From the NCBI RefSeq assembly GCF_018274385.1, contig NZ_JAAFYZ010000011.1, positions 1-64,000 on the forward strand: a DNA stretch of 64,000 bases, in the 5' to 3' direction. Source of the stretch: Catenulispora pinistramenti. Lineage in GTDB: Bacteria; Actinomycetota; Actinomycetes; Streptomycetales; Catenulisporaceae. This document shows, one piece after another, positions 1 through 64,000 of this stretch. Position numbers and translations under genes: made by a program. The notes below the pieces were generated by a model. The model worked only from the letters and a program-made list of their open reading frames with translations, made no database searches and was not told the origin of the DNA. Each line of letters starts with the position of its first letter. Within the stretch, counting starts at the first letter, position 1.

Positions 1-1437
1 GTGGGCGACCGGGGCGGGGCGTTGGGCGCCGCCGGCTCCGGTTCCGGTGCCGCCGCCGGAGCCAGTGCCAGCGCGCGGCGCGGAGTCGGCTGTAGAGCTC
101 GAGACAGGCCGAATTTCCGTTGCCGGGCCATCGATGGCGTCCTGTTCCGGCATCGCCAGCGGCGGCACCGGGAACAGGCTCTCGCCGTCGATGGTCAGCG
201 GCTCGCGGCTGGTGGCCAGCACCCGCAGCCCCGGCGCCCGGCCGAGCAGGGTCTCGGCCAGATCGGCGGCGGCGCCGATCAGATGCTCGCAGTTGTCCAG
301 GATCAGCAGGATCCGCTTCTCGGCCAGCGCCTCGACCAGGTGGTCGATCGCGCTGCGCAGCATCGCGGCGGCGGCCGCGGGCGAACCGCCGGCGCTCATC
401 AGCTTCGTCTCGCGCGGACCGAGCGCCGAGAGCACCGCCTGCGGCACCTCGCCGGGATCGGTGACCGGGGCGAGCTCGGCGAGCCAGGCGCCGTCCGGGA
501 AGCGTTCCAGCACCCGCTGCGCCGCCTCGCCGGCCAGCCGGGTCTTGCCCGCCCCGCCCGGACCGACCAGCGTCACCAGCCGCGAGGCGTCGAGCATCTT
601 GCCGATCCGCGCGACTTCCTCCTCCCGGCCGACGAAGCTGGTCAGCCGGGCCTTGAGGTTGGTGCGCGGCGCGTGCTCGGCGGTCGGCGGCGCCAACGCC
701 GGATCGCTGCGCAGCACCGCGAGATGGACCTCGGCCAACTCCTTCGACGGGTCGATGCCGAGCTGGTCGGCCAGCGCCCGCCGAACCTGCTCGTAGCCGG
801 CCAGCGCGTCGGCCTGCCGCCCCACCGCATACAGGGCCCTGACATGGAGCGCGGCGACGTTCTCCCGCAGCGGGTGCTCGGCGCTGAGCGCTTCGAGCTC
901 GGCCAGCGCCTCGGCGGCCTGGCCCAACCGCAGCTCGGCGTCCAGCCGGTCGATCAACGCGGCCAGCCGCAACTCGTCCAGCCGCGCGGCCGGTGCCACC
1001 GCGAACGCCGCGTCGGCCACGTCCGCCAACGCCGGACCGCGCCACAACGCCAACGCCGCGCGCAACGTCGCCCGCGCCGCCGAGGGATCGTCGGCCCGCA
1101 ACGCCTCGCGCCCCGAGCGCGACAACGACTCGAACCGCACCGCGTCCACCGACTCCGGCGCGATCGCCAGCCGGTACCCGCCCGGTGCCGCGGCGAGCAG
1201 CGCTGGATCGCCGAGCACCTTGCGCACCCGGGAGATCAACGACTGCAACGCGTTCGCGGCCCCCTCGGGCGGCTCGTCGCCCCACAGCGCGTCGACGAGC
1301 GCCGCGACGGTGACGGCCCGCCCGGGGTCCAGCGCGAGCCGGGACATCAGGGTGCGCAGACGCACGCCGCCCACGGTCACCGGCGCGCCGTCCACGCGGA
1401 TCTCCAGTGGGCCCAGGATCGATACGGTCAGCGGCAC
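1..1437 (-). CDS. SARP/AfsR-type transcriptional regulator, N-terminal part
   Basis: Reading the minus strand from a GTG at 1437 gives about 479 residues running off the window edge. Residues 1-90 look like an OmpR-type winged-helix domain and about 95-245 like the bacterial transcriptional activation (BTAD) domain. An NB-ARC/STAND ATPase follows, with Walker A GPGGAGKTR near residue 292 and Walker B LLILDNCEH near 378. The last visible stretch is a Gly/Thr/Ala-rich linker of the kind often seen inside this ATPase module. SARP proteins of this size are ATP-dependent activators of nearby, often secondary-metabolism, genes. It is divergent from an SDR gene, with only about 70 bp between them. 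The C-terminal sensor repeats lie outside the window, so the target is unknown. Confidence 0.85.
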   Translation of the reverse strand, partial: MPLTVSILGPLEIRVDGAPVTVGGVRLRTLMSRLALDPGRAVTVAALVDALWGDEPPEGAANALQSLISRVRKVLGDPALLAAAPGGYRLAIAPESVDAVRFESLSRSGREALRADDPSAARATLRAALALWRGPALADVADAAFAVAPAARLDELRLAALIDRLDAELRLGQAAEALAELEALSAEHPLRENVAALHVRALYAVGRQADALAGYEQVRRALADQLGIDPSKELAEVHLAVLRSDPALAPPTAEHAPRTNLKARLTSFVGREEEVARIGKMLDASRLVTLVGPGGAGKTRLAGEAAQRVLERFPDGAWLAELAPVTDPGEVPQAVLSALGPRETKLMSAGGSPAAAAAMLRSAIDHLVEALAEKRILLILDNCEHLIGAAADLAETLLGRAPGLRVLATSREPLTIDGESLFPVPPLAMPEQDAIDGPATEIRPVSSSTADSAPRAGTGSGGGTGTGAGGAQRPAPVAH

Positions 1438-1484
1438 CGTCCCAGTCTGGCACGCGGGCGGGGCCCGGGTCGGCTTCCCAACCT

Positions 1485-1498
1485 AACACTTGCTTGGT
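1485..1498. promoter_or_regulatory. Candidate KstR2-like operator
   Basis: The 14-mer AACACTTGCTTGGT lies 12 bp before the first SDR start. It matches 8 of the 10 fixed positions of AnCAAGnnCTTGnT, the KstR2 site I recall from mycobacterial cholesterol-ring catabolism. It is part of a larger imperfect dyad, 1481-1498. No kstR2 gene is in view, so regulator identity is inference. Confidence 0.4.
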
Positions 1499-1510
1499 AC
1501 GCTCCGCCCC

Positions 1511-2281
1511 GTGCCCCTCTCCCTCGACCTGACCGGCCGCGTCGCCCTGGTCACCGGCGGCGCCCGGGGCGTCGGCCGCGGCGTCACGGCCCGGCTGCTG
1601 GCCGCCGGGGCGACCGTCGTCAGCTGCGGGCGGACCGCACCGGAGACACCGCTGCCCGCCGGCGCGGAGCACCGGACCGCCGACGTCCGCGCCCCCGAGC
1701 AAGTTCGGGAGCTGATCGAGGGCATCGCCGCCGACCACGGCCGACTGGACCTCGTCGTCAACAACGCCGGCGGCGCGCCCTACGCCCTGGCCGCCGAAGC
1801 GAGCCCGCGCTTCTCGGCGGCGATCGTCGGCCTGAACCTGTTGGCCCCGTTGACGGTCGCGCAGGAAGCAAACGGGGTTATGCAGCGGCAGATCGACGGC
1901 GGCCACATCATCAACATCTCCAGCGAAAGCGCTCGGCGGGCCAGCCCCGGCACCGCCGTATATGGCGCCGCCAAGGCCGGGCTGGAGAACCTGACGCGCA
2001 CGCTCGCGGTCGAGTGGGCCCCGAAGGTGCGGGTCAACGCCATCACGGTCGGGCCGGTGCGCACCGAGCAGTCGCACCTGCACTACGGCGATGAGGCCGG
2101 GGTCGCCGCCGTCGCGCGCACCATCGCCCTGGGCCGACTGGCGGAGCCCGACGACGTCGGCGATCTGTGTGTCCTGCTGGCATCGCCGTTCGCTTCCTAC
2201 GTCAACGGCAGCGCCATACTCCTGGATGGCGGCGGTACCCGCCCGGCGTTCCTCGACGCCGCCAACGCCGAACACTTGTGA
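1511..2281 (+). CDS. SDR family oxidoreductase
   Basis: A 256-residue classical short-chain dehydrogenase. The nucleotide-binding motif TGGARGVG lies near residues 15-22, NNAGG near 87, and the catalytic Ser plus YGAAK (Tyr/Lys) in the centre. The C-terminus has the usual VNGSAILLDGG closing motif. GTG 1511 was chosen because homologous SDRs begin a few residues before the Rossmann motif; an in-frame TTG at 1490 would add seven residues and overlap the candidate operator. The next SDR starts 9 bp downstream, so the two are probably one operon. Paired SDRs of this kind occur in steroid or lipid ring catabolism of mycobacteria, but the substrate here is not determined. Confidence 0.85.
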   Translation: MPLSLDLTGRVALVTGGARGVGRGVTARLLAAGATVVSCGRTAPETPLPAGAEHRTADVRAPEQVRELIEGIAADHGRLDLVVNNAGGAPYALAAEASPRFSAAIVGLNLLAPLTVAQEANGVMQRQIDGGHIINISSESARRASPGTAVYGAAKAGLENLTRTLAVEWAPKVRVNAITVGPVRTEQSHLHYGDEAGVAAVARTIALGRLAEPDDVGDLCVLLASPFASYVNGSAILLDGGGTRPAFLDAANAEHL

Positions 2282-2290
2282 GGAGCAGTC

Positions 2291-3196
2291 ATGGCAGGGA
2301 TCTGCGAAGGCCGCGTGGCCGTCGTCACCGGAGCCGGCCGCGGTCTGGGCCGCGCGCACGCCCTGGAGTTCGCCAGACAGGGTGCCAAGGTCGTGGTCAA
2401 CGACCTCGGCGTGGGCCCGGACGGCCGGGACGGCAGCGACGCTCCGGCGCAGGAGGTCGTCACCGAGATCGTGAAGGCCGGGGGCGAGGCGGTCGCCGAC
2501 CACCACGACATCGCCTCCTGGGACGGCGCCGCGGCCCTGGTGCAGACCGCCCTGGAGGCGTTCGGCAAGCTCGACGTCCTGGTCAACAACGCCGGGTTCC
2601 TGCGCGACCGGATGCTGGTCAACCTCTCCGAGCAGGACTGGGACGACGTCGTCCGGGTCCACCTCAAGGGGCACTTCCTGACCCTGCGGCATGCCGGCGC
2701 GCACTGGCGCGACCAGTACAAGCTCGGCAACCTCAACGACGCGCGCGTCATCAACACCAGCTCCGGCGCGGGCCTGCTCGGCTCGGTCGGCCAGGGCAAC
2801 TACGCGGCGGCCAAGGCCGGCATCGCGGCGCTGACCATCCAGGCCGCCGCCGAACTCGGGCGTTACGGCGTCACCGTCAACGCGATCGCCCCGGCCGCCC
2901 GCACCCGGATGACCGAGGGGCCGTTCAGCACGATGATGGCCGCGCCGGACGACGGCTTCGACGCCATGGCGCCGGAGAACGTCTCGCCGCTGGTGGTCTG
3001 GCTCGGCTCGGACCGCTCCCGGGCGGTCAGCGGCCGGGTCTTCGAGGTCGAGGGCGGCCGCATCGGCGTCGCCGACGGCTGGCAGCACGGGCCGACCGTG
3101 GACAAGGGCGCGCGCTGGGAGCCGGCCGAGCTGGACGCGGTGGTCGCCGGGCTGATCGGACAGGCGCCGGTGCCGGGGCCGGTTTACGGGGGTTGA
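2291..3196 (+). CDS. SDR family oxidoreductase, Rv3548c/HSD17B4-like
   Basis: A 301-residue SDR with TGAGRGLGRAHAL near residues 13-25, a long NDLG insert after the second beta strand, NNAG, and YAAAK as catalytic Tyr/Lys. The RGLGRAHAL/NDLG signature is typical of SDRs related to the dehydrogenase domain of multifunctional beta-oxidation proteins and of mycobacterial Rv3548c-like enzymes. The probable reaction is NAD-dependent oxidation of a 3-hydroxyacyl-CoA or hydroxysteroid-derived substrate; that substrate class is inference from family resemblance. It starts 9 bp after the preceding SDR, with AGGAG upstream of ATG 2291, and is longer than most SDRs because of a C-terminal extension. Confidence 0.85.
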   Translation: MAGICEGRVAVVTGAGRGLGRAHALEFARQGAKVVVNDLGVGPDGRDGSDAPAQEVVTEIVKAGGEAVADHHDIASWDGAAALVQTALEAFGKLDVLVNNAGFLRDRMLVNLSEQDWDDVVRVHLKGHFLTLRHAGAHWRDQYKLGNLNDARVINTSSGAGLLGSVGQGNYAAAKAGIAALTIQAAAELGRYGVTVNAIAPAARTRMTEGPFSTMMAAPDDGFDAMAPENVSPLVVWLGSDRSRAVSGRVFEVEGGRIGVADGWQHGPTVDKGARWEPAELDAVVAGLIGQAPVPGPVYGG

Positions 3197-3227
3197 GGCC
3201 TGCCTGCCCGAGCTCCGCCTGCCCGAG

Positions 3228-3254
3228 CGTAGTATGCCTATTAGAAATACTACG
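3228..3254. promoter_or_regulatory. Perfect inverted repeat, probable operator
   Basis: CGTAGTAT and ATACTACG (8-bp perfect arms, 11-bp spacer) lie 14 bp before the third SDR start in an AT-rich patch unlike its surroundings. Position and symmetry suggest a repressor site, of TetR type by size. No cognate regulator is adjacent. Confidence 0.6.
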
Positions 3255-3268
3255 AAGTGGAGCAAACC

Positions 3269-4000
3269 ATGGGCAGGGTCACGGGCAAGGTCGCGGTCGT
3301 CACCGGCGGTGCGCGGGGACTGGGCGCGGCACAGGTCCGCGCGCTGGCCGCCGAGGGCGCGAAGGTGCTGGTCACCGACGTGCTGGTGGCCGAGGGCGCG
3401 AAGCTGGCCGCCGAGCTGGGGCCGGACGTGCGGTTCGCCGAGCTCGACGTCACCGACTTCGCCCGGTGGCAGGCGGTGCTCGCCCAGGCCGCCACGGTGT
3501 TCGGCGCGCCGGTGAACGTGCTGGTCAACAACGCCGGCATCGTGAAGGAGGCGTCGATCGAGAACACCTCGGAGGCCGACTTCCGCAAGGTGATCGACGT
3601 CAACGAGGTCGGCGTCTTCCTCGGCATCAAGGCCGCGATCCCGCTGATGCGGGCGGCCGGCGGCGGCTCGATCGTCAACATCTCCTCGATCGGCGGCATC
3701 ATCGCCTTCACCAACATCCCCGGCTACGTGGCCAGCAAGTGGGCCGTGCGCGGGCTGACCAAGGCGGCCGCGCAGGAACTCGGACCGGAGCGGATCCGGG
3801 TCAACTCGGTGCACCCGGGCTTCATCGAGACCGAGATGACCGTCGGGACCGGCACCGAGCAGATCGCCGCGATCCAGCCGCTGCGCAGGCAGGGCCGGCC
3901 CGAGGAGGTCGCCACCCTGGTGCTGTTCCTGGCCTCCGAGGAGGCCTCATACGTCACCGGTGCGGAGTTCGTCGCCGATGGCGGTTTCACCACCATGTGA
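3269..4000 (+). CDS. SDR family oxidoreductase, 3-alpha/20-beta-hydroxysteroid dehydrogenase-like
   Basis: A 243-residue SDR with TGGARGLGAAQ near residues 13-23, D at the end of the second strand (an NAD preference mark), NNAG, ISSIGG for the catalytic Ser, and YVASK. The pattern GARGLG with HPGFIETEM resembles bacterial 3-alpha,20-beta-hydroxysteroid dehydrogenases. ATG 3269 is preferred over GTG 3257 because GTGGAG stands 7 bp upstream as a ribosome-binding site. It has its own promoter region with a perfect inverted repeat, so it is probably regulated apart from the two SDRs upstream. Confidence 0.85.
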   Translation: MGRVTGKVAVVTGGARGLGAAQVRALAAEGAKVLVTDVLVAEGAKLAAELGPDVRFAELDVTDFARWQAVLAQAATVFGAPVNVLVNNAGIVKEASIENTSEADFRKVIDVNEVGVFLGIKAAIPLMRAAGGGSIVNISSIGGIIAFTNIPGYVASKWAVRGLTKAAAQELGPERIRVNSVHPGFIETEMTVGTGTEQIAAIQPLRRQGRPEEVATLVLFLASEEASYVTGAEFVADGGFTTM

Positions 4001-4092
4001 CGCCCCTGTCATGGGATAGCCTCGCCTGTCGGAGCGTCCAAGAGGTCCGGACGATCTGCGATGACCTGGATGATCCGAACGGAGCGGCGAAG

Positions 4093-4803
4093 ATGCGGGT
4101 GTCACTGCGGCACGGTCGATGGGCGGTGCTGGCGGCGGTCGGCGTGCTGGCGCTGGCGGGCTGCGGCTCGTCCGGCAGCTCGAAGGGGTCCACGGCCAGC
4201 GGGTCCGGCGGCACGTCCGCGGCCGGCTCGTCGTCCAGCGCCGCTTCGGGGGCCAAGAGCTGGTCCAAGGAACCGGCGATGACCATCGACCCGGGCAAGA
4301 AGTACACGATGGTCCTGCACACCTCGCAGGGCGACATCACGATCGCCATGGACGCCGCCAAGGCCCCGCACGCGGTGAACTCCTTCAACTTCCTGGCCGC
4401 GCAGCACTTCTTCGACGGCAGCTACTGCCACCGGCTGTCCACCTCGGCCGGCCTGCAGATGCTGCAGTGCGGCGACCCGACGGCCGGCGCCACCCCGAAG
4501 GCCACCGACGGTCAGAACGGTCCGGGCTACCAGTTCCAGGACGAGAACCTGACCGGTGCCACGTACCCGGCCGGGACCGTGGCGATGGCCAACGCCGGAC
4601 CGAACACCAACGGCTCGCAGTTCTTCCTGGTCTTCGGCGACAGCCAGCTCCAGCCGGCCTACACCCCCTTCGGCACCATCACCGACGGCATGGGCGTCCT
4701 GGCCCACGTCGCCTCCGGCGGCATCAGCGACCCGGGCCAGGACGGCACCGGCCGCCCGACCATCCCGGTCGAGCTCAAGTCGGTCTCGGTCACCGCGAGC
4801 TGA
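4093..4803 (+). CDS. Lipoprotein peptidyl-prolyl cis-trans isomerase (cyclophilin type)
   Basis: A 236-residue protein. A Lys/Arg-containing start, hydrophobic core and lipobox LALAGC (Cys about residue 20) mark a lipoprotein anchored outside the membrane. A Ser/Gly/Ala-rich linker of about 40 residues follows. The cyclophilin domain (about 68-235) carries HRLS with the catalytic Arg, the QCGDP segment, GTVAMANAGPNTNGSQFF and the YTPFG segment. Two cysteines flank the active-site region and could form a disulphide in the oxidising exterior. It should catalyse proline isomerisation in secreted proteins. It stands alone between the SDRs and the sigma operon. Confidence 0.9.
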   Translation: MRVSLRHGRWAVLAAVGVLALAGCGSSGSSKGSTASGSGGTSAAGSSSSAASGAKSWSKEPAMTIDPGKKYTMVLHTSQGDITIAMDAAKAPHAVNSFNFLAAQHFFDGSYCHRLSTSAGLQMLQCGDPTAGATPKATDGQNGPGYQFQDENLTGATYPAGTVAMANAGPNTNGSQFFLVFGDSQLQPAYTPFGTITDGMGVLAHVASGGISDPGQDGTGRPTIPVELKSVSVTAS

Positions 4804-4959
4804 CCGGAGCGCGCGGCGATGTGAAACGCGCGGCGATGTAACCCGGAATCCCGTCGGCCGGTGTGTCCAGTGATGAACTGGCCACCGACCGATGAGGGGC
4901 GGGGAATGGAAGGGACGATCGCCGAACGGCGATTGCGGATGCGAGGCGGGGGAGCGGCG

Positions 4960-5466
4960 GTGAAGGCCGCGCAAGAGGAGTCGTTCCGCGAGTTCGTCGA
5001 AGGCTCCTGGCACCGCCTGCTGCGCACCGCGTACCTGCTGACCGGCGACCACGGCGCTGCCGAGGACCTGGTGCAGACCGCGCTCATGCGCACCTACCGG
5101 CACTGGGGCCGGATCGAGGACTACGAGGCCCCCGAGGCCTACGTCCGCCGGGTGATGGTCAACGTCAACATCTCGGCGTGGCGGCGCCGCAAGGCGGTCG
5201 TGCACGTGGTGGCCGAGCCGCCGGAGCCGGCGGCCGGGGCGGGGGATCATCAGAACACGTACGCGGTCCGCGACGAACTGTGGCGCGCGGTCTGCGCGAT
5301 GTCGCCGCGCATGCGCACCGCCTTCGTGCTGCGCTATTTCGAGGACCTGACCGAGGCCGAGGTGGCCACGGCGATGGGCTGCGCGGTCGGCACGGTGAAG
5401 AGCCAGATCTCGCGCGGGCTGACGAAGCTGCGCAACGACCTGCAAGCCGAGGGGAGTTTCCGATGA
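4960..5466 (+). CDS. SigE-family RNA polymerase sigma-70 factor (ECF type)
   Basis: About 168 residues. Region 2 contains [22 protein letters not shown] and EDLVQTALMRTYRHW; region 4 contains LRYFEDLTEAEVATAMGCAVGTVKSQISRGL, the usual helix-turn-helix of this actinobacterial family. GTG 4960 with GGGGGAG about 6 bp upstream gives the normal family length. ATG 4906 is an alternative that would add 18 residues. The stop codon overlaps the start of the next gene (ATGA), so the sigma factor and its membrane partner are translationally coupled. The partner probably controls its activity. The stimulus is unknown. Confidence 0.88.
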   Translation: MKAAQEESFREFVEGSWHRLLRTAYLLTGDHGAAEDLVQTALMRTYRHWGRIEDYEAPEAYVRRVMVNVNISAWRRRKAVVHVVAEPPEPAAGAGDHQNTYAVRDELWRAVCAMSPRMRTAFVLRYFEDLTEAEVATAMGCAVGTVKSQISRGLTKLRNDLQAEGSFR

Positions 5467-6848
5467 GTGCCGACAAGCCGATGCGCGCCGACAAGCCGGC
5501 GAGCGACCCCGGCGACGAAGTCCTGGAGAACGAGTTCCGCGCCATGTTCGCCGAACGCTCCGAGACGGTGCGGATGGCGACGGCGCCGTACGCGTCGGTG
5601 CGTCAGCGGATCGCCGCGGCCCGCCGCAAGCGCCGGCTGCGGCTCGGCAGCGCCGGCGTCGCGTTCGCGGTGGCGGCGGTCGGGATCGGGGTGTGGGCCG
5701 CGGTGCCGGGGCGGCATCAGGCCGCGGTGGCACCGACGACCACGACCCCGGCGTCCGGCGCCCCCGCGAAGTACCTGTACGCCGACGGCCGCACCGAGAT
5801 CCCGGCCGGGCCGTTGCAGCAGGCCGCGCTGGCCTGGCTGCGGGCGAACTACCACGGCGACCTGAGCGGGCTCACCGTGGTGACCACCTTCGACCAGGGC
5901 GCCCAGGCCGCCGCGAACGTCTCACCCGGCGACAGCGGCGTCGCGGTCGTCGACCCGCGGACCGGCGCCGTGCTGGGGCTCGGCGGAGCCTGGGACACGC
6001 CGCTGCCCGTCGCCGACCTCATGAAGCCGATCGTGCTGGCGGCGGCGTTCCAGACCGGGCACTACACCCCCGATTCCAAGGAGCCGCTGGACGCTCAGAA
6101 CCACCCGGTGTACTGGCCCACCGGGAGCGAGAAGAACCCCCTGACCTTCATGTCGGGAAACCAACAGTTCAACTGGCCGCCGGAATCACCCAGCACCACG
6201 ATCCACGACATCGACGTCACGCTGACCCAGGCCGCCGAGTCGGGCGCCAACGAACCGTTCGCGCAGCTGGAACTCGCGGCCGACGTGGGGCCGTCCGCGG
6301 TCTACCAACTCGCCATGCGCATGGGGATGCCGAAGAGCAGCCCGGAATTCTTTCCCGTGCCGGCGCTGGTACTGGGGATGGCGCAGGAGACCCCGTTGAC
6401 GATGGCGAGCGTCTACGCGACCTTCGACAACGGCGGTATCCGGCACGACCCCAGGATGGTCGGGCAACTGCTCGCCGCGAACGGGGGGAACGTGTGGATG
6501 CCGCCCGACACCTCCGCCCGGGTCCTGTCGCAGAGCACTGCGGACCAGGTCACCGCCGTCCTGCACGCGCAACTCTTCAACGGTCCCACCGTCATCGGCG
6601 TGAATTCCATCGCGGCCGCGGACCGCTCCGGGTTGTGGGCCGCCGCCGGAGCCCCGAGCTCGGAGGAGGCGGCCTGGCTCACGGGGGGTGATGCGCACTA
6701 CGTGGTCTCGGTGGGGGCGTTCTCGAAGACCTCCGCCGGCCCGCTCAGGCCGATGGGCGACGATCACCATGGCGGCGTCGATATCGGTAGTGAGTACGCC
6801 GGGTCGATCTGGGCCGATGTGATGGGGAGGCTGCCGACCCGCGACTGA
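5463..6848 (+). CDS. Membrane anti-sigma-like protein with inactive penicillin-binding transpeptidase domain
   Basis: 461 residues: a cytoplasmic N-terminus of about 55 residues, one membrane segment near 62-81, a Thr/Pro linker, then an outer domain resembling class A PBP transpeptidases. Fold landmarks survive: KPIVLAAAF near 188, NEPFAQL near 263, LGMAQETPLTMASVYATFDNGG near 304-325, and AAWLTG near 403. All three catalytic motifs are broken: SxxK has Asp at 185 instead of Ser, SxN has Gly at 261, and KTG reads AAG at 394-396. It overlaps the sigma gene by 4 bp. The layout fits a sigma-factor regulator that may sense cell-wall material or beta-lactams; that role is inference. Confidence 0.8.
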   Translation: MSADKPMRADKPASDPGDEVLENEFRAMFAERSETVRMATAPYASVRQRIAAARRKRRLRLGSAGVAFAVAAVGIGVWAAVPGRHQAAVAPTTTTPASGAPAKYLYADGRTEIPAGPLQQAALAWLRANYHGDLSGLTVVTTFDQGAQAAANVSPGDSGVAVVDPRTGAVLGLGGAWDTPLPVADLMKPIVLAAAFQTGHYTPDSKEPLDAQNHPVYWPTGSEKNPLTFMSGNQQFNWPPESPSTTIHDIDVTLTQAAESGANEPFAQLELAADVGPSAVYQLAMRMGMPKSSPEFFPVPALVLGMAQETPLTMASVYATFDNGGIRHDPRMVGQLLAANGGNVWMPPDTSARVLSQSTADQVTAVLHAQLFNGPTVIGVNSIAAADRSGLWAAAGAPSSEEAAWLTGGDAHYVVSVGAFSKTSAGPLRPMGDDHHGGVDIGSEYAGSIWADVMGRLPTRD

Positions 6849-6866
6849 TCCCTTGCCGTGAACGGC

Positions 6867-6904
6867 GGATCCGCCGGGCGGCCTGAGCACCGCCCGGCGG
6901 ATCC
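6867..6904 (+). terminator. Strong hairpin terminator after the sigma operon
   Basis: GGATCCGCCGGGCGG and its exact complement form a 15-bp stem with an 8-base loop, starting 18 bp after the stop codon of the transpeptidase-like gene. There is no long T tract, as is common in high-GC actinomycetes. Confidence 0.75.
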
Positions 6905-6923
6905 GGGTTCTCATCCTCCGCGA

Positions 6924-7111
6924 CTAGACGATTGATTCCTGGGGGTACCGGCGCGAAACGGCTCGCAGCCTCTGGCTGCCAAGGGCTCAGTAGCGGCGCC
7001 TGGCCGCCCCGGCCGGCCACCCGAAGCCAACCAGGCTGAGGGCGGCCGTCCGTGACGCCCATGCTTGCTGCTGAGCCGTTTCGCAAGACTGCTTGTCAGC
7101 TGGCGGTCCTG
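6924..7111. repeat. Inverted-repeat element, copy A, left part
   Basis: Begins CTAGACGATTGATTCCTG and is about 90% identical over most of its length to 47334-47490. It has one extra block of about 25 bp, carrying a small hairpin, near 6963-6990. It breaks off at 7111, where the 3-kb insertion starts; its missing right end is found at 10182. It contains no convincing gene. It looks like a MITE-like non-autonomous element or a structured repeat. Confidence 0.8.
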
Positions 7112-7294
7112 CTAGGAGCGTGGGTCAGTAACACCAACCTGCTGTCGGGGTGTTGAGAAAAGTGCTCAGCGTATAGATGAATGTGCTCAGTCGTGGGGCC
7201 TTGGAGACGGCCCTGCCGACCGTGGCGGTGCCCGCTGGTGTTCATGACTCGCTGGCGGTCTGGACCTGGAGCGCGCGGGCGTAGGCTCTCAGGA

Positions 7295-7690
7295 ATGCGG
7301 ATCGGCGAGCTGTCAAAGCGCACGGGCGTGAGTCCGCGCTCACTGCGGTACTACGAAGAGCAAGGCTTGCTGGCCAGCTCACGCTCCGATGCGGGGCAGC
7401 GTCACTATTCCGATGCCGAGGTCCAGCGCGTGTCGCTCATCCGACGGCTGTTCGACGCGGGTATGTCCAGCCGGGTGATCGCGTCTGTGCTGCCGTGTGT
7501 GGACGTCCCCGGTGACCTGGGTATCGCCGAGGAGACGTTCACGGCGATGATGCGCGAGCGCGAGCGGATCGACGCCGATATCGCGCACCTGATCGAGACC
7601 CGGGATGCGCTCGACGTGCTGATCAAGGGCAATAGTCGACACCGGGCGGAGCTGTCCATGACGCCGGAACCGACGCACGGTCGCCCCTGA
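7295..7690 (+). CDS. MerR family transcriptional regulator
   Basis: 131 residues starting at ATG 7295 with AGGA just upstream. The N-terminus MRIGELSKRTGVSPRSLRYY is the diagnostic MerR helix-turn-helix, followed by EEQGLL, the RHYSDAEVQRVSLI wing and a coiled dimerisation helix near 80-110. No cysteine cluster for metals is visible, so it is not a mercury-type sensor. It lies at the left end of the insertion element, 106 bp before an oxidoreductase gene. The intergenic palindrome between the two is its likely operator. Close relatives often regulate an adjacent reductase in response to electrophiles; this is inference. Confidence 0.9.
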   Translation: MRIGELSKRTGVSPRSLRYYEEQGLLASSRSDAGQRHYSDAEVQRVSLIRRLFDAGMSSRVIASVLPCVDVPGDLGIAEETFTAMMRERERIDADIAHLIETRDALDVLIKGNSRHRAELSMTPEPTHGRP

Positions 7691-7714
7691 TGCTGTGACC
7701 TGCGTCTCAGTCGC

Positions 7715-7746
7715 TTGCCTTTGACATCGATGTCAGGGGTGAGGAT
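7715..7746 (+). promoter_or_regulatory. MerR-type promoter with palindromic operator
   Basis: The perfect 14-bp palindrome TGACATCGATGTCA (7722-7735) lies between a possible -35 TTGCCT (7715) and a weak -10 GAGGAT (7741), 20 bp apart. Long spacing with a dyad inside the spacer is the hallmark of MerR-activated promoters. It lies 51 bp before the oxidoreductase start. Confidence 0.55.
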
Positions 7747-7796
7747 GTCGACAGCGCCCGGAATAACCGGGTCGGTCATCCGGAAGGCGGCACGGT

Positions 7797-8720
7797 ATGG
7801 GACAGGCGTGGGGTTTCGGAAAGTATGGCGGGCCCGAGGTGCAGGAGTTCTTCGACCGTCCCGATCCCGTCCCCGGTCGTGGCGAGGTGTTGATCCGGGT
7901 TGACGTCGCCGGCGTGAACCCCCTGGACCACCTGCTGCGCTCGGGTCTGGTTCCCGGACTCGACGGCGGGCGTCCGTTTCCCCGCGTGCTGGGCATGGAG
8001 GCAGCGGGAACCGTTCTCGCCCGGGGCGAGGACGTCGACGGGCTCGAGGTGGGTGACGCGGTCTTCGGCTTCGCGCTTACCGGTGGCGGCACCTATGCCG
8101 AGACGACGGTGCTGTCCGCGCCCAACACCGCGCGCATTCCGGCGGGCCTGTCCGCGACCGTGGCGGCAACGCTGCCGGTAGCCGGGACGACCGCGGTGGA
8201 CGCGCTCGACCAGCTCGGCCTGCCCGCTGGTGCCACGGTCCTGGTCAACGGGGTCGGGGGTGGGGTCGGCCTGGCCGTCGCCCGGCTGGCCATCGGGCGC
8301 GAGCTGCGTGTGATCGGCACCGGGAGTACCGCCAAGCGCGAGCACGCCGAGGCCATCGGGGTGCGGTTCATCGACTACACCGCCGAGGACGTCGTCGCCG
8401 CGGCACGCGAGCTGGTTCCGGACGGCTTCGACGGGATCGTCGACCTGGCCGGAGGCACCTCGCTGCGGACGGTCGCCCCGCTGGCTCGGGAGCCCCGCAA
8501 CGTCATCGCGGTGGGTGATATGTCCGTACCCGATCTCGGTGGGCGTTTCGTCGAGCGTCGCCTCGACCGCGAGAACCTGGAACGGTCCGCCCAGCTGACC
8601 CTCGACGGAGTCCTCGCGCCCGTGATCACCGCGGTCCATCCACTCTCCGACGCCCCAGCCGCCCTCGCCACCGTCGAGAACGGTCACACTGCGGGCAAGG
8701 TTGTCATCAAGGTGGCATGA
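7797..8720 (+). CDS. Zinc-independent NADPH:quinone oxidoreductase (MDR family)
   Basis: 307 residues of the medium-chain dehydrogenase superfamily. The GroES-like domain includes GRGEVLIRVDVAGVNPLDHLLRSG and the MEAAGTV segment, then the Rossmann domain has VLVNGVGGGVGLAVARLA as cofactor-binding loop near residues 150-165. The catalytic-zinc and structural-zinc cysteines of alcohol dehydrogenases are absent, which points to quinone or enone reduction with NADPH. Start ATG 7797 precedes a normal family N-terminus. As a passenger of the insertion element beside a MerR regulator it could give protection against an electrophile, but the substrate cannot be read from sequence. Confidence 0.88.
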   Translation: MGQAWGFGKYGGPEVQEFFDRPDPVPGRGEVLIRVDVAGVNPLDHLLRSGLVPGLDGGRPFPRVLGMEAAGTVLARGEDVDGLEVGDAVFGFALTGGGTYAETTVLSAPNTARIPAGLSATVAATLPVAGTTAVDALDQLGLPAGATVLVNGVGGGVGLAVARLAIGRELRVIGTGSTAKREHAEAIGVRFIDYTAEDVVAAARELVPDGFDGIVDLAGGTSLRTVAPLAREPRNVIAVGDMSVPDLGGRFVERRLDRENLERSAQLTLDGVLAPVITAVHPLSDAPAALATVENGHTAGKVVIKVA

Positions 8721-8798
8721 GAAGTTCCCGGCCCAGGCGTACGCCGACACCCATCAGCTATTCGTGATCTTTCATATGGGAAGATCTCGGTATGCCTG

Positions 8799-10035
8799 GT
8801 GGGGATGGCTTGTTCTCATCTGGCGGGGTTCGTTGCCGAGTTGGTCGACGGGGTGTTGGACCTGTCCCCGATCCTGGCGTCCTACACCGAGAGCCGCGGG
8901 TTCCCGCCGTATGACCCGCGGCTGATGATGCGGCTGCTGATCTACGGCTACACCACCGGGGTGCGGTCCTCGCGGACGATCGCGCGCAAGTGCGTGGACG
9001 ATGTGGCGTTCCGCTACCTCGCGGCGCGCTGGACGGCACAAAGCTTGAGGCAAACGCCTCCAAACACAAGGCGATGAGCTACGCCCGGCTGGTAGACAAG
9101 GAGGAGCAGGTCGAGGCGGAGATCGCGGAGCTGGAAGCCGCCGCGGCCGCGCTGCTGGCCGACGCCGCCGCGACCGACGCCGCCGAGGACGCCAAGTTCG
9201 AAGCGAACAGCAAGGACACCGACCTGCCCGCCGAGCCGGACCGCAGGGAGAAGCGCCTGGCCCGGTTGCAGGCCGCCCGCGCGCAGATCGAAGCCGAGGC
9301 CGCCGAGCAGGCGCGCATACACGCCGAAGACAAGGAGCGCCGACGCCGGCAGCGATCCTGCGGCGACGACCTCGCGGCCGTTGAAGCCGCCAGCGACAAG
9401 GCCGCCGCATCCGCCAGACCGAAGAACAAGGCGCAGGCCAACTTCACCGGCCCGGAATCGCTGATCATGAAGAACAACGACGGCGCCTACATCCATGCCT
9501 ACAACGCCCAGGCCGTCGTGGATGACGCGCACCAGATCATCACCGCCGCCGACGTCACAACCAACCCGGCCGACGCGCTGAACTACACCCGGATGCTCGA
9601 CCAGTCCGCCGCAACACCGGCATCCACGCACGTCAGGTGTTGGTCGACGCAGGCTACTGCTCCGAGGCGAACCTCGCCGCCGCAGCCGAGCGCACCGCCG
9701 AGCACGGCACCGACACCTTCATGGCCACAGGACGGCTGGCCCACGATGAGGAGGTCCCGGCCGCCCCGCGTGGACGCATCCGCAAAGACGCCACGCTGCG
9801 CGAGCGCATGGCCCGCAAGCTGCGCACCAAGCCCGGACGCGCCGCCTACTCCCGCCGCAAAGCCATCGTCGAAACCGTATTCGGTCAGATCATGATCTGC
9901 CAGAACGGCCGCGAACCCCTGCTGCGAGGCGAGGCCGGAGCTCGTGGGGAATGGCGGCCGCTCGCCGCCTGCCACAACCTGCGCAAGATCTTCCGCCACA
10001 CCGGATGCGCCGGGCTGGCCGCCGCCCGGGCCTGA
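8799..10035 (+). pseudogene. IS1182-like transposase, decayed
   Basis: Recognisable pieces in order: ASYTESRG..YDPRLMMRLLIYGYTTGVRSS (8870-8980), ALDGTKLEANASKHKAMSYARL (about 9027-9090), a Glu/Ala-rich coiled region, then VDAGYCSEANL and the C-terminal YSRRKAIVETVFGQ. Three lesions are visible. The N-terminus is missing before 8799. An internal deletion with frame change at about 9025 joins YLAAR to ALDGTK, losing the NAPDHRTIARFR-type segment. A one-base loss near 9612-9616 shifts frame before VLVDAGYC. It therefore cannot make active transposase. It sits at the right end of the insertion element, next to the 15-bp terminal repeat. Confidence 0.85.
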
Positions 10036-10181
10036 CAGCCCGGCGGCACCCCGCCAGGCTGACTCGACAACACACCAGACCCAGAGACAAACGCCCGGGG
10101 CCCTCCTCGACATCGTCACCAGCCCCGACCCAGTCGTCACGAACCCTCGACGGCTTGTCCGCTACTGACCCACGCTCCTAG

Positions 10182-10209
10182 CCGGAACCCCCAGGAATCA
10201 ATCCTCTGG
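10182..10209. repeat. Inverted-repeat element, copy A, right end
   Basis: CCGGAACCCCCAGGAATCAA begins here and matches the right end of the intact copy at 47501-47528. Together with 6924-7111 it makes one element split by the insertion. Confidence 0.8.
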
Positions 10210-10216
10210 CGACGTC

Positions 10217-11896
10217 TCAGCGCAGCGCCACCCGCCGCGCCAACCCCAGCGGCAGCCCGCCGGAGCCCGCGATCGTGTCGTGGAACTGCTTCAGCGTCCC
10301 CTTGCCCTGCTTCAGATACTCCGCGCGGATCGCCTCGATCTCCAGGCACCCCGTCAGGTACGACGCCGCCTGCGTCGGCCACGCGCAGTAGCGGTTCACC
10401 TCGCCCTTGGCCGTCTCCGGCGTCAGCGTCGCCTTCGAGGCCATGAACTTCTCGGCCTCCTCGATGCTCATCTCCCCGGTGTGCAGCGCGGTGTCGGCCA
10501 CGATCCGCGCCGCGCGGAAGATGCGCGCGTCCAGGTGCCCCAGCTCGTGCCGCGGGTCGGCGAAGTAGCCCTGCTCGCGCATGGCGGTCTCGATGTAGAG
10601 GCCCCAGCCCTCCATGAAGTAGGACGTGGTGAACGTGCTGCGCACCAGCCGCCCCTGCTCGGCCAGCCACGACAGGTGCCAGTGGTGCCCCGGGTACGCC
10701 TCGTGGACGGCGATCGTCGGCATCGTCACGCGGGCGTTGGTCTTCAGCCGGCCCAGGACCGCCTCCGGCGAGGAGCCCGCCGGCGTGAACGGCACGTTGA
10801 ACACGCCGGTGCGGGACGGTGTCAGCGCCGGCGGCCGGCTGTAGGACGCCACCGACAGCACCGCGCGCAGGAACTCCGGGCCCGGCTGCACCAGGCATTC
10901 CTCGCCCTGCGCGAACGTCACCAGGTCGTGGTCCGCGGTGAACTGCCGGGCCCTGGCCGTCTCGGCCCGGTACTCCGCGAGCATCGCCTCCTCGGTCGGC
11001 GCGGTGTCTTCGCAGAGTGCTTCCATCGTCGCCCGCCAGTCCCGGGACCCGCCGGGGATCCGCGCGGCCAGCTCCCGCATCTCGGCGTTCAGCCCTTCGT
11101 ACGCCGCCTGGCCGCGCCGGTGCAGCTCCGCGGTGTCGTAGCCGAGCATCTCGACCTCTTGCAGCAGCCGCGAGTACGTCGCCTCGCCGAGCCGCCAGTC
11201 ACCTTCGCAGCGTTCTGCGAAGTCGGCCAGGAACGTCGCCAGTTCGTCGAACGCGACGGCGGCCGGCTCGGCGGCCTCGGCCAGTTCGGCCCGCAGCGCC
11301 GGGTCTTCGACCATCGCCGGCAGCGACTCGGTCACGAACCCGCGACCGGTGCGCGCCTGACCCAACGCCCGCTCCACCAACAGCTTCGGCGCCACGCCCG
11401 GATCCAGATTGCGACGGCAGGCCGCCAGCGCCTCCGGCACCTGCTTCAGCTTGGCCAGCGACTCCTCGACCAGGCGCGCCTCGGGCCGGGTCTTCTGCTG
11501 CAACGGGAGGTAGAGGCCGTACAAGGTGGGGGACACGGATTCGGCCGGATCCCGGCGCCACATCTGGCGTTCGGCCATGATGCCGTGCTTGCGCAGTTGG
11601 GCCCGGACCAGGTCGCGGTCGATGCCGTCCTCGAAGTCGCCGACGCTCTCGGACACGGCCCCGGCGGCCCCGGCAGCGCCGTCGGCCCCGGCCAACGCGT
11701 CCAGCTTCGCCAGCTGTTCGGCCGCCTCGCGGGCCCGGCGTTCGAAACCCTCGGCCGAGTGGTCGCCGAGGGTGGTCGTGTGGTCCGGGTCGCCGGAACC
11801 CATCACCGTGGCCGAGACCGGATACGCGTTCAGGTACCAGCCCACCGCCTCGGCGACCGCCGACGCCACCGGGTTCTGGGAGTCCTCAGTCGTCAT
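10217..11896 (-). CDS. DUF885 family protein, probable metallopeptidase-like
   Basis: 559 residues from ATG 11896. The family motif HEAYPGHHWH, with HExxPGHH as the presumed metal-binding site, lies in the C-terminal third. The downstream FMEGWGLYIE has the glutamate expected as a further ligand, and LGHLDARIFRAARIVADT follows. DUF885 proteins are all-helical and resemble M3/M32-type peptidases. No signal peptide is visible, so it is probably cytoplasmic. A longer open frame exists upstream to 12022, but 11896 gives the family N-terminus (SQNPVASAVAEAVGWYL). It is monocistronic, ending just beside the repeat element. Confidence 0.85.
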   Translation of the reverse strand: MTTEDSQNPVASAVAEAVGWYLNAYPVSATVMGSGDPDHTTTLGDHSAEGFERRAREAAEQLAKLDALAGADGAAGAAGAVSESVGDFEDGIDRDLVRAQLRKHGIMAERQMWRRDPAESVSPTLYGLYLPLQQKTRPEARLVEESLAKLKQVPEALAACRRNLDPGVAPKLLVERALGQARTGRGFVTESLPAMVEDPALRAELAEAAEPAAVAFDELATFLADFAERCEGDWRLGEATYSRLLQEVEMLGYDTAELHRRGQAAYEGLNAEMRELAARIPGGSRDWRATMEALCEDTAPTEEAMLAEYRAETARARQFTADHDLVTFAQGEECLVQPGPEFLRAVLSVASYSRPPALTPSRTGVFNVPFTPAGSSPEAVLGRLKTNARVTMPTIAVHEAYPGHHWHLSWLAEQGRLVRSTFTTSYFMEGWGLYIETAMREQGYFADPRHELGHLDARIFRAARIVADTALHTGEMSIEEAEKFMASKATLTPETAKGEVNRYCAWPTQAASYLTGCLEIEAIRAEYLKQGKGTLKQFHDTIAGSGGLPLGLARRVALR

Positions 11897-12061
11897 GGGC
11901 CGACCGTAGCGCCCCAAGAGCGCCGGCGGCGTGCAGGTCCCCCTTGACCGACCCTGGACTTCGGCCCGGACCGATACCGATGGCGTGACACCGGCCCGGA
12001 CCGGCCCGGACCTTCGTGCCACGCCATCGGTTGTCGGCGCTGGAACGGCGCTGGAACGAAG

Positions 12062-12865
12062 CTAGAACGAAGCGTTCGTCACCCAGTGGTCCAACAGCGT
12101 GTGGTCGCCCAGCGCCTCGATCTGCGTGGCCCCCGGCGCGCGCCGTCCCCAGACGAACAGGTACAGCTCGCCGACCGGTCCGCGCACCGCCGCCGCGCCC
12201 TTGGCGTGCGCGCGGCGCCAGCGGAAGCCGTTCGGCTCCAAGGTGATCAGCCACTCGGCGCGCTCCTCGGCGGACGCCGCCGGGTCGCCGTCGGTGGCGT
12301 GCAGGTGCACCGTCTCGCCGTCCCCGGTCAGGGTCCTGACCTTCGGGGCGAACGCCGCCGCCGCGGGCAGGACGGTCAGGAACTCGTCGATGCCGTCGGC
12401 CGCCACCGCCGGGTCGTACTCCGGAGCGCGGCCCAGCGCCAGCTCCATGTCCCCGCGGTGCACGGCGGTCTCGTGCAGCATCCGCCGGGCCCAGAACCGG
12501 GCGTGCTGGTCCGGGCCCCAGGACCACACCGGCTTGTCCGGACCGGCTTCGCGGACGGCGCGCGCCAGGTCCTCGGCGCCCTCGCGGATCCAGGCGCCGT
12601 AGCCGCCGTAGGAGTCGGGGAAGCCCAGGTCCAGGCTGCGCGGGTTGACCGCCTCGCCGTCCGGCGAGCGCACGATCGCGGCCGCCCAGCGGTGCGCGGT
12701 GCCGATGTGCCGCGCGACCTTGCGCACGGTCCAGCCCGGGCAGGAGGGGGTCGGCTGGCCCCAGTCGTCGGCGCCGAGGCCGTCGAGCAGCGCCGCCGCG
12801 CGCTCCGCCTCAGCGGTGAATCGGTCCGTGTGGACGAGGTGCGGGTTGGCCGTCTCGCTCATCAT
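12062..12865 (-). CDS. Maleylpyruvate isomerase/mycothiol-dependent (DinB-like) enzyme
   Basis: 267 residues. The N-terminal helical domain has LDGLGADDWGQPTPSCPGWTVRKVARHIGTAHRW, the typical metal/mycothiol-binding module of this family, with a second conserved His in MLHETAVHRGDMELALG. The C-terminal half matches the MDMPI_C type. Such enzymes use mycothiol as cofactor, e.g. for isomerisation or thiol transfer; the substrate is unknown. ATG 12865 was chosen because GGAAGG stands 7 bp upstream; an in-frame ATG lies at 12880. The presence of the family supports an actinobacterial host, since mycothiol is restricted to that group. Confidence 0.85.
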   Translation of the reverse strand: MMSETANPHLVHTDRFTAEAERAAALLDGLGADDWGQPTPSCPGWTVRKVARHIGTAHRWAAAIVRSPDGEAVNPRSLDLGFPDSYGGYGAWIREGAEDLARAVREAGPDKPVWSWGPDQHARFWARRMLHETAVHRGDMELALGRAPEYDPAVAADGIDEFLTVLPAAAAFAPKVRTLTGDGETVHLHATDGDPAASAEERAEWLITLEPNGFRWRRAHAKGAAAVRGPVGELYLFVWGRRAPGATQIEALGDHTLLDHWVTNASF

Positions 12866-13257
12866 CGGCTTGCCTTCCATCGGTGGTCTCGGGCGCCGCC
12901 TGGGTACCGGGCGGGAGTCGCGTCCGGGACGACGGCGTGAGGGGACGAGTCATCGGTGGTGAACGGATATGGAATTGGTCGTGGACGTCGGTGCGCCCAG
13001 GAGGAACATTGGACCACCGCGGGGCGGGCCGCCACCCCCGGACGTGTGATCATCGTCTCTTGCGTCCGCGCGGTTCCCGACCATCTTCCCCGCCGGGACC
13101 GCCCCCACACCTGCAACGCAGGTCCGACTGCGGCGCGAGTCAGGGGACGTCCGGCGCGTACGGTTTCCGCCGGGTAGCGCCGGTGCGTAACAATCGGGCA
13201 AAGGAACCGGGCCTCACCGACCACGGTGCGGGCTCCGGACGATCGGGAGGCGCTCGC
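12866..13257. other. Divergent intergenic region with a possible 26-codon ORF
   Basis: About 390 bp between two divergent genes. Nothing longer than 26 codons with convincing codon use is visible. ATG 12969 to TGA 13049 would encode a Pro/Gly-rich peptide beginning MELVVDVGAPRRN. It could be a leader peptide or chance. No clear hairpin or repeat was seen. Confidence 0.25.
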
Positions 13258-14154
13258 GTGGGACTGGCATGGGGCTTGGCTGCGGCGGTCGTCTGCGCGC
13301 TCGCCTACGGGGCGGCGACGGTGTTCCAGGCGATCGGCGCCGCGCGCACCAAGGACACCGCCGGGGCCGGCGTGGACCCGCGGGTGTTGATCAGGGCCCT
13401 GTCCCAGCTGCCGTTCCTGGCCGGCGTCGGCATGGACACCGTGGGACTGGTCGCGGACCTGGTGGCGCTGGAGAAGCTGCCGCTGTTCGCGGTGCAGGCC
13501 ATCATGAACTGCTCGCTGGCGGTCACCGCGCTGCTCGCGGTGCCGCTGCTGAAGGCCAAGCTGAGCCGGAGGGACTGGATCGCGGTCGGCACGGTGGTGC
13601 TCGGCCTGATCCTGGTCGGGATCTCGGCCGGCGCCGAGTCTCCGGTGCACGTGGGCCGGGACGTGCACTGGGGTCTGCTGGTCGCCGTCGTGGTCCTGAT
13701 CGCCGGGTCGTTCTTCGCGATCTGGAAGCTCGGCGGGAACCCGGTGGTGCTCGCGGCGTTCGCCGGGTCGCTGTTCGGGGCGTTCGCGATCTGTGTGCGG
13801 ATCCTGCCGGACCTGCATCCGGTGGCGCTGCTGACCGACCCCGCGGCCTACGCCGGGGTGATCGCCTCGATCACCGGGTTCCTGTTCTTCACCACGGCGC
13901 TCCAGCGCGGTTCGGTGACGATGGCCACGGCGACGCTGGTGGTCGGGGAGACCGGGCTGCCGGCGCTGCTCGGGTTCACGCTGTTCCACGACCACACGCG
14001 GCACGGGTTCGTGCCGGTGGCCGTGGTCGGGTTCCTGTGCGCGGTCGGCGGCGCGGTGGCGTTGTCGCGGTTCGGGGAGGCCGAACCGCATCAGTCGGGC
14101 CCCGGCGACGGTCAGGACGTGGGGGCGGTCTCCGAGTCGTCGGCGACCAAGTGA
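13258..14154 (+). CDS. DMT-superfamily (EamA-like) membrane transporter
   Basis: 298 residues, almost entirely hydrophobic, with about nine or ten membrane segments. It starts with GLAWGLAAAVVCALAYGAATVFQA and has paired-repeat organisation typical of drug/metabolite transporters or related magnesium-transporter-like (NIPA) proteins. GTG 13258 is well supported by CGGGAGG 7 bp upstream. The hydrophilic tail overlaps the convergent DedA gene by 43 bp. The substrate is unknown. The KLSRRDWIAVGTVVLGLILVG segment matches the loop-helix between the two halves in this superfamily. Confidence 0.8.
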   Translation: MGLAWGLAAAVVCALAYGAATVFQAIGAARTKDTAGAGVDPRVLIRALSQLPFLAGVGMDTVGLVADLVALEKLPLFAVQAIMNCSLAVTALLAVPLLKAKLSRRDWIAVGTVVLGLILVGISAGAESPVHVGRDVHWGLLVAVVVLIAGSFFAIWKLGGNPVVLAAFAGSLFGAFAICVRILPDLHPVALLTDPAAYAGVIASITGFLFFTTALQRGSVTMATATLVVGETGLPALLGFTLFHDHTRHGFVPVAVVGFLCAVGGAVALSRFGEAEPHQSGPGDGQDVGAVSESSATK

Positions 14155-14879
14155 AGGCCGACCCGCTGCTGCGGCTCGCCGTGCACCGGCTCGCTCTGCA
14201 CTGACTCGCCGTGCACCGACTCGCCCCGCACTGACTGGACCTCCGCCGACTCGGCGGGCCGCGCCGAGCCCTTGCGGCGCTTGAGCACGAACAGCGCCAC
14301 CCCGGCCACCACGATCAGGCCCAACAGCACGTAGCTGACCAGCGAGGCGTAGTGCTCGACCTTGTGCCAGGCGTTGCCCGCGGCATAGCCCAGAAGAGTG
14401 AATCCGGTGGCCCAGACGATGCCGCCGAGCGCGTTCCAGAACAGGAACTTCCGGTAGGGGATCCGCGACACCCCGCACAGCCCCGGCACCAGCGCCCGCA
14501 GTGCCGCCGCGAACCGGCCGGTGAACACCGCCTTGCCGCCGAGCCGGTTGATCAGCTGCTTGCCCTGCTCGATGTGCTCGGGCTTGACGAACCGGGCCGG
14601 CAGCCTGGTCAGCAGGCTGTCGCCCCACTTCTTGCCGACCTCGTAGCCGACGCTGTCGCCGATCACCGCGCCCAGGATCGCCGCGGCCAGCGCCACGCCC
14701 AGGTTGACCTTCCCGCTGAAGGCCAGGAAGCCGCCGATCACCACGGCGATCTCGCCGGGGATCAGGAAGCCCAGGAAGACCGAGGCCTCCAGGGCGGGCA
14801 GCAGGAAGACCAACACCAGCGCGGCCGGGCCGGGCATCTTCTGCAGCGTGTCCGCGATCCAGGTCAGTAGGGCTCCCAT
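14112..14879 (-). CDS. DedA family membrane protein
   Basis: 255 residues. Family marks include FLLPALEASVFLGFLIPGE, the GDSVGYEVGKKWG loop, and FTGRFAAALRALVPGLCGVSRIPYRKFLFWNALGGIVWA. The ALEASVFLG acidic residue and the FxGRF-R pair are the conserved charged residues of DedA/SNARE-associated proteins, which act in lipid (undecaprenyl-phosphate or phosphatidyl) flipping in characterised members. The C-terminus after about residue 208 is a hydrophilic tail with imperfect repeats of the type SVHGE/SVQSEP. ATG 14879 was chosen; TTG 14888 is in frame, and neither has a strong ribosome-binding site. It overlaps the convergent transporter gene by 43 bp. Confidence 0.88.
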   Translation of the reverse strand: MGALLTWIADTLQKMPGPAALVLVFLLPALEASVFLGFLIPGEIAVVIGGFLAFSGKVNLGVALAAAILGAVIGDSVGYEVGKKWGDSLLTRLPARFVKPEHIEQGKQLINRLGGKAVFTGRFAAALRALVPGLCGVSRIPYRKFLFWNALGGIVWATGFTLLGYAAGNAWHKVEHYASLVSYVLLGLIVVAGVALFVLKRRKGSARPAESAEVQSVRGESVHGESVQSEPVHGEPQQRVGLHLVADDSETAPTS

Positions 14880-14959
14880 AACGGTCAAGCTTAGGCGCTC
14901 GGAATTCTGGGCGGGACGTGCGAAGGTCGCCGGTCGGGATCATCCCTGAGGATGACCTT

Positions 14960-15370
14960 TCACGCGGGCGAGGGCACCCGGGTCCACGCCTTGACGATGT
15001 CCCGGACCGAGATCATGCCGACCACCTCGTCGCCGTCCACCACGATCAGGTGCCGGAAGCCGCCCCGGGTCATCGCCTCGGCGGCCTGGTCCAGGGTCCA
15101 GCGCGGGGTGGCGAAGACGACGTCGGAGGTCAGGTGCGCCTCCACGGCCTCGGTGTCGGCGTCCAGCCCGGCGCCGAGCGCGTGCAGGATGTCCCGCTCG
15201 GTGATGATCCCGATCCCCGCGGTCTCGGGGTTGTGCATCACGGCGCTGCCGACGCCGCGCTGGGTCATCCGCAGGGCGGCCTGCCGCAGGGTGTGGCGCG
15301 GGCCGATCATGAGGATCTCGGTGGACATGGCTTCGCGGACGTGGTCGTGGCGGTTGGGGATGGCGGACAT
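14960..15370 (-). CDS. Two-CBS-domain protein
   Basis: 136 residues containing two CBS motifs and little else. The first spans about residues 12-68 (MIGPRHTLRQAALRMTQRGVGSAVMHN, GIITERDIL), the second about 78-130 (VVFATPRWTLDQAAEAMTRGGFRHLIVVDGDEVVGMISVRDIV). Stand-alone CBS pairs bind adenine nucleotides and act as energy sensors, or have no assigned role. It is transcribed on the minus strand with its own start region, and the upstream neighbour hisN-like gene is separated by 129 bp. Confidence 0.88.
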   Translation of the reverse strand: MSAIPNRHDHVREAMSTEILMIGPRHTLRQAALRMTQRGVGSAVMHNPETAGIGIITERDILHALGAGLDADTEAVEAHLTSDVVFATPRWTLDQAAEAMTRGGFRHLIVVDGDEVVGMISVRDIVKAWTRVPSPA

Positions 15371-15499
15371 GGTCGCTCCCTGATGATTCGCCTCGGGGTG
15401 GGGGGAGGTGGTGGGTCCCGGTGGCCGACGGGCCCTCTCTTCACAAATTCACATGCGAGGAAGGCGTTGGCAAGGCGAAACGGGGGAGATCTTTCAGCG

Positions 15500-16303
15500 T
15501 CACCCTTCCAGCTGCTGGCCGCCCACGTAATAGAGCAATTCCTCGTGCAGGATCCCGTTGGAGCTGGCGGCCGAACCGCCGAGCACCCCGGGCGCCCCGT
15601 CCACCGAGGTGAACGTGCCGCCGGCCTCGGTGACGATCACCGCCAGCGCCGCCATGTCCCACAGCGACAGCTCCGGCTCGGCCGCCAGGTCGCAGGCCCC
15701 CTCGGCGACCAGCATGTGCGACCAGAAGTCGCCGTAGGCGCGGGTCCGCCAGCAGGCGCGGGACAGGTCCAGGAAGGCGTCGAGCTTGCCGTACTCCTCC
15801 CAGGAGACCGTGGAGCTGTAGGCCAACGAGGCGTCGGCTATCGCCGTGACCTTGGAGACGTGGCAGCGGGCCGCCGAGGCCAGCGAACGGCCGGTGAACG
15901 CGCCGCCGCCCTTGGCCGCCCACCAGCGCCGGCCCAGCGCCGGGGCCGACACCACACCGGCCACCACCTCCTCGCCCTCCATCAGGCCGATGAGGGTGGC
16001 CCAGACCGGGACCCCGCGTACGTAGTTCTTGGTGCCGTCGATGGGATCGATGATCCACTTGCGCCCGGTGGCGCCGGCCGCGGTCTCGCCGAACTCCTCG
16101 CCCAGCATGGCGTCGCGCGGGCGGGCCCGGGACAGCGCCGAGCGGATCGCCTCCTCGGCCGCCTTGTCGGCGTCGGAGACCGGGGTCATGTCGGGCTTGG
16201 ACTCCACCCTCAAGTCGCGGGCCTTGTACCGGCCCATGGTGATGGCGTCGGCGGAGTCCGCGAGGACGTGGCCCAGCCGGAGGTCGTCGTCGAAGGCGGT
16301 CAT
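15500..16303 (-). CDS. hisN: Histidinol-phosphatase, inositol-monophosphatase family
   Basis: 267 residues. Metal-binding motifs are present in order: GEEFGE (about residue 88), WIIDPIDGTKNYVRG (about 103-117) and LWDMAALAVIVTEAGGTF (about 214-231). The combination VESKPDMTPVSDADKAAEE and RAYGDFWSHMLVAEGACD is what I recognise from actinobacterial HisN enzymes, which dephosphorylate L-histidinol phosphate in histidine synthesis. Other IMPase-family substrates cannot be excluded without alignment. The gene is alone and not near other his genes in view. It diverges from a Ser-rich protein gene across about 210 bp. Confidence 0.85.
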   Translation of the reverse strand: MTAFDDDLRLGHVLADSADAITMGRYKARDLRVESKPDMTPVSDADKAAEEAIRSALSRARPRDAMLGEEFGETAAGATGRKWIIDPIDGTKNYVRGVPVWATLIGLMEGEEVVAGVVSAPALGRRWWAAKGGGAFTGRSLASAARCHVSKVTAIADASLAYSSTVSWEEYGKLDAFLDLSRACWRTRAYGDFWSHMLVAEGACDLAAEPELSLWDMAALAVIVTEAGGTFTSVDGAPGVLGGSAASSNGILHEELLYYVGGQQLEG

Positions 16304-16512
16304 GGGTCACACGATAGGGCGAATCCGCGACTCGCCGCGCCGGCCTCCCAGGATCCGCGCGCCATGCTCACTAGGCTGGCCGTATCTTCCGACGAACATC
16401 ACCCCCAGGCCCGACGCCGTCACGACGGACACCGATCCCGTCGCCGCGGCGCCTTCGTTCCTGGCTGGGTTTCGGCGAGGACGCGACCACCGGCGCGGAC
16501 GGGCGTCCGGCC

Positions 16513-17070
16513 ATGTTGGAGCTGACCTCCTCGGCCTCGAGCCCGCCCGAGACTTCAGCCTCAGCCACAACCTCAAGCCCGGCCGGGGCTTCAGGCTCGG
16601 CCGCGACGCCGACGCCGACGCCGAGTTCGGGTTCGAGTTCGAGTTCGGGTTCGGGTTCGAGTTCGCCGTCTGGTTCCCGGACCGCTTCCCGTCCCGCGTC
16701 GCCGGTGCCGTTCGCGGGTGCGCGCCGGGGCAAGGAGCGCGTGGAGCGGCTGCCCCCGGACCTGCTGGAGCCGGTCGTCGAGCCGCGTTTCACCATCGAC
16801 GGCTGGACCTACGCCGGCACCGAGCTGGAAGAGCGCTTCCCGCCGCAGGTCGAGGCCGAGCTGGCGCAGGCCGTGCACATGATCTGCGCCGGGCTCGCGA
16901 CCGCGTGGAACTACCGCCGGGCGACGCAGCTGCTGGAAGGCCAGCGTGCGTACTCCCAGGCGTACGCGGTCCTGGAGACCTGGGCCAACGAGGGGCCGGA
17001 CCCCGACCCCACGATGCCGAAATGGCGGGCCCGGCTGGCCCGCGCGGTGCTGGCGAACGCCGAAGCTTGA
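16513..17070 (+). CDS. Uncharacterised protein with Ser/Gly/Thr low-complexity N-terminus
   Basis: 185 residues, not recognised. The first 70 residues are low complexity (TPTP and Ser/Gly runs), encoded by a GGTTCGAGTTCG-type hexanucleotide tract at about 16600-16670 that could vary in length. The rest, from KERVERLPPDLLEPV onward, is a compact mostly helical domain with FTIDGWTYAGTELEERFPPQ and a basic C-terminus. No signal peptide is visible. The first base-paired arm of the TetR-type operator overlaps its last codons. Function unknown. Confidence 0.6.
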   Translation: MLELTSSASSPPETSASATTSSPAGASGSAATPTPTPSSGSSSSSGSGSSSPSGSRTASRPASPVPFAGARRGKERVERLPPDLLEPVVEPRFTIDGWTYAGTELEERFPPQVEAELAQAVHMICAGLATAWNYRRATQLLEGQRAYSQAYAVLETWANEGPDPDPTMPKWRARLARAVLANAEA

Positions 17071-17094
17071 CAGCACGCCCGGCCCTGTCAAGCT
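17064..17094. promoter_or_regulatory. Perfect operator upstream of tetR gene
   Basis: AGCTTGACAG and CTGTCAAGCT are exact inverted 10-mers separated by 11 bp. They end 6 bp before the TetR-family start codon and overlap the end of the preceding gene. TTGACA/TGTCAA dyads are typical autoregulatory sites of this regulator class. Confidence 0.75.
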
Positions 17095-17100
17095 AGCTTC

Positions 17101-17685
17101 ATGGGTTCCGCACGTGAAGCACTGCTCGACGCCGCCTACGAGGCCATCGTCGCCGGTGACTGGTCCAGCGCCCGCATGGCGGACCTGGCGGCGCGCGCCG
17201 GCGTCTCGCGCCAGACCCTGTACAACGAGTTCGGCAACCGCGACCAGCTCGCCGCCGCCCTGGCGCTGCGCGAGGCCGAGCGGTTCCGCGAGCTGACCGG
17301 GCGCGCCGCCCGCGAGGCCCCCGGTGACGACGTCGGCGCGGCCACCGCGGCCTCGGTCGCCGCCGCCCTGACCGCGGCCCGCGACAACCCGCTGATCAAG
17401 GCCACCCTCACCGACGACACCTCGGGCCTGCTGCCGTATCTGACCACCCGGTCCGAGGCGATCATGGACGTCTTCCGCGAGGACTCCATCGCGATCTTCA
17501 CCGAGCGCTGGCCGGAGCTGGCCGGCCGCCCCGAGGTCCGCGCCGAGGTGGGCTGGATCAGCGAGACCGCCTTCCGCCTGGTGATCAGCCATCTGATCAT
17601 CGCCACCGAACCCGTGGAGACCACCAGCGAGCACATCGCCGAAGTGGTCCGCCGCCTGATGAGGAACCTCAAGACGGACGAGTGA
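17101..17685 (+). CDS. TetR family transcriptional regulator
   Basis: 194 residues. The N-terminal helix-turn-helix includes ADLAARAGVSRQTLYNEFGNRDQL (about residues 23-46), which is standard for TetR repressors. The ligand domain is all helical. It starts 6 bp after a perfect inverted repeat, so it is probably autoregulated, and ends 23 bp before the diiron-protein gene, with which it likely forms an operon. TetR proteins next to such ferritin-like genes in mycobacteria respond to fatty or alkane-derived ligands; here the ligand is unknown. The start at ATG 17101 fits the operator position, suggesting a leaderless or very short leader transcript. Confidence 0.9.
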   Translation: MGSAREALLDAAYEAIVAGDWSSARMADLAARAGVSRQTLYNEFGNRDQLAAALALREAERFRELTGRAAREAPGDDVGAATAASVAAALTAARDNPLIKATLTDDTSGLLPYLTTRSEAIMDVFREDSIAIFTERWPELAGRPEVRAEVGWISETAFRLVISHLIIATEPVETTSEHIAEVVRRLMRNLKTDE

Positions 17686-17708
17686 CCGAGTAACGACAGG
17701 AGCCCGAC

Positions 17709-18818
17709 GTGTCCACTCACGACCTGTACACCCTCCCGGCCGACCACGAGACCTGGAACGTCGCCAACACCGGCTACTCCCGCTTCAACTGGGAGTACGA
17801 CGACGGCCGGGACCGGCTCCTGCGCCTGTATCAAAAGGGCAAGGACAAGCAGTGGGACCAAGTCACCCGGATCGACTGGGACATCGAGGTCGACCCCGAC
17901 GACATCCTGGGCTTCCCGCACGAGACCTCCCCGCTGTTCGGCTCCGAGATCTGGGACCGGATGACCCCCGAGGAGCACAACGAGCTGGGCCGCCACCAGA
18001 TCGCCTGGCAGTTCTCGAACTTCCTGCACGGTGAGCAGGGCGCCATGATCTGCTCCGCGCGCATCGTCGAGTCCGTCCCCGACCTCGACGCCAAGTTCTA
18101 CGCCGCGACCCAGACCATGGACGAGGCCCGCCACGCGGAGATATACAGCCGCTTCCTCAAGGAGAAGGTCGGCCTCTTCTACCCGATCAACGACCAGCTC
18201 AAGGCGCTCCTGGACGACACGCTGTCCGACTCCCGCTGGGACATGCCCTACCTCGGCATGCAGGTCCTCATCGAGGGCCTGGCCCTGGCCGCCTTCGGCG
18301 TCATGCGCGACCTGACCGACATGCCGCTCCCGAAGCAGATCCTGGCCTACGTCATGCAGGACGAGGCCCGCCACGTCGCGTTCGGCCGCCTGGCGCTGCG
18401 CGACTACTACAAGGAGCTGACGCAGGCCGAACGCGACGAGCGCGAGGAGTTCGTCGTCGAAGGCTGCTACCTGATGCGCGACCGCATCAACGGCCGCGAG
18501 GTCTACGAACACCTGGGCCTGCCGGTCGACCGCTGCATGGAACTCAACGAGCACTCCGAGTACTACACGGCCTTCCGCAACCTGCTCTTCACCCGGATCG
18601 TGCCGACGGTGAAGGACATCGGGCTGTGGGGCCCGCGGGTCCAGAAGGCGTACGAGGACATGGGGGTGCTGAGCCACGCCGCGGCCAACGTCGAGGACCT
18701 GATGAAGGCCGACGAGGACCTGGCCGAGCGGCTGGATCGGGAGAAGCGGTTCAAGGCCGAGGAGGCCACGCGGGCCGTGGACGTCGAGACGACCATCGCC
18801 ACGGGTGCGCAGGAATAG
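17709..18818 (+). CDS. Ferritin-like diiron protein (R2-like/AurF-type fold)
   Basis: 369 residues. Two four-helix iron ligand sets are visible: HGEQGAM and DEARHAEIYSRF (about residues 110-148), then IEGLALAAFGVM and DEARHVAFGRLAL (about 190-230). The repeated DEARH motifs supply Glu and His ligands, so a carboxylate-bridged diiron site is expected. The protein could be an oxygenase or hydroxylase; no dedicated reductase is adjacent. It is preceded by AGGAG and shares its operon with the TetR regulator. Its C-terminus is a charged helix with runs of Glu/Lys. Confidence 0.85.
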   Translation: MSTHDLYTLPADHETWNVANTGYSRFNWEYDDGRDRLLRLYQKGKDKQWDQVTRIDWDIEVDPDDILGFPHETSPLFGSEIWDRMTPEEHNELGRHQIAWQFSNFLHGEQGAMICSARIVESVPDLDAKFYAATQTMDEARHAEIYSRFLKEKVGLFYPINDQLKALLDDTLSDSRWDMPYLGMQVLIEGLALAAFGVMRDLTDMPLPKQILAYVMQDEARHVAFGRLALRDYYKELTQAERDEREEFVVEGCYLMRDRINGREVYEHLGLPVDRCMELNEHSEYYTAFRNLLFTRIVPTVKDIGLWGPRVQKAYEDMGVLSHAAANVEDLMKADEDLAERLDREKRFKAEEATRAVDVETTIATGAQE

Positions 18819-18828
18819 GGCGCGACCC

Positions 18829-19287
18829 CTATCTGATATACCCCGACCACGTAGCCCGAGCCCCGGCGTCCCCGACCCGCACCGTCTGCACCACCGCCGC
18901 GACCGCGGCCACCGTCGCGATGATCGCGAAGACCGTGGTCAGCGGCGGCCGCTCGTACTTCTCCGCCAGCACCAGCAAGATGGCGGCGACCAGCAGGCCC
19001 AGGACGTACCAGATCAGCGTCATGCCGAGGTTCTTGTGGTCGATGACCTGCTTCAGGGTGCGCAGGCCCGGCTGGTTGTTGAAGAACTGCTCACCGGTGA
19101 TGCGGGCGATGTAGGTGCCGACCACGGCCAGGGCGTCGACGATGATGATCGCCAGCCCGGCCTTCCCGGAGCGCCACTGCGGGCGGACCGCCATGCCGAC
19201 CGTGGCCAGCCCGGCCACCGGGATGCCCACGACCACCAGATGGATCACCAGGATGTGGCTGGGCAGGTCGAAGATCTTGTAGGTCAC
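18829..19287 (-). CDS. DUF2231-like small integral membrane protein
   Basis: 152 residues with four predicted membrane segments (about 10-30, 45-62, 88-107, 117-135). The conserved start FDLPSHILVIHLVVVGIPVAG and the central HKNLGM segment (His between segments 2 and 3) match DUF2231 proteins. Members with conserved histidines may bind haem or take part in electron transfer, but no role is proven. It ends 10 bp from the convergent diiron gene and has no operon partners. Confidence 0.75.
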   Translation of the reverse strand: MTYKIFDLPSHILVIHLVVVGIPVAGLATVGMAVRPQWRSGKAGLAIIIVDALAVVGTYIARITGEQFFNNQPGLRTLKQVIDHKNLGMTLIWYVLGLLVAAILLVLAEKYERPPLTTVFAIIATVAAVAAVVQTVRVGDAGARATWSGYIR

Positions 19288-19390
19288 CGATGCCTCCGTG
19301 TGATGCGTGTGCTGGAGCTAACGTACGGCACCTGTCTACGGGTTCAATGCGGAGGCCAGCTGTTTATGGTGTGCGGCGCGGCCGGCTGTT

Positions 19391-20782
19391 TCAGCGGCCC
19401 ATGCGCCGGGCCCAGAATTCGGCCTGGGCGTCTGCGGTGTCATTGAAGAACTCGAGGATGCCCTGCGAGGAGAACGTCTCCACGCCCGTGACGTCCCGCG
19501 CCTCCAGCACCGCCTCCCCGGGCACCTGTCGCGCCGGCTCTATAGCGTTCCCTGTAGAGCGCGGAGCGCCTTCTGCAGAGCCCGGAGCCTCCACCTCCAC
19601 CCCGCGCCCCAACAACCGCATATCGGCCACCAGACACGTCACAGCACCCGCCGCGTCCCGCCCGATCCACACCGGATACGACCCGTCCCCCTTCCCGCTG
19701 GGGAACGTCAGCAGCTCCCCGATCCCATCCCCGGGGATCGTCGCTTCCGCGGCCTCGGCATCGTCCGCATCCTGATACGCCGCCAGCGCCGGCACCGCGG
19801 AAGCGTCCATGAACGCGGCAGTCCCCGAGTCCACCACGAACCCGAAGAACTCCGACGCCCCCAACAGCCGCTCATCCTGCCCCGGCCGCAACGCCAACTC
19901 CCACGTCTCCGTCGCCGCCCCGCTCACCACCACCCGGGCCGCCGCGACCACGTCCACCTGCCGCCCCGCACCCCGGATCCGCGCGGTCTCCATCGCGTAC
20001 TCACCCGGAGCGAGGGTGACCGTATAAGGCGCCGCCGCCTGTTCCCCCTGCAACTCCACCGTCGCCGGATCCGCCGCCACGACCCGCCCGGTCGTCAGCC
20101 GCAGCCGCCCGACGGCCCCGGGCTCGCGCACCTCGAACACGTCGCCCTGCCCGTTCCGGATCCGCGCCCCCGCGACGAACAGCGCCTCCAACGCCGTCGG
20201 CTTCGCCCCCTCAGGGGCGCTCCACGGCGCCCAGAACGCCCCGGTGGCCTCCGTCTCCGGATCCGGCGCCGTGCCGAACTCCAGCGGCTCGAAGGCGCCG
20301 AGCAGCCACCCGTCCACCGGCCACCGGCCGAACTCCAGCAGCGGGATCCGGTGCAGCGGACCCGGCAGCTTCACGTAGCTCGTGAACTGTCCCCGCCGCG
20401 CGTCGTCCAGCGTGGCCCGCACCGGCTCGTCCGGCCAGAACCGGAACGTGATCCGCAGGTCCGCGCCGAATTCCGGCTCTTCGTCGTCCACATGCCGCCA
20501 CGCCTTGAGCTCGCGCAGCATCAGGTGGTCGTCGAGGTCCCGGTAGGAGAACTTCAGCGAGCGCCGGCCCGCCAAGTCGAACGCGAACACGCCGACATAC
20601 CCGGCCCCGGTGTCCACCTGGACCAGCGCCCGCGGCTCCGCATCGATACTGAGCAACACCGCATAGCGCCGCCCCGCGGAGTGCCGTTCCCGTGCGGTCT
20701 CTTCCTTGAGCGGCCGGAACATCGCATGGGCCGCGGCATCCCAGCCCTCGCAGTACGCGACCTCGACGCGCGTCGCCTCCAT
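19391..20782 (-). CDS. DUF4241 domain protein
   Basis: 463 residues. The C-terminal part, about 260-463, shows the DUF4241 pattern: VTLAPGEYAMETARI, FGFVVDSGTAAFMDASA, and DGSYPVWIGRDAAGAVTCLVADMRLL. The N-terminal half (about 1-200) is separate and unrecognised, rich in beta-strand-like stretches. DUF4241 has no proven biochemical role, and some members are found near polymorphic-toxin immunity genes. It starts 14 bp downstream of the FHA/FtsK-like gene on the same strand, so they are probably cotranscribed. No signal peptide or membrane segment is seen. Confidence 0.75.
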   Translation of the reverse strand: MEATRVEVAYCEGWDAAAHAMFRPLKEETARERHSAGRRYAVLLSIDAEPRALVQVDTGAGYVGVFAFDLAGRRSLKFSYRDLDDHLMLRELKAWRHVDDEEPEFGADLRITFRFWPDEPVRATLDDARRGQFTSYVKLPGPLHRIPLLEFGRWPVDGWLLGAFEPLEFGTAPDPETEATGAFWAPWSAPEGAKPTALEALFVAGARIRNGQGDVFEVREPGAVGRLRLTTGRVVAADPATVELQGEQAAAPYTVTLAPGEYAMETARIRGAGRQVDVVAAARVVVSGAATETWELALRPGQDERLLGASEFFGFVVDSGTAAFMDASAVPALAAYQDADDAEAAEATIPGDGIGELLTFPSGKGDGSYPVWIGRDAAGAVTCLVADMRLLGRGVEVEAPGSAEGAPRSTGNAIEPARQVPGEAVLEARDVTGVETFSSQGILEFFNDTADAQAEFWARRMGR

Positions 20783-20795
20783 CCCCAGCCTTCCC

Positions 20796-23621
20796 CTATT
20801 CCACAGCCTTCTTCAACGCCCCGATCAGCAGCGTCAGATCGGTCGGTCCGCTGTCCGCGTCCCGCCGGGCGCGCACCGCGCGCACTGGGTCCCCCAGTTC
20901 GTGCCAGTCCTGAATGCGCACCATAGGCCGATTCGACAGCGAAGCCGAGGACGCCATCGGAACCCCGATACCCGCTGCCTGGAACGGCACTACCGCCCCC
21001 GACGGCAGCTTCGCCTGCGCACGCCCGGGCAGATACGGCCCGCCCGGCGCCGCGGTGGCCGCCCCGGCGCCCAGCACCAGCCGCGACGCCTCCGGGTTCG
21101 ACGTCTGCATCGCCACCCGCAGATCCGCGGCCAGGCACACCGGCGCGTTGAGCGCGGCCAGGAAGGCCCGCTCCCCGGTGGCGTTCCCCGGGGCGCCGTA
21201 ACCGGCGGTCTCGATGACGGAGGCGCCCAGCACTATCCGCAGCCCGAACCGCCGCCCCCGGTCGGCCAGCCCGGCCAGCGCCTCCACGAACGCCGGGTGC
21301 TCGGCGGCCAGCGCGGTCAGGTTGTCGACGGCCAGCAGTATCCGCGGCGGCATCCTGCGCCCCGCGCTCACACCGACCGGGACCAGGGCGGTCGACCGAC
21401 CGCCTTGCGATGAAGACAAGGACGGCATCGGCTGCACCGAAGGACTCCCCGGCGTCCCGCCGAAGCCGGCGCCCGAATCCTCGTGCTCCGGCGGCCACTC
21501 CCGCTGGTCCAGTTCGTACTCCAGCCGCCGCACCAGCCGCTCCAACGCCTCCTCGCCGACCGCGGAGGCGTCCACGTACTCGAACACGTGCGGCAGGTCC
21601 TCGCAGGACGCCAGCGGCTTGCCGGGGCCCGCCGACACCAGCGCGATGTCCAGGGTGTCCGGGTGGTTGGTCGCGGCCTGCCCGGCCACCACCGCCCGCA
21701 CCATCTCCGACACGCCCGAACCGGCGTCGCCGCCGATCAGCACGTGCGCCGGCTCGGCGGCCAGCGGGCCGTCGGCCACCCGGCCCAGCGCGATCCGCGG
21801 CGTCGCCGGGTGCGCGTCCCAGCGCGCGGACAGCTTGGCCGGGGTCAGCAGCTCCAGGCCGAGCAGTTCCAGCAGCCGCACCTGTTCCGGCAGATGCGAC
21901 GTGGGGGAGACCCGGTCGATGCGGGTCTGCTCGTCCGGGGACGTCGGGACGTCGGTACGGTCCCGCAGCGGCGCCAGCGCCCGCGCGAAGCGGTCCGCCC
22001 ACGCCACCGACACCATGTCGGCCACCGCGCCCTCGACCGGCGCGAAGTGCGGGGCGTCGACGCGCAGCCGGGAGTTCACCTCACCGCCCAGTGTGACCAT
22101 CGCACCGGTCTGCGCCGGCAGATCGCCGGGACGCTCGGCCAGGCACAGGGTGAACACCCCGGCCGCCGGCCCCTCGGTCAGCACCTCGTTCAGCTCCGGG
22201 GAGCCCGTCAGCGCCCGGATCGGATCGACGACCAGCACCACCGCGCGGCCGGAATCCGGGGTAGAGGTCTCGCCCGGCCCGGGAGGGGGCGTGCGCCCGG
22301 TCCGCTGCCGGATCCGGTCGACCAGCTCCGTCAATCGGGCCCGCGCCTGCTCCGGGCCCAAGCCCAACAGCCGCGAGCAGTCCTGGTCGTCCTCGGGGAT
22401 CAGGTGCGGCAGCCACCTGGTCCAGCGCCAGTTCTCCTCGCCGGCCGTGGCGCCGTTCCCGGCGGCGCTCTCCGGGGCGATCATCACGATCTCCACGTAC
22501 TTCGGGCTGTGCGCCCCGGCCACCTGCGCGAGCGCGTAGCGCGCCAGCCGCGCCAGTTCCGGACGCGGCCCCACTAAGCCGACCACCCCGCACTGCGCCA
22601 GGTCCACGGTCACCGGCACAGTCGGCACGCGCGGCTGCACTGCCTTGCCGCCGACCACGGTCACGTTCGACGGCAGCGCCCCGGTTCCGAGCCGCAGCCG
22701 CAGGAAGTCCGGCTCCCCGGGACGGCGTTCCCAGAGGCGCGCGTCGGGCCGTACCGCGGACACCAGCAGGGTCGCCGGGTCCGGGGCCGCCTCGCGCCGG
22801 ATGCGGGCCTCGGCGGTGAGTGCGCCGGCGATGCGGCGGTCCGCGTCCGCGCGTTCCCGCTCGTACTGTTCCATCGCGGTACGGCGTGACGCGGGGCGTC
22901 CCTTGTCAGTAGGGCGGGGCGGGAGGTCGATGCGTACTTGGGGCGGATCGGCCGGACCGCGTCCCCAGCCGACCCGGCCGACCGACACGTGGCCGCTTCC
23001 GTCGGGGTGCACAGGGAGGTCCGGAACGCCGCCAGCCTCAACGGAGAGAGCTATAGAGGATTCGCCCATACGCAATAGAGAGCCCGGGCGCATCTCTACC
23101 GGAGCGCCCCCTACTTGCGCGCCGTCCAGCGTCATCCCGTTGGTCGACCCGAGGTCGCGGACGTAGACCCGCGTGTACTCGTGTTCGTGGCGCACCAGGA
23201 GCTCGGCGTGGATCCGGGAGATATCGGGATCATCCACCCTGATGTCGGCGTCCGCCCCGCGCCCGACCCGGATCGGGAGTTCCCCTCCGTAGCCGTCATC
23301 CTTAGGAGTGAGAAGGTGAACGCCTCCTGCGTCCGGCCCGGACACCACATATAGCGCGAGATTGCCGATTAAGGTCGCGGGCGTGCCGGGCACGTCCAGC
23401 CACAGCCGCGCACCGTCCACGAGCAGCGGCCGGCCCAGCGGCGCCTCGTCCTCCAGCGGGTCCAACCCGGCGAACAGGCGTCCCGGCGCGCTGACCCCCG
23501 CAGCGGTGCGCAACTGCTGCGCTACAGAAGAAAGAGTGGCGCCCGGCTCGGCGGTCACTAGAACGTCAGCGGAAGTCTGTCGGGATCCTTGGGTTCGGGT
23601 GACGGTGAGCCGGATCTGCAT
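20796..23621 (-). CDS. FHA-domain FtsK/SpoIIIE-like protein with degenerate ATPase sites
   Basis: 941 residues. Residues 1-85 resemble an EssC/YukD-type N-terminal beta domain. An FHA domain spans about 100-185 with the phosphothreonine-binding marks VGRGADADI, SRIHAEL and DLGSTNGMTLDG. Two FtsK-like domains follow. In the second, the P-loop reads GGDAGSGVSEM, with Val at about residue 637 where Lys is required, and the Walker B region reads LLAVDNL instead of a hydrophobic run plus DE. It probably binds but does not hydrolyse ATP, or does neither. ATG 23621 is chosen, with GAGG 9 bp upstream; ATG 23630 is in frame. It is divergent from two Ser/Thr kinases that could supply the phosphothreonine. 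Confidence 0.82.
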   Translation of the reverse strand: MQIRLTVTRTQGSRQTSADVLVTAEPGATLSSVAQQLRTAAGVSAPGRLFAGLDPLEDEAPLGRPLLVDGARLWLDVPGTPATLIGNLALYVVSGPDAGGVHLLTPKDDGYGGELPIRVGRGADADIRVDDPDISRIHAELLVRHEHEYTRVYVRDLGSTNGMTLDGAQVGGAPVEMRPGSLLRMGESSIALSVEAGGVPDLPVHPDGSGHVSVGRVGWGRGPADPPQVRIDLPPRPTDKGRPASRRTAMEQYERERADADRRIAGALTAEARIRREAAPDPATLLVSAVRPDARLWERRPGEPDFLRLRLGTGALPSNVTVVGGKAVQPRVPTVPVTVDLAQCGVVGLVGPRPELARLARYALAQVAGAHSPKYVEIVMIAPESAAGNGATAGEENWRWTRWLPHLIPEDDQDCSRLLGLGPEQARARLTELVDRIRQRTGRTPPPGPGETSTPDSGRAVVLVVDPIRALTGSPELNEVLTEGPAAGVFTLCLAERPGDLPAQTGAMVTLGGEVNSRLRVDAPHFAPVEGAVADMVSVAWADRFARALAPLRDRTDVPTSPDEQTRIDRVSPTSHLPEQVRLLELLGLELLTPAKLSARWDAHPATPRIALGRVADGPLAAEPAHVLIGGDAGSGVSEMVRAVVAGQAATNHPDTLDIALVSAGPGKPLASCEDLPHVFEYVDASAVGEEALERLVRRLEYELDQREWPPEHEDSGAGFGGTPGSPSVQPMPSLSSSQGGRSTALVPVGVSAGRRMPPRILLAVDNLTALAAEHPAFVEALAGLADRGRRFGLRIVLGASVIETAGYGAPGNATGERAFLAALNAPVCLAADLRVAMQTSNPEASRLVLGAGAATAAPGGPYLPGRAQAKLPSGAVVPFQAAGIGVPMASSASLSNRPMVRIQDWHELGDPVRAVRARRDADSGPTDLTLLIGALKKAVE

Positions 23622-23651
23622 GGGGTGCATCCTCGCATGAGGTGACAGCTA

Positions 23652-23745
23652 CGCGACACGGATGGCCTCTCAAGCCATAGTCTTTGCCCTGGAGGGTTCT
23701 TCTTAAGCTGCCCAGGCGTCTATAGAGAGGGTTCTCCGTGTCGCG
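23652..23745. promoter_or_regulatory. Divergent promoter region with widely spaced inverted repeat
   Basis: CGCGACACGGA (23652-23662) and its exact complement TCCGTGTCGCG (23735-23745) lie 72 bp apart between the FHA/FtsK-like gene and the kinase gene. Perfect 11-mers at this spacing suggest paired regulator sites controlling both promoters. The regulator is unknown. Confidence 0.45.
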
Positions 23746-23800
23746 CCGAGTGTGTGTGGAGTGCGCGGGTTAACAGCAGTGGTCCTTGGTACTTGGGGGG

Positions 23801-25720
23801 ATGAGGAGCAGCGTGGGCAGGGCGATCGGAAGCAGGTACGAGCTCGACGACGAGATCGGCCGCGGAGCCTTCGGCGCGGTCTGGCGCGGCCGGGTCCGGG
23901 CCACCGGCGAGGCCGTCGCCATCAAGGTGCTCCTTGAGGAGTTCGCAGCCGACGCCGACGTGGTGACCCGGTTCCTGCGCGAGCGCGCGGCCCTGGTCGG
24001 CCTGAACCACCGCTCCCTGGTGCGGCTGCGCGACCTGGTGGTCGAGGGCGACATCCTGGCGCTGGTGATGCAGCTGGTCGAGGGCCCGGACCTGAAGAAG
24101 TACCTGGCCGGGCGCGGCCGTCTGGAGCCGGACGAGGCCGGGCTGCTGGTCGCCGAGGTCGCCGAGGGCATGGCCGTGGCGCACTCGGCCGGCATCGTGC
24201 ACCGCGACATCAAGCCCGCCAACGTGCTGCTGGAGCAGGCCGACGGCGGGCTGCGGCCGCTGCTGACCGACTTCGGCATCGCCCGGATCGCCGACGCCCC
24301 CTCGGTGACCCGCACCCACCAGGTCGTCGGCACGCCGTACTACCTGGCGCCGGAGGTGGTGGCCGGGAAGAAGGCCACGCCGGCCGCCGACGTGTACGCC
24401 GCCGGCGTGATGCTCTACGAGCTGATCACCGGCCACCCGGTCTTCCGCGGCCCGGACGCGGTCAGCGTCTTCCGCCAGCACATGAACACCGTGCCGGAGC
24501 GGCCCGCGGAGATCCCGCAGCGGCTGTGGCCGGTCATCGCCGCGGCCCTGGTCAAGGAGCCGGAGGCGCGGCCCTCGGCGACCGTGCTGGCCGCCCAGCT
24601 GCGGGCCGCCATCGGCCGAACCCCGGAGGGCGCCGACGGCGAGCCCACCTACCACCTGCCGGTGGAGGAGCGGTACGGCACGCTGCGCCTGCCCCCGATG
24701 GCCGGAGGCGTCGCCGCGGCCGCCGGCGGCGACGTCTCGATGCCCGGCCAGGGCCCGGCCTCGGCCGGCGCCCCGACCACCGCCCTGCCCGCGGTGTCCC
24801 CGGCAGCCGCCGCGGCCGCCGCCAAAGCGGCCTCCGCCGCGGCGTCCGCCATCGAGCCGACCATCCCCGTGGTCCGGCCCGCGTCGGCCGCCTCCGGCCC
24901 GCTCCCGCAGCGCCAGGCCCGGGTCGACGGCAAGATCGCCGGCTGGGACGCGCCCTCGGAGCCGGACGCCATCGGCGCCGGTGTGTCCCGCCGCCCCGCC
25001 GAGCCCGGCAAGGTCCCCGGCTGGGACGCCCCGTCGGACCCGGACGCGATCGGCGCCGGCGTCTCCCGGCGTGCGGGCGGCCCGCCCCCGCCGATGCCGC
25101 CGCAGATGCAGCGCCAGTTGGAGCAGCTCCACAAGGAGCACCAGCCCGACTCGGCCGCGGCCGCCCACCAGCAGCGCCTCGCCTCCTACCCGCCGCAGCC
25201 GCAGTTCGCCCCGCAGGGCTACCAGCAGCCCGGTCCCCAGGGCTACCAGCACCCGGCGCCGGGGCAGCCGTACCAGGCGCAGCAACCGAGCTACCAGCCC
25301 ACGCAGTTCCAGGGCAGCGCCGCCGCCCCGCCGCGACCGGTCGCGCAGGCGCCCAGGCAGGCCCCGGCCGCCCCGCCGCGCCAGCAGCCCCCGCCGCGTG
25401 AGCGGGAACGGGAGCGCGAACGCGAGCGCGAACAGCCCCGTCCGGCGGCGCAGAAGACGGTCGTCAAGCGGCGCCGCGGCCTGCCGATGGGCTGCTTGAT
25501 CAAGCTGGCGATCCTGGCCCTCATCGGCTTCGGCATCTACACCGGCGTGAACTGGGCGATGGCCAAGATCAACGGCATCCATCACGACCTGAACAACTGG
25601 GTCTCGCGCGAATGGCACCAGATCGCGCAGAAGATCGACCTGGAGAAGAAGAAGGTTCCGCAGATCCCGGGTCCCTCCGACCTGCCCTCCTCCTTCCCGG
25701 GCTCGGACAAGACCGGATGA
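23801..25720 (+). CDS. Membrane serine/threonine protein kinase, PkaA-like
   Basis: 639 residues. The kinase domain spans about 13-275, with GRGAFGAV (21-27), catalytic Lys 42, HRDIKPANV, DFG and APEVV, i.e. all catalytic residues. A long Pro/Ala/Gln-rich juxtamembrane region follows. It holds two near-identical copies of a roughly 24-residue repeat (GWDAPSxPDAIGAGVSRR) and an Arg-Glu run near 535-545. One membrane segment lies near 570-590, then a short outer tail. The order kinase, kinase, prfB, ftsEX, smpB matches the S. coelicolor pkaA-pkaB locus as I remember it. GTG 23813 with GAGGAG upstream is an alternative start. The divergent FHA protein is a plausible substrate or reader. Confidence 0.88.
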   Translation: MRSSVGRAIGSRYELDDEIGRGAFGAVWRGRVRATGEAVAIKVLLEEFAADADVVTRFLRERAALVGLNHRSLVRLRDLVVEGDILALVMQLVEGPDLKKYLAGRGRLEPDEAGLLVAEVAEGMAVAHSAGIVHRDIKPANVLLEQADGGLRPLLTDFGIARIADAPSVTRTHQVVGTPYYLAPEVVAGKKATPAADVYAAGVMLYELITGHPVFRGPDAVSVFRQHMNTVPERPAEIPQRLWPVIAAALVKEPEARPSATVLAAQLRAAIGRTPEGADGEPTYHLPVEERYGTLRLPPMAGGVAAAAGGDVSMPGQGPASAGAPTTALPAVSPAAAAAAAKAASAAASAIEPTIPVVRPASAASGPLPQRQARVDGKIAGWDAPSEPDAIGAGVSRRPAEPGKVPGWDAPSDPDAIGAGVSRRAGGPPPPMPPQMQRQLEQLHKEHQPDSAAAAHQQRLASYPPQPQFAPQGYQQPGPQGYQHPAPGQPYQAQQPSYQPTQFQGSAAAPPRPVAQAPRQAPAAPPRQQPPPREREREREREREQPRPAAQKTVVKRRRGLPMGCLIKLAILALIGFGIYTGVNWAMAKINGIHHDLNNWVSREWHQIAQKIDLEKKKVPQIPGPSDLPSSFPGSDKTG

Positions 25721-25914
25721 CGACCCCTGTGACGACCCCGTGACGACGACGGAACCGAAGACGACTATCGATCACCCGCTGGCCGCCTGAGTCGACCACC
25801 TGACGACCGCTACGGCGAGCCCGCTTGCCCGAAAGGCGTGCGGCGCGGGAAAGTTTCGTGTCCCCCGTTTCCCCCGCGGCGGACACAGCCAGCGGACAGG
25901 AGCGAGAAGACCTC

Positions 25915-28074
25915 GTGGCGCGGAAGATCGGCAGCAGATACACCATCACCACGGTGCTGGGCCGCGGAACCTGCGGCACCGTGTGGGAGGGCGAGGGCCC
26001 GGACGGCCCGGTCGCCGTCAAGCTGCTGCGTGAGGACCTGGCCGCCGACCAGACCCTGATCGCGCGCTTCGTGCAGGAGCGGACCGTCCTGACCTCGCTC
26101 CAGCACCCGAACGTGGTCGGGGTGCGCGACCTGGTGGTCGACGGCACCGACCTGGCCCTGGTGATGGACCTGATCCGGGGCTCGGACCTGCGCCACCTGC
26201 TGGACGACGAGCGCGCGCTGCGCCCGCAGACCGCCGTGTTGATAGTGGCCGGCGTCGCCGAGGGCCTGGCCGCCGCGCACGCCCAGGGCATCATCCACCG
26301 GGACGTGAAGCCGGAGAACATCCTGCTGGACCGGGGCAGCGGCTCCCTGGTCCCGCGGCTGGCCGACTTCGGGATCGCGCGCCTGGTCGACGGCCCGCGC
26401 CGGACCCGCGCCACCCGGATCATCGGCACCCCGGACTACCTGGCCCCCGAGGTCATCGAGGGCCTGCAGCCGGGCCCGGCGGTGGACATGTACGCGCTGG
26501 GCACCGTGCTGTTCGAACTGCTGGCCGGCTGGACCCCGTTCGGCGGCGGCCACCCCGGCGCGGTACTGCGCCGGCACGTCACCGACAAGATCCCGCCGCT
26601 GCCCGGCGTCCCCGGCCCGCTGGCCGCGCTGGTCGCCTCCTGCCTGGCCAAGGGCCCGGCGGCCCGGCTGACCGCCTCGGAGTTCGCCGCCCGGCTGCGC
26701 GAGCTGGCCCCGATGCTGGCGGACCTGCCGGCCCTGGACGTCCCGGACCCGCGCGAGGGCGGCTGGGACGTGCGGTCCTCGGCGCGCGCCAGCCTGCACG
26801 GCGGCCGCAACCCGACCATCGACCCGATCCCGATGCGGCACAGCGGCATCGTCCCGCTGGTGCACAACGCGGAGGTCAAGGACGAGGACGAGGACACCCA
26901 CCTGAACCTGATGCGGCCGATCCGCGAGCGGGACGAGGGCGAGGTGCGGCGGCGCTCCGGGACGGGTTCGTACGACGGCTCCGCGCTGCGGTCCGAGCGC
27001 GCGGACCGCGCCGAAGGTTCGTCGGGCGGCGCCAAGCGACCGCGCTGGATCGCCGCCACCGCGGCCGCGTTGTTGGTCGGGGGAGCGGCGGCCGCGATCG
27101 CCATGGGCATGTCCGGGGGCGACGACTCGGGCAAGGACAATAAGGCGCACTCGCAGGGGCCCGCAGGAGCGGCCACTAATGTGTCCACCCCTCCCGAAAC
27201 CACCACACGGTCCACCGCGGTGGGGCTGAGCTTCCAGCCGGCGCGCGACTTGCCGCAGCTTCCCGTCTCTATTCAGGGCGGGCCGCGAACGGCTGTCTTT
27301 AAGGACTCCTCGGGGACGACGACCCTGTTCGTCTTCGTCACCGGTACCGACGGCACGGTCTGGTACCTGCCCGGCGAGACCAGCCACTCCTGGTTGCCGC
27401 TGCGCGGTCTGAAGGCTGGAGCGGAGCCCGCTGTAGTAGCCACTAGCGCGGGGCATCTGGAGCTGTTCGCTATAAGGGAGAGCGACGGAGTCGTCCACCA
27501 GCGCAGCTATGCGGACGGCGGCTGGTCGTCGAAGTGGGTGCCGGTCGGGACGGCGAAGCTGCACGGTGCCCCGGGCGCGCTGGCCAATCCGGACGGCTCC
27601 GTGGTGGTCGCCGGAGTCGATGGCGGTAGAACGCTGATGACTTCTACAGGGACTCCTAGCGGCTCCTCCGGTGCCTACTCCTGGAGCGATTGGCAGGCGG
27701 TTCCGGGCACCGGCAACCTCGCCTCCGGCGTCGCGTTGGCCCCGACCTCGGCGCCGTCGGGGTACACCGCGTACGTACCGCGGGCTTCCGACGGGGGCGT
27801 CATGGCGATCGCCTATACGAACAAGCTGTGGGGGACACCTGTTCAGACCCCGCTGTCGGGTCTCCCTACAGCGGCCACGACCGGTGACGGTGCGTCATAT
27901 ATCTTCGTGCGCTCCGGCGGCGGCGCTGTCAAGGCGATGAACGCCAACGGGCAGGCCGGTACCGGGGACCTGCAGTCGGTACTGCCTCCGGGCGCCACCC
28001 AGACCCCCGACGGCCGGGTCGCAGTGGTCACGGCGGCGTCTCCCACGAAGCTGCGGGTGTCCTACTCCGGCTAG
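25915..28074 (+). CDS. Serine/threonine protein kinase with propeller-like sensor, PkaB-like
   Basis: 719 residues from GTG 25915, which gives the N-terminus VARKIGSRYT known from streptomycete relatives; GTG 25858 is also in frame. The kinase domain (about 5-265) has GRGTCGTV, an intact catalytic Lys, HRDVKPENILL, DFG and APEVI. A single membrane segment lies near 377-400, then a Thr-rich linker. The outer part (about 440-719) has repeating units of about 48 residues such as LFAIRESDGVVHQRSY and WSDWQAVPG. These resemble the PLL/fucose-lectin type of beta-propeller, so it may sense glycans. It lies immediately upstream of prfB. Its outer domain uses rarer codons (ATA, AGG, TCT) than the kinase part. 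Confidence 0.85.
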   Translation: MARKIGSRYTITTVLGRGTCGTVWEGEGPDGPVAVKLLREDLAADQTLIARFVQERTVLTSLQHPNVVGVRDLVVDGTDLALVMDLIRGSDLRHLLDDERALRPQTAVLIVAGVAEGLAAAHAQGIIHRDVKPENILLDRGSGSLVPRLADFGIARLVDGPRRTRATRIIGTPDYLAPEVIEGLQPGPAVDMYALGTVLFELLAGWTPFGGGHPGAVLRRHVTDKIPPLPGVPGPLAALVASCLAKGPAARLTASEFAARLRELAPMLADLPALDVPDPREGGWDVRSSARASLHGGRNPTIDPIPMRHSGIVPLVHNAEVKDEDEDTHLNLMRPIRERDEGEVRRRSGTGSYDGSALRSERADRAEGSSGGAKRPRWIAATAAALLVGGAAAAIAMGMSGGDDSGKDNKAHSQGPAGAATNVSTPPETTTRSTAVGLSFQPARDLPQLPVSIQGGPRTAVFKDSSGTTTLFVFVTGTDGTVWYLPGETSHSWLPLRGLKAGAEPAVVATSAGHLELFAIRESDGVVHQRSYADGGWSSKWVPVGTAKLHGAPGALANPDGSVVVAGVDGGRTLMTSTGTPSGSSGAYSWSDWQAVPGTGNLASGVALAPTSAPSGYTAYVPRASDGGVMAIAYTNKLWGTPVQTPLSGLPTAATTGDGASYIFVRSGGGAVKAMNANGQAGTGDLQSVLPPGATQTPDGRVAVVTAASPTKLRVSYSG

Positions 28075-28083
28075 GCTTGCCAC

Positions 28084-29190
28084 GTGGCTACAGATCCTTC
28101 CGAAGAGCTCAAGAACCTCCGCACGACCATGGCCTCCATCGAGGCCGTGCTCGACCTCGACAAGCTGCGCACGCAGATCGCGGATCTGGAGGAGCAGGCC
28201 TCGGCCCCGGACCTGTGGAACGACCAGACCAAGGCGCAGGCGGTGACCTCGAAGCTGTCGGGCCTGCAGTCCGAGTTGAACCGGTTCTCCACCCTGAACC
28301 GGCGGCTGGAGGACGTCGAGGTGCTCTTCGAACTCGGCCAGGCCGAGGGCGACGCCGACACGTTGGCCGAGGTGCAGGGCGAGCTCATCGACGTCTCCAA
28401 GGCGGTCGGCGAGCTGGAGGTGCGCACCCTGTTGTCCGGCGAGTACGACGCCCGCGAGGCGCTGGTGTCGCTGCGCGCCGAGGCCGGCGGCGTGGACGCC
28501 GCGGACTTCGCCGAGATGCTGCTGCGCATGTACACGCGCTGGGCCGAGCGGCACGGTTACCCGACCGAGGTCTACGACACGTCGTACGCCGAAGAGGCCG
28601 GCATCAAGTCCGCGACCTTCACCGTCAAGGCCCCCTACGCCTACGGCACGCTCTCGGTGGAGCAGGGGACGCACCGTCTGGTGCGGATCTCGCCGTTCGA
28701 CAACCAGGGCCGGCGGCAGACCTCGTTCGCCGCCGTCGAGGTGGTGCCGGTGATCGAGCAGACCGACCACGTCGACATCCCCGAGGACGAGCTGCGCGTC
28801 GACGTCTACCGCTCCTCGGGCCCCGGCGGCCAGGGCGTCAACACCACCGACTCCGCGGTGCGCATCACGCACCTGCCGACCGGGATCGTGGTGTCCTGCC
28901 AGAACGAGCGCTCGCAGATCCAGAACCGGGCCTCGGCGATGGCCGTGCTCCAGGCCAAGCTGCTCCAGCGGCGGCGCGAGGAGGATCAGGCGAGGATGGA
29001 CGCTCTGAAGGACGACTCCTCGGGGTCGTGGGGCAACCAGATGCGCAGCTACGTCCTGCACCCGTACCAGCTGGTCAAGGACCTGCGTACGAACCACGAG
29101 ACCGGCAACACCACCGCCGTGCTGGACGGGGACATCGATGAGTTCATCGAGGCCGGGATCCGGTGGCGCAAGCAGCGAGAGAACGAATAA
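28084..29190 (+). CDS. prfB: Peptide chain release factor 2
   Basis: 368 residues in one continuous frame. RF2 marks include [13 protein letters not shown] (the SPF stop-codon recognition tripeptide for UGA/UAA) and the GPGGQGVN segment carrying the catalytic GGQ that triggers peptidyl-tRNA hydrolysis. There is no programmed +1 frameshift site, in line with actinobacterial prfB genes. It starts at GTG 28084, 9 bp after the kinase stop, without a clear ribosome-binding site, so it may depend on coupling to the upstream gene. A near-perfect terminator follows 10 bp after the stop. Confidence 0.97.
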
Positions 29191-29199
29191 AACGGACAG

Positions 29200-29239
29200 A
29201 AGCCGCTATATAGAGCACTTCGCTCTATATAGCGGCTTT
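29200..29239. terminator. Bidirectional terminator between prfB and a zinc-ribbon gene
   Basis: AAGCCGCTATATAGAGC and its exact complement form a 17-bp stem with a 5-base loop, followed by TTTCTCGTTCTTT. The AT-rich core stands out from the surrounding DNA. It can also serve the convergent minus-strand small gene. Confidence 0.9.
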
Positions 29240-29284
29240 CTCGTTCTTTACTACGCTAATGGGCACCACTTATAGCGATGATCC

Positions 29285-29470
29285 TTAATGGATCGTCGTG
29301 GTGAGAAAAGCCACAGCGATGAGCAAGGTCAACAGGACTACGGTCACCGTCGACAGGGACAGGCCCCCGGTCTGGCGGTGCATTTGCGCCCTCTGGCCAC
29401 GGCAGACGCTGCACCTGCCCTCGGACACCGGTCCCGCGCAGTTCGCGCAAACTAGGTGCTCACAGCACAT
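29285..29470 (-). CDS. Small zinc-ribbon membrane protein
   Basis: 61 residues. The N-terminus has a cysteine array (CC, then CANC, then CSVC within the first 23 residues) fitting a zinc ribbon. A basic stretch and one membrane helix (about 37-58) follow. The gene has an excellent ribosome-binding site, GGAGGTGA, 6 bp before ATG 29470. A short gene of this type between prfB and ftsE on the opposite strand is known to me from other actinomycetes, so it is probably a genuine conserved gene. Function unknown. Confidence 0.75.
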   Translation of the reverse strand: MCCEHLVCANCAGPVSEGRCSVCRGQRAQMHRQTGGLSLSTVTVVLLTLLIAVAFLTTTIH

Positions 29471-29658
29471 GCCGCCTCACCTCCTGTGTTCCGTACCCGC
29501 TGACAGCCGGTGCGGATTGTGCTTCCCGGCCGAAGGGGCCATGAACCCCTACTTCCGGCGTGTACTGTCATCTCTACTGTGACACTACGACCGAGCGTAC
29601 GCATAAGTGCCCGCCTGGGCTCGCTGAGGGCTGCGCTTGTCGCGGAGGCGATGCCGGC

Positions 29659-30348
29659 ATGATCAGATTCGACAAGGTCACCAAGACCTACCCCACCCAG
29701 AACCGTCCTGCGCTGCAGAATATTTCGCTGGAGATCGAGCGCGGCGAGTTTGTTTTCGTCATCGGTTCCTCGGGGTCCGGCAAGTCGACCTTCATGCGTC
29801 TGATCCTGCGCGAGGAGCGGCCCAGCGCCGGCCGGGTGCACGTGGCCGGCAAAGACCTCGCCAAGCTGTCCAACTGGAAGATCCCGCAGCTGCGCCGCCA
29901 GATCGGCACGGTGTTCCAGGACTTCCGCCTGCTGCCGAACAAGACGGTCGAGCAGAACGTGGCCTTCGCCCTGGAGGTCATCGGCAAGTCCCGGCCCACC
30001 ATCGGCAAGGCCGTGCCGGAGGTGCTGGACCTGGTGGGCCTGGGCGGCAAGGGCGGCCGGTTCCCCAACGAGCTCTCCGGCGGCGAGCAGCAGCGCGTGG
30101 CGATCGCCCGGGCGTTCGTGAACCGTCCGATGGTCCTGATCGCCGACGAGCCCACCGGAAACCTGGACCCGGAGACCTCGGTCGGCATCATGAAGCTGCT
30201 GGACCGGATCAACCGCGCCGGCACCACGGTGGTGATGGTGACCCACGACCAGGCCATCGTGAACCAGATGCGCAAGCGGGTGCTGGAACTGGACAGCGGC
30301 AACCTGGTGCGTGACCAGTCGCGCGGCGTGTACGGATACGTCCGCTAG
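29659..30348 (+). CDS. ftsE: Cell division ATP-binding protein FtsE
   Basis: 229 residues. ABC ATPase motifs: Walker [10 protein letters not shown] (about 36-44), Q-loop near [13 protein letters not shown], signature [14 protein letters not shown], Walker [13 protein letters not shown] and the switch His in VMVTHD. It pairs with FtsX to control septal peptidoglycan hydrolases. ATG 29659 was chosen because residues [12 protein letters not shown] are the normal FtsE start and GGAGG lies 10 bp upstream; the frame is open further back but codes for nothing typical. The ftsX start follows 57 bp downstream. Confidence 0.96.
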
Positions 30349-30405
30349 AGCGCCCACGACCCCGCAGCACTAGAAGCAGAACTCACGTAGGAGTCCCGAC
30401 CCACT

Positions 30406-31338
30406 ATGCGCGCACAATTCGTCCTGTCCGAGATCTTCATCGGCCTACGCCGCAACCTCACGATGACCGTCGCGGTCGTCGTCTCCGCGGCGGTGGCCCT
30501 CGGCATGCTCGGCGTCGCGCTGCTGATGCTGTTCCAGACCAGCCACATGAAGGACTACTGGTACAACAAGGTCGAGGTCTCGGTGTTCATGTGCACCAAG
30601 GACGACGCGACCCTGCACCCGGCCACCTGCGCCAACGGGCAGGCCTCGCAGAACCAGATGAACAGTCTGCAGTCCGACCTGACCGCCAACCCGCTGGTCC
30701 AGCAGGTCTTCCCGGAGAGCCAGGCGGACGCGTACGCGCGTTACCAGCAGCAGTCCGCGGGCAGCACCAGCGGCACCTCGATGGCCCAGTACGTGACCCC
30801 GGACCAGATCCCGGCCTCGCTGCGGGTGAAGCTGAAGAACCCCAGCACCGAGAACATCGACGCGATGATCAGCTCCTACCAGGGGCAGCAGGGCGTGGAG
30901 ACGGTGTCGGACCAGCGGACCATCCTGCAGCCGCTGTTCAAGCTGTTCAACGGCCTCACCGTCTCGGCGACCACGGTCGCGGTGGTGATGGTCGGGCTGG
31001 CGCTGATGCTGATCGTGAACACGGTGCGGCTGTCGGCATTCAGCAGGCGCCGCGAGACGGGCATCATGCGCCTGGTCGGAGCGTCGAACTTCTACATCCG
31101 ATTGCCATTCCTCATGGAAGGCGCGGTAGCCGGCCTCGGCGGCGTCGCGGTGGCGACCCTGGGCGTGGCCAGCTTCAAGTTCTTCCTGATCGACCGGGTC
31201 CTGGCCCCGAACTTCACCTTCACCAGCTTCATCGGCTGGGACAAGGTCTTGGTGACGGTCCTGATCCTGATCCCGGTGGGCCTGCTGATGGCGGTCGGCG
31301 CGAGCGCCCTGTCGCTGCGGAAATACCTGAAGGTCTAG
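30406..31338 (+). CDS. ftsX: Cell division membrane protein FtsX
   Basis: 310 residues with one N-terminal membrane helix (about 22-44), a large outer loop (about 50-180), and three C-terminal helices (about 185-210, 232-255, 278-300). The motif SAFSRRRETGIMRLVGASNFYIRLPFLMEG between helices 2 and 3 is the coupling region for FtsE. The outer domain would contact a cell-wall hydrolase partner. It carries a Cys pair (CTKD...TCANG) near residues 64-77, as in other actinobacterial FtsX. It is followed 18 bp later by smpB. Confidence 0.95.
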   Translation: MRAQFVLSEIFIGLRRNLTMTVAVVVSAAVALGMLGVALLMLFQTSHMKDYWYNKVEVSVFMCTKDDATLHPATCANGQASQNQMNSLQSDLTANPLVQQVFPESQADAYARYQQQSAGSTSGTSMAQYVTPDQIPASLRVKLKNPSTENIDAMISSYQGQQGVETVSDQRTILQPLFKLFNGLTVSATTVAVVMVGLALMLIVNTVRLSAFSRRRETGIMRLVGASNFYIRLPFLMEGAVAGLGGVAVATLGVASFKFFLIDRVLAPNFTFTSFIGWDKVLVTVLILIPVGLLMAVGASALSLRKYLKV

Positions 31339-31356
31339 CACCGTTCTTCGGGGATA

Positions 31357-31851
31357 ATGAACCCCATGCCGAAGGAACAAGGCCAGAAGGTCATCGCCCG
31401 CAACAAGAAGGCGCGCCACGAGTACGAGATCGAGGCCACCTACGAAGCGGGCATCTCCCTGACCGGCACCGAGGTCAAGTCCCTGCGCGCAGGCCGCGCG
31501 AGCCTGGTCGACGGCTACGCGGTCATCAAAGACGCCGAGGTGTGGCTGCAAGGCGTGCACATCGCGGAGTACGCGGAGGGCACGTGGACCAACCACTCCC
31601 CCCGCCGCAACCGCAAGCTCCTGCTGCACCGAGCCGAGATCAACAAGCTCATCGGCAAGACCAAGGAGACGGGCCTGACCCTGATCCCGCTGGAGCTGTA
31701 CTTCAAAGACGGCAAGGTCAAGGTCGAGATCGGCCTGGCGCGAGGCAAGAAGACCTACGACAAGCGCCAGACCCTCATGGAGCGCCAGAACAAGCGCGAG
31801 GCCGAGCGCGCGATGGCCGCCGCCTTCAAGCGGAACAACCGCCGCCGCTAG
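31357..31851 (+). CDS. smpB: SsrA-binding protein SmpB
   Basis: 164 residues. Family marks: [35 protein letters not shown] and the tail [25 protein letters not shown], which inserts in the ribosome during trans-translation. ATG 31357 is given; ATG 31366 is 9 bp further and matches the usual family start MPKE/MAKE closely. It is followed about 200 bp later by its partner RNA ssrA, so the full trans-translation module is here. The 31852-32050 gap holds the ssrA promoter region. A TTGACA lies at 31984, but I see no convincing -10 partner. Confidence 0.95.
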
Positions 31852-32050
31852 ACCCTGACCAGCGGCTTCGCAATCAGACAGGCCCACTCCCCGCCACCAG
31901 TTCGCCCACGGCGAACCCGCTGGAGTCTGCCCCGCCGAACCGCTACCCTTGGATCACGGCCCCGGGAAACCGAAGCCGACAGGTTGACAACAGAACAGAG
32001 ACGACCAAGCGTCAGAAAACCAAACGTTTCCGACCAGAGTCGTCCAACAA

Positions 32051-32432
32051 GGGGCCGAACGGTTTCGACATTGGACGTTTTGGCAGGGGAAGCGGGCCGA
32101 GGAAGCAGCGATGATCTCGTTAACCACACGCTGCAAAAAAAATAACTGCCAACAAGACGCAGCTGAAGTCGCAGACCGCTTACGGTCTCGCCGCCTGACA
32201 ATAATCAGGTTATGACTTCTGTCGACCCGGGAGCGCCTCCGGCCCGGTAAGACATCATTAGGAGGATCCACCGCCAGGCACGGCCACAGGGCCAGGCGGG
32301 ACATCAATGTGGCTGGGCCTGTCAGCAGCGTGCCTGTGAGACTGCCGGGGCCAAGAAAAGCGAACACAGGCTGCGCCCGGAGAAGCCCTGACAAGTCGCC
32401 GATGGACGCGGGTTCAATTCCCGCCGGCTCCA
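32051..32432 (+). ncRNA. ssrA: tmRNA (transfer-messenger RNA)
   Basis: The 5' end GGGGCCG pairs with CGGCTCC at 32425-32431 as acceptor stem. GGTTTCGAC near the 5' end and GGTTCAATTCCCGCC near the 3' end are the conserved D-like and T-arm sequences. The tag reading frame is GCC at 32149 to TGA at 32197-32199, encoding ANKTQLKSQTAYGLAA, with the degradation signal LAA. The bases after the discriminator A are CTT, so CCA is not encoded and must be added. It lies directly downstream of smpB. Minus-strand open frames across it are artefacts. Confidence 0.95.
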
Positions 32433-32456
32433 CTTTGTACTAGTTTGTGATGTTAT

Positions 32457-32492
32457 GGCGGCACCATCGTTTGCGATGGTGCCGCCGTTATC
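32457..32492 (+). terminator. ssrA terminator
   Basis: GGCGGCACCATCG, loop TTTG, and its exact complement make a 13-bp stem, followed by GTTATC. It starts 25 bp after the mature tmRNA end. Confidence 0.85.
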
Positions 32493-32627
32493 TTTCTCGG
32501 ACGGCGCTAGGCGTACGAGCCTCAGGCAGACCGCTGCCGCCTCTGATAGCGGGCTGGCAGGGTGCGGCTGTAGGGGCTGGAGTGCCAAAACTCGGTTGGC
32601 CTTGCTGGGCCGAGCAACGTATTGGGT

Positions 32628-32990
32628 ATGAACCCGACGACAGCGAACACCGCAGCCAGGTTCACGCGGCCTGGCAGGTCCTGCGCGGTCGCCGACGATC
32701 TAGAGCAGCTGAAGGGCCCCACAGACGGCGAGATTCAACTGCCGAACCGCCTGGATTGGGGTCCGCCGCGCAGATACCGTCTGCGTGTCGATACAGACGT
32801 TCACCTCTACTACGAGCGGGTTCTTCGCGAAGCCGCCTCCTCGGTCGACCTGAAGGCGTACCTCAACGGCAGCGTGCTTCGGTGACTATGGCGTTCCCTG
32901 GTTCTTCCACCCCGCTTGCGCGACAGCTGGGAGTCGCGTTTCCCGACGCTTCGGGAGTCGACCCCTGCGGACACGGAACGGCGGCAGTAG
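32628..32990 (+). pseudogene. AbiEi-position partner gene split by in-frame TGA
   Basis: ATG 32628 opens a frame ending at TGA 32883-32885 after 85 codons, with IQLPNRLDWGPPRRYRL and LYYERVLREAASSVDLKAYLNGSVLR. The same frame continues with LWRSLVLPPRLRDSWESRFPTLRE to TAG 32988. That continuation fits the family I recall from streptomycetes (LNG..L..LWP.LVLP..R..WE.RFP.L), so the TGA looks like a nonsense mutation. This small protein family lies upstream of AbiEii-type nucleotidyltransferases and is the likely antitoxin or partner. The adjoining toxin gene is also broken. Confidence 0.6.
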
Positions 32991-33409
32991 GTGGAGGAGT
33001 TCCACCTGCGACTGGCCACGGTTGGGCTGGGTGCATCCGAGCACGATTACGGAAGGCTGCGACTGACGCGGTTGTCGCCGCATACGTCGCCGACGGCCTG
33101 ACGGCCGATGTAGAGCAGCGCACCGAGTACTACGTCCGGCTGCAAGTGGCCGATTCGAACACTGGCGACGAGAGCAAGGTTGAGCTGGTCCTCGACATAC
33201 GGCTCAACCCTGTGGTCCGGCTGGCTGTCGGTACCGTGGCTGCGGAACGAGACGCAGGCTTTGATCCGGAGTACTTCGCCGACATGCTGCGAACAGTGCA
33301 CCGCTTCGATGACGAGGAGTTCGCACGCTACGGCGTCGCCCCCGGCCAGGCAGCCGAGATCAAGAAGCTGGCTGACGAGTGGCGGAGCGCGCTGCGGCCA
33401 CCCAGCTAA
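32991..33409 (+). pseudogene. AbiEii-type nucleotidyltransferase toxin remnant
   Basis: It starts directly after the preceding stop, with GTG at 32991, reading VEEFHLRLATVGLGASEHDYG. It then shifts frame near 33040 to RKAATDAVVAAYVADGLTADVEQ..YYVRLQVAD, SKVELVLDIRLNP and FDPEYFADMLRTVHRFDDEEFARYGVAPGQAAEIKKLADEWRSAL. These segments are in the right order for AbiEii/type IV toxins. The catalytic GSxxDxD-like region (ALAGGYAV..DVDLF in relatives) and the central NKMxAL..RDFIDV region are deleted. It cannot be an active nucleotidyltransferase. Confidence 0.65.
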
Positions 33410-33448
33410 GGGGTGAGTTCACTCAGCCCAGATCGGGGCCGGCGATAG

Positions 33449-33512
33449 GCGCAAGATCAGCTCCACAATAGGAACAAACCAGGGCCTTTCGGATCTTCCG
33501 AAAGGCCCTGGT
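33449..33512. repeat. Hairpin-plus-box repeat, copy 1; also vapBC terminator
   Basis: The box CAAGATCAGCTCCACAA (33452-33468) is followed by AACAAACC and a perfect 14-bp stem (CCAGGGCCTTTCGG, loop ATCTT). Read on the minus strand it is a stem followed by TTTGTTC, right for terminating vapBC. Nearly the same sequence recurs at 34291-34376 and, less closely, at 45781-45872. Confidence 0.8.
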
Positions 33513-33553
33513 GTATCGCTGGGTCGTACCGGTGCAGACGGTCCCGAGCGTGC

Positions 33554-33952
33554 TCAGACTCCCGGCATCACAACGGCGAGTCCCGCTTCCCGCGCCGCGT
33601 CGGCCAGGCGCTTGTCGTAGGTGACGAAGAACTCCGGCCGGATTCGCAACGCGGCGGCCAGGTGGATCGCGTCCAGGGACCGTACGGTGACCGGCCTGAC
33701 CGTCTGGGCCAGGATGCGGATGCCGACGTCGAGGTCGACGAGGTTCACGAGGTCGAGGACGGGGTGTAGCCGAGCAGCGGATTCCGGTACGTAGCGTGCC
33801 AAGGCGCGGAACGCTTCGACCTCCAGCAGCGCCGAACTCGTCCACGGCGAGTCGATGCGCTCGTCAAGCCATTCCCGCAACGCGTGGGTCTCGTTCTCGG
33901 CGTGGACCAGCTTGACGACTGCGGCCGAGTCCAGATAGATCGAACCCGCCAT
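33554..33952 (-). CDS. vapC: VapC-type PIN-domain toxin
   Basis: 132 residues from ATG 33952. The PIN acidic residues are all present: Asp in YLDSAAVVKLV (about 6), Glu in SSALLEVEAFRAL (about 40), Asp in RSLDAIHLAAAL (about 93) and Asp in FVTYDKRLADAA (about 110). It should be a Mg-dependent ribonuclease that blocks translation when free. It starts one base after the antitoxin stop, so expression is coupled. The pair is intact, unlike the toxin-antitoxin remnants on both sides. A terminator hairpin follows about 40 bp after the stop. Confidence 0.92.
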   Translation of the reverse strand: MAGSIYLDSAAVVKLVHAENETHALREWLDERIDSPWTSSALLEVEAFRALARYVPESAARLHPVLDLVNLVDLDVGIRILAQTVRPVTVRSLDAIHLAAALRIRPEFFVTYDKRLADAAREAGLAVVMPGV

Positions 33953-33953
33953 C

Positions 33954-34187
33954 TCAGTGTTCGTCCGCGCGTTCGGCGGCGATGAGCTGTGCGACATCGA
34001 CCCCGTCCGGTTCGCCGAGGTCCATGCGCAAGATGGCCCGCTTCATCGCTGCGGCGCGTTCGGCTCGCATCCCGGCTTCGATGATTGCCTGGCGGATGGC
34101 AGCCGAACGAGTCGCGCCATCGAGGGTGAGTATGTCGAGAGCATGGGAGGTCTCGCTGTCGGGGCGGATGGTGATGGTGTCGGCCAT
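33954..34187 (-). CDS. vapB: VapB-type antitoxin
   Basis: 77 residues. The N-terminal TITIRPDSETSHALDILTLDGATRSAAIRQAI resembles a ribbon-helix-helix DNA-binding module. The acidic C-terminus (MDLGEPDGVDVAQLIAAERADEH) would fold onto VapC. It is the first gene of the pair, and a perfect inverted repeat lies 9 bp upstream of its start, as expected for autoregulation by the VapBC complex. Confidence 0.88.
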   Translation of the reverse strand: MADTITIRPDSETSHALDILTLDGATRSAAIRQAIIEAGMRAERAAAMKRAILRMDLGEPDGVDVAQLIAAERADEH

Positions 34188-34195
34188 GACCCAAG

Positions 34196-34216
34196 CGTAA
34201 GACGAATTGTCTTACG
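34196..34216. promoter_or_regulatory. VapBC operator
   Basis: CGTAAGAC-gaatt-GTCTTACG is a perfect dyad (8-bp arms, 5-bp spacer) 9 bp upstream of vapB. It is an AT-richer patch, and its position fits autorepression. Confidence 0.75.
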
Positions 34217-34290
34217 TCGCAACGCGGTCGTCAGCTGCAATGGTCTCCGCGGTGGCGAGTACGGCGAACACCGTACCCGTGAACCATTTC

Positions 34291-34376
34291 CGCAGGTCAG
34301 CAGTGTTCAAGTAGTGCAAGATCAGCTCCACAAAAAGAACAAACCAGGGTCTTCCGGCACCTTCGGAAGACCCTAG
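34291..34376. repeat. Hairpin-plus-box repeat, copy 2
   Basis: GCAAGATCAGCTCCACAA (34316-34333) and AACAAACCAGGG match copy 1, followed by an 11-bp stem (AGGGTCTTCCG, loop of 7). Stem bases differ from copy 1 in compensating pairs. On the minus strand the stem is followed by a T-rich run, so it can end transcripts coming from the Jet operon and PIN remnant. The left part (GGTCAGCAGTGTTCAAGTAG) matches copy 3 but not copy 1. Confidence 0.75.
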
Positions 34377-34514
34377 TCTGCTTAATGCCGGAGCGGGGCT
34401 GTTTGCCAGGCCGAGACAGCGCCGTAGTGGAGATGGCCCGCTGCGCCCGCTCGTGTCATCGGCCGATTGCTGCTTACGGCTAGACGAGCAGCTTTCGTTG
34501 CCGTGCCACGAGGG

Positions 34515-34730
34515 AAACTGCGCGCCCGTACACGGTAAGCGGAGCCCGACGGCACCCAGGCTGTCGATGACGTTGCTGGCTGCGTGTTCTGTCAGCTTCC
34601 GCTGCAAACAGAACGTGCACAGCATCCAAAGCGTCCCGTGGACTTCCAACCCATAGGCACGTGCCACGCGAGTCGCCGCCTGATCGTCGCTAATGCTGAC
34701 GGCGCCATAGAGTTCCGCATAAGCGGCCCG
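34515..34730 (-). pseudogene. PIN-like (DUF3368/VapC-type) toxin C-terminal fragment
   Basis: Reading from just after a TGA at 34731-34733, the frame gives AELYGAVSISDDQAATRVARAYGLEVHGTLWML, KLTEHAASNVIDSLGAVGLRLPCTGA. ISDDxAAxxxAxxxGLxVxGTLxxL is characteristic of the C-terminal half of PIN/DUF3368 proteins. The N-terminal half with the first catalytic Asp is missing, and the frame continues into unrelated sequence. It is probably the trace of another toxin-antitoxin locus. Confidence 0.55.
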
Positions 34731-35047
34731 TCAGACACCACACCGTCTGTCAGCTCCCCCCATCCCGTCGCTGACCGTGTCCGGCGACAGGCCCGACACC
34801 CGGCCGCCGCCGTGATCCCGCCATGCCCCAGCGCCCCGGGCCGCAGCCCCGCCGCCAGCCGCCTGCCCGCCTGCCCGCCCCGGCTTGTTCGGCGGTCCCG
34901 GGCTCCATGGCAGGACCGCAGCCCCGATCGGCGGTGTCCCGCGTCGTTCGAGGTACTTGCGTCGTCCATCCGAAGCGGTACTGACGACGTTGAGGGGCCG
35001 CACCGGTCGGTTCGCGTCGGATGGGTTCGCTGCCTTTTCGTAGGGCG
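34731..35047. other. Intergenic stretch after the Jet operon
   Basis: About 320 bp of GC-rich, Pro/Arg-codon-like DNA between the end of jetD and the PIN remnant. No gene, clear repeat or strong terminator was recognised. Confidence 0.3.
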
Positions 35048-36454
35048 TTATGGCAGGCCGGCGGGATCGGTGCCGTGATCGGTGCCGTGAGCGAGGTCGG
35101 CGAGCAGCACGTCGATGACCTGCTCCTCTTCGACTCGCACGGCATGGGCCTGCAGGTGTCGCCGCAGCTCTGGGTCCCACGGTGTGTCCCTGGCCCTGGA
35201 CGATGACAAGGGCGTGCCGAGTCCGCGTGCCACTGCGCGGAGGTAGGCGACGCTGTCGTAGCGCCAGGGGACGGCGCTGGATCCGGTTCGGTCCACCAGG
35301 TCGAAGACGCCGGCTGCGATACGGACGCCGCCCCAGTCGAAGTCGCCGTGGTAGCGCACGTTCGCGCATCGGGTGGCGACTTGGCGGAGCAGCCGGTTCG
35401 CGGCGACGGACGGCGTGCCTTCCAGGCAGATCAAGGGAGGGCAGGAGGGGCCGAGTTCCGTGGCGGCTGCCGCGACGACGGCCGGGTTCTCGCACACGCT
35501 GACGGTGACGCCCGCGAGATCGCCGATGCGGTGGGGCGGGTCATCGGCGGGTGGGTCCGACCAGCTGTCGAGCATACGCAAGGTGAGAACAAGTGGTTCG
35601 CCCGCGTTGGCGGCCGCGGTCAGCAGCCGGGCAAGGGTGCCGTCCTCTCCCGGCGGCGGCGGGACGTTGAGGACCAGGACACGTGAGGACAGGTCGTCGG
35701 GTGCGACCCCGACCGCCGCCCAGGCCGCGCGGCGGCCTTCGGCGTCGGCGGTGTCGGTGGCCGACAGGCCGGCGAGGGCCCGGATGGCGCTGAGGACGAG
35801 TGCGGTCAGTGGGCGGCCGTCGTCCAGGGCGTGGGCGTCGCCCGCGGTGCGGGCGGCCAGGACGGGGCGGACGATGCCGGGGTGGGGCAGGACGGACAGG
35901 ACGCGTGCTGCCTGCGCGGCGAGTGCGCTGCCTGCGGAGGCGCCGTCGGCCTGTCGTTTGAGGAGGCCGGACGTCCGCACGCGGTCCAGCCACGGTGCCA
36001 GGTCGGGGCGGTGCTCGGTGAGGCCGGCCAGTGGTTCGTGCGCGGATTCCCAGGCTCTGGACGAGGCGGCTTCGGCCTCGTGGCGGACGGTGATCGGTCC
36101 GCGTAGTACGTGGATGGCCGCGCGAAGCCCGTTCGGGCTCATCTCGGATTCCTTCAGGACGGCGTCGACGTCGCGCAGCCGGATTGTCAGGGACCTGCCG
36201 TGGCCCGGCGCGCGTCCGAGCAGTCGTTCGGCGGCGCGGCGCTGGCCGGGATCGGGGTCCGCGAGTGCGACCGTGCCCTCGACGACCGGCATGCCGGCCG
36301 CGATGCGTTCGGCGATCCGGTCCACCAGCCATTGCAGCTCCGGTGCGCCGAGCAGGCGTCGCAGCCGCACGGTGTCGATGGACGCGGGTTCGCCGCTGGC
36401 CGCGGCCGTGCTGTCCTCTGCCGTGCCGTCCGCTGCCGTGCCGTCCTCTGCCAT
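35048..36454 (-). CDS. jetD: Wadjet component JetD, toprim-type nuclease (DUF2399/TIGR02679)
   Basis: 468 residues. The C-terminal domain has the toprim acidic set: Glu 322 in VCENPAVVAAAATELG, then Asp 371 and Asp 373 in YHGDFDWGGVRIA, as in topoisomerase VI-like nucleases. The N-terminal half (about 25-290) is the family-specific arm region. In Wadjet systems JetD cuts plasmid DNA that JetABC recognises by loop extrusion. It is the last of four genes, starting 5 bp after the jetC stop. Its first 20 residues are Ala/Thr/Glu-rich and encoded by a short CTGCCGTGCCGTC-like repeat at 36400-36450. Confidence 0.9.
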   Translation of the reverse strand: MAEDGTAADGTAEDSTAAASGEPASIDTVRLRRLLGAPELQWLVDRIAERIAAGMPVVEGTVALADPDPGQRRAAERLLGRAPGHGRSLTIRLRDVDAVLKESEMSPNGLRAAIHVLRGPITVRHEAEAASSRAWESAHEPLAGLTEHRPDLAPWLDRVRTSGLLKRQADGASAGSALAAQAARVLSVLPHPGIVRPVLAARTAGDAHALDDGRPLTALVLSAIRALAGLSATDTADAEGRRAAWAAVGVAPDDLSSRVLVLNVPPPPGEDGTLARLLTAAANAGEPLVLTLRMLDSWSDPPADDPPHRIGDLAGVTVSVCENPAVVAAAATELGPSCPPLICLEGTPSVAANRLLRQVATRCANVRYHGDFDWGGVRIAAGVFDLVDRTGSSAVPWRYDSVAYLRAVARGLGTPLSSSRARDTPWDPELRRHLQAHAVRVEEEQVIDVLLADLAHGTDHGTDPAGLP

Positions 36455-36459
36455 GCCGA

Positions 36460-39400
36460 TCAGGCGTCGAACAACGTCGGTTCGAGCTCGCCGGACGTGG
36501 CGGTCGCACGGCTGCGCTGCGGCGGCAGATAGGGCTCTGGCCGGGTCAGACGGACGCGGTCACGGCCGTCCCAACGCCAGGGCGTGACCAGGACCGCGTC
36601 GACGCCTTCGGAGCGGGCCAGCTGGGCGATGCCGATGCCCGGCACCGTGGGGTAGCAGGCCCATTCGCGTTCGGAGGTCATGACGACATCCAGGTCGAAC
36701 GCGGCCAGCAGGCCCAGGCACTTGGCGCGGGAATCGTCGTCGACGCCCGCGAACGCCTCGTCCAGGGCGATCAGCCGCGGGGCCTGGGGGTGGCCGGAAG
36801 AGTAGTGCGAGGACGCGGCGGCGAACAGGGGAACGGACGCGGCCAGCACGCGTTCGCCTCCGGACGCCGGGCCGGCGGCGCTCACCCAGGACCCGTCCTG
36901 GCGGCGCTGGATGCCGAACTCGTGCCAGGCGCGGTAGTCGAAGGCGCGGGTGAGCTGGTCGTGCCAGGTGTCCGCGGGGTTGGCGGCCCGGTCGTCGGCG
37001 ATGCGGCGCTGGAGGAACTCCCCGACCGCGGCGCGGTCGGCCGGGCTCCACGCGTCAACCACCTTGCGCAGCAGCCGAGTGCGCACGGCTTCCAGCCCTT
37101 CGGGGGCTCCCTTGGCGGTGCGCCAGACCAGCCGCAGCGCCATGCCGGTGGATGTGGGGCGGGCCGCCAGATCGTCGTTCATCGCCCGCACCGTCACCTC
37201 GGCCTCGGTGATCAGTTCCTGCAGCGCGCCGGCGACTTCGCCGACCAGGTGATTCTCCAGCAGTTCGCGTTCCTTGGCCGACAGCAGCCGGGTGCGCTGG
37301 GCGACCTCGGCGTCCAGGGCGGCGGTCAGCGTCGGCACGTCCTGGGCACGGCCGGCGAACACGACGTCCACGACCATCAGACCGTCCTGCAGGGTCATAC
37401 CTACTTGGTGACCGTGCCGGGCCAGGGCACCGGACAGCGCCTGCTGCTCACGCGAGACCCGCTGCTGGACGCGTTCCCAGGCCGCATCGGCGTCGTCGAG
37501 GGCGGAAAGCGCCGCGTCGACGGCTCGAGCCAGCGCGACAGCCGGGCCCGGGACCCAGGTCTGGGCCGTGCCGGGCTGCTGCAGGTCCGGCAGCGCGGTG
37601 GCCAGCAGGCCCGTGGCGGCGAAGCGGCGGAGCGCGGCGACGGCCTCGTCGCGGACGGCTGAGGCTGCCGCGATGTCCTCGTCGAGTTGTAGGCGGCGGC
37701 CCTCGGCGCGCTCGCGTTCCTTGAGTGCCTGTTCGCGGTGCGCACGGACGGTCGTCAATGTGGCGGCCGTGGTCTGGAGCGCCACGTTAACGCCGGCCAG
37801 GCGGCGGTGCAGCTCTTCCACCGCGGCACCGGAGGTTTCGAGCAAGGTGCGGTGTTCCTCGGCGGCGCCCTCGGCCTCCTGACGGGCCAGCAGTTCCGCC
37901 TCGTCGGACTCAGCCAGGCGCGCGGCGGCGCGGCGGCGTTCGGTCTCGGCGTCGGCGGCCTCGGCAGTGGATCGGGAACTCGCCGTCAACGCCGGCCACA
38001 GGCCGGAAAGGACGTTCCGGTAGTCGGCCAGCGCCTCGGCCACGACGTCCAGGGCGGACGGATCGGCGGGCAGACGCGTGTCCTCGGCGAATGCGAGAAC
38101 TGATGCCGCCGCCTCGGTGGCGACGTCCGCCGCGGTCCGAACCGCGGCCGAGCACTCGTCTTGGAACGCGGCGGCGGTGCGCGCCGCGTCGGCGTAGGTG
38201 GCGGCGCGGGTGTGGGCCTCGCGGAGCGCGGCGTCGGACGGATGCGACCGCAGCTCCTCGGCCACAGTGTCCAGACGTCGGGTGATCGCCTGCGACTCGT
38301 CGCGAAGGGTGCTGATCCGGCTGTCCAGCAGCGCCGCGTGCTCGGCGAGTTCAGCCAGCCGCGTGCGACGGGCTGCTTCGCGGGCGCCGTCACCGATGTA
38401 GTGGGCTGATTCTTTGTGCCAGGCTCCCCGCAGAGTGCCGAGCCGGTATCGGCCGTCGGGGCCGACCCAGGTGTGATGGCCCGGTTCGGAATCGGCCGTC
38501 GCGACCGAGATGGCCGCCAGGGCGGTGGCGACCGTCGGCGCTGACAGGGCCGCGGATTGCGGGTCTTCGGCGTCGATCGCGGGCCGAAGAGCGGCTGCCA
38601 AGGTGCGGCCCGGGGCGGGACCGTCGGGGGCCAGGAGCGTGTCGCCCTCCGCGGTGACGAACCGTCCGTCCGGATCCATCCAGGCGTCCAAGAGGCCGGA
38701 GGCCTCCAGCGCGGCCTCCAGACCGGCACGGTCCTGATCCGGCACGTCGTCGTGGAAGTCGACGACCTTCCACAGCGGTGCACCGGGACGGTCCGTTCGG
38801 GTGCTCGTGTCGCGGGTGTGGGGGATCGGCGGGGCGTCGTGATGGCCCTGGTCCAGACGGGCGATCTCGTCGGTGACGGTGGACAGTTCGCCCTCGGCTC
38901 GGACTCGGGCCGCGTCCACGTCCGCGACGCGGCGGTTCAGCTGGGCCGATTGCGCTCGTCCGGATTCCTCGGCCTGTCGGGCCGCCGGGTTCGGACCGTC
39001 GAGGGTGGCGACCCAGCCGGCGAGTTCGGACAGCGCGGCCTCACGGTCGCCGAGCACGAGTTCGGAGCAGGCGCCGCTCCAGGATTCCCACGCGCCGACC
39101 AGCGCGTTGCCGTGTCTGGTCACGGTTGCGGCGGCTTCGGCGGCGGTTTCGGCCGCGGCGGTCGCGGTGCTCGCGGCCCGGTCGGCGGCCGAACGCGCCG
39201 CTCCCAACCTCCGCGCGGCGTCCTCGGACGTCTTGTGCAGCGCACGCAGACCGCTGAGCGCCTGGTGCCGGGTCCTGATCAGCGCTTCGGCGCTCTGCCG
39301 GGCCGCCGAGGGATCCGGGGCGGCGGTCAGCGGGATCCGGACGGCGGTGTGGTCGATGCCGGCGGTCTCAGCGGCGGCGTCGGCATCGCGATGCAGTTCC

Positions 39401-40611
39401 TCGACTGCGGACGCGTCGGACGCGGCGTGAGCGTGTGCGGTCGCGGCACGCGTCGTCCAGGACTCGGACTCCTGCACAGCGCGGCGGCGATCGCCGCCGC
39501 GGGTGCGTGCGACTGCGGCGAGGGCCTGCACACTCTTGGCCAGCCGCTCGATCTCCCGTGCGGTGTCCATGGCCGGATCCCGGTTCAGCGCGTCTTTCTG
39601 CGCTGACAGCAGCGCCTGATGCTCATCGAGTCTGGCCTGCTCGGTCTCGGCGGCGGTGAAAGCGGCGTTCGCCGCCTCGCGTGCGGCGGTGGCCGCGCCC
39701 AGATCACGGCCGAGTTGCTCATAGCGGCTGTTCGACTGCCGTACTCCCGCAGCGGTGCGCTTGGCAGCGACCTGGGCGTAGCGACGGTAGTGCGTGAGGA
39801 ACGCCACCGCCGCGCCTTGGGCTTCGACCAGTGCCGCCAGGGCGTCCCGCTCGTCCTGCAGACCCCGGAACGCCTCGGCGATCTCTGCGACCAGGCCGTC
39901 GGCCAGCGGCGGCAACGCCTCCGTAAGCGCCTTCGACAGCAGCCTCTCATCAGGCCTCTTCGACAGCTGCGGCTGGCGCAGCTGGATCAGAAGATTGACC
40001 AGCGCCTCGTAGCGTTCGGTCCCGAGCCCGAACAGCGCCTCGTCGACCGCGCGCCGATAGCCCTTGGCGGTTGTGAACACGGCGTGCGCGCCGACCTTCT
40101 CCTCCAGCGCCTTGCGCGAGTAGGACACGCGGTGCTCGTTGCGCAGCGGCAGGTCCGGCCCGACGCGCCGGTCGGTGACGAAGAACCAATGGTCGGCGAT
40201 GCCGCGGCCCTTGACCGCCTTGAGCCCGCACCCGATGGTCCGGAACTGCGGTGCGCCGTCGTCGCCGAGGCGCCCGAACTCCAGCCAGGTGTAGCCCAGG
40301 CGCTCGTCGTTCGGGTGCTTGCCGCCCAGCAGGAGGTTCCATTCCATGCGCTTGGCGCGGTCGCCGTCGGGCTCGACGCGGGACGGTGTCAGCTCGCCGT
40401 CGAGCAGGAACGGCAGTGTCAGGGCCAGGACCTTGGACTTGCCGGTGCCGTTGTTACCGCGCAGCAGCAGGCGGCCGTCGTGGAAGGCGAACTCCTCGGC
40501 GTCGTAGTAGAAGACGTCGATCAAGCCCGCGCGCAGCGGCTGCCAGCGGCCGCGGGTCGGCGTCGGAAGCGCTGTCGCCGGCGCCGCGGTCGTCGCTGTC
40601 GGGGAAGTCAC
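36460..40611 (-). CDS. jetC: Wadjet component JetC, SMC-like ATPase (TIGR02680)
   Basis: 1383 residues. The ATPase head N-terminus has Walker A RGNNGTGKSK (Lys 58). Long Ala/Glu/Arg-rich coiled-coil arms run from about 270 to 1000. The C-terminal head has SGGERVLAASVPLF and Walker B LIALDEAFAGVDDDSR. No zinc-hook CxxC is evident at the arm tip. It is the DNA-loop-extruding motor of the complex. Its start overlaps the jetB stop by 4 bp. Size and motif order match the TIGR02680 family of the DUF2397-type Wadjet. Confidence 0.92.
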   Translation of the reverse strand: MTSPTATTAAPATALPTPTRGRWQPLRAGLIDVFYYDAEEFAFHDGRLLLRGNNGTGKSKVLALTLPFLLDGELTPSRVEPDGDRAKRMEWNLLLGGKHPNDERLGYTWLEFGRLGDDGAPQFRTIGCGLKAVKGRGIADHWFFVTDRRVGPDLPLRNEHRVSYSRKALEEKVGAHAVFTTAKGYRRAVDEALFGLGTERYEALVNLLIQLRQPQLSKRPDERLLSKALTEALPPLADGLVAEIAEAFRGLQDERDALAALVEAQGAAVAFLTHYRRYAQVAAKRTAAGVRQSNSRYEQLGRDLGAATAAREAANAAFTAAETEQARLDEHQALLSAQKDALNRDPAMDTAREIERLAKSVQALAAVARTRGGDRRRAVQESESWTTRAATAHAHAASDASAVEELHRDADAAAETAGIDHTAVRIPLTAAPDPSAARQSAEALIRTRHQALSGLRALHKTSEDAARRLGAARSAADRAASTATAAAETAAEAAATVTRHGNALVGAWESWSGACSELVLGDREAALSELAGWVATLDGPNPAARQAEESGRAQSAQLNRRVADVDAARVRAEGELSTVTDEIARLDQGHHDAPPIPHTRDTSTRTDRPGAPLWKVVDFHDDVPDQDRAGLEAALEASGLLDAWMDPDGRFVTAEGDTLLAPDGPAPGRTLAAALRPAIDAEDPQSAALSAPTVATALAAISVATADSEPGHHTWVGPDGRYRLGTLRGAWHKESAHYIGDGAREAARRTRLAELAEHAALLDSRISTLRDESQAITRRLDTVAEELRSHPSDAALREAHTRAATYADAARTAAAFQDECSAAVRTAADVATEAAASVLAFAEDTRLPADPSALDVVAEALADYRNVLSGLWPALTASSRSTAEAADAETERRRAAARLAESDEAELLARQEAEGAAEEHRTLLETSGAAVEELHRRLAGVNVALQTTAATLTTVRAHREQALKERERAEGRRLQLDEDIAAASAVRDEAVAALRRFAATGLLATALPDLQQPGTAQTWVPGPAVALARAVDAALSALDDADAAWERVQQRVSREQQALSGALARHGHQVGMTLQDGLMVVDVVFAGRAQDVPTLTAALDAEVAQRTRLLSAKERELLENHLVGEVAGALQELITEAEVTVRAMNDDLAARPTSTGMALRLVWRTAKGAPEGLEAVRTRLLRKVVDAWSPADRAAVGEFLQRRIADDRAANPADTWHDQLTRAFDYRAWHEFGIQRRQDGSWVSAAGPASGGERVLAASVPLFAAASSHYSSGHPQAPRLIALDEAFAGVDDDSRAKCLGLLAAFDLDVVMTSEREWACYPTVPGIGIAQLARSEGVDAVLVTPWRWDGRDRVRLTRPEPYLPPQRSRATATSGELEPTLFDA

Positions 40612-41873
40612 GAGCGGGTTCCGGCCTTCTTGATCGTCGGGGCGGTCATGGTGAAGCGCATCAGGGCCGAGCGGGGATGGACCCGCGTCTCACCGTGGTC
40701 GTCTGGGATGCGGGTCACCAGGTTCAAGGCTTCCAGCTTGGCCACGGCCTGTTCAGCGAGGTCCGCCGCGGCGGCCGGCTCGGTGGCGGTCTTGCGCCAG
40801 TAGGAGGCGTGGGCTTTGGCCTGGGCCTGGACGAAGCGCGTCAGCTCGGGCAGCGTCGGGGCCTTGCCGTCGGTGGCGAGTCTGGTGGCGATCAGCAGGG
40901 TGACGTGGCCGTCGGTGCCCTGTTCGGGCATGCGTACGTCGCTGAGCGCGTCGTCGGGGTCGACCATGGCGATGCCCTCGGCGCGCATCTCCGGGACCAG
41001 CCCGGTCAGGTCGGCGATGCGGCGGGTGATGGCGACGCGCTGGTTCACCAGGTAGGCGCGTTCGGCTTCGGTCAGATCGGCGTAGTAGACCACCGGGTCG
41101 TCCAGCAGGCGCCGGGTCATCGCGTGCCGCAGAGAGCGCAGCCTCAGCTCATCGGTCTCCGGGACGGGCTCGGCGGCCAGCGTCGACAGCCGTTCTTCGA
41201 AGTCCGGCGAGGTGATGGTCGAGGCGCCGCGCGAGGTGGCCAGCAGACCGCCGGTGACCCGGCGGTCCAGGTCATAGAGCACGTCGTTGCCGCCGTCGGT
41301 GACGAACGCGTCCTCGTCTCCCTGCACGCGTGCGAGCACGCCCCAGGACAGCAGCAGTCTGACGACGGCGACCAGGTCCGCGCGCTCCTCGCGGCGTTCC
41401 ATGGCGAACGTGATCCCGGCATCGGCCAGTGCCGGCTCGGCCGCGCCGGTCAGCACGCCCTCGGCGAGTCGGCCGAGCGTGGTCTGCGCCTCCGAGCGCT
41501 CCAGCACGGCCAGGGCCAGGCAGAGCAGGACGTAGCGGCGGCGGGTGAACGGCACCCTGGTCTTCAGGGCGCGGGCCGGGCGCGTCGCGTCATCCAGAGC
41601 GGCGGGCTTCTTGAACAGCCGGGCGGTCTCGGCGTCCACGGTCAGCCGCCAGCCGGTCTGCTCGGCGAACCAGCCGGCCAGTTCGCCGGCGTGCTTGCGG
41701 ACCAGGCGGAAGTCGTCGTCGCGGGCGGTGAGCAGCGGGGCGCTCAGGAGGGCGCGGGCGGCGCGTCGGCGCTCGAGGTCGTGGTCGTGGTCGCCGGTCG
41801 GGAACGTCGTCGGGTGGGATGCAGCCGGGTGAGGTGTGGTCATCGCGGGTGCCGCGGTGCTCGGGACGCTCAT
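40608..41873 (-). CDS. jetB: Wadjet component JetB (DUF2398/TIGR02678)
   Basis: 421 residues. Recognisable family segments: ERRRAARALLSAPLLTARDDDFRLVRKHAGELAGWFAEQTGWRL, VLLCLALAVLERSEAQTTLGRLAE, and LRSLRHAMTRRLLDDPVVYYADLTEAERAYL. JetB is the KleA/ScpB-like winged-helix subunit that bridges JetC heads in Wadjet complexes. Both ends overlap neighbours by 4 bp (ATGA), so jetA, jetB and jetC are translationally coupled. Confidence 0.9.
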   Translation of the reverse strand: MSVPSTAAPAMTTPHPAASHPTTFPTGDHDHDLERRRAARALLSAPLLTARDDDFRLVRKHAGELAGWFAEQTGWRLTVDAETARLFKKPAALDDATRPARALKTRVPFTRRRYVLLCLALAVLERSEAQTTLGRLAEGVLTGAAEPALADAGITFAMERREERADLVAVVRLLLSWGVLARVQGDEDAFVTDGGNDVLYDLDRRVTGGLLATSRGASTITSPDFEERLSTLAAEPVPETDELRLRSLRHAMTRRLLDDPVVYYADLTEAERAYLVNQRVAITRRIADLTGLVPEMRAEGIAMVDPDDALSDVRMPEQGTDGHVTLLIATRLATDGKAPTLPELTRFVQAQAKAHASYWRKTATEPAAAADLAEQAVAKLEALNLVTRIPDDHGETRVHPRSALMRFTMTAPTIKKAGTRS

Positions 41874-43486
41874 CGGGCCGCGGCTTCCCGAACGGTCAGG
41901 TCGATGATCTCGATGACGTGCTCGGGGCCGGACAGGACGCCGTCGTCGGTCGGGATCGTGACCGTCCGCGCCGCGTCCACGAGCTTGAGCCGGATCTCCA
42001 TCGTGCCGTCGCCGCTGGTCGCGGTGGTGGTTGTCGCACCGGGGCGGCGTGCGGCCAGAGCGTCGCCGAGGACGGCGAGGAACAGCCGGAACGCACGCTG
42101 GTCCAGGCCATCGGGCCCGGCCAGCTCCGACAGCAGCACGGGGCCGTCAGTGGTCAGCAGACGACGGGCCTGGGAGATCTCGGCCGCCTCGCGCTCGGCT
42201 TTCTCGGTCAGCAGCCGACGTCCGGCTTCGCGGTCGATCGCCTTGTTCGGGGCGCCGCGCCGCTCGTACGAGCCGGTCTCGCGCAGCCGGGGGCTGATCA
42301 GCAGGGGCTCGGCATCCGCCCAAGGGGTGCCCGGCGGGTACTCGGCCTGCTCCCAGACGTCCTCGGTCTGGGCGTCGAGGCTCAGGTGCCGGGCCGGCGC
42401 CAGGGCGAACGCCGCGCGCCACAGCCGATGCGCTGCGGCGTCGTCGGGAGCCTGGGCGAAGAAGCGGGCCAGGGCGCGGAAGTCCGCGGAGCGGTCGGAG
42501 CGTCCGCCGCGCCGTTCGTTCAGCGCGGCGACCGCGTTGATCAGGTTGGTGATGCCGCTGACCGCCGCGTTGCGCAGCAGCCGGGCCTGTGACGGCCGTC
42601 GCGCACCGATGCTGACGAACCACTCGCGCAGGCCCCGCCAGCGGTTCTCCCAGTCACGGGCCGCCGTGGCGACCGCCGCGGTGTAGATGTCGAAGGCGTC
42701 GGTGTCCGCGTGCGGGTCCGGTACGGCGTCCACGGCGTCGCGCAGGGCGGCGGCTTCGAGGACGCGGCCGATGCCGGCGGCTTCGACCCGCTCGATGAGG
42801 CCGGCGATCTGCGCACCGCGGTTGGCCAGATCGGCGATGAACTTGTCGATGTACTCGATCAGGCGGTCCTTGTAGGCGAGGAAAGCGTCCTCGTCGCCGT
42901 CGGTGAAGTCGACGGCGCGGCGCAGCGAGGACATGAACGCCTCGGCATTGTCAGCCAGCCCGGTGAACCGCTCGGTGAGCGCGAACAGCAGCAGCCCGAC
43001 TCCTGCCTGGTCCGGCGGGTCCGAAGACTCGGCGTGGACCACGAGCGCGGCCAACTGCCCGGCGATGTCGGCCAAGGCCACCGTCTGCAGCCGTCCGCGT
43101 TGCCCGAGGGCCTGCTCGTAGTGTTCGATCGCGGCCAGAGCCGCCTGCCCGTGCCGGGTCAGCTGGTAGATCTTGCGGGCGCGGTTGAAGTCCTCGACCG
43201 AGGTCACCCGGCCGGTATCGGCGTCTGAACGCAGGTTGCCCCACTCGACCAGCTTGTCCAGGGCCTGGACGAGCTGGTCGGAATCGGGCCGGTACGCCGC
43301 GGCGGGGCCGTCGTCGCCGTCCGCGGTCCCAGGCCAGTCGGCCAGGACGTCCTCGGGACGAAGATGGACGGTGAAACGCTGCTTGGCCAGGGCGAACACA
43401 CCCAGCACCCCGGCGTAGAGCGACTCGTTCGGCGTGCCCAGGTAGGCGAACGGCTGCGGTGTCGGTACGTCGGTCACGCCAGACAT
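41870..43486 (-). CDS. jetA: Wadjet component JetA (DUF2397/TIGR02677)
   Basis: 538 residues beginning PQPFAYLGTPNESLYAGVLGVFALAKQRFTVHLRPEDVL, the typical TIGR02677 start. Further on are LVEWGNLRSDADTGRVTSVEDFNRARKIYQLTRHGQ (winged-helix-like) and YKDRLIEYIDKFIADLANRG. JetA is the kleisin-like subunit linking the SMC arms. It is the first gene of the operon in the conserved order jetA-jetB-jetC-jetD. The upstream 71-codon frame overlaps its start by 13 bp. The promoter should lie in 43490-43800, shared divergently with the next gene. Confidence 0.9.
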   Translation of the reverse strand: MSGVTDVPTPQPFAYLGTPNESLYAGVLGVFALAKQRFTVHLRPEDVLADWPGTADGDDGPAAAYRPDSDQLVQALDKLVEWGNLRSDADTGRVTSVEDFNRARKIYQLTRHGQAALAAIEHYEQALGQRGRLQTVALADIAGQLAALVVHAESSDPPDQAGVGLLLFALTERFTGLADNAEAFMSSLRRAVDFTDGDEDAFLAYKDRLIEYIDKFIADLANRGAQIAGLIERVEAAGIGRVLEAAALRDAVDAVPDPHADTDAFDIYTAAVATAARDWENRWRGLREWFVSIGARRPSQARLLRNAAVSGITNLINAVAALNERRGGRSDRSADFRALARFFAQAPDDAAAHRLWRAAFALAPARHLSLDAQTEDVWEQAEYPPGTPWADAEPLLISPRLRETGSYERRGAPNKAIDREAGRRLLTEKAEREAAEISQARRLLTTDGPVLLSELAGPDGLDQRAFRLFLAVLGDALAARRPGATTTTATSGDGTMEIRLKLVDAARTVTIPTDDGVLSGPEHVIEIIDLTVREAAAR

Positions 43487-43689
43487 TTTGCCAGCTCGGT
43501 GGTCATAGTCTGGGCCAAACGGGTGAATGGGGCCTGGGCCTGCCGCCTCGATCGCCGTAGCCGCGAGTAGTGAAAACCGGCCCGTTTCAGCATGGGATCG
43601 CCCTCAAGCGCGTCAGCGAGATCTTCCAGGTCCACCGGGACCGGTTTCAGGCTGCCCTCGCCGCTCTCCATGCTCGTGAGTTCAGACAT
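43474..43689 (-). CDS. Possible small ORF upstream of jetA
   Basis: 71 codons from ATG 43689; ATG 43671 is also possible. The first 30 residues (SLKPVPVDLEDLADALEGDP) have good codon usage and resemble the start of UPF0158-type proteins. After that the frame becomes Arg-rich and loses the family pattern, so it may be a truncated remnant. It overlaps jetA by 13 bp in another frame and could couple jetA translation. No ribosome-binding site is clear. Confidence 0.3.
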   Translation of the reverse strand: MSELTSMESGEGSLKPVPVDLEDLADALEGDPMLKRAGFHYSRLRRSRRQAQAPFTRLAQTMTTELAKCLA

Positions 43690-43799
43690 CGTCGGCGCGC
43701 GGCAGGCCGGGACCAAAATCGGCCGGCCTTGTTTCGTTGCGTATCGCCGGTATGGGCAATGGGACCGTGGAGGCGTCGCGGGGTTGGCAGGATGGGATC

Positions 43800-45731
43800 G
43801 TGCACGATCTCTTCAGTTCTCTGGCGCACCATGTCGCATCGCTTCCGCAGGATGGGGTCGATGCGCTGATGGGTGCCCGGCCCGATGTCGCCGAGGTGCT
43901 GTTCGGCGATGTACCCGACGGGCAGGAAGCGCAGGCCGATGTCGGGTCGATCACCGAGGCGCTGGTGGATCCCGATGGGGCCGCCGAGGCGGTGCTGCGG
44001 CTCTCCCGGCCCGCGGTCCAGGTGCTCATGGCATTGGTCGACGCGGCTGAGGGGGACTACGGCGGGCTTCGTCACCGGTTCGGCGGGCTGGGGTTCGCCG
44101 ACCTGGCGCGCAGGGGAGCCGGCGGGATCGGAGTCACGGAGGTCATTCGAGTGCTGTCGATGGCCGGGGGTGCGGTCGAGGTGGATCCGCACTCGGCGCG
44201 GGCCGCGCTGTGTGAGTCGCTGACGGCGGCTGCCAGGCCTGCCGCGATGGCGGAGTTCGACCGGATTCTCGTTCGCTTGACGGATTCCTGCCTGGTGTGG
44301 CCGGAACCCGGGGGCCGGTCTTTCCGGATCCATGACGTCGTGATGGACGTCCTGCCCGAACCGGCACCGGAGTGGGAAGGTTTCGACCTGGTGCAGCCGC
44401 TGCCGGAGGTGGCGCGTCGCCTCCCGGTCGCGGACGTCGCCGGCGAGGCGCAGGCCGCGGCGATCGCGGCCCTGGACAGCGCCGAGCGGCTGCTCAGGCA
44501 GGTCGCAACCGATGCGGTGCCGTTACTCAAGGCCGGCGGGGTCGGCGTTCGCGAGGTCAAACGGCTCGTGCGGGCCAGCGGACTGGCCGAGGAGGCGATC
44601 AGGTTCTGGCTGTACATCGCGGACAGCGCCGGCCTCGTGGCGTGCCAGGACGACAAGCTGTGGGCGACGCCGGAATACGACCAGTGGATCTCGGCCGAGC
44701 CGAGCCAGCGCTACGCGGCGTTACTCGGGGCGTGGCTGACCCTGCCGACGTCGGTGCTCGGCCCGTTCGCCTTGACTGATGCGGCGGGGAAGCCGCCCGC
44801 GGTGTTGTCCGACTCTGCGTTCGACGGCGTCGGGCACTACGTTCGGGCGGTCGTCCTGGAACTGATGGCCACCTGTGGCGGCGGTGCGGTCGTGGAGGCC
44901 GGATCCTTGGCCGATGCGCTGGTGTGGCGGATGCCTCTGCTCATGGACCCGGAAGACGAAGGGATTGCCTGCGGCTGCGGCGAGTGTGACAGTCAGCCGG
45001 CCGGCGGTGGCTTGTCGGGAAAGGAAGCGGCCACCGCTGCCGTGGCCAGCGTGTTCGCCGAAGGCGGCCTCCTCGGCGCCGTGGCGTTCGGCGCGCTCGC
45101 GCCGGTCGCTCGCACACTTCTCACCGGATCGCAGGATGACGTCTCGGCCATGGCGGCTGACATCGCCGCGGCGTTGACCGCGACGGTGCCGAAGTCTGTT
45201 GGCCATGTCCGGTTGCAGAGCGACATGACTGTGGTGGCGGCCGGGTTGCCGTCAGCCAGGCTGACGGCGTTCTTCGACGCCACCGCCGAGCGCGAAGCCG
45301 CCGGCGCCGCGACGGTCTGGCGGATCACCGACAGCTCGGTTCGCAGATGGCTGGACTCAGGTCGCTCGGCCGAGGAACTGCGCTCGGGTCTGGCGGAATT
45401 CTGTGTGGATGAGCCGTCTCAGGCTCTGAGCTACCTCATCGACGACGCCGCCCGGCGCCACGGCCTGGTGGACGTGATCGCCGCCCAGGCCGTGATCGTG
45501 ACCGCCGATGAGAAACTCGGCGACGAACTGGCGATGGTCCCTGTTCTGGTCCGCCTCGGCGTGCGCCGCATCGCCGGCACCGTACTGGTCCTGGACGCGC
45601 CCCAGCAGGAAGTACTCAGCGTGCTGCGATTCGCCGGATATCTGCCGTCTGCCCACCAAGCGGACGGCGCGGTGACAGTGACCGCGGTCGCCCCGCCCAG
45701 AGCTTCGCCCGAGGCTGTGCCGCGGTTCTGA
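43800..45731 (+). CDS. Helicase-associated (XPB/Ssl2-like, Helicase_C_3) domain protein
   Basis: About 643 residues from GTG 43800, with AGGATGG just upstream; ATG 43752 is in frame. The C-terminal segment VGHVRLQSDMTVVAAGLPSARL followed by TVWRITDSSVRRWLDSGRSAEELRSGL and a terminal Thr/Val-rich strand is typical of actinobacterial proteins with this domain, e.g. Rv0862c. The helicase motor itself is absent. A central GCGECD-type Cys cluster near 395-400 is notable. Function is unproven; a DNA-binding role is inferred from the winged-helix-like parts. It is divergent from the Jet operon but usually a housekeeping gene. Confidence 0.75.
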   Translation: MHDLFSSLAHHVASLPQDGVDALMGARPDVAEVLFGDVPDGQEAQADVGSITEALVDPDGAAEAVLRLSRPAVQVLMALVDAAEGDYGGLRHRFGGLGFADLARRGAGGIGVTEVIRVLSMAGGAVEVDPHSARAALCESLTAAARPAAMAEFDRILVRLTDSCLVWPEPGGRSFRIHDVVMDVLPEPAPEWEGFDLVQPLPEVARRLPVADVAGEAQAAAIAALDSAERLLRQVATDAVPLLKAGGVGVREVKRLVRASGLAEEAIRFWLYIADSAGLVACQDDKLWATPEYDQWISAEPSQRYAALLGAWLTLPTSVLGPFALTDAAGKPPAVLSDSAFDGVGHYVRAVVLELMATCGGGAVVEAGSLADALVWRMPLLMDPEDEGIACGCGECDSQPAGGGLSGKEAATAAVASVFAEGGLLGAVAFGALAPVARTLLTGSQDDVSAMAADIAAALTATVPKSVGHVRLQSDMTVVAAGLPSARLTAFFDATAEREAAGAATVWRITDSSVRRWLDSGRSAEELRSGLAEFCVDEPSQALSYLIDDAARRHGLVDVIAAQAVIVTADEKLGDELAMVPVLVRLGVRRIAGTVLVLDAPQQEVLSVLRFAGYLPSAHQADGAVTVTAVAPPRASPEAVPRF

Positions 45732-45780
45732 CCCGCGCTATGGCAATCGTCGTGACGCGCTGCTGTCACTGAGGGCATCA

Positions 45781-45872
45781 CGGCAGGTCGGCGGTGTTCA
45801 CGTAGCGCGAGATCAGCTCCACAATCAGTGCGAATCGTCCTGCTCCGGATATCTCCGGAACAGGCCGATTCG
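45781..45872. repeat. Hairpin-plus-box repeat, copy 3
   Basis: GAGATCAGCTCCACAA (45809-45824) matches the box of copies 1 and 2, and GCAGGTCGGCGGTGTTCACGTAG matches the left part of copy 2. The following hairpin (45830-45872, GCGAATCG ... CGATTCGC) has a quite different sequence but the same position. It lies 49 bp after the helicase-associated gene. Confidence 0.65.
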
Positions 45873-45903
45873 CCGTCTGCGCCGCACCGCATAGGTTGAA
45901 GCA

Positions 45904-46053
45904 ATGACGATCACGCAGCTTGATCAAGAACTCGTCGCGGCGTGGTGTGAGCAGCGGGTTCCCGTCCACGCTCGGCATCAGGTCACCGTGGGCCACACCA
46001 CGCGGGGGGCATCCGTCACGCTCGTCGTTACCTCGACGTACGACGGTGCGTGA
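45904..46053 (+). pseudogene. DUF3024-like N-terminal fragment
   Basis: ATG 45904 gives 49 residues, MTITQLDQELVAAWCEQRVP then VHARHQVTVG. I recognise the N-terminal pattern of actinobacterial DUF3024 proteins (AxWCxxRVPxHxRxQ..V). The family normally runs to 100 or more residues, with a conserved Arg/Trp-rich second half that is absent here. It is probably truncated, although a short functional peptide is possible. Function unknown. Confidence 0.45.
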
Positions 46054-46069
46054 GTGTACAAAGTCGTTC

Positions 46070-46690
46070 ATGGACTCCGTAGCCCCTGAGCTGGGACCGA
46101 TCACCTACCGCCTCGGCCTGGGGGAGGATTGGTACCGGATTCGGCTGGATGAGCACGCCGAGGCTGACGTCAAAGCCTTCCTGGACGTGATGTTCGACGG
46201 TCTGCCCGCCGATGCGGCCGAGCAAGTCAGGACCCTGCTCTCGGTGCGGTTCGCGACGCAGATCGCCGCGGCTCGTGCCAGGCGCGGGATCGAGATGCTG
46301 GTGCCGGCGCCGAAACCCGGGGGCGCCGCGCTGCCCGGCGCCGCGGTACTGATCGCCGAGGTCGTGATTCCGACGTCGGTCGTGCCCGATCCGGTCGAGG
46401 TCGCCGCCCGGGTGGCGCAGGGCTCCGCTGGTGCCCGTACCGGTGTCGTCGCGGGTTCGGTCGCGGTGCGGATCGATCACACGGCCGCTGACACCGAGGC
46501 GGACGGGGAAGACGGGGAACCCGAGTCATCGACTCCCAAGCGCATCGAATACGTGGTCGCGGTGCCGAACGACCCCCGCTGGCTGTCGATCGATCTGAGT
46601 GTGCGGGCCGTCGAGGGGTTCGATGTGGAGCGGATGATCGCAGAGTTCGATGAAGCGGTCGCGGGGCTGGACTGGTCTGAGGCGGAGTAG
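46070..46690 (+). CDS. Hypothetical protein
   Basis: 206 residues from ATG 46070; the frame is open further upstream without typical coding sequence. Not recognised. ITYRLGLGEDWYRIRLDEHAEADVKAFLD near the start and RWLSIDLSVRAVEGFDVERMIAEFDEAVAGLDW at the end suggest an alpha/beta protein. An acidic spacer (ADTEADGEDGEPESSTPK) precedes the C-terminal strand region. No signal peptide or membrane segment. The pattern resembles small proteins linked to type VII secretion loci, but no such genes are adjacent and I would not assign it. Confidence 0.6.
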   Translation: MDSVAPELGPITYRLGLGEDWYRIRLDEHAEADVKAFLDVMFDGLPADAAEQVRTLLSVRFATQIAAARARRGIEMLVPAPKPGGAALPGAAVLIAEVVIPTSVVPDPVEVAARVAQGSAGARTGVVAGSVAVRIDHTAADTEADGEDGEPESSTPKRIEYVVAVPNDPRWLSIDLSVRAVEGFDVERMIAEFDEAVAGLDWSEAE

Positions 46691-46713
46691 TCACCTTCTG
46701 ATTTCATGTGCCC

Positions 46714-47337
46714 ATGACTCAGGACAGCGTGGCCATACCCGCCAAGGAGTTCTACGCGAAGCGCACTCGCCACTACCTCGCCGAGCGGGGCCTGGACGAG
46801 CAGGTGCTGGCCGCGGTGTCGATTCAGCCCGCCGGGCAGTCGCAGGACACGATGAATCGGAGTATCGGCGGTGCGGTCGGGAGTGTGGCTGGGGGCGTGG
46901 CCGGGGGTGCGCTCGGCGGGGGCGGCCAGGGGACGGAGATGCTGCCGCTGATCGGGAGCAAGGTGGGGCGTAGCGTCGCCAACGGTCTGAACGCCGGGCG
47001 CGAGGTGCCCGTCGGCCGGGCGACGTGGGCTGACGGGCAGCTGCCGAAGAACGGGTTGCTGGTGCTGACCAGCGGGCGGCTGCTGGTGTTCTCGAAGGCC
47101 GCGATGGGGTTGTTCAGTGCCAAGCCGAAGACGGCGGCGATGGACATCCCGCTGGGCGAGGTGAGTGGCGTGTCAGAGCCCGTGGAAGTGCGGGTCGCGG
47201 GGATGAACACGGTGCAGGTGGCGATCGGGCTGCGCTCCGGAGGGGCCTTGCGGATCGAGTTCCCGATGGTGGCGGTCAAGAACGGCACCGCGCTGGTGGC
47301 GGAGTTGGTCCGGCGGATCGCGCCGACCGCGGGCTAG
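46714..47337 (+). CDS. Hypothetical protein with Gly-rich segment and PH-like C-terminus
   Basis: 207 residues. An N-terminal helix region is followed by a Gly/Ala/Val-rich segment (about 47-70, SIGGAVGSVAGGVAGGALGG), which could be a membrane-associated glycine zipper. A beta-rich C-terminus (about 100-205, LVLTSGRLLVFSK ... MDIPLGEVSGVSEP) resembles bacterial PH-like domains. Its last codon and stop form the CTAG at the left end of the inverted-repeat element, so the element begins exactly at the stop codon. Confidence 0.6.
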   Translation: MTQDSVAIPAKEFYAKRTRHYLAERGLDEQVLAAVSIQPAGQSQDTMNRSIGGAVGSVAGGVAGGALGGGGQGTEMLPLIGSKVGRSVANGLNAGREVPVGRATWADGQLPKNGLLVLTSGRLLVFSKAAMGLFSAKPKTAAMDIPLGEVSGVSEPVEVRVAGMNTVQVAIGLRSGGALRIEFPMVAVKNGTALVAELVRRIAPTAG

Positions 47338-47528
47338 ATGATTGATTCCTGGGGGTACCGGCGCGAAACGGCTGATCAGCGGCGCCTGGCCGCCCCGGCC
47401 GGCCCCCCGAAGCCAACCAGGCTGAGGGCGGCCGTCCGGGTCACCCATGCTTGCTGCTGAGCCGTTTCGCAATTTCACGTGTCAGCGGCGGTTCCGTATG
47501 CCGGAACCCCCAGGAATCAATCATCTAG
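47334..47528. repeat. Inverted-repeat (MITE-like) element, copy B, intact
   Basis: 195 bp with terminal inverted repeats of 29 bp differing at one base (left starts CTAGATGATTGATTCCTG; right end 47500-47528). The CTAG at both ends may be a target duplication or part of the repeat. The interior is GC-rich and capable of extensive base pairing, with GGCGGCCGTC and complementary blocks. It contains no transposase and has the same length class as copy A before its disruption. It also provides a likely terminator for the upstream gene. Confidence 0.8.
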
Positions 47529-47700
47529 AACTCCAGATCCACGGCAGTGACTGCCGATGACACGCACGTCCAACTGTGTAATCAGTGTGCTGTGATTATG
47601 CCGCCCGCCTGCGACACTACTGACGGTGTCAGTCACCTCACACCCTTGGAGTGACCTCACCCCACCCCACACGCACCACGACCTCGCGAAGGGAAAAATC

Positions 47701-49047
47701 ATGTCCCTCCTCCTGTACAGCAGATCCCGGCGCCGGATGCGGGCGACCATGGCGGCGGTGGCCGTGCTCGCGGCGGCGGCCGCCACCACCGGTGCGATGG
47801 CCGGGTCGGCGCAGGCCGCGGCGACCGGCTCCCACTGGACCGAGAACCTTTCCCAGGTGCGGTCCTCCGACTTCAACGTCGCCTGGACCGGCGAGGCGCT
47901 GACGGTCAAGGACAGCCGGGTGCACGCGACGTCGGCGCAGGACACCCGCGGCTACGGCCAGGACGTCCTGCCCGCGCACAGCCTCGCCTCTCCGGCGAAC
48001 CAGGTCGTGGTGACGCTGACCGCGAGCCGGCCGGCCGGCTCCGAGGCGCAGGTGGACGTCCGCGGCCTCGGGCTGAACGGGAAGTGGACGCAGTGGACGT
48101 CCGCGCGGGCGACCGGGGCGACCCGGCTGCCGGAGTCGGTGACCAAGGTGCAGGCGCGCATAACGTTGCGGAACGGCGCGCAGGGAGCTGTGCCGGGTAT
48201 CAGCAAGCTGACTCTGGACGCCGCCGACGTCGCCGGTGCCGTGCCGCAACTCGCCCCGGCATCGGAGTCCTACCAGGTCTACGCCACCCGTGAGGGCCTG
48301 GTCGGCGGCACGACCGCGAACGGCCACGTGATCCAGCCGAACGACCACTTCGTGGCGCTGCCCTCGGGCACCGCGCTGTCGCCGAACGGCAGTGGCGACT
48401 ACTCGGTCCAGGTCTGCGGCCCGAGCACCTGTGAGACGGCGCCGGTCTGGGACGTCGGCCCGTGGAACACGCACGACGACTACTGGGACGCCAGCCGGGC
48501 CGAGTTCACCGACCTGCCGCAGGGCGAGCCGGAGGCGCAGGCCGCGTACCAGAACGGCTACAACGGCGGCCACGACGAGTTCGGCCGCAGCGTCTCCAAC
48601 CCCGCGGGCATCGACCTCGCCGACGGCACCTTCTACAACATCGGCCTGAACGACAACGGCTGGGTCACCGTGACCTACCTGTGGACCGGCGGCGGTGGCG
48701 GCAGCGGCCCGTCGGTCACCGGCATCGGCCAGTGCGCCACCTCGTCCAACGCCGACTGCTCCGGTGCCGCGGCCGGCGACGGTTCGGACTGCTACAGCGG
48801 CCACTTCTGCATCTACACCGGCCCGAACTACACCGGCACCGTGTTCTCCTTCTACCACTGCCAGTACAACGGCGGTGACTGGGCTCTGCAGAACTGGGAC
48901 GCGGCCGGGTCCTACATCAACGACAACTCCGGTGGGACCGACGCCGATACCAAGGACCAGAACCACAACGTCATCACCGCATCCGCACCGGGTGACAGAA
49001 ACACGAACTACGACTTCAATCCGGTCTACTACATCCAAGCATGCTGA
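47701..49047 (+). CDS. Secreted protein with C-terminal I36-type peptidase-inhibitor domain
   Basis: 448 residues. The signal peptide is clear: SRSRRRMRATMAAVAVLAAAAATTG, cleavage near AQA-A about residue 40. The central part (about 170-330) has YQVYATREGLVGGTT, VWDVGPWNTHDDYWD and NPAGIDLADGTFYNIGL. I recall this from actinobacterial secreted proteins of double-psi barrel type. A Gly-rich linker then leads to a Cys-rich C-terminal domain (about 350-448, CYSGHFCIYTGPNYTG) typical of inhibitor family I36. ATG 47701 has GAAGGGA upstream. It may inhibit extracellular proteases; this is inferred from the domain only. Confidence 0.8.
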   Translation: MSLLLYSRSRRRMRATMAAVAVLAAAAATTGAMAGSAQAAATGSHWTENLSQVRSSDFNVAWTGEALTVKDSRVHATSAQDTRGYGQDVLPAHSLASPANQVVVTLTASRPAGSEAQVDVRGLGLNGKWTQWTSARATGATRLPESVTKVQARITLRNGAQGAVPGISKLTLDAADVAGAVPQLAPASESYQVYATREGLVGGTTANGHVIQPNDHFVALPSGTALSPNGSGDYSVQVCGPSTCETAPVWDVGPWNTHDDYWDASRAEFTDLPQGEPEAQAAYQNGYNGGHDEFGRSVSNPAGIDLADGTFYNIGLNDNGWVTVTYLWTGGGGGSGPSVTGIGQCATSSNADCSGAAAGDGSDCYSGHFCIYTGPNYTGTVFSFYHCQYNGGDWALQNWDAAGSYINDNSGGTDADTKDQNHNVITASAPGDRNTNYDFNPVYYIQAC

Positions 49048-49090
49048 TTTCGTGAGGCAGATGTAGTGAGGCACCGGGGGCGTGCGCTGG

Positions 49091-49585
49091 TCACGCGACC
49101 AGCGCACGCGCCCAGTGCTGCGTGTCGGCGTACTCCCGCATCGTCACGATCTTCTCGTCGCGGACGACGAACACGGCGATGTTCTTCTGGTCGTAGGTAC
49201 GGCCGGTCTTGCCGACACCCCAGGAGTGCCACTCGATCAGTACCTGCTCGCCCTGGTCGAAGACGTTGGTGACTTGCAGACCGACCTCGTGGGCGGGGTC
49301 GAAGTGGGCGAAGGCGGTGCCCAGGAAGCCGTCGATGACCTGGTCGCGGCCCTGCCAGGTGCCGGAGATCGGGAGGTCGCCGGGGTACCAGACGGAGCCG
49401 TCCTCGGCCCAGCAGTCGCGGATCGTGTCCTGGTCGCCGTCGGCGAGGGCCGCGAAGTAGCGGAGGACGAGCAGCCGCGGCGTGCTGGCGGCTGTGGCGG
49501 CTGTGGCAGCTGTAGTAGCGGTGCCAACCGTTGTAGCCGCGGTCGCTGTAGGAGCAGTAGGTGTGGTGTCCGTGGTCGTGTTCAT
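49091..49585 (-). CDS. SnoaL-like (NTF2 fold) polyketide-cyclase-type protein
   Basis: 164 residues from ATG 49585, with AAGGAGA 9 bp upstream. After a Thr/Ala-rich start of about 35 residues, encoded by a simple-sequence tract that may vary, the domain reads VLRYFAALADGDQDTIRDCWAEDGSVWYPGDLPISGTWQGRDQVIDGFLG, a standard SnoaL-like alpha+beta barrel. The domain continues with EYADTQHWARAL. These proteins act as small cyclases, isomerases or ligand binders; the substrate is unknown. It is single and not near polyketide genes. Confidence 0.8.
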   Translation of the reverse strand: MNTTTDTTPTAPTATAATTVGTATTAATAATAASTPRLLVLRYFAALADGDQDTIRDCWAEDGSVWYPGDLPISGTWQGRDQVIDGFLGTAFAHFDPAHEVGLQVTNVFDQGEQVLIEWHSWGVGKTGRTYDQKNIAVFVVRDEKIVTMREYADTQHWARALVA

Positions 49586-49697
49586 CGCGCTGTCTCTCCT
49601 TGATCCGACTGGCCGTCGGCGGTTCCCCGCCGGCACATCTCCAGTTCAGCGCAATAGATCGCGGCGACCAATGGGCAGTCCGCTCTCGCATCCATCA

Positions 49698-49729
49698 TGG
49701 ATCGTGATGGTTGTGGATCGTGATGGTTG
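49698..49729. repeat. Tandem 16-bp duplication
   Basis: TGGATCGTGATGGTTG is present twice in direct, perfect tandem in the non-coding gap between the SnoaL-like and ligase genes. It may be a slippage product or a paired binding site. Confidence 0.6.
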
Positions 49730-49747
49730 GAAAGCCGCATGTCAGCC

Positions 49748-51274
49748 TCAGCTCTGAACGAACTGTCGCACCGCGTCGATCGTGTCAGCGTCCTGAGCTC
49801 GCTTGTCGTCGCGATAGCGGATGATGCGTGCGAACCGCAGCGTCACCCCACCCGGATAGCGCGAACTGCGCTGGACGCCGTCGAACGCCACCTCGACCAC
49901 CAACTCCGGCCGCACGCGCACCGTCCAGTCGTCCGCGGACGTCCGCAACGTCCGCAACCGCTCGGTCTGCCAGACCAGCAGCTCGTCGGTCATGCCCTTG
50001 AAAGTCTTGCCCAGCATGACGAATCCGCCGCTGTCGGGGTCGCGCGCGGCCAGGTGCAGGTTGCTCAGCCAGCCGCTGCGCCGGCCGTGGCCCCACTCGG
50101 CGGCGATCACCACCAGATCGAGGGTGTGCACCGGCTTGACCTTCAGCCAGGCCGAACCGCGGCGGCCGGCGGTGTAGGGGGCGGCGAGGGACTTCACGAC
50201 GACGCCTTCGTGGCCGCGGTCCAGCGCGTCGTCCGTGAACGCCTCCGCGGCCTCGGGGTCGTCGGTGACCAGGCGCGGGGCGAGCGCCGCGGGCGGCGCG
50301 ATCGAGGCGAGCAGAGCGGAGCGTTCCTGGGAGGGCAGGTCGATCAGGTCGCGGCCGTCGAGGTGCAGGAGGTCGAAGAGGAAGACGGTCAGCGGGATCT
50401 GCTCGCGGAGCTTGGTGACGTCGCGACGGCTTCCGGTGCGGCTCGCGGTCTCCTGGAAGGGGCGCGGTCGGCCGTCGGCGGCCAGGGCCAACGCCTCGCC
50501 GTCCAGCACCGCGGACGTCACCGGGAGCGCCCGCGCCAGCGCGACGACCTCCGGCAGCCGGTCGGTGATGTCGTCCAGGCCGCGGGTGAAGACCTGGACC
50601 CGGTCGCCGTCGCGGTGGATCTGGACCCTGATTCCGTCGAGCTTCCACTCCAGCGCCGCCGGGGATGTCTTCTCCAGGGCCGCGGCGACGCTCTCGGCCG
50701 TCCCGGCCAGCATCGGCTGGATCGGGCGCCCGACGACCAGGCCGATCCGGCGCAGCCCCGGGACGCCGTCGCTCAGCGCGGTCCGGGCGGCCGCCGCCAG
50801 ATCGCCGCCGAACATGGCCGCGCGGCGCACCTCGGCGGCCGGGACCTCCGCCGCCTTGGCGACCGCGTCGGCCATGACGCCGTCCAGCGCGCCCTGACGC
50901 AGCTCTCCGGTCAGGAGCCGATGCAGGAAGGCTTGCTCCTCGGCCGTGGCGCGGGCGAACAGCGCGGTCAGCAACTCGCGGCGGCGGGCCTGCGATCCGG
51001 CGCCGGAGGTCGTGCCGACCTCGCCGAGGATCCGGTCGACCTCGGCGACCTCCAGCTCGCCGGGCCCGGCCGCCGGGGCGGGGAGGTCGCGCAGGGTGGC
51101 CCAGCCGACGCCGATCTGCCGCTGGGGCAGTTCCCCGGACAGGTAGTGGACGGCGACCGAGATCTCCGCGGGCGCGGCCGTCCGCAGCCGCTCGGCCAGC
51201 AGGGCGATCTTGGCCGAGCGGGCCGGGGTCTGGGCGACCGCCGTGGAGGTGGTGGCCAGATCGAACAAGCGCAT
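49748..51274 (-). CDS. ATP-dependent DNA ligase (LigB type)
   Basis: 508 residues from ATG 51274. The nucleotidyltransferase motif I is EWKLDGIRV, with the lysine to be adenylated at about 211. [27 protein letters not shown] and [16 protein letters not shown] follow as motifs III-V. The N-terminal 200 residues are the DNA-binding domain of archaeal/eukaryal-like ligases, and an OB fold ends the protein. Mycobacterial LigB (Rv3062) has this layout. It seals nicks with ATP and is accessory to the NAD-dependent LigA. GTG 51292 is another possible start. It is divergent from the sigma factor operon. Confidence 0.9.
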
Positions 51275-51420
51275 GAGGAAATGGTCCGTCACCGCACTGA
51301 CAGGTGCGAGCGGAGTCACCCACATGGTGGCGGCGGTGAACGGGGGTTCGGCTCCGCCGGTGTTTGCGTCGGCGGCAGTGATTTCGGGGCCCCGCCTCGT
51401 GTAGTAGGGCGAGGAGGGCA

Positions 51421-51939
51421 ATGGACATCGAAGATGAGCGGCGGTTCCGGGAGCTCGTCGGCGCCCGGTCGAAAGCGTTGCTACAGACCGCCTACTTGCT
51501 GACCGGCGATTGGGAACACAGCCGCGACCTGGTGCAGAGCGCGCTGGCGGGACTGGCGCGCAGGTGGGGCCAGCTGGCCGAGCCGGGGCGCGCCGAGGCC
51601 TACGCGCGCAAGGCGATCTACCACGCGCACGTGGACCGCACGAGGCGGCTGTCGTGGCGGCGCGAACGAACCACGGCGACGGTGCCGGACACGCCCGCGG
51701 ATCTGTCGGACCCGGCCGATCTGGTCGCCTCGCGCCAGGACGTGATCGCGGCCCTGCGCAAGCTGCCGCCGGGGCAGCGGGCCGTGGTCGTGCTGCGGTA
51801 TTTCGAGGATCGGACGGACGAGGACATCGCCGAGGTGCTGGGGATCTCCACCGGCACGGTGCGCAGCCAGCGCTTCAAGGCGCTGAAGGCGTTGCGCGTG
51901 ACCGTGGGCAGCGACTTGAAGGAGGAGACGGCATGGTGA
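51421..51939 (+). CDS. SigE-family RNA polymerase sigma-70 factor (ECF type), second
   Basis: 172 residues from ATG 51421, with GAGGAGG 6 bp upstream. Region 2 has [41 protein letters not shown], and region 4 has [40 protein letters not shown]. It is the same family as the sigma factor at 4960-5466 but clearly diverged. It overlaps the next gene by 7 bp, again a sigma/membrane-partner operon. The upstream neighbour, DNA ligase, is divergent with about 147 bp between starts. Confidence 0.9.
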
Positions 51940-53186
51940 CGGAGCAGGACCTGCGGGAGGCGTTGGCCGACGTCGTCGAGGACCCGGCAGCGGACGCGCT
52001 CACGCTGGGGCTGTCGGACCGGGCCCTGGCCGAAGCCGGCACCGGCACGTACTGGCGGCGGGCGATGACGGGCAAGCGCGGGAAGCTGGTGCCCGGGATC
52101 GCCATCGGCTCGGCCTTCGTGGTGGCCGCGGCGGTCGGCGTGGCGGCACTCGGCGGCGGTTCCGGCGGCGGTTCGACGATATCGACGGTCGTGGTGCCCA
52201 ACACCTCCGCGGATCCGGTGGGCCAGTCGGCGCTGACGGAGTTCGGGGCGGAGTGTTTCAACGGGCACGGGCCGAAGCTGGCCCTGTCCTATGTCTGGGA
52301 CCCGGCGACGCGGCAGTATCGGGCCGTTCCCGGTGACGTGTCGACTTCCTTCCAGGCATCGCCGGACGGGAAACAGGCGCTGGTGCAAAAGGGTCTATCG
52401 CAGATGTCGCAGTCATGGGCGGCCGGGGACTGGTCGGCAGCGGTGGCCGGGCAGCTGACGCCGCACCCGATCGCGGACGCCTTCGGCATGCTGTGGACCA
52501 CCGACGGCAAGGAAGTGGTGACCCAGCTCGCCTGGGACTCGGCGGGTAAGTCCCAGGCCATTGTGGTCAAGAACAAGACGGCCGACTTCTACGACCCGGC
52601 GTCGGGCCGCCGCCTGGCCTCGGTCCCCATCCCGCCACAGGTGCTCGCGATGGCGGCGAGCAGGCAGTGGTCGGTGCAGCAGTGGCAGGGCGACCATGAC
52701 AGTGTCCTGTTCCCCCTGTTGCGCAGCGACGGCAAACAGCTGGTCTTCCTGAACGCGCAGGGTGCCACTGTCCGAACCCTGACATTCGAAGACGGTCTGC
52801 CCGCGACGATGCTGAATCAGTCGGAAGCGGCCGAGGTGGCCGCGATCTCCCCCGACGGCCGCTACCTCGCCGAGTTCGACAACGGACAAGTCGCGACCTT
52901 CGACCTCAACGCCGGCGGTAAGCGCATCGGCATCATGGGCGGCTGGATGAGCTCCTACAACGGCTGGACCGGCGACAACCAGATCGTCACCGCGACCGAC
53001 GAGTCGCGGTCCACCGGGTCGCAGAAAGCCCCCGGCCACAGCCCGCTGTACCGGGTGCTGTCCCCGGAGCTGAAGGTGATGCAGGAGACGAGGTTCGTTC
53101 TGCCGTCCGACCCGAACGGGAATTGCTCGACGTGGCCCACGACGTGGGCGCCGAAGGCACAGTTCCCGGGGGCGTTCGTGCCCTGA
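51933..53186 (+). CDS. Membrane partner of SigE-family sigma factor, propeller-like outer domain
   Basis: 417 residues from ATG 51933, which overlaps the sigma stop; GGAGGAG is upstream. A short cytoplasmic N-terminus (about 1-45) is followed by one membrane segment (about 52-70) and a Gly/Ser linker. The outer domain has repeated WD/TolB-like strands (SPDGKQALVQKG, TTDGKEVVTQLAWDS, SPDGRYLAEFDNG). The arrangement suggests an anti-sigma-type sensor. No zinc-binding anti-sigma motif is visible, so the mechanism of sigma control is not evident. Confidence 0.7.
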   Translation: MVTEQDLREALADVVEDPAADALTLGLSDRALAEAGTGTYWRRAMTGKRGKLVPGIAIGSAFVVAAAVGVAALGGGSGGGSTISTVVVPNTSADPVGQSALTEFGAECFNGHGPKLALSYVWDPATRQYRAVPGDVSTSFQASPDGKQALVQKGLSQMSQSWAAGDWSAAVAGQLTPHPIADAFGMLWTTDGKEVVTQLAWDSAGKSQAIVVKNKTADFYDPASGRRLASVPIPPQVLAMAASRQWSVQQWQGDHDSVLFPLLRSDGKQLVFLNAQGATVRTLTFEDGLPATMLNQSEAAEVAAISPDGRYLAEFDNGQVATFDLNAGGKRIGIMGGWMSSYNGWTGDNQIVTATDESRSTGSQKAPGHSPLYRVLSPELKVMQETRFVLPSDPNGNCSTWPTTWAPKAQFPGAFVP

Positions 53187-53208
53187 TGGACGATGCGGTC
53201 GAGCCTGG

Positions 53209-54024
53209 TCACCGCTCTGGATCGGGCTCGGTCGCGCGGTCAGCCGCGTCACCCCGCAGCAAGTAGTACCCCGCAGCCAGCCCGAACGCGGCGGCGGTCT
53301 CGTGGCCGATCGTCGCGAAGTTCGGCAGCAGCCCGAACCACTGCGCGCTGACGAACGGGTACGCGAACACGCCCGCGATCCAGAACAGCCGGACGATGCG
53401 CGGCGGCAGCGACCACGGCGACCGCGACAACGACCGCGACCACGGCAACGACCGCGACAACGGCGACGACGGCACCGCGCGCGCCACCAACGGCGTCACG
53501 CTGGCCGCGATCGCCAACACGCCGTAGCTGATCCCGTAGTCGTACCCGTCCCACCACTTCGCGGGATAGCGACCGGAGTGGATCGCGGCGGCGGCGACGC
53601 TGGTCGCGACCGCGGTGGCGATGCTGTTGGCGAGCAGGAAGACGGCCGCCGTGCGCAGGGCCCCGATCCGGCGCTCAAGTGCGGCCATGCAGACGCCCAC
53701 GCCGCCGCCGATGATCAGCAGGTGCGAGAACACGCCGCTATCGGTGGCCGCGAATACCGGACTGGCCAGCAACACGGTGAGCGGGGTGTGCGCCATGTCG
53801 TGCGGGTTGGTGCTGATCGCGATCTTGAAGTGGTCGGCGGTGGGCCCGGACAGGACCTTCGTCATGATCAGCAGCCCGGCCAGGATGACCAGCAGGTAGG
53901 CGAACGTCAGCGGGTTCCGGCGCGGGTAGTCGCGCACGGCGCGCGCCACCGACGCCACCGACGCCCGCCATGCCCGCGACGCCCGCGTAGGGGGCGCGGT
54001 GTGCCGGCCGGAGTCGATCGCCAT
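53209..54024 (-). CDS. Rhomboid-like membrane protein
   Basis: 271 residues with about six membrane segments. DYGISYGVLA carries a Ser in the position expected for the rhomboid nucleophile, and IGHETAAAFGLAAGYYLL has the His on the last helix, so a catalytic dyad is possible. The N-terminal WRASVASVARAVRDYPRRNPLTFAYLLVILAGLL fits streptomycete rhomboid-like proteins. A short arginine/serine-rich loop (SRSLPWSRSLSRSPWS) is encoded by a GCGACCACGGCGAC-type repeat at 53410-53470. The classical GxSG motif is not exact, so activity is uncertain. Confidence 0.7.
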   Translation of the reverse strand: MAIDSGRHTAPPTRASRAWRASVASVARAVRDYPRRNPLTFAYLLVILAGLLIMTKVLSGPTADHFKIAISTNPHDMAHTPLTVLLASPVFAATDSGVFSHLLIIGGGVGVCMAALERRIGALRTAAVFLLANSIATAVATSVAAAAIHSGRYPAKWWDGYDYGISYGVLAIAASVTPLVARAVPSSPLSRSLPWSRSLSRSPWSLPPRIVRLFWIAGVFAYPFVSAQWFGLLPNFATIGHETAAAFGLAAGYYLLRGDAADRATEPDPER

Positions 54025-54111
54025 GAGCCGAGCTTGGCAGAAATCACTCAGCCGATGGCGGACCACCGGCCAGAATCGGACAATCAAGTCGAGGAACGGA
54101 GCCGGCCACCC

Positions 54112-54660
54112 ATGAACCGCGAGAAGCCGCACATCGTCTGGCGCGAGACGCCGCCCCCGCCCGACATGCCGGTGACGCAGGCCTACACCTGGGCCCTCGA
54201 TCCCGACGATGGCAGGGTTCTCCTCCAAGACCGCGGCATGGACCTGGAGCCCGGCTGCCGCCGCTACAACCTCCCCGGCGGCCGTCCCGAGCCGGAGGAC
54301 GACGGCGATCCGCTGAAGACCGCCGCGCGCGAGGCACTGGAGGAGTCGCAGATCCATCTGGACACGACCCGCGCTGTCTACCTGGGCTACCAGGAGATCA
54401 CCGAGGATCCGTATCGCCCCGGGCCATACGCCCAGCTCCGCTACGCCGCCCCGATCATCGGCTACGACCCCATCGGCCCCGACCCCGACACCGCCGACGG
54501 CCGCGTCAACCGCCGCTACCTGGTGAGCCTGGAACGCGCCCCCGAACTCCTCGGCTGGGGCGAGCACGGCGTGGCGCAGGCCGAGGCGGCCTTCCGCGCC
54601 GGACAAAAGCTCGGCTTCCCTGTCGAGAGCCCCGCGCCGGACGGTTACCGCGACGCCTAG
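54112..54660 (+). CDS. NUDIX hydrolase
   Basis: 182 residues. The Nudix box runs from GGRPEPEDDGDPLKTAAREA to LEESQI (about residues 62-87), with the metal-binding RExxxEE present; the usual Gly after EE is replaced. The first strand HIVWRETPPPPDMPVTQAYTWAL differs from MutT-type proteins. It should hydrolyse a nucleoside diphosphate-X compound; the substrate is not predictable. The stop codon TAG is part of the CTAG that begins a 13-bp match to the MITE-like element end. Confidence 0.85.
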   Translation: MNREKPHIVWRETPPPPDMPVTQAYTWALDPDDGRVLLQDRGMDLEPGCRRYNLPGGRPEPEDDGDPLKTAAREALEESQIHLDTTRAVYLGYQEITEDPYRPGPYAQLRYAAPIIGYDPIGPDPDTADGRVNRRYLVSLERAPELLGWGEHGVAQAEAAFRAGQKLGFPVESPAPDGYRDA

Positions 54661-54669
54661 ACGATTGAT
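54657..54669. repeat. Fragment of MITE-like element end, copy C
   Basis: CTAGACGATTGAT is identical to the left end of copy A and then diverges, with one base missing. As in copy B, CTAG includes the stop codon of the upstream gene. Confidence 0.45.
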
Positions 54670-54678
54670 CCTTGCCGG

Positions 54679-54711
54679 CCGGACGCCGCCCAGCCCGAGA
54701 GCGGCGTCCGG
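54679..54711. terminator. Terminator hairpin between NUDIX and uronate operon
   Basis: CCGGACGCCGC and its exact complement (11-bp stem, 11-base loop) lie 18 bp after the NUDIX stop and can also end the convergent uronate operon. About three imperfect tandem copies of a CCGTCAGCTCCTGCG unit follow to 54790. Confidence 0.75.
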
Positions 54712-54788
54712 AACCCTCAGCCCCGAGGAACCTTCAACCCCCGAGAAGCCGTCAGCTCCTGCGGAACCGTCAGCTCCTGCGAAACCCT

Positions 54789-55820
54789 TCAGCTCCCGAT
54801 GCCGAGCGCGTCCACGATCCCTGAGATGTATCCCAGCTCGTGTGCACGTCCCCGACTGCAATACGCCTCGGACGACGTGTCGCCCCACGTAGCCACGTCC
54901 CCCTCCATCGCCGGGACGTGGTCGTCGATCACGAACCCGTCGAACCCGGCCCGGTGCAGCCGGCGCAGGATGCTCGGCGGGTGGAAGTTGCCCTCGCCGA
55001 GGAAGCACTCGCTGAACGTCGGCACCGTGCCCCGGACGTCGCGCAAGTGCACGTAAGCGATGTGGCCGCCGGGTCCGAGCAGGTCGATGACCTCCGTGAC
55101 GTTCGCCGCCCCGGCCATCGCCGACACGCTCCCGGTGCATAGCGTCAGTCCCCATGCCCGGCTGCCGTGGGCCCGGTCCCGTGCCTCCACCAGCGCCGCC
55201 GGCGAGGTGAAGATCCGCGCGGCGCCGCCCAGCGGTTCGGTGACCGGCGGATCGTCAGGGTGCAGACTCAGTCGTACCCCGACCTCCTCGGCGACCGGCA
55301 ACACCGCGTCGAGGAAGTACTGGTAGTTGCTCCACATGTCCTCGGCGGTCAGCGGCGGGTCGATCGGATCGTCCGGCGTCAGTTTGTACGCCGCCAACGC
55401 GTTGCCGGCGGCCGTGTCGGGCAGGTGGAACGACGACACGTGCGCACCGCCGCGTCCCGGCGCGTCCATCGACGTCCGCCACACGTAGGTCGGCATCCAG
55501 TGGTGCCCCAGGATCGGGATGCCGGCGGCGGCCATGTTGGCGATGGTGCGCTGGTAGTTCTCGATCTGTTCGTCCCGGCCCGGTGCCCCGCGCTGGATCA
55601 GCGCGAAGTGGGCGGCCGGGACGTTCTCCAGCCCTTCCAGCCGCAGGCCGTCGCCCTCGATCCGCTCTCGCAGGGCCTTGAGTTCGGCCTCCGACCAGTA
55701 CCCGTCGGTGCCGGCCAGGTTGCCCGGGGTGTGCAGCTGCACGCCGGCCAGGCCCGACTGCCGGGCGAACGCCGCCGTCCGCTCGTCGTACTCGTCGACG
55801 TGCCCCAGTGCCACGCGCAT
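54789..55820 (-). CDS. uxuA: Mannonate dehydratase
   Basis: 343 residues, a TIM-barrel enzyme of the xylose-isomerase superfamily. Family marks include GHHWMPTYVWRTS, RLSLHPDDPPV (metal ligands), LCTGSVSAM, IAYVHLRDVRG and GNFHPPSILRRLHRAGFDGFVIDDHVP. UxuA converts D-mannonate to 2-keto-3-deoxygluconate in hexuronate catabolism. It is the last gene of the minus-strand operon, starting 4 bp from the SDR stop, and is slightly shorter than the enterobacterial enzyme, as is usual outside enterobacteria. Confidence 0.9.
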   Translation of the reverse strand: MRVALGHVDEYDERTAAFARQSGLAGVQLHTPGNLAGTDGYWSEAELKALRERIEGDGLRLEGLENVPAAHFALIQRGAPGRDEQIENYQRTIANMAAAGIPILGHHWMPTYVWRTSMDAPGRGGAHVSSFHLPDTAAGNALAAYKLTPDDPIDPPLTAEDMWSNYQYFLDAVLPVAEEVGVRLSLHPDDPPVTEPLGGAARIFTSPAALVEARDRAHGSRAWGLTLCTGSVSAMAGAANVTEVIDLLGPGGHIAYVHLRDVRGTVPTFSECFLGEGNFHPPSILRRLHRAGFDGFVIDDHVPAMEGDVATWGDTSSEAYCSRGRAHELGYISGIVDALGIGS

Positions 55821-55824
55821 CGGC

Positions 55825-56634
55825 TCAGACCCCGTCGTCCGGCAGCGCGACCGCGAGCGAGGCCAGCAGGCCGCCGTCCACCCGCAGGTCCGCGCCGGTC
55901 ACGAAGCCGGCGCGCGGGCTGGCCAGGAACGTGACCACCTCGGCGACCTCCGACGGTTGCGCTATCCGGCCCAGCGGGTGCGCGCGGCCCCACTGGTCCA
56001 GCAGGGCATTGACACCCTCGGGGGTGCCGTCGCTGAACAGCCGCGCCGAGTGCCGCAGCATCGGGGTGTCGACGGAGCCCGGGCACACCGCGTTCACCCG
56101 GACCCCGAACGGCGCCTCGTCGATCGCCATCGCCCGCACCAGCGCCCCCAGCGCGCCCTTGCCCGCCGTGTACGCCGCGACGTTCGCCTGGGTCGCCACC
56201 GCCTGCACCGAGGAGACCACCACGATCGCCCCCGAGCCGGAGCGGCGCAGGTGCGGCAGCGCCGCGCGGGCGGCCAGGAACACGCCCTTGACGTTGACCG
56301 CGAACACCTCGTCCCAGGTCTTCTCCTCGGTGTCGGCCACGGTCCCGTACCGTTGGATGCCCGCTGAGGTGACGAGCACGTCCAGCTTCCCGAAGGCGGC
56401 GACGGTGGCCTCCACGGCCGCGCCGACGGCCGAGGCGTCACAGACGTCTGCGATCACCGGGATCGCCTGCCCGCCGGCCGCGGCGATCGCCTCGACGGCC
56501 TGCGCCGCGTCCCCCTCGTGCAGCCCGTTGACGGCCACCGCGGCCCCGGCGGCGGCGAGCAGTTCGGCCGTGGCCCGGCCGATCCCGCTCGCCCCGCCGG
56601 TGACCAGGGCGACCCGCCCCGCGTGCTCTTTCAC
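55825..56634 (-). CDS. SDR family oxidoreductase, probable sugar-acid dehydrogenase
   Basis: 269 residues. Rossmann motif TGGASGIGRA (about 13-22), NVKGVFLAAR, catalytic Ser in VVSSVQAVA, and YTAGK. Its position between uronate dehydrogenase-like and mannonate dehydratase genes suggests oxidation or reduction of a uronate or aldonate, for example fructuronate reduction in place of UxuB, or a 2-keto-3-deoxy sugar acid. That assignment rests on context, since SDR sequence alone does not fix the substrate. It belongs to the same operon as uxuA. Confidence 0.8.
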   Translation of the reverse strand: MKEHAGRVALVTGGASGIGRATAELLAAAGAAVAVNGLHEGDAAQAVEAIAAAGGQAIPVIADVCDASAVGAAVEATVAAFGKLDVLVTSAGIQRYGTVADTEEKTWDEVFAVNVKGVFLAARAALPHLRRSGSGAIVVVSSVQAVATQANVAAYTAGKGALGALVRAMAIDEAPFGVRVNAVCPGSVDTPMLRHSARLFSDGTPEGVNALLDQWGRAHPLGRIAQPSEVAEVVTFLASPRAGFVTGADLRVDGGLLASLAVALPDDGV

Positions 56635-56703
56635 AGTCTTTCGTCCTTTCCAGGACCCCTGCGGCGACCGCCGAGGGGCATCAGAGGCCGCCGGATGTCC
56701 CGA

Positions 56704-57510
56704 TCAACCAAGCGGCATTGCGCAGAAACCGCCGCCGACCCGGTGCAGAGCCGGAGCGGACCAGTCGAAGTCCCCGATCCCGGGGATGCCGGCTGCGAAG
56801 CGCTCGGCGTCGTCCCGGGGCCGGTAGCCGATCGCCTCGCCCTCGGCCAGCGAGAACCAGCGCCGGGTGTTGGCCGAGACGCCCCACAGCACCCGGAACC
56901 CGGCCGGCGGTGGCGTGCTCAGGCACGCCTGGACCAGACGCGCGCCGTCCTCGTGCGAGATCCACACGGCGAGGTCGACGACCGAGTGCGGTGCGGCCCG
57001 GTACGCGCCGTATCGCAGGCAACTGACATCGATGCCGAACCGCGAGTGGTACAGACTGCCCAGCGCTTCCACCGCGGCCTTGCTGGCGCCGTAGAAGGTG
57101 TCCGGGCGCGGCGGCACGTCGGCCGGCAGGAACCCGTCCGGCCCGACGTCGTCCCGGGTCCAGAACCCGGCCGCGTGGATGCTCGAGGCCAGCACGATCC
57201 GCGGCACCCCCTGCCGGACCGCGGCTTCCAGCACTTGGCGGGTGCCCTCGACGTTCACCTCGGCCAAGTGCTCCCACGACCCTTCGCCGGGCTGCCCGCC
57301 GAGGTGCACCACGGCGTCCACGCCGTCGCAGGCCTCTTTGATGGCGCCCGGGTCGGCGAACGACGCGGTCACGATCTCCGCGCCGTCCTCGCCGCGGTCC
57401 ACCGGGTTGATGTCCAGCAGCCGCAGTACCCGGTCCGGCCGCGTCATCAGCGGACGCAGCGCACTGCCGATGCGCCCGGCCGCGCCGGTGATCAGGATCC
57501 GTTCGCGCAT
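56704..57510 (-). CDS. Uronate dehydrogenase-like NAD-dependent epimerase/dehydratase family protein
   Basis: 268 residues of the extended SDR family. GAAGRIGSALRPLM (about 9-22) binds NAD, SSIHAAGFW and YGASKAAVEALG hold the catalytic residues, and SCLRYGAYRAAPHS is a family mark. These features match bacterial uronate dehydrogenases, which oxidise galacturonate or glucuronate to the aldarolactone. Together with uxuA this would give the operon two possible uronate routes. Its start overlaps the end of the large lyase-like gene by 19 bp, so translation is probably coupled. Confidence 0.8.
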   Translation of the reverse strand: MRERILITGAAGRIGSALRPLMTRPDRVLRLLDINPVDRGEDGAEIVTASFADPGAIKEACDGVDAVVHLGGQPGEGSWEHLAEVNVEGTRQVLEAAVRQGVPRIVLASSIHAAGFWTRDDVGPDGFLPADVPPRPDTFYGASKAAVEALGSLYHSRFGIDVSCLRYGAYRAAPHSVVDLAVWISHEDGARLVQACLSTPPPAGFRVLWGVSANTRRWFSLAEGEAIGYRPRDDAERFAAGIPGIGDFDWSAPALHRVGGGFCAMPLG

Positions 57511-60500
57511 GATGCCTCCCCATAGGTTTCGGGGGCGATCGGATTCGGCGTGTAAGGAGGCTGGTTATAAGCGTGCCGGCGTCGGAAGCCGGGACCCTGT
57601 CCGCCGACGCGGACCGGCGGTTCCCAGAACCGCCAGCTGGTGGCGTCGGTGTCGATCGGCGTGGACTCCGGACCGGTGCCGTTGCCGTTCTCGGCGGCGA
57701 CGGCGTATTCGTAGACGCGGTCCGTGTCCGGCTCGGTGTCCCGGAATTCGAATGCCAGCCCTGAGAAGACCTCCCGGTAGCCAAGATCGCCCTTCAACCG
57801 ACGATAGAGGCGATAGCGCGAAGCACCAAGGACTTCGCCCCAGGTGGCGTCCACGTGCCCGGCGCCGAGGCGCAGCCGCAGGCCGTCCGGGGCCGGCGGG
57901 CGCTGGTTGTCGACGTAGCACGGGTAGTCCGGGCCGGGCTCGCTGGTCTGGTCGCTGTTACCGGCCACGACGCGCACGTGGTACTTGGTGCCGTTGGCGA
58001 GGCCGTGCAGGGTGAAGGGGCTCTGACGGGCCGAACCGGCGGTCTCCCAACGGTTTCCGCCGTCCTTGGACAGCTGGATCACGTAGGACTCGGCCGCCTG
58101 CACGTGTTCGAACTCGATGATGGCGCTCTCGCTGCTGTTCGCGGTACGCAGGACGCGCGGCGGGAGCGGACGGGGCAGGCCCTGCGTGAACTCCAGGACG
58201 TGCCGTCCGGCCGGGAGCGAGATCAGCAGTTCGGTGTCGCCGATCCTGGTCATCATCGGCGCAACGCCGTCCACGAACAGCGATCCGGCGCCGAGCCCGG
58301 TGCCGATCCACAGCTTCGCGGTGGTCTCGGTCCGGGTGAAGAAGACCCCTGTGATGTGTGCCGGGTCGGCGAACTCCAGGCTGATGCCCAGCTCCGGGTC
58401 GTCGGTGCTGAGCAGTACGTTGCCGGCGCCGATCGCGCTGCCGTGGAACAGGGCCAGCCGGGTGTGGCCGTCGTCGCCGACCCGGATCGCGCCGACGGTG
58501 CCGGTGAAGCGCAGGCCGTCGGCGGCGTAGTCGGTCTCGCCGGCGCCGAACACGTGGTCCACGCCGTGCGGGCCGCGGATCCGGCCGCCCCAGGGCCGGG
58601 CGTCGGCCGCCAGGTCGCCGCGGTGGCTGACCACCGCCAGCACGTCGGTGTCCGTGCCCTCCCAGCGCCGGATCTGCGAGGTGGAGGTGCGGATCTCGTC
58701 CACGAACGGCACGCCGCTGAGCATGTGGACGGCCGGCATCCGGTCCGGCAGCTCGGCGAAGCTGTTCGCGTCGTGGCCGGTCGCGGCGGCCAGCGTGGAC
58801 CAGGTCCACACCACGCGCTGCTTGGGGGCGAAGGCGTCGTGGACCGCGATGTAGTCCGAGCCCATCAGCAGGACGCTGCGACTCTTGTACTCCTCGGCCA
58901 CCGGGCCGTCCGGATGCGGCACGATCTCCGCGTACTGGGCCCAGCCCAGATCGTAGAAGGGGCGCTCCAGCACGTTCTGCCCGATCGCCCGGAACGCGCC
59001 GTCCTTCCAGACCCCGCAGGCCGTGGTGAACGTGGCGTCCGGCACGCGGCGGTCGCCGGCGTCCTCGGGGCCGTGGCCGCTCCAGGCGCGGCCTTCGGCG
59101 TAGTAGTAGATGTGGCCGGAACCGTTGTCGTCGGCGATTCCCCAGCGATAGTTCGGGCCGTGGTCGACCTGTTCGAGGAAGACGGCCACCTCAGAGTCCT
59201 GCGAGAAATCGGCGCGCAGGGTGATGCCGTAGCCGGTGTACTTGGAGCTGCGAAGCCGGGGATTGGTACCGGAATTCCCGACCGTCTCCACCAACGGCCG
59301 CCACGGATCCGGCATGCCCGGCCGGACGTCCAGGCCCTTGGCGTTCTCGTCGCTGCCCCAGATCAGGTGCTCGGCGAGCAGCGGTTCGTAGTTGCGCAGC
59401 GCGTCGGCGAGGCGGCGCAGGTCGATCGGGGAGCGCCGGGGCCAGAACGCGTGCGCACCCTGCGTGGGGTGCATGCGCATCGGGCCCTCAGGCGTGGCGA
59501 TCGGCGTGGTGAGCGCGTCGACCAGCCAGCGGCCGAGCGCCGCGTACTCCGGTGTGGTCAGCCGGTTGTGGCCGTCGGAGCGCCGGGCCAGCGCGTTGCC
59601 GAGGGTGATCGGGCGCAGGAAGGCCCAGGTGTAGGTGGCGATGCTCTCGGTCCAGCGGCCGCCGGCGGACTCGTAGCCGCTCAGGGCCGGCCGGGTGAAC
59701 GTCTGCCCCAGCAGCTCGGCGACCTTCTCGAACCGGTCCTTCCACACCGGGGCGTCCGGGTGGTCGGGAAAGGCCCAGGCCAGGGCGCCGAGGGCGGCGA
59801 CGCCGTCGGCGTTGAAGTTGGGGTGGCCGCCGAACATGCGCAGCAGCGGCGTCATCTCTTCGTTGGCCGAGACGTACGCGCACAGCATCAGCAGGGCTTC
59901 GACGCGGCGGCGGTCCTCGGCGGACAGCGATTCGCGGTGCCGGTCGTAGCCGTCCAGGAACCGGTCGTAGAGCGGCCGTTGCAGGATATTGAGATAGCCG
60001 CCGACCTCATTGACGCCGCGGGCGATCAGCCGCGGACCCTCGTCGCCCTCGAAGAACGCCTTCAGGAAGTCCTCGGCGGTGGCGAACTCGCCCTCGGTGG
60101 CCACCGGGTCCGGCCGGGCGCCGTCGTACTCCAGCCGCCAGTCCTTGACCCGGTCCAGGCTGAGCGTGCCCTGCCAGTGGTGCAGGTCGCGGGCGTAGGT
60201 GGACTGGAAGTGCGCGTCGATGCCGTTCTCCTGGCGGCGCAAGGCTTCCAGGTCGCGCTCGTGGCTGTAGAAGGCGATGCCGGTGGCCCGGGTGCCGGGG
60301 CGCAGCGGCCAGGTCCAGTGCAGGACGCCGTCGGTGTGCCGGAAGTGCAGCTGGAGCTGGTGCGAGGAGGCCCACAGCGCGTAGAGGCGGTCGTCCCACT
60401 GCGCGTGGTCGCGGATGAAGACGCCGCACGCGTCACCCGATCGTTCATCCCAGAAAGCCGCGTGCGGCCGGATGTCCCAGGCGAAGCTCGGGGCGTAGGG

Positions 60501-61385
60501 GCCGACGGTGAACATCATGTCCACGCTCGGGTCCTCGGTGCCGCCGGGCCCGGAGAAGTTCGGGTCCTCCCCGCCGCCGCCCAGCACGATCGGGTCGGCG
60601 ATGCCGCGCCAGGCGTGCGCCTGTTCGTGCGGCCAGGACGAGGAGAAGCGGTGGGTGGGGGACAGGCCGGTCCAGGCCAGGTCCCAGCGCGCGTCCAGGC
60701 CGTCCGACATCGCTTCCGACAGCTCGATGAAGTCGCAGCCGGACAGGGCGCGCACCACCGCGGTGTAGTGGGCGCCGTCGGTGAAGCGGTAGCTGACTTC
60801 GCAGGATGCGAACAGGGGGCCGGCTTCCAGGACCCGGCACTTCAGGCTTTTGACGGTGCCGGACAGCGTCGACGTCCCGATCCAGCCGGAGCCGCGGTCG
60901 AAGTGCGTGATGGGGCCGGGCACCGGGTCGTCGCCGGAGAACGGGATCCTCGTGCCCGGCAGGCGGACCCGCAGGACCCCGCTGTCCAGCTCGATCCCGT
61001 CCTCGGCCTTCGACACCGAGACCGGCAGCGGTGACTCGGCGAGCGGGAGTTCGGCCCGGGTGGACAGCGTGAACCGGCGGTTCCGGCCCGGACCGAGTTC
61101 GGCGAAGAAATGGACGGTCGCGGTGGTCAGGAAGGTGGTCGACTTCGTGTTCTGCGACAGCTGGAACGGCACCGGCTCGCCGTTCTCGTCCGTCAGCCGC
61201 AGGTCCCCGGCCCGCACCGACGGTGTCTCCCAGCGCACCGGGTAGCTCAACAGCGTCCGGGGCCAGGCGAACTCCGGATGGTCGATCAGGTCGCGCAGGA
61301 CGAACTCGATGTGCCCGTCCCGCGCGCCCCAGACCCTGGTCGGGGTCTGTGTCTGGGTCTGTGGCTGAAACCCGGTGGTGCTCAC
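57492..61385 (-). CDS. Large polysaccharide lyase-like protein with two Fn3 domains
   Basis: 1297 residues from GTG 61385, which overlaps the permease stop (GTGA). The N-terminal part (about 25-900) resembles exo-rhamnogalacturonan lyase (PcRGLX/YetA-like) or related heparinase-type proteins: beta-domain (VWGARDGHIEFVLRDL; LTDENGEPVPFQLSQ), an alpha/alpha toroid region (RRVEALLMLCAYVSANEEMTPLLRMFGGHPNFNADGVAALGALAWA), then beta-sandwich. Two fibronectin III domains lie at about 1070-1160 and 1165-1250. No signal peptide or Tat motif is visible, although Fn3 domains are usually extracellular. It is probably a uronate-oligosaccharide-degrading enzyme; family assignment is tentative. Confidence 0.7.
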   Translation of the reverse strand: MSTTGFQPQTQTQTPTRVWGARDGHIEFVLRDLIDHPEFAWPRTLLSYPVRWETPSVRAGDLRLTDENGEPVPFQLSQNTKSTTFLTTATVHFFAELGPGRNRRFTLSTRAELPLAESPLPVSVSKAEDGIELDSGVLRVRLPGTRIPFSGDDPVPGPITHFDRGSGWIGTSTLSGTVKSLKCRVLEAGPLFASCEVSYRFTDGAHYTAVVRALSGCDFIELSEAMSDGLDARWDLAWTGLSPTHRFSSSWPHEQAHAWRGIADPIVLGGGGEDPNFSGPGGTEDPSVDMMFTVGPYAPSFAWDIRPHAAFWDERSGDACGVFIRDHAQWDDRLYALWASSHQLQLHFRHTDGVLHWTWPLRPGTRATGIAFYSHERDLEALRRQENGIDAHFQSTYARDLHHWQGTLSLDRVKDWRLEYDGARPDPVATEGEFATAEDFLKAFFEGDEGPRLIARGVNEVGGYLNILQRPLYDRFLDGYDRHRESLSAEDRRRVEALLMLCAYVSANEEMTPLLRMFGGHPNFNADGVAALGALAWAFPDHPDAPVWKDRFEKVAELLGQTFTRPALSGYESAGGRWTESIATYTWAFLRPITLGNALARRSDGHNRLTTPEYAALGRWLVDALTTPIATPEGPMRMHPTQGAHAFWPRRSPIDLRRLADALRNYEPLLAEHLIWGSDENAKGLDVRPGMPDPWRPLVETVGNSGTNPRLRSSKYTGYGITLRADFSQDSEVAVFLEQVDHGPNYRWGIADDNGSGHIYYYAEGRAWSGHGPEDAGDRRVPDATFTTACGVWKDGAFRAIGQNVLERPFYDLGWAQYAEIVPHPDGPVAEEYKSRSVLLMGSDYIAVHDAFAPKQRVVWTWSTLAAATGHDANSFAELPDRMPAVHMLSGVPFVDEIRTSTSQIRRWEGTDTDVLAVVSHRGDLAADARPWGGRIRGPHGVDHVFGAGETDYAADGLRFTGTVGAIRVGDDGHTRLALFHGSAIGAGNVLLSTDDPELGISLEFADPAHITGVFFTRTETTAKLWIGTGLGAGSLFVDGVAPMMTRIGDTELLISLPAGRHVLEFTQGLPRPLPPRVLRTANSSESAIIEFEHVQAAESYVIQLSKDGGNRWETAGSARQSPFTLHGLANGTKYHVRVVAGNSDQTSEPGPDYPCYVDNQRPPAPDGLRLRLGAGHVDATWGEVLGASRYRLYRRLKGDLGYREVFSGLAFEFRDTEPDTDRVYEYAVAAENGNGTGPESTPIDTDATSWRFWEPPVRVGGQGPGFRRRHAYNQPPYTPNPIAPETYGEASCANGS

Positions 61386-62335
61386 TCCGCGTCTCCCTGG
61401 TCGGCGGCCGCCTTCGTCACACCCTGCGTGCCGAACGCCGCGCCGCCGGCCACGCCCTCGACCAGGAAGCGCTGCAACAGGATGAACAGCAGCAGGATCG
61501 GCGCGGCCACGATGAACGTCCCGGCGGCGATCAGCGGCCAGTTCTGGGTGTTCTCGCCGAAGAACGAGTACAGCCCGCGCGTCACCGGCCACAGCGACTT
61601 GTCGGAGAGCATCACCAGCGGCAGGATCAGGTTGTTCCAGGAACCGACGAAGCCGAAGATGGCGAACGTCGCCAGCGCCGGCTTCATCTGCGGGATGACG
61701 ATCCGGAAGATGAACCGGATGTAGCCGCAGCCGTCCAGCGCCGCCGCCTCGTCGATCTCCTTCGGGATGCCTTTGATGTACCCGACGAAGAAGAAGAACC
61801 CGGCCCCGGACAGACTGACCATCAGCAGGTAGCCGGGCATCGAGTTGTACAGGTGCAGCGCCCGCGCCTCGATGAACAGCGGGATCAGCCCGCCGGGCAG
61901 GAACCCGGAGAAGATGAAGAAGCTGTACAGGACGTTGGAGTGCCGGAACCACCCGCGCGAGATCGGGAACGCCAGGAACACGCCCAAGGTCAGCGTGATC
62001 GTCACCGGGATGACCGCGTAGATCAGACTATTGATCATCTCGCGCCCGAAGTCCCCGACGCTCCAGGCATCGCTGAAGTTCTGCTTCGTCCACGGATGCG
62101 GACTGCCGGTCGGGTCCTGCAGGAAGCCGGTGAACGTCTTGAACGACTGCAGGAACAGGTACACCAGCGGCGCCGCGAACACGAACGCCGCGATCACGAA
62201 GCACAGCAGCTGCCGGCCGCTGAGCCGGGCCAGCCGCGCGACCCGCGAGGGCTGCTTGAGCTGGCGGCGGGGGTTCTGGGCCGGGGCATGCGGGCCCTGA
62301 TCTGCGAGGGCCGCCATCGCCGTCGTGCCGCTCAC
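61382..62335 (-). CDS. Sugar ABC transporter permease, MalG type
   Basis: 317 residues from GTG 62335, which overlaps the upstream permease stop. Six membrane segments. The EAA loop reads KGIPKEIDEAAALDGCGYIRFIFRIVIPQMKP (contact to the ATPase). It belongs to the binding-protein-dependent sugar uptake (CUT1) family. No ATPase gene is in the operon in view, so a shared MsiK-type ATPase, normal for actinomycetes, is presumed. Confidence 0.9.
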   Translation of the reverse strand: MSGTTAMAALADQGPHAPAQNPRRQLKQPSRVARLARLSGRQLLCFVIAAFVFAAPLVYLFLQSFKTFTGFLQDPTGSPHPWTKQNFSDAWSVGDFGREMINSLIYAVIPVTITLTLGVFLAFPISRGWFRHSNVLYSFFIFSGFLPGGLIPLFIEARALHLYNSMPGYLLMVSLSGAGFFFFVGYIKGIPKEIDEAAALDGCGYIRFIFRIVIPQMKPALATFAIFGFVGSWNNLILPLVMLSDKSLWPVTRGLYSFFGENTQNWPLIAAGTFIVAAPILLLFILLQRFLVEGVAGGAAFGTQGVTKAAADQGDAE

Positions 62336-63231
62336 AGCTGGATCTCCCGCCGCCGCAGCGCCCACAGCAACCCGCCGCCGATCACCAGCGTCAGCCCGAA
62401 CTGCAGGATCGCCAGCATCGAGCCGTACCCCAGCTGGGCGTTGCTGCCGAAGGCCGAGTCGTACATGTAGAGCCCCAGGGTCTTGGTGCCGAAGTTGCCG
62501 CCGGTCAGGACCAGGATCAGCGCGTACTCGCCGAGCGTGCCCATCGCGGTGAGGAAGACGTTGACGGTGGTGGCCGGGGCCAGCAGCGGCCAGGTGACGT
62601 GCCGGAAGACGCGCCACTTGCCGGCGCCGTCCAGGGCCGCGGCCTCGTAGACCGGCTTCGGGATGTTCCGCAGGCCGGCGATGTAGATCAGCATCGAGTA
62701 GCCGGAGAACATCCAGATGTTCACCGCCATCACCAGCGGCAGGGCCAGGGTGTTGTCGCCGAGGAAGGCCGAGGTGCTGTGGAAGATGCCGTGCCAGGCG
62801 TTCTCGGCCGGGCCGGTGATCGGGTCCAGGATGAGCGCGAAGGTGGTGCCCACGACCGCGACCGAGAAGATCTGCGGCATGAAGATCAGCGCGCGGTAGA
62901 AGGTGTAGGAGCGGCCCGGGCGGTTCATCAGCATGGCCAGGCCCAGGCCGATGGCGTTCTGCAGGATGGTGACGCCGGCCACGTAGATCAGCGTGGTCTT
63001 GATGGCCGGCCACAACTCGCCCCACAGGGCGGTGAAGCCGTTGGTGTAGTTGCAGAACCCGCAGAAGTTCACCGGTGTGCCGGGCAGCCCCGAGTACTGC
63101 GTGAACGAGTACACGATGGTCGCCAGCGACGGGTAGAGGCCGAACAACAGCCACCCGATCCCCGGGATCGAGATGCTGGCCCAGGGGATGAACCGTCTGG
63201 TGCGTGAGGTTCCGAAGGGACAGCGTGACAC
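62332..63231 (-). CDS. Sugar ABC transporter permease, MalF type
   Basis: 299 residues from GTG 63231, with GGAGG 4 bp upstream in GAGAGGAGGCGGC. Six membrane segments. The EAA loop LRNIPKPVYEAAALDGAGKWRVFRHVTWPLLAP is typical. It forms the permease pair with the MalG-type protein, and the overlapping GTGA junction couples their translation. The outer loop has a local Cys pair (NFCGFCNYTNG), unusual but not unknown. Confidence 0.9.
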   Translation of the reverse strand: MSRCPFGTSRTRRFIPWASISIPGIGWLLFGLYPSLATIVYSFTQYSGLPGTPVNFCGFCNYTNGFTALWGELWPAIKTTLIYVAGVTILQNAIGLGLAMLMNRPGRSYTFYRALIFMPQIFSVAVVGTTFALILDPITGPAENAWHGIFHSTSAFLGDNTLALPLVMAVNIWMFSGYSMLIYIAGLRNIPKPVYEAAALDGAGKWRVFRHVTWPLLAPATTVNVFLTAMGTLGEYALILVLTGGNFGTKTLGLYMYDSAFGSNAQLGYGSMLAILQFGLTLVIGGGLLWALRRREIQL

Positions 63232-63278
63232 GCCGCCTCCTCTCAACGGTGCTTGTGCGGCCCACGATCGGCCACCGA

Positions 63279-63306
63279 CCGGCCCCGGCCCGCTTCACGG
63301 GGCCGG
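63279..63306 (-). terminator. Attenuator-like hairpin between binding-protein and permease genes
   Basis: CCGGCCCCG and its exact complement CGGGGCCGG form a 9-bp GC stem with a 10-base loop in the 113-bp gap downstream of the binding-protein gene. Such hairpins often let the binding protein be made in excess over the permeases. Confidence 0.6.
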
Positions 63307-63344
63307 GAACCGGGCGGCGTCGCGCCGGGCCTAAGGGAGGGGTC

Positions 63345-64000
63345 TTACTTACCGATCGACTTCGTGTAGGCCGAAGCGGAGCGGTTCAGGATGGTGTCCA
63401 GGCTGTCCGAGCCGATCGGCGCCAGCTTGTAGTAGTCCGGCCCGGCGGCGTCGTTGGACGCGCCCTGCGGGATCCACGGCGTGGTCAGCTGCACGAACGA
63501 GTCCGACGTGTGCTGGTTCAGCCAGTCCATCCACGACGTGCCGGAGTTGCTGACCGAGGGCTCGGTGGACATCGAACCGGTGGCCTTCAGCCAGTTCTGG
63601 TAGTTGGCCGGGTCCGAGAACATCGTCAGCCACTCCATCGCCAGGTCCTTGTGCGGGGCCGAGGTCGGCACCACCCAGGTCAGGTCCGGCTTGACCGGAA
63701 CCCGGTTGTCCGCGGCGTTGTCGGTGCCCGGCAGCACGAACAGGCCGACGTTCAGCTTCGGGTTGGCCTTCAGGATGGTCGAGGAGTCCCACGAACCGTC
63801 CAGCAGGAACGGGTAGTCGTCGGACTTGACCGCCCACAGCCCCGGCGCGGTCTGCTGGTCCACGCCCGCGGCGGCCGGCTCGATGTACTGCATCACCTGC
63901 TGGTACTTCGCGCCGATGTCCTTGTACGCCTGGTTGTTCCAGTTCTGCGTGCCGTTCCAGAACGCGTTGGCGCGGTCGGAGGAGACCTGCGTGGAGTCGG
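63345..64000 (-). CDS. Extracellular sugar-binding protein of the ABC transporter, C-terminal part
   Basis: About 217 residues visible; the N-terminus with its lipobox is outside the window. QVSSDRANAFWNGTQNWNNQAYKDIGAKYQQV, PFLLDGSWDSSTILKANPKLNVGLFVLPG, and MEWLTMFSDPANYQNWLKATGSMS are typical of family 1 solute-binding proteins (cluster B, oligosaccharides). It stands first in the operon as seen, directly upstream of the permeases, and would bind the imported saccharide, presumably uronate-containing given the downstream enzymes. Confidence 0.88.
   Translation of the reverse strand, partial: DSTQVSSDRANAFWNGTQNWNNQAYKDIGAKYQQVMQYIEPAAAGVDQQTAPGLWAVKSDDYPFLLDGSWDSSTILKANPKLNVGLFVLPGTDNAADNRVPVKPDLTWVVPTSAPHKDLAMEWLTMFSDPANYQNWLKATGSMSTEPSVSNSGTSWMDWLNQHTSDSFVQLTTPWIPQGASNDAAGPDYYKLAPIGSDSLDTILNRSASAYTKSIGK

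Follow-up and report, generated by a model that had tools for sequence, protein, structure and literature searches.

What would a bacterium gain by coupling a sigma factor to a penicillin-binding transpeptidase that has lost its catalytic residues? The locus that raises this question lies in a window of 64,000 nucleotides, the whole stretch of Catenulispora pinistramenti DNA analyzed here, where a gene at positions 5463 to 6848 encodes a 461-residue pseudo-transpeptidase membrane protein (P0001), recognized by its open reading frame, its translation, and orthologs in nine of 10 Catenulispora genomes, a set that includes the genome from which the window comes. All features discussed below are on the forward strand. 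Its probable role is to monitor the condition of the cell wall and not to assemble it.

The sigma factor operon and its membrane protein

The gene immediately upstream (positions 4906 to 5466; 186 amino acids, with a putative start codon) encodes an ECF sigma factor of the SigE family, matching TIGR02983 at 192.5 bits against a cutoff of 141.55 and carrying Sigma70_r2 and r4_2 domains. The ATG of the pseudo-transpeptidase gene lies inside the stop codon of the sigma gene, a 4-nt overlap (ATGA) that bears out the direct link to a sigma factor described in the first-pass annotation. The two genes adjoin in eight of nine orthologous loci; at the ninth (G008), a contig break falls within the pseudoenzyme gene, so that one contig ends with the sigma gene and the first part of that gene and another opens with the remainder. 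The orthologous loci are syntenic, with SDR-like genes upstream and a DUF885-like gene and its neighbor downstream (labels assigned by eye).

Hydropathy predicts a single transmembrane helix at about residues 63 to 81 (positions 5649 to 5705), with a peak of 2.00 at residue 63 and a value of 1.11 in the best 19-residue window elsewhere. On one side of it lies a presumed cytoplasmic module (residues 15 to 62, positions 5505 to 5648) with an Arg-rich juxtamembrane end, which is presumed to bind the sigma factor and is supported by matches of the ortholog profile to the partners of other sigma factors. On the other side lies the candidate pseudo-transpeptidase ectodomain (residues 130 to 455, positions 5850 to 6827), recognized by Pfam and profile homology. 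Pfam matches PF00905 (Transpeptidase) to P0001 at 1e-7, with 31.9 bits against a cutoff of 22.1, and does so at an E value of 0.01 or better in all nine orthologs, the best at 9.5e-14. The class A penicillin-binding protein (PBP) model TIGR02074 matches P0001 at 1.1e-17 and 64 bits, far under that model's full-length cutoff. Among solved structures, a profile of the orthologs finds PBP1B at 1e-15, and an hhalign profile comparison aligns the class A PBP of the genus itself to P0001 residues 136 to 451 (probability 100, E value of 6.6e-51).

The Pfam, PBP1B, and parent-PBP matches support the earlier view of this region as a class A PBP transpeptidase ectodomain. Our claim of a transpeptidase fold rests on sequence homology, since AlphaFold2 returned no usable model for the full-length protein or for residues 120 to 456 (mean pLDDT of 31.6 and 30.0, respectively, with three sequences each); a scan of viral contigs for homologs usable in structure prediction found none. 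No transglycosylase domain was found by Pfam in the 461 residues, where Transpeptidase was the only match, and P0001 itself therefore falls outside the class A PBPs.

Motif loss, ancestry, and conservation of the ectodomain

Alignment of 52 transpeptidase domains, comprising nine pseudoenzymes, 10 class A PBPs of Catenulispora that we call the parent PBPs, and 33 others, locates changes in all three catalytic motifs. D185-L-M-K188 replaces the S-T-F-K of SxxK (positions 6015 to 6026), G261-A-N263 replaces S-x-N (positions 6243 to 6251), and A394-A-G replaces K-T-G (positions 6642 to 6650). The first-pass annotation had the altered positions right, at D185, G261, and A394-A395-G396, but the lysine that was lost is the one in KTG, and both K188 and N263 are retained.

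These changes are shared throughout the orthologs. All nine pseudoenzymes read A-D-[LT]-M-K-P, Lys188 included, where all 10 parent PBPs read GSTFKP, and roughly 15 residues directly before SxxK are deleted in all nine relative to the parent PBP. The serine of SxN has become Gly or Ala in every pseudoenzyme, next to an Asn in eight and an Asp in the ninth, and the KTG site reads AAG, MAG, MAA, or MPG. In contrast, GSTFKP, SLN, and KTG are intact in all 10 parent PBPs, and each of the 33 other domains also has KTG. The motifs of an active penicillin-binding transpeptidase (the serines of SxxK and SxN, and KTG) were found in none of the nine orthologs, which places the group outside the active enzymes.

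Conservation across the former active site is uneven. Among the orthologs, the former SxxK zone (residues 183 to 197) ranks second of 285 windows, the SxN zone ranks 41st of 287, and the KTG zone ranks 254th of 287, among the lowest. Because of this unevenness, the pattern is read as a shared loss of the motifs that was followed by constraint on Asp-x-Met-Lys-Pro and by drift of the KTG strand. Acylation at the usual serine is excluded for the predicted protein, since that serine is absent from the sequence; its absence in nine of nine orthologs agrees with the earlier proposal of a design unlike the acylation of BlaR1. In PBPs the KTG strand normally holds the carboxylate of the ligand. As KTG has been lost and its zone has drifted to become one of the least conserved, classical binding of beta-lactams or D-Ala-D-Ala is unlikely, as is beta-lactam sensing by the ectodomain, and the suggestion in the first-pass annotation that beta-lactams or stem peptides might still be bound in the usual way is weakened.

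A maximum-likelihood tree of the 52 domains, rooted on a distant PBP (L005), recovered the nine pseudoenzymes as monophyletic (UFBoot 100) and the 10 parent PBPs as monophyletic (95). The two groups join in one clade (100), with PBPs from two further genera of the family branching next outside (97). Because the two clades are sisters and the other genera lie outside them, the tree fits an ectodomain that arose as an ancient copy of the class A PBP of this genus, through a single duplication in the Catenulispora line. The parent PBP (L002 on contig 21 of G000, and its orthologs) is the sister of the pseudoenzyme ectodomain in this tree, and the parent PBPs are 32 to 35% identical to P0001 in the alignment. 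Where scanned (two of the 10), they carry a Transgly domain together with a Transpeptidase domain, whereas the pseudoenzyme has Transpeptidase only. No relatives of the sigma gene were found near the parent PBPs, within surrounding sequence of at most about 4.2 kb.

Among named relatives, the closest found are C. pinisilvae NH11, with 87% identity along the full protein, and C. rubra DSM 44948, with 60%. In the tenth Catenulispora genome (G010, 77% complete), the parent PBP was the only match, and four genomes from two other genera of the family gave no match at an E value of 1e-10. Neither in the order (391 sampled genomes) nor in the class (394) did the ortholog profile find further orthologs, in a search that scored four candidates per genome and could miss a distant case. 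At an E value of 1e-45, all 10 matching genomes in the order were Catenulispora, and at 1e-30 in the class each other match among those listed lies in an open frame of at least 770 amino acids, which is the size of ordinary class A PBPs. A widespread family beyond Catenulispora was also considered, and these profile searches of sampled order and class genomes speak against it.

None of the nine orthologs contains an internal stop. Ectodomain dN/dS was 0.57 to 0.70 in seven comparisons with the gene in the window and 0.51 to 0.75 in six other pairs, compared with 0.24 to 0.41 for the sigma gene, 0.08 to 0.23 for the SDR-like gene, 0.25 to 0.36 for the DUF885-like gene, and 0.28 to 0.57 for a fourth flanking gene; all are NG86 values and probably inflated, as high GC content is likely to bias them upward. 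Most of the neighboring genes change more slowly than the ectodomain. A decayed gene is disfavored by conservation in nine of 10 Catenulispora genomes, and the check on homologs for intact motifs, found in none of nine orthologs, agrees with the earlier suggestion that this is, as judged from its sequence, a conserved pseudoenzyme and not a single decayed gene.

A proposed sensing circuit and its alternatives

A predicted SigE-type promoter of the operon, TGTAACC-N15-CGGTGT, lies at positions 4837 to 4864, upstream of the sigma gene, and TGTAACCCG has the same letters in all nine orthologous upstream regions. TGYAACC occurs on the sense strand in eight of 39 upstream regions of the genome's SigE-family genes and on the antisense strand in none, with 31 of the 39 lacking it; 500 first-order Markov shuffles gave a mean of 0.58 and a maximum of 3. 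Because TGTAACCCG is conserved in nine of nine orthologs and TGYAACC exceeds the shuffles, the motif points to autoregulation of the pseudo-transpeptidase operon and of some sister operons. A strict version of the pattern recovered the operon in four of five genomes, missing the known operon promoter of G011. Its four matches outside the operon (three in G000 and one in G006) are at chance level, since a reversed control pattern gave three. Behind two of the four, no ATG-started open reading frame of more than 60 amino acids was found within 500 nt, and behind the other two there were only frames of 65 to 67 amino acids. With no clear gene behind these matches, no cell-wall target of the strict pattern was found in the five genomes.

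With a little more belief than doubt, we read the operon as a self-contained envelope-sensing circuit in which a dead-transpeptidase regulator of the sigma factor, most likely an anti-sigma factor, acts as a non-acylating sensor of peptidoglycan synthesis. The product of the second gene, which crosses the membrane once, would regulate the sigma factor, most likely as an anti-sigma factor, and its short N-terminal module, belonging to the type seen in 34 other sigma partners of the genome, would tether the SigE-family protein to the membrane. The ectodomain, a copy of the genus's class A PBP transpeptidase without catalysis, would read the state of peptidoglycan synthesis not by acylation but through surfaces inherited from the parent PBP, contacting a nascent strand, a stem peptide, or a protein with which the parent associates. 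Its signal would release the sigma factor, either through a change of conformation or through regulated proteolysis, and the freed sigma factor would then drive transcription of the operon from the TGTAACCCG promoter and perhaps that of a small number of further genes. Observed at the locus are the operon, the topology signals, the homology, the pattern of loss and conservation, the ancestry, and the conservation of the promoter; from there we infer sigma binding, inhibition rather than activation, a ligand, a release step, and a regulon. Inhibition is suggested by position and topology, as Pfam detects no known anti-sigma domain in the 35 partners. We counted against this circuit the weak relation of its N terminus to the partner family and the faster evolution of the ectodomain compared to its neighbors.

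Other readings of the altered pocket were weighed against this circuit. In active PBPs the SxxK lysine and the SxN asparagine stand side by side, and an aspartate joins them in all nine pseudoenzymes, so that D185, K188, and N263 might form a Lys-Asn isopeptide triad, or support some other Asp-based reaction, that locks the pocket covalently. It would suit such a lock that the Asn is exchanged solely for Asp (in one of nine), that the SxN serine is Gly or Ala throughout, and that KTG has become AAG, MAG, MAA, or MPG, but a plain D-K salt bridge accounts for the same columns, and we consider the lock very improbable. The pocket might instead bind antibiotics or stem-peptide termini reversibly, making the protein a non-covalent beta-lactam or D-Ala-D-Ala receptor. 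Such a receptor could explain why Lys188 is kept in nine of nine orthologs, Asn263 in eight of nine, and the SxxK zone so strongly, yet it would have to work with Ser and KTG lost in all nine, a KTG zone that ranks 254th of 287, and about 15 residues missing before SxxK. In the sigma-P/PbpP system, moreover, beta-lactam-dependent activation requires the active-site serine, according to the accessible portion of that report (PMC8092216), and we judge a reversible receptor quite unlikely. That the outer domain has no function at all, as a decaying duplicate, would fit its dN/dS of 0.57 to 0.70, faster than most neighbors, and the loss of its catalytic motifs; however, nine of 10 genomes retain the domain at one conserved locus, without internal stops and with a replacement that is shared in kind and position, and the former SxxK zone is among the most conserved, which leaves this explanation with little to recommend it.

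The direction of regulation is a separate matter. The partner could be a positive cofactor or a localizer of the sigma factor and not an anti-sigma factor, as might be suspected from a short, divergent N terminus and from the result that Pfam recognizes no known anti-sigma domain in P0001 or the other 34 partners. We regard this as unlikely, while allowing it some weight, as a sigma gene placed directly before a membrane partner, with autoregulation of the kind that the promoter motif suggests here, is a common anti-sigma layout. Short anti-sigma domains also exist, in CnrY and RsbN, neither of which is known to have a transpeptidase ectodomain. They belong to class II and class III, respectively, outside the common class I, and RsbN is membrane anchored, as described in the available part of one report (PMC8103513); a class I anti-sigma protein is encoded near about 32% of ECFs in the part available of another (PMC7406223).

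The reading that we favor, a dead transpeptidase that regulates a sigma factor without being acylated, has partial likenesses among known systems. BlaR1 and MecR1 also place an ectodomain of the penicillin-recognizing fold on a membrane signal protein, but they use an acylated serine, a multi-pass metalloprotease, and a repressor instead of a sigma factor. P0001 has Transpeptidase as its sole Pfam match, one hydropathy peak above 1.2, and no such serine, and it does not belong with them. PASTA kinases sense the cell wall by binding its fragments.

In Bacillus thuringiensis, as far as the accessible text describes it, a separate and active PBP, PbpP, senses beta-lactams for the ECF factor sigma-P, and activation needs Ser301 (PMC8092216). 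The sigma-P/RsiP/PbpP system resembles ours in using a PBP as the sensor for an ECF sigma factor, but the transpeptidase of P0001 is dead and sits within the membrane partner itself, which sets it outside that system. RsgI6 of Clostridium thermocellum has a GH10 outer domain of very low activity that still binds polysaccharide, and sigma-I6/RsgI6 is one of several paralogous sigma-I/RsgI pairs with different ectodomains, in the portion of the report available (PMC4711584). The two systems share a sigma factor with a membrane regulator whose enzyme-derived ectodomain has lost its activity, a loss seen in our case from sequence. By that same account, RsgI6 differs in serving another sigma family and in sensing polysaccharide outside the cell and not peptidoglycan synthesis, and its GH10 domain is near-dead, whereas the P0001 ectodomain is stripped of all three motifs. 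No RsgI N-terminal domain (RsgI_N) was matched by Pfam in P0001, which by its predicted layout works like an RsgI-type regulator but is not a member.

The first-pass annotation knew of no described case. No dead transpeptidase in a sigma regulator was found in the part of the open-access literature covered, which is weak evidence with subscription journals mostly outside its scope, but sigma systems with a PBP as sensor or with a near-dead ectodomain are published, as the accessible parts of two reports show (PMC8092216, PMC4711584). Studies on the partners of SigE-family sigma factors were likewise not found in the part of the open-access literature covered, again weak evidence.

Cell-wall sensors such as BlaR1 work by acylation, and PASTA kinases work by fragment binding. 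PbpP joins the acylation group, to judge from the accessible text (PMC8092216). A sigma factor coupled to a conserved transpeptidase that is not acylated could be informed of the cross-linking step directly, and the parent enzyme, present alongside it in the cell, offers a ready-made control.

The sister pairs and their outer domains

The P0001 pair is one of 35 sigma-partner pairs of like layout in the genome, which the first-pass annotation had not mentioned. The SigE-family model gave 57 matches in the genome at 1e-20, and our survey took the 40 above the family cutoff, leaving out the 17 below it. In 35 of the 40, the sigma gene is followed by a partner gene of the P0001 layout, starting -62 to +74 nt from the sigma stop and encoding a first stretch of about 40 to 86 residues with an Arg-rich end, then a hydrophobic helix and a variable outer domain. 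Partners were called by gene position, hydropathy peak (1.34 to 2.57, the lowest in L109), and inspection by eye, with start codons taken as far upstream as the frame permits. The loci dropped were L104, L115, L128, and L142, which lack such a partner, and L140, whose partner is broken by a contig end and looks alike over the 51 amino acids in view.

The N termini of these partners are related to one another, as in leave-one-out comparisons 28 of the 35 were matched by at most 15 of 300 shuffles. That of P0001 is outside the 28, with 139 of 300 shuffles as good. With the profile of P0001 orthologs, 13 of the 34 other partners ranked in the top 5 of 100 shuffles, where about two would be expected (the best being L111, L118, and L108), and a profile-profile comparison of the orthologs' N terminus with the whole partner set gave a probability of 42%.

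Most of the 35 partners have no Pfam match, and the four outer domains that exceed their cutoffs all belong to envelope-machinery families. Besides the Transpeptidase of the gene at 5463 to 6848 (31.9 bits), these are YceG/MltG (5.4e-46), Thioredoxin_4/DSBA (1.9e-16), and SecDF_P1_head (3e-6), the last a bare pass at 27.6 bits against a cutoff of 27, although the family was matched at an E value of 0.01 in six of six aligned relatives.

A tentative extension, possible but doubtful, is that Catenulispora copies the envelope machines that it needs to watch and grafts the copies onto a common membrane module of SigE partners. If this were true, the dead transpeptidase would be a copy without catalysis, retained purely as a reporter, that competes for what the parent PBP binds, strands or partners, and in this way watches cross-linking, and sister pairs would watch glycan-strand release through an MltG copy, secretion through a SecD P1 head, and disulfide formation through a DsbA-like domain. 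With 35 pairs, some of them bearing ectodomains related to envelope machines, it becomes testable whether sensors arise in bacteria through duplication of the machine that they come to monitor, and such work would also suggest roles for the large SigE family of sigma factors. The MltG-like outer domain also looks as if it had been grafted from an envelope enzyme, since it shares 80% identity with a free MltG-like protein encoded in this genome, which has an ordinary-looking N terminus. This graft is not visibly dead, as it retains the SIAEGE stretch, and the DsbA-like outer domain retains CPPC.

Outer domains of sister partners

Among the membrane proteins encoded directly after SigE-family sigma genes elsewhere in the genome to which the window belongs, a Pfam scan assigned three partners outer domains of envelope type: MltG/YceG-like in one (L109, contig 637), SecD-P1-like in another (L113, contig 63), and DsbA-like in a third (L106, contig 650). 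The MltG-like partner shares 80% identity with L203, which the same genome encodes as a free protein of the MltG type. In another Catenulispora genome (G011), the MltG-like sigma partner on contig 7 (L149) has a TAA inside the matched stretch and reads SIAQGE in place of SIAEGE.

Further sigma loci in the genome

A second SigE-family sigma gene lies within the window itself (match at 51436-51909), followed by its partner at about 51933-53183, and the layout of this pair (51436-53183) is that of the sigma gene and the pseudoenzyme. The outer domain of the second partner gave weak WD40/beta-propeller-like Pfam matches, the best of which (0.0064) fell below the cut-off. On contig 149, another SigE-family sigma gene (L140) sits near the contig end, and the 51 amino acids visible after it resemble a partner N-terminus of the same kind.

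Genes flanking the sigma/pseudoenzyme pair

The stretch at about 7100-10140, between the pseudoenzyme and the downstream DUF885-like gene, holds genes labeled by eye as a MerR-like regulator and a quinone-oxidoreductase-like protein, together with fragments that, again by eye, resemble transposases. The MerR-like and quinone-oxidoreductase-like genes had no matches at 1e-10 in the nine other locus stretches, a result suggestive of an insertion in the window's strain. Directly upstream of the sigma gene (4906-5466), the gene at 4093-4803 was labeled by eye, from its translation, as a peptidyl-prolyl isomerase of the cyclophilin type that carries what looks like a lipoprotein signal.
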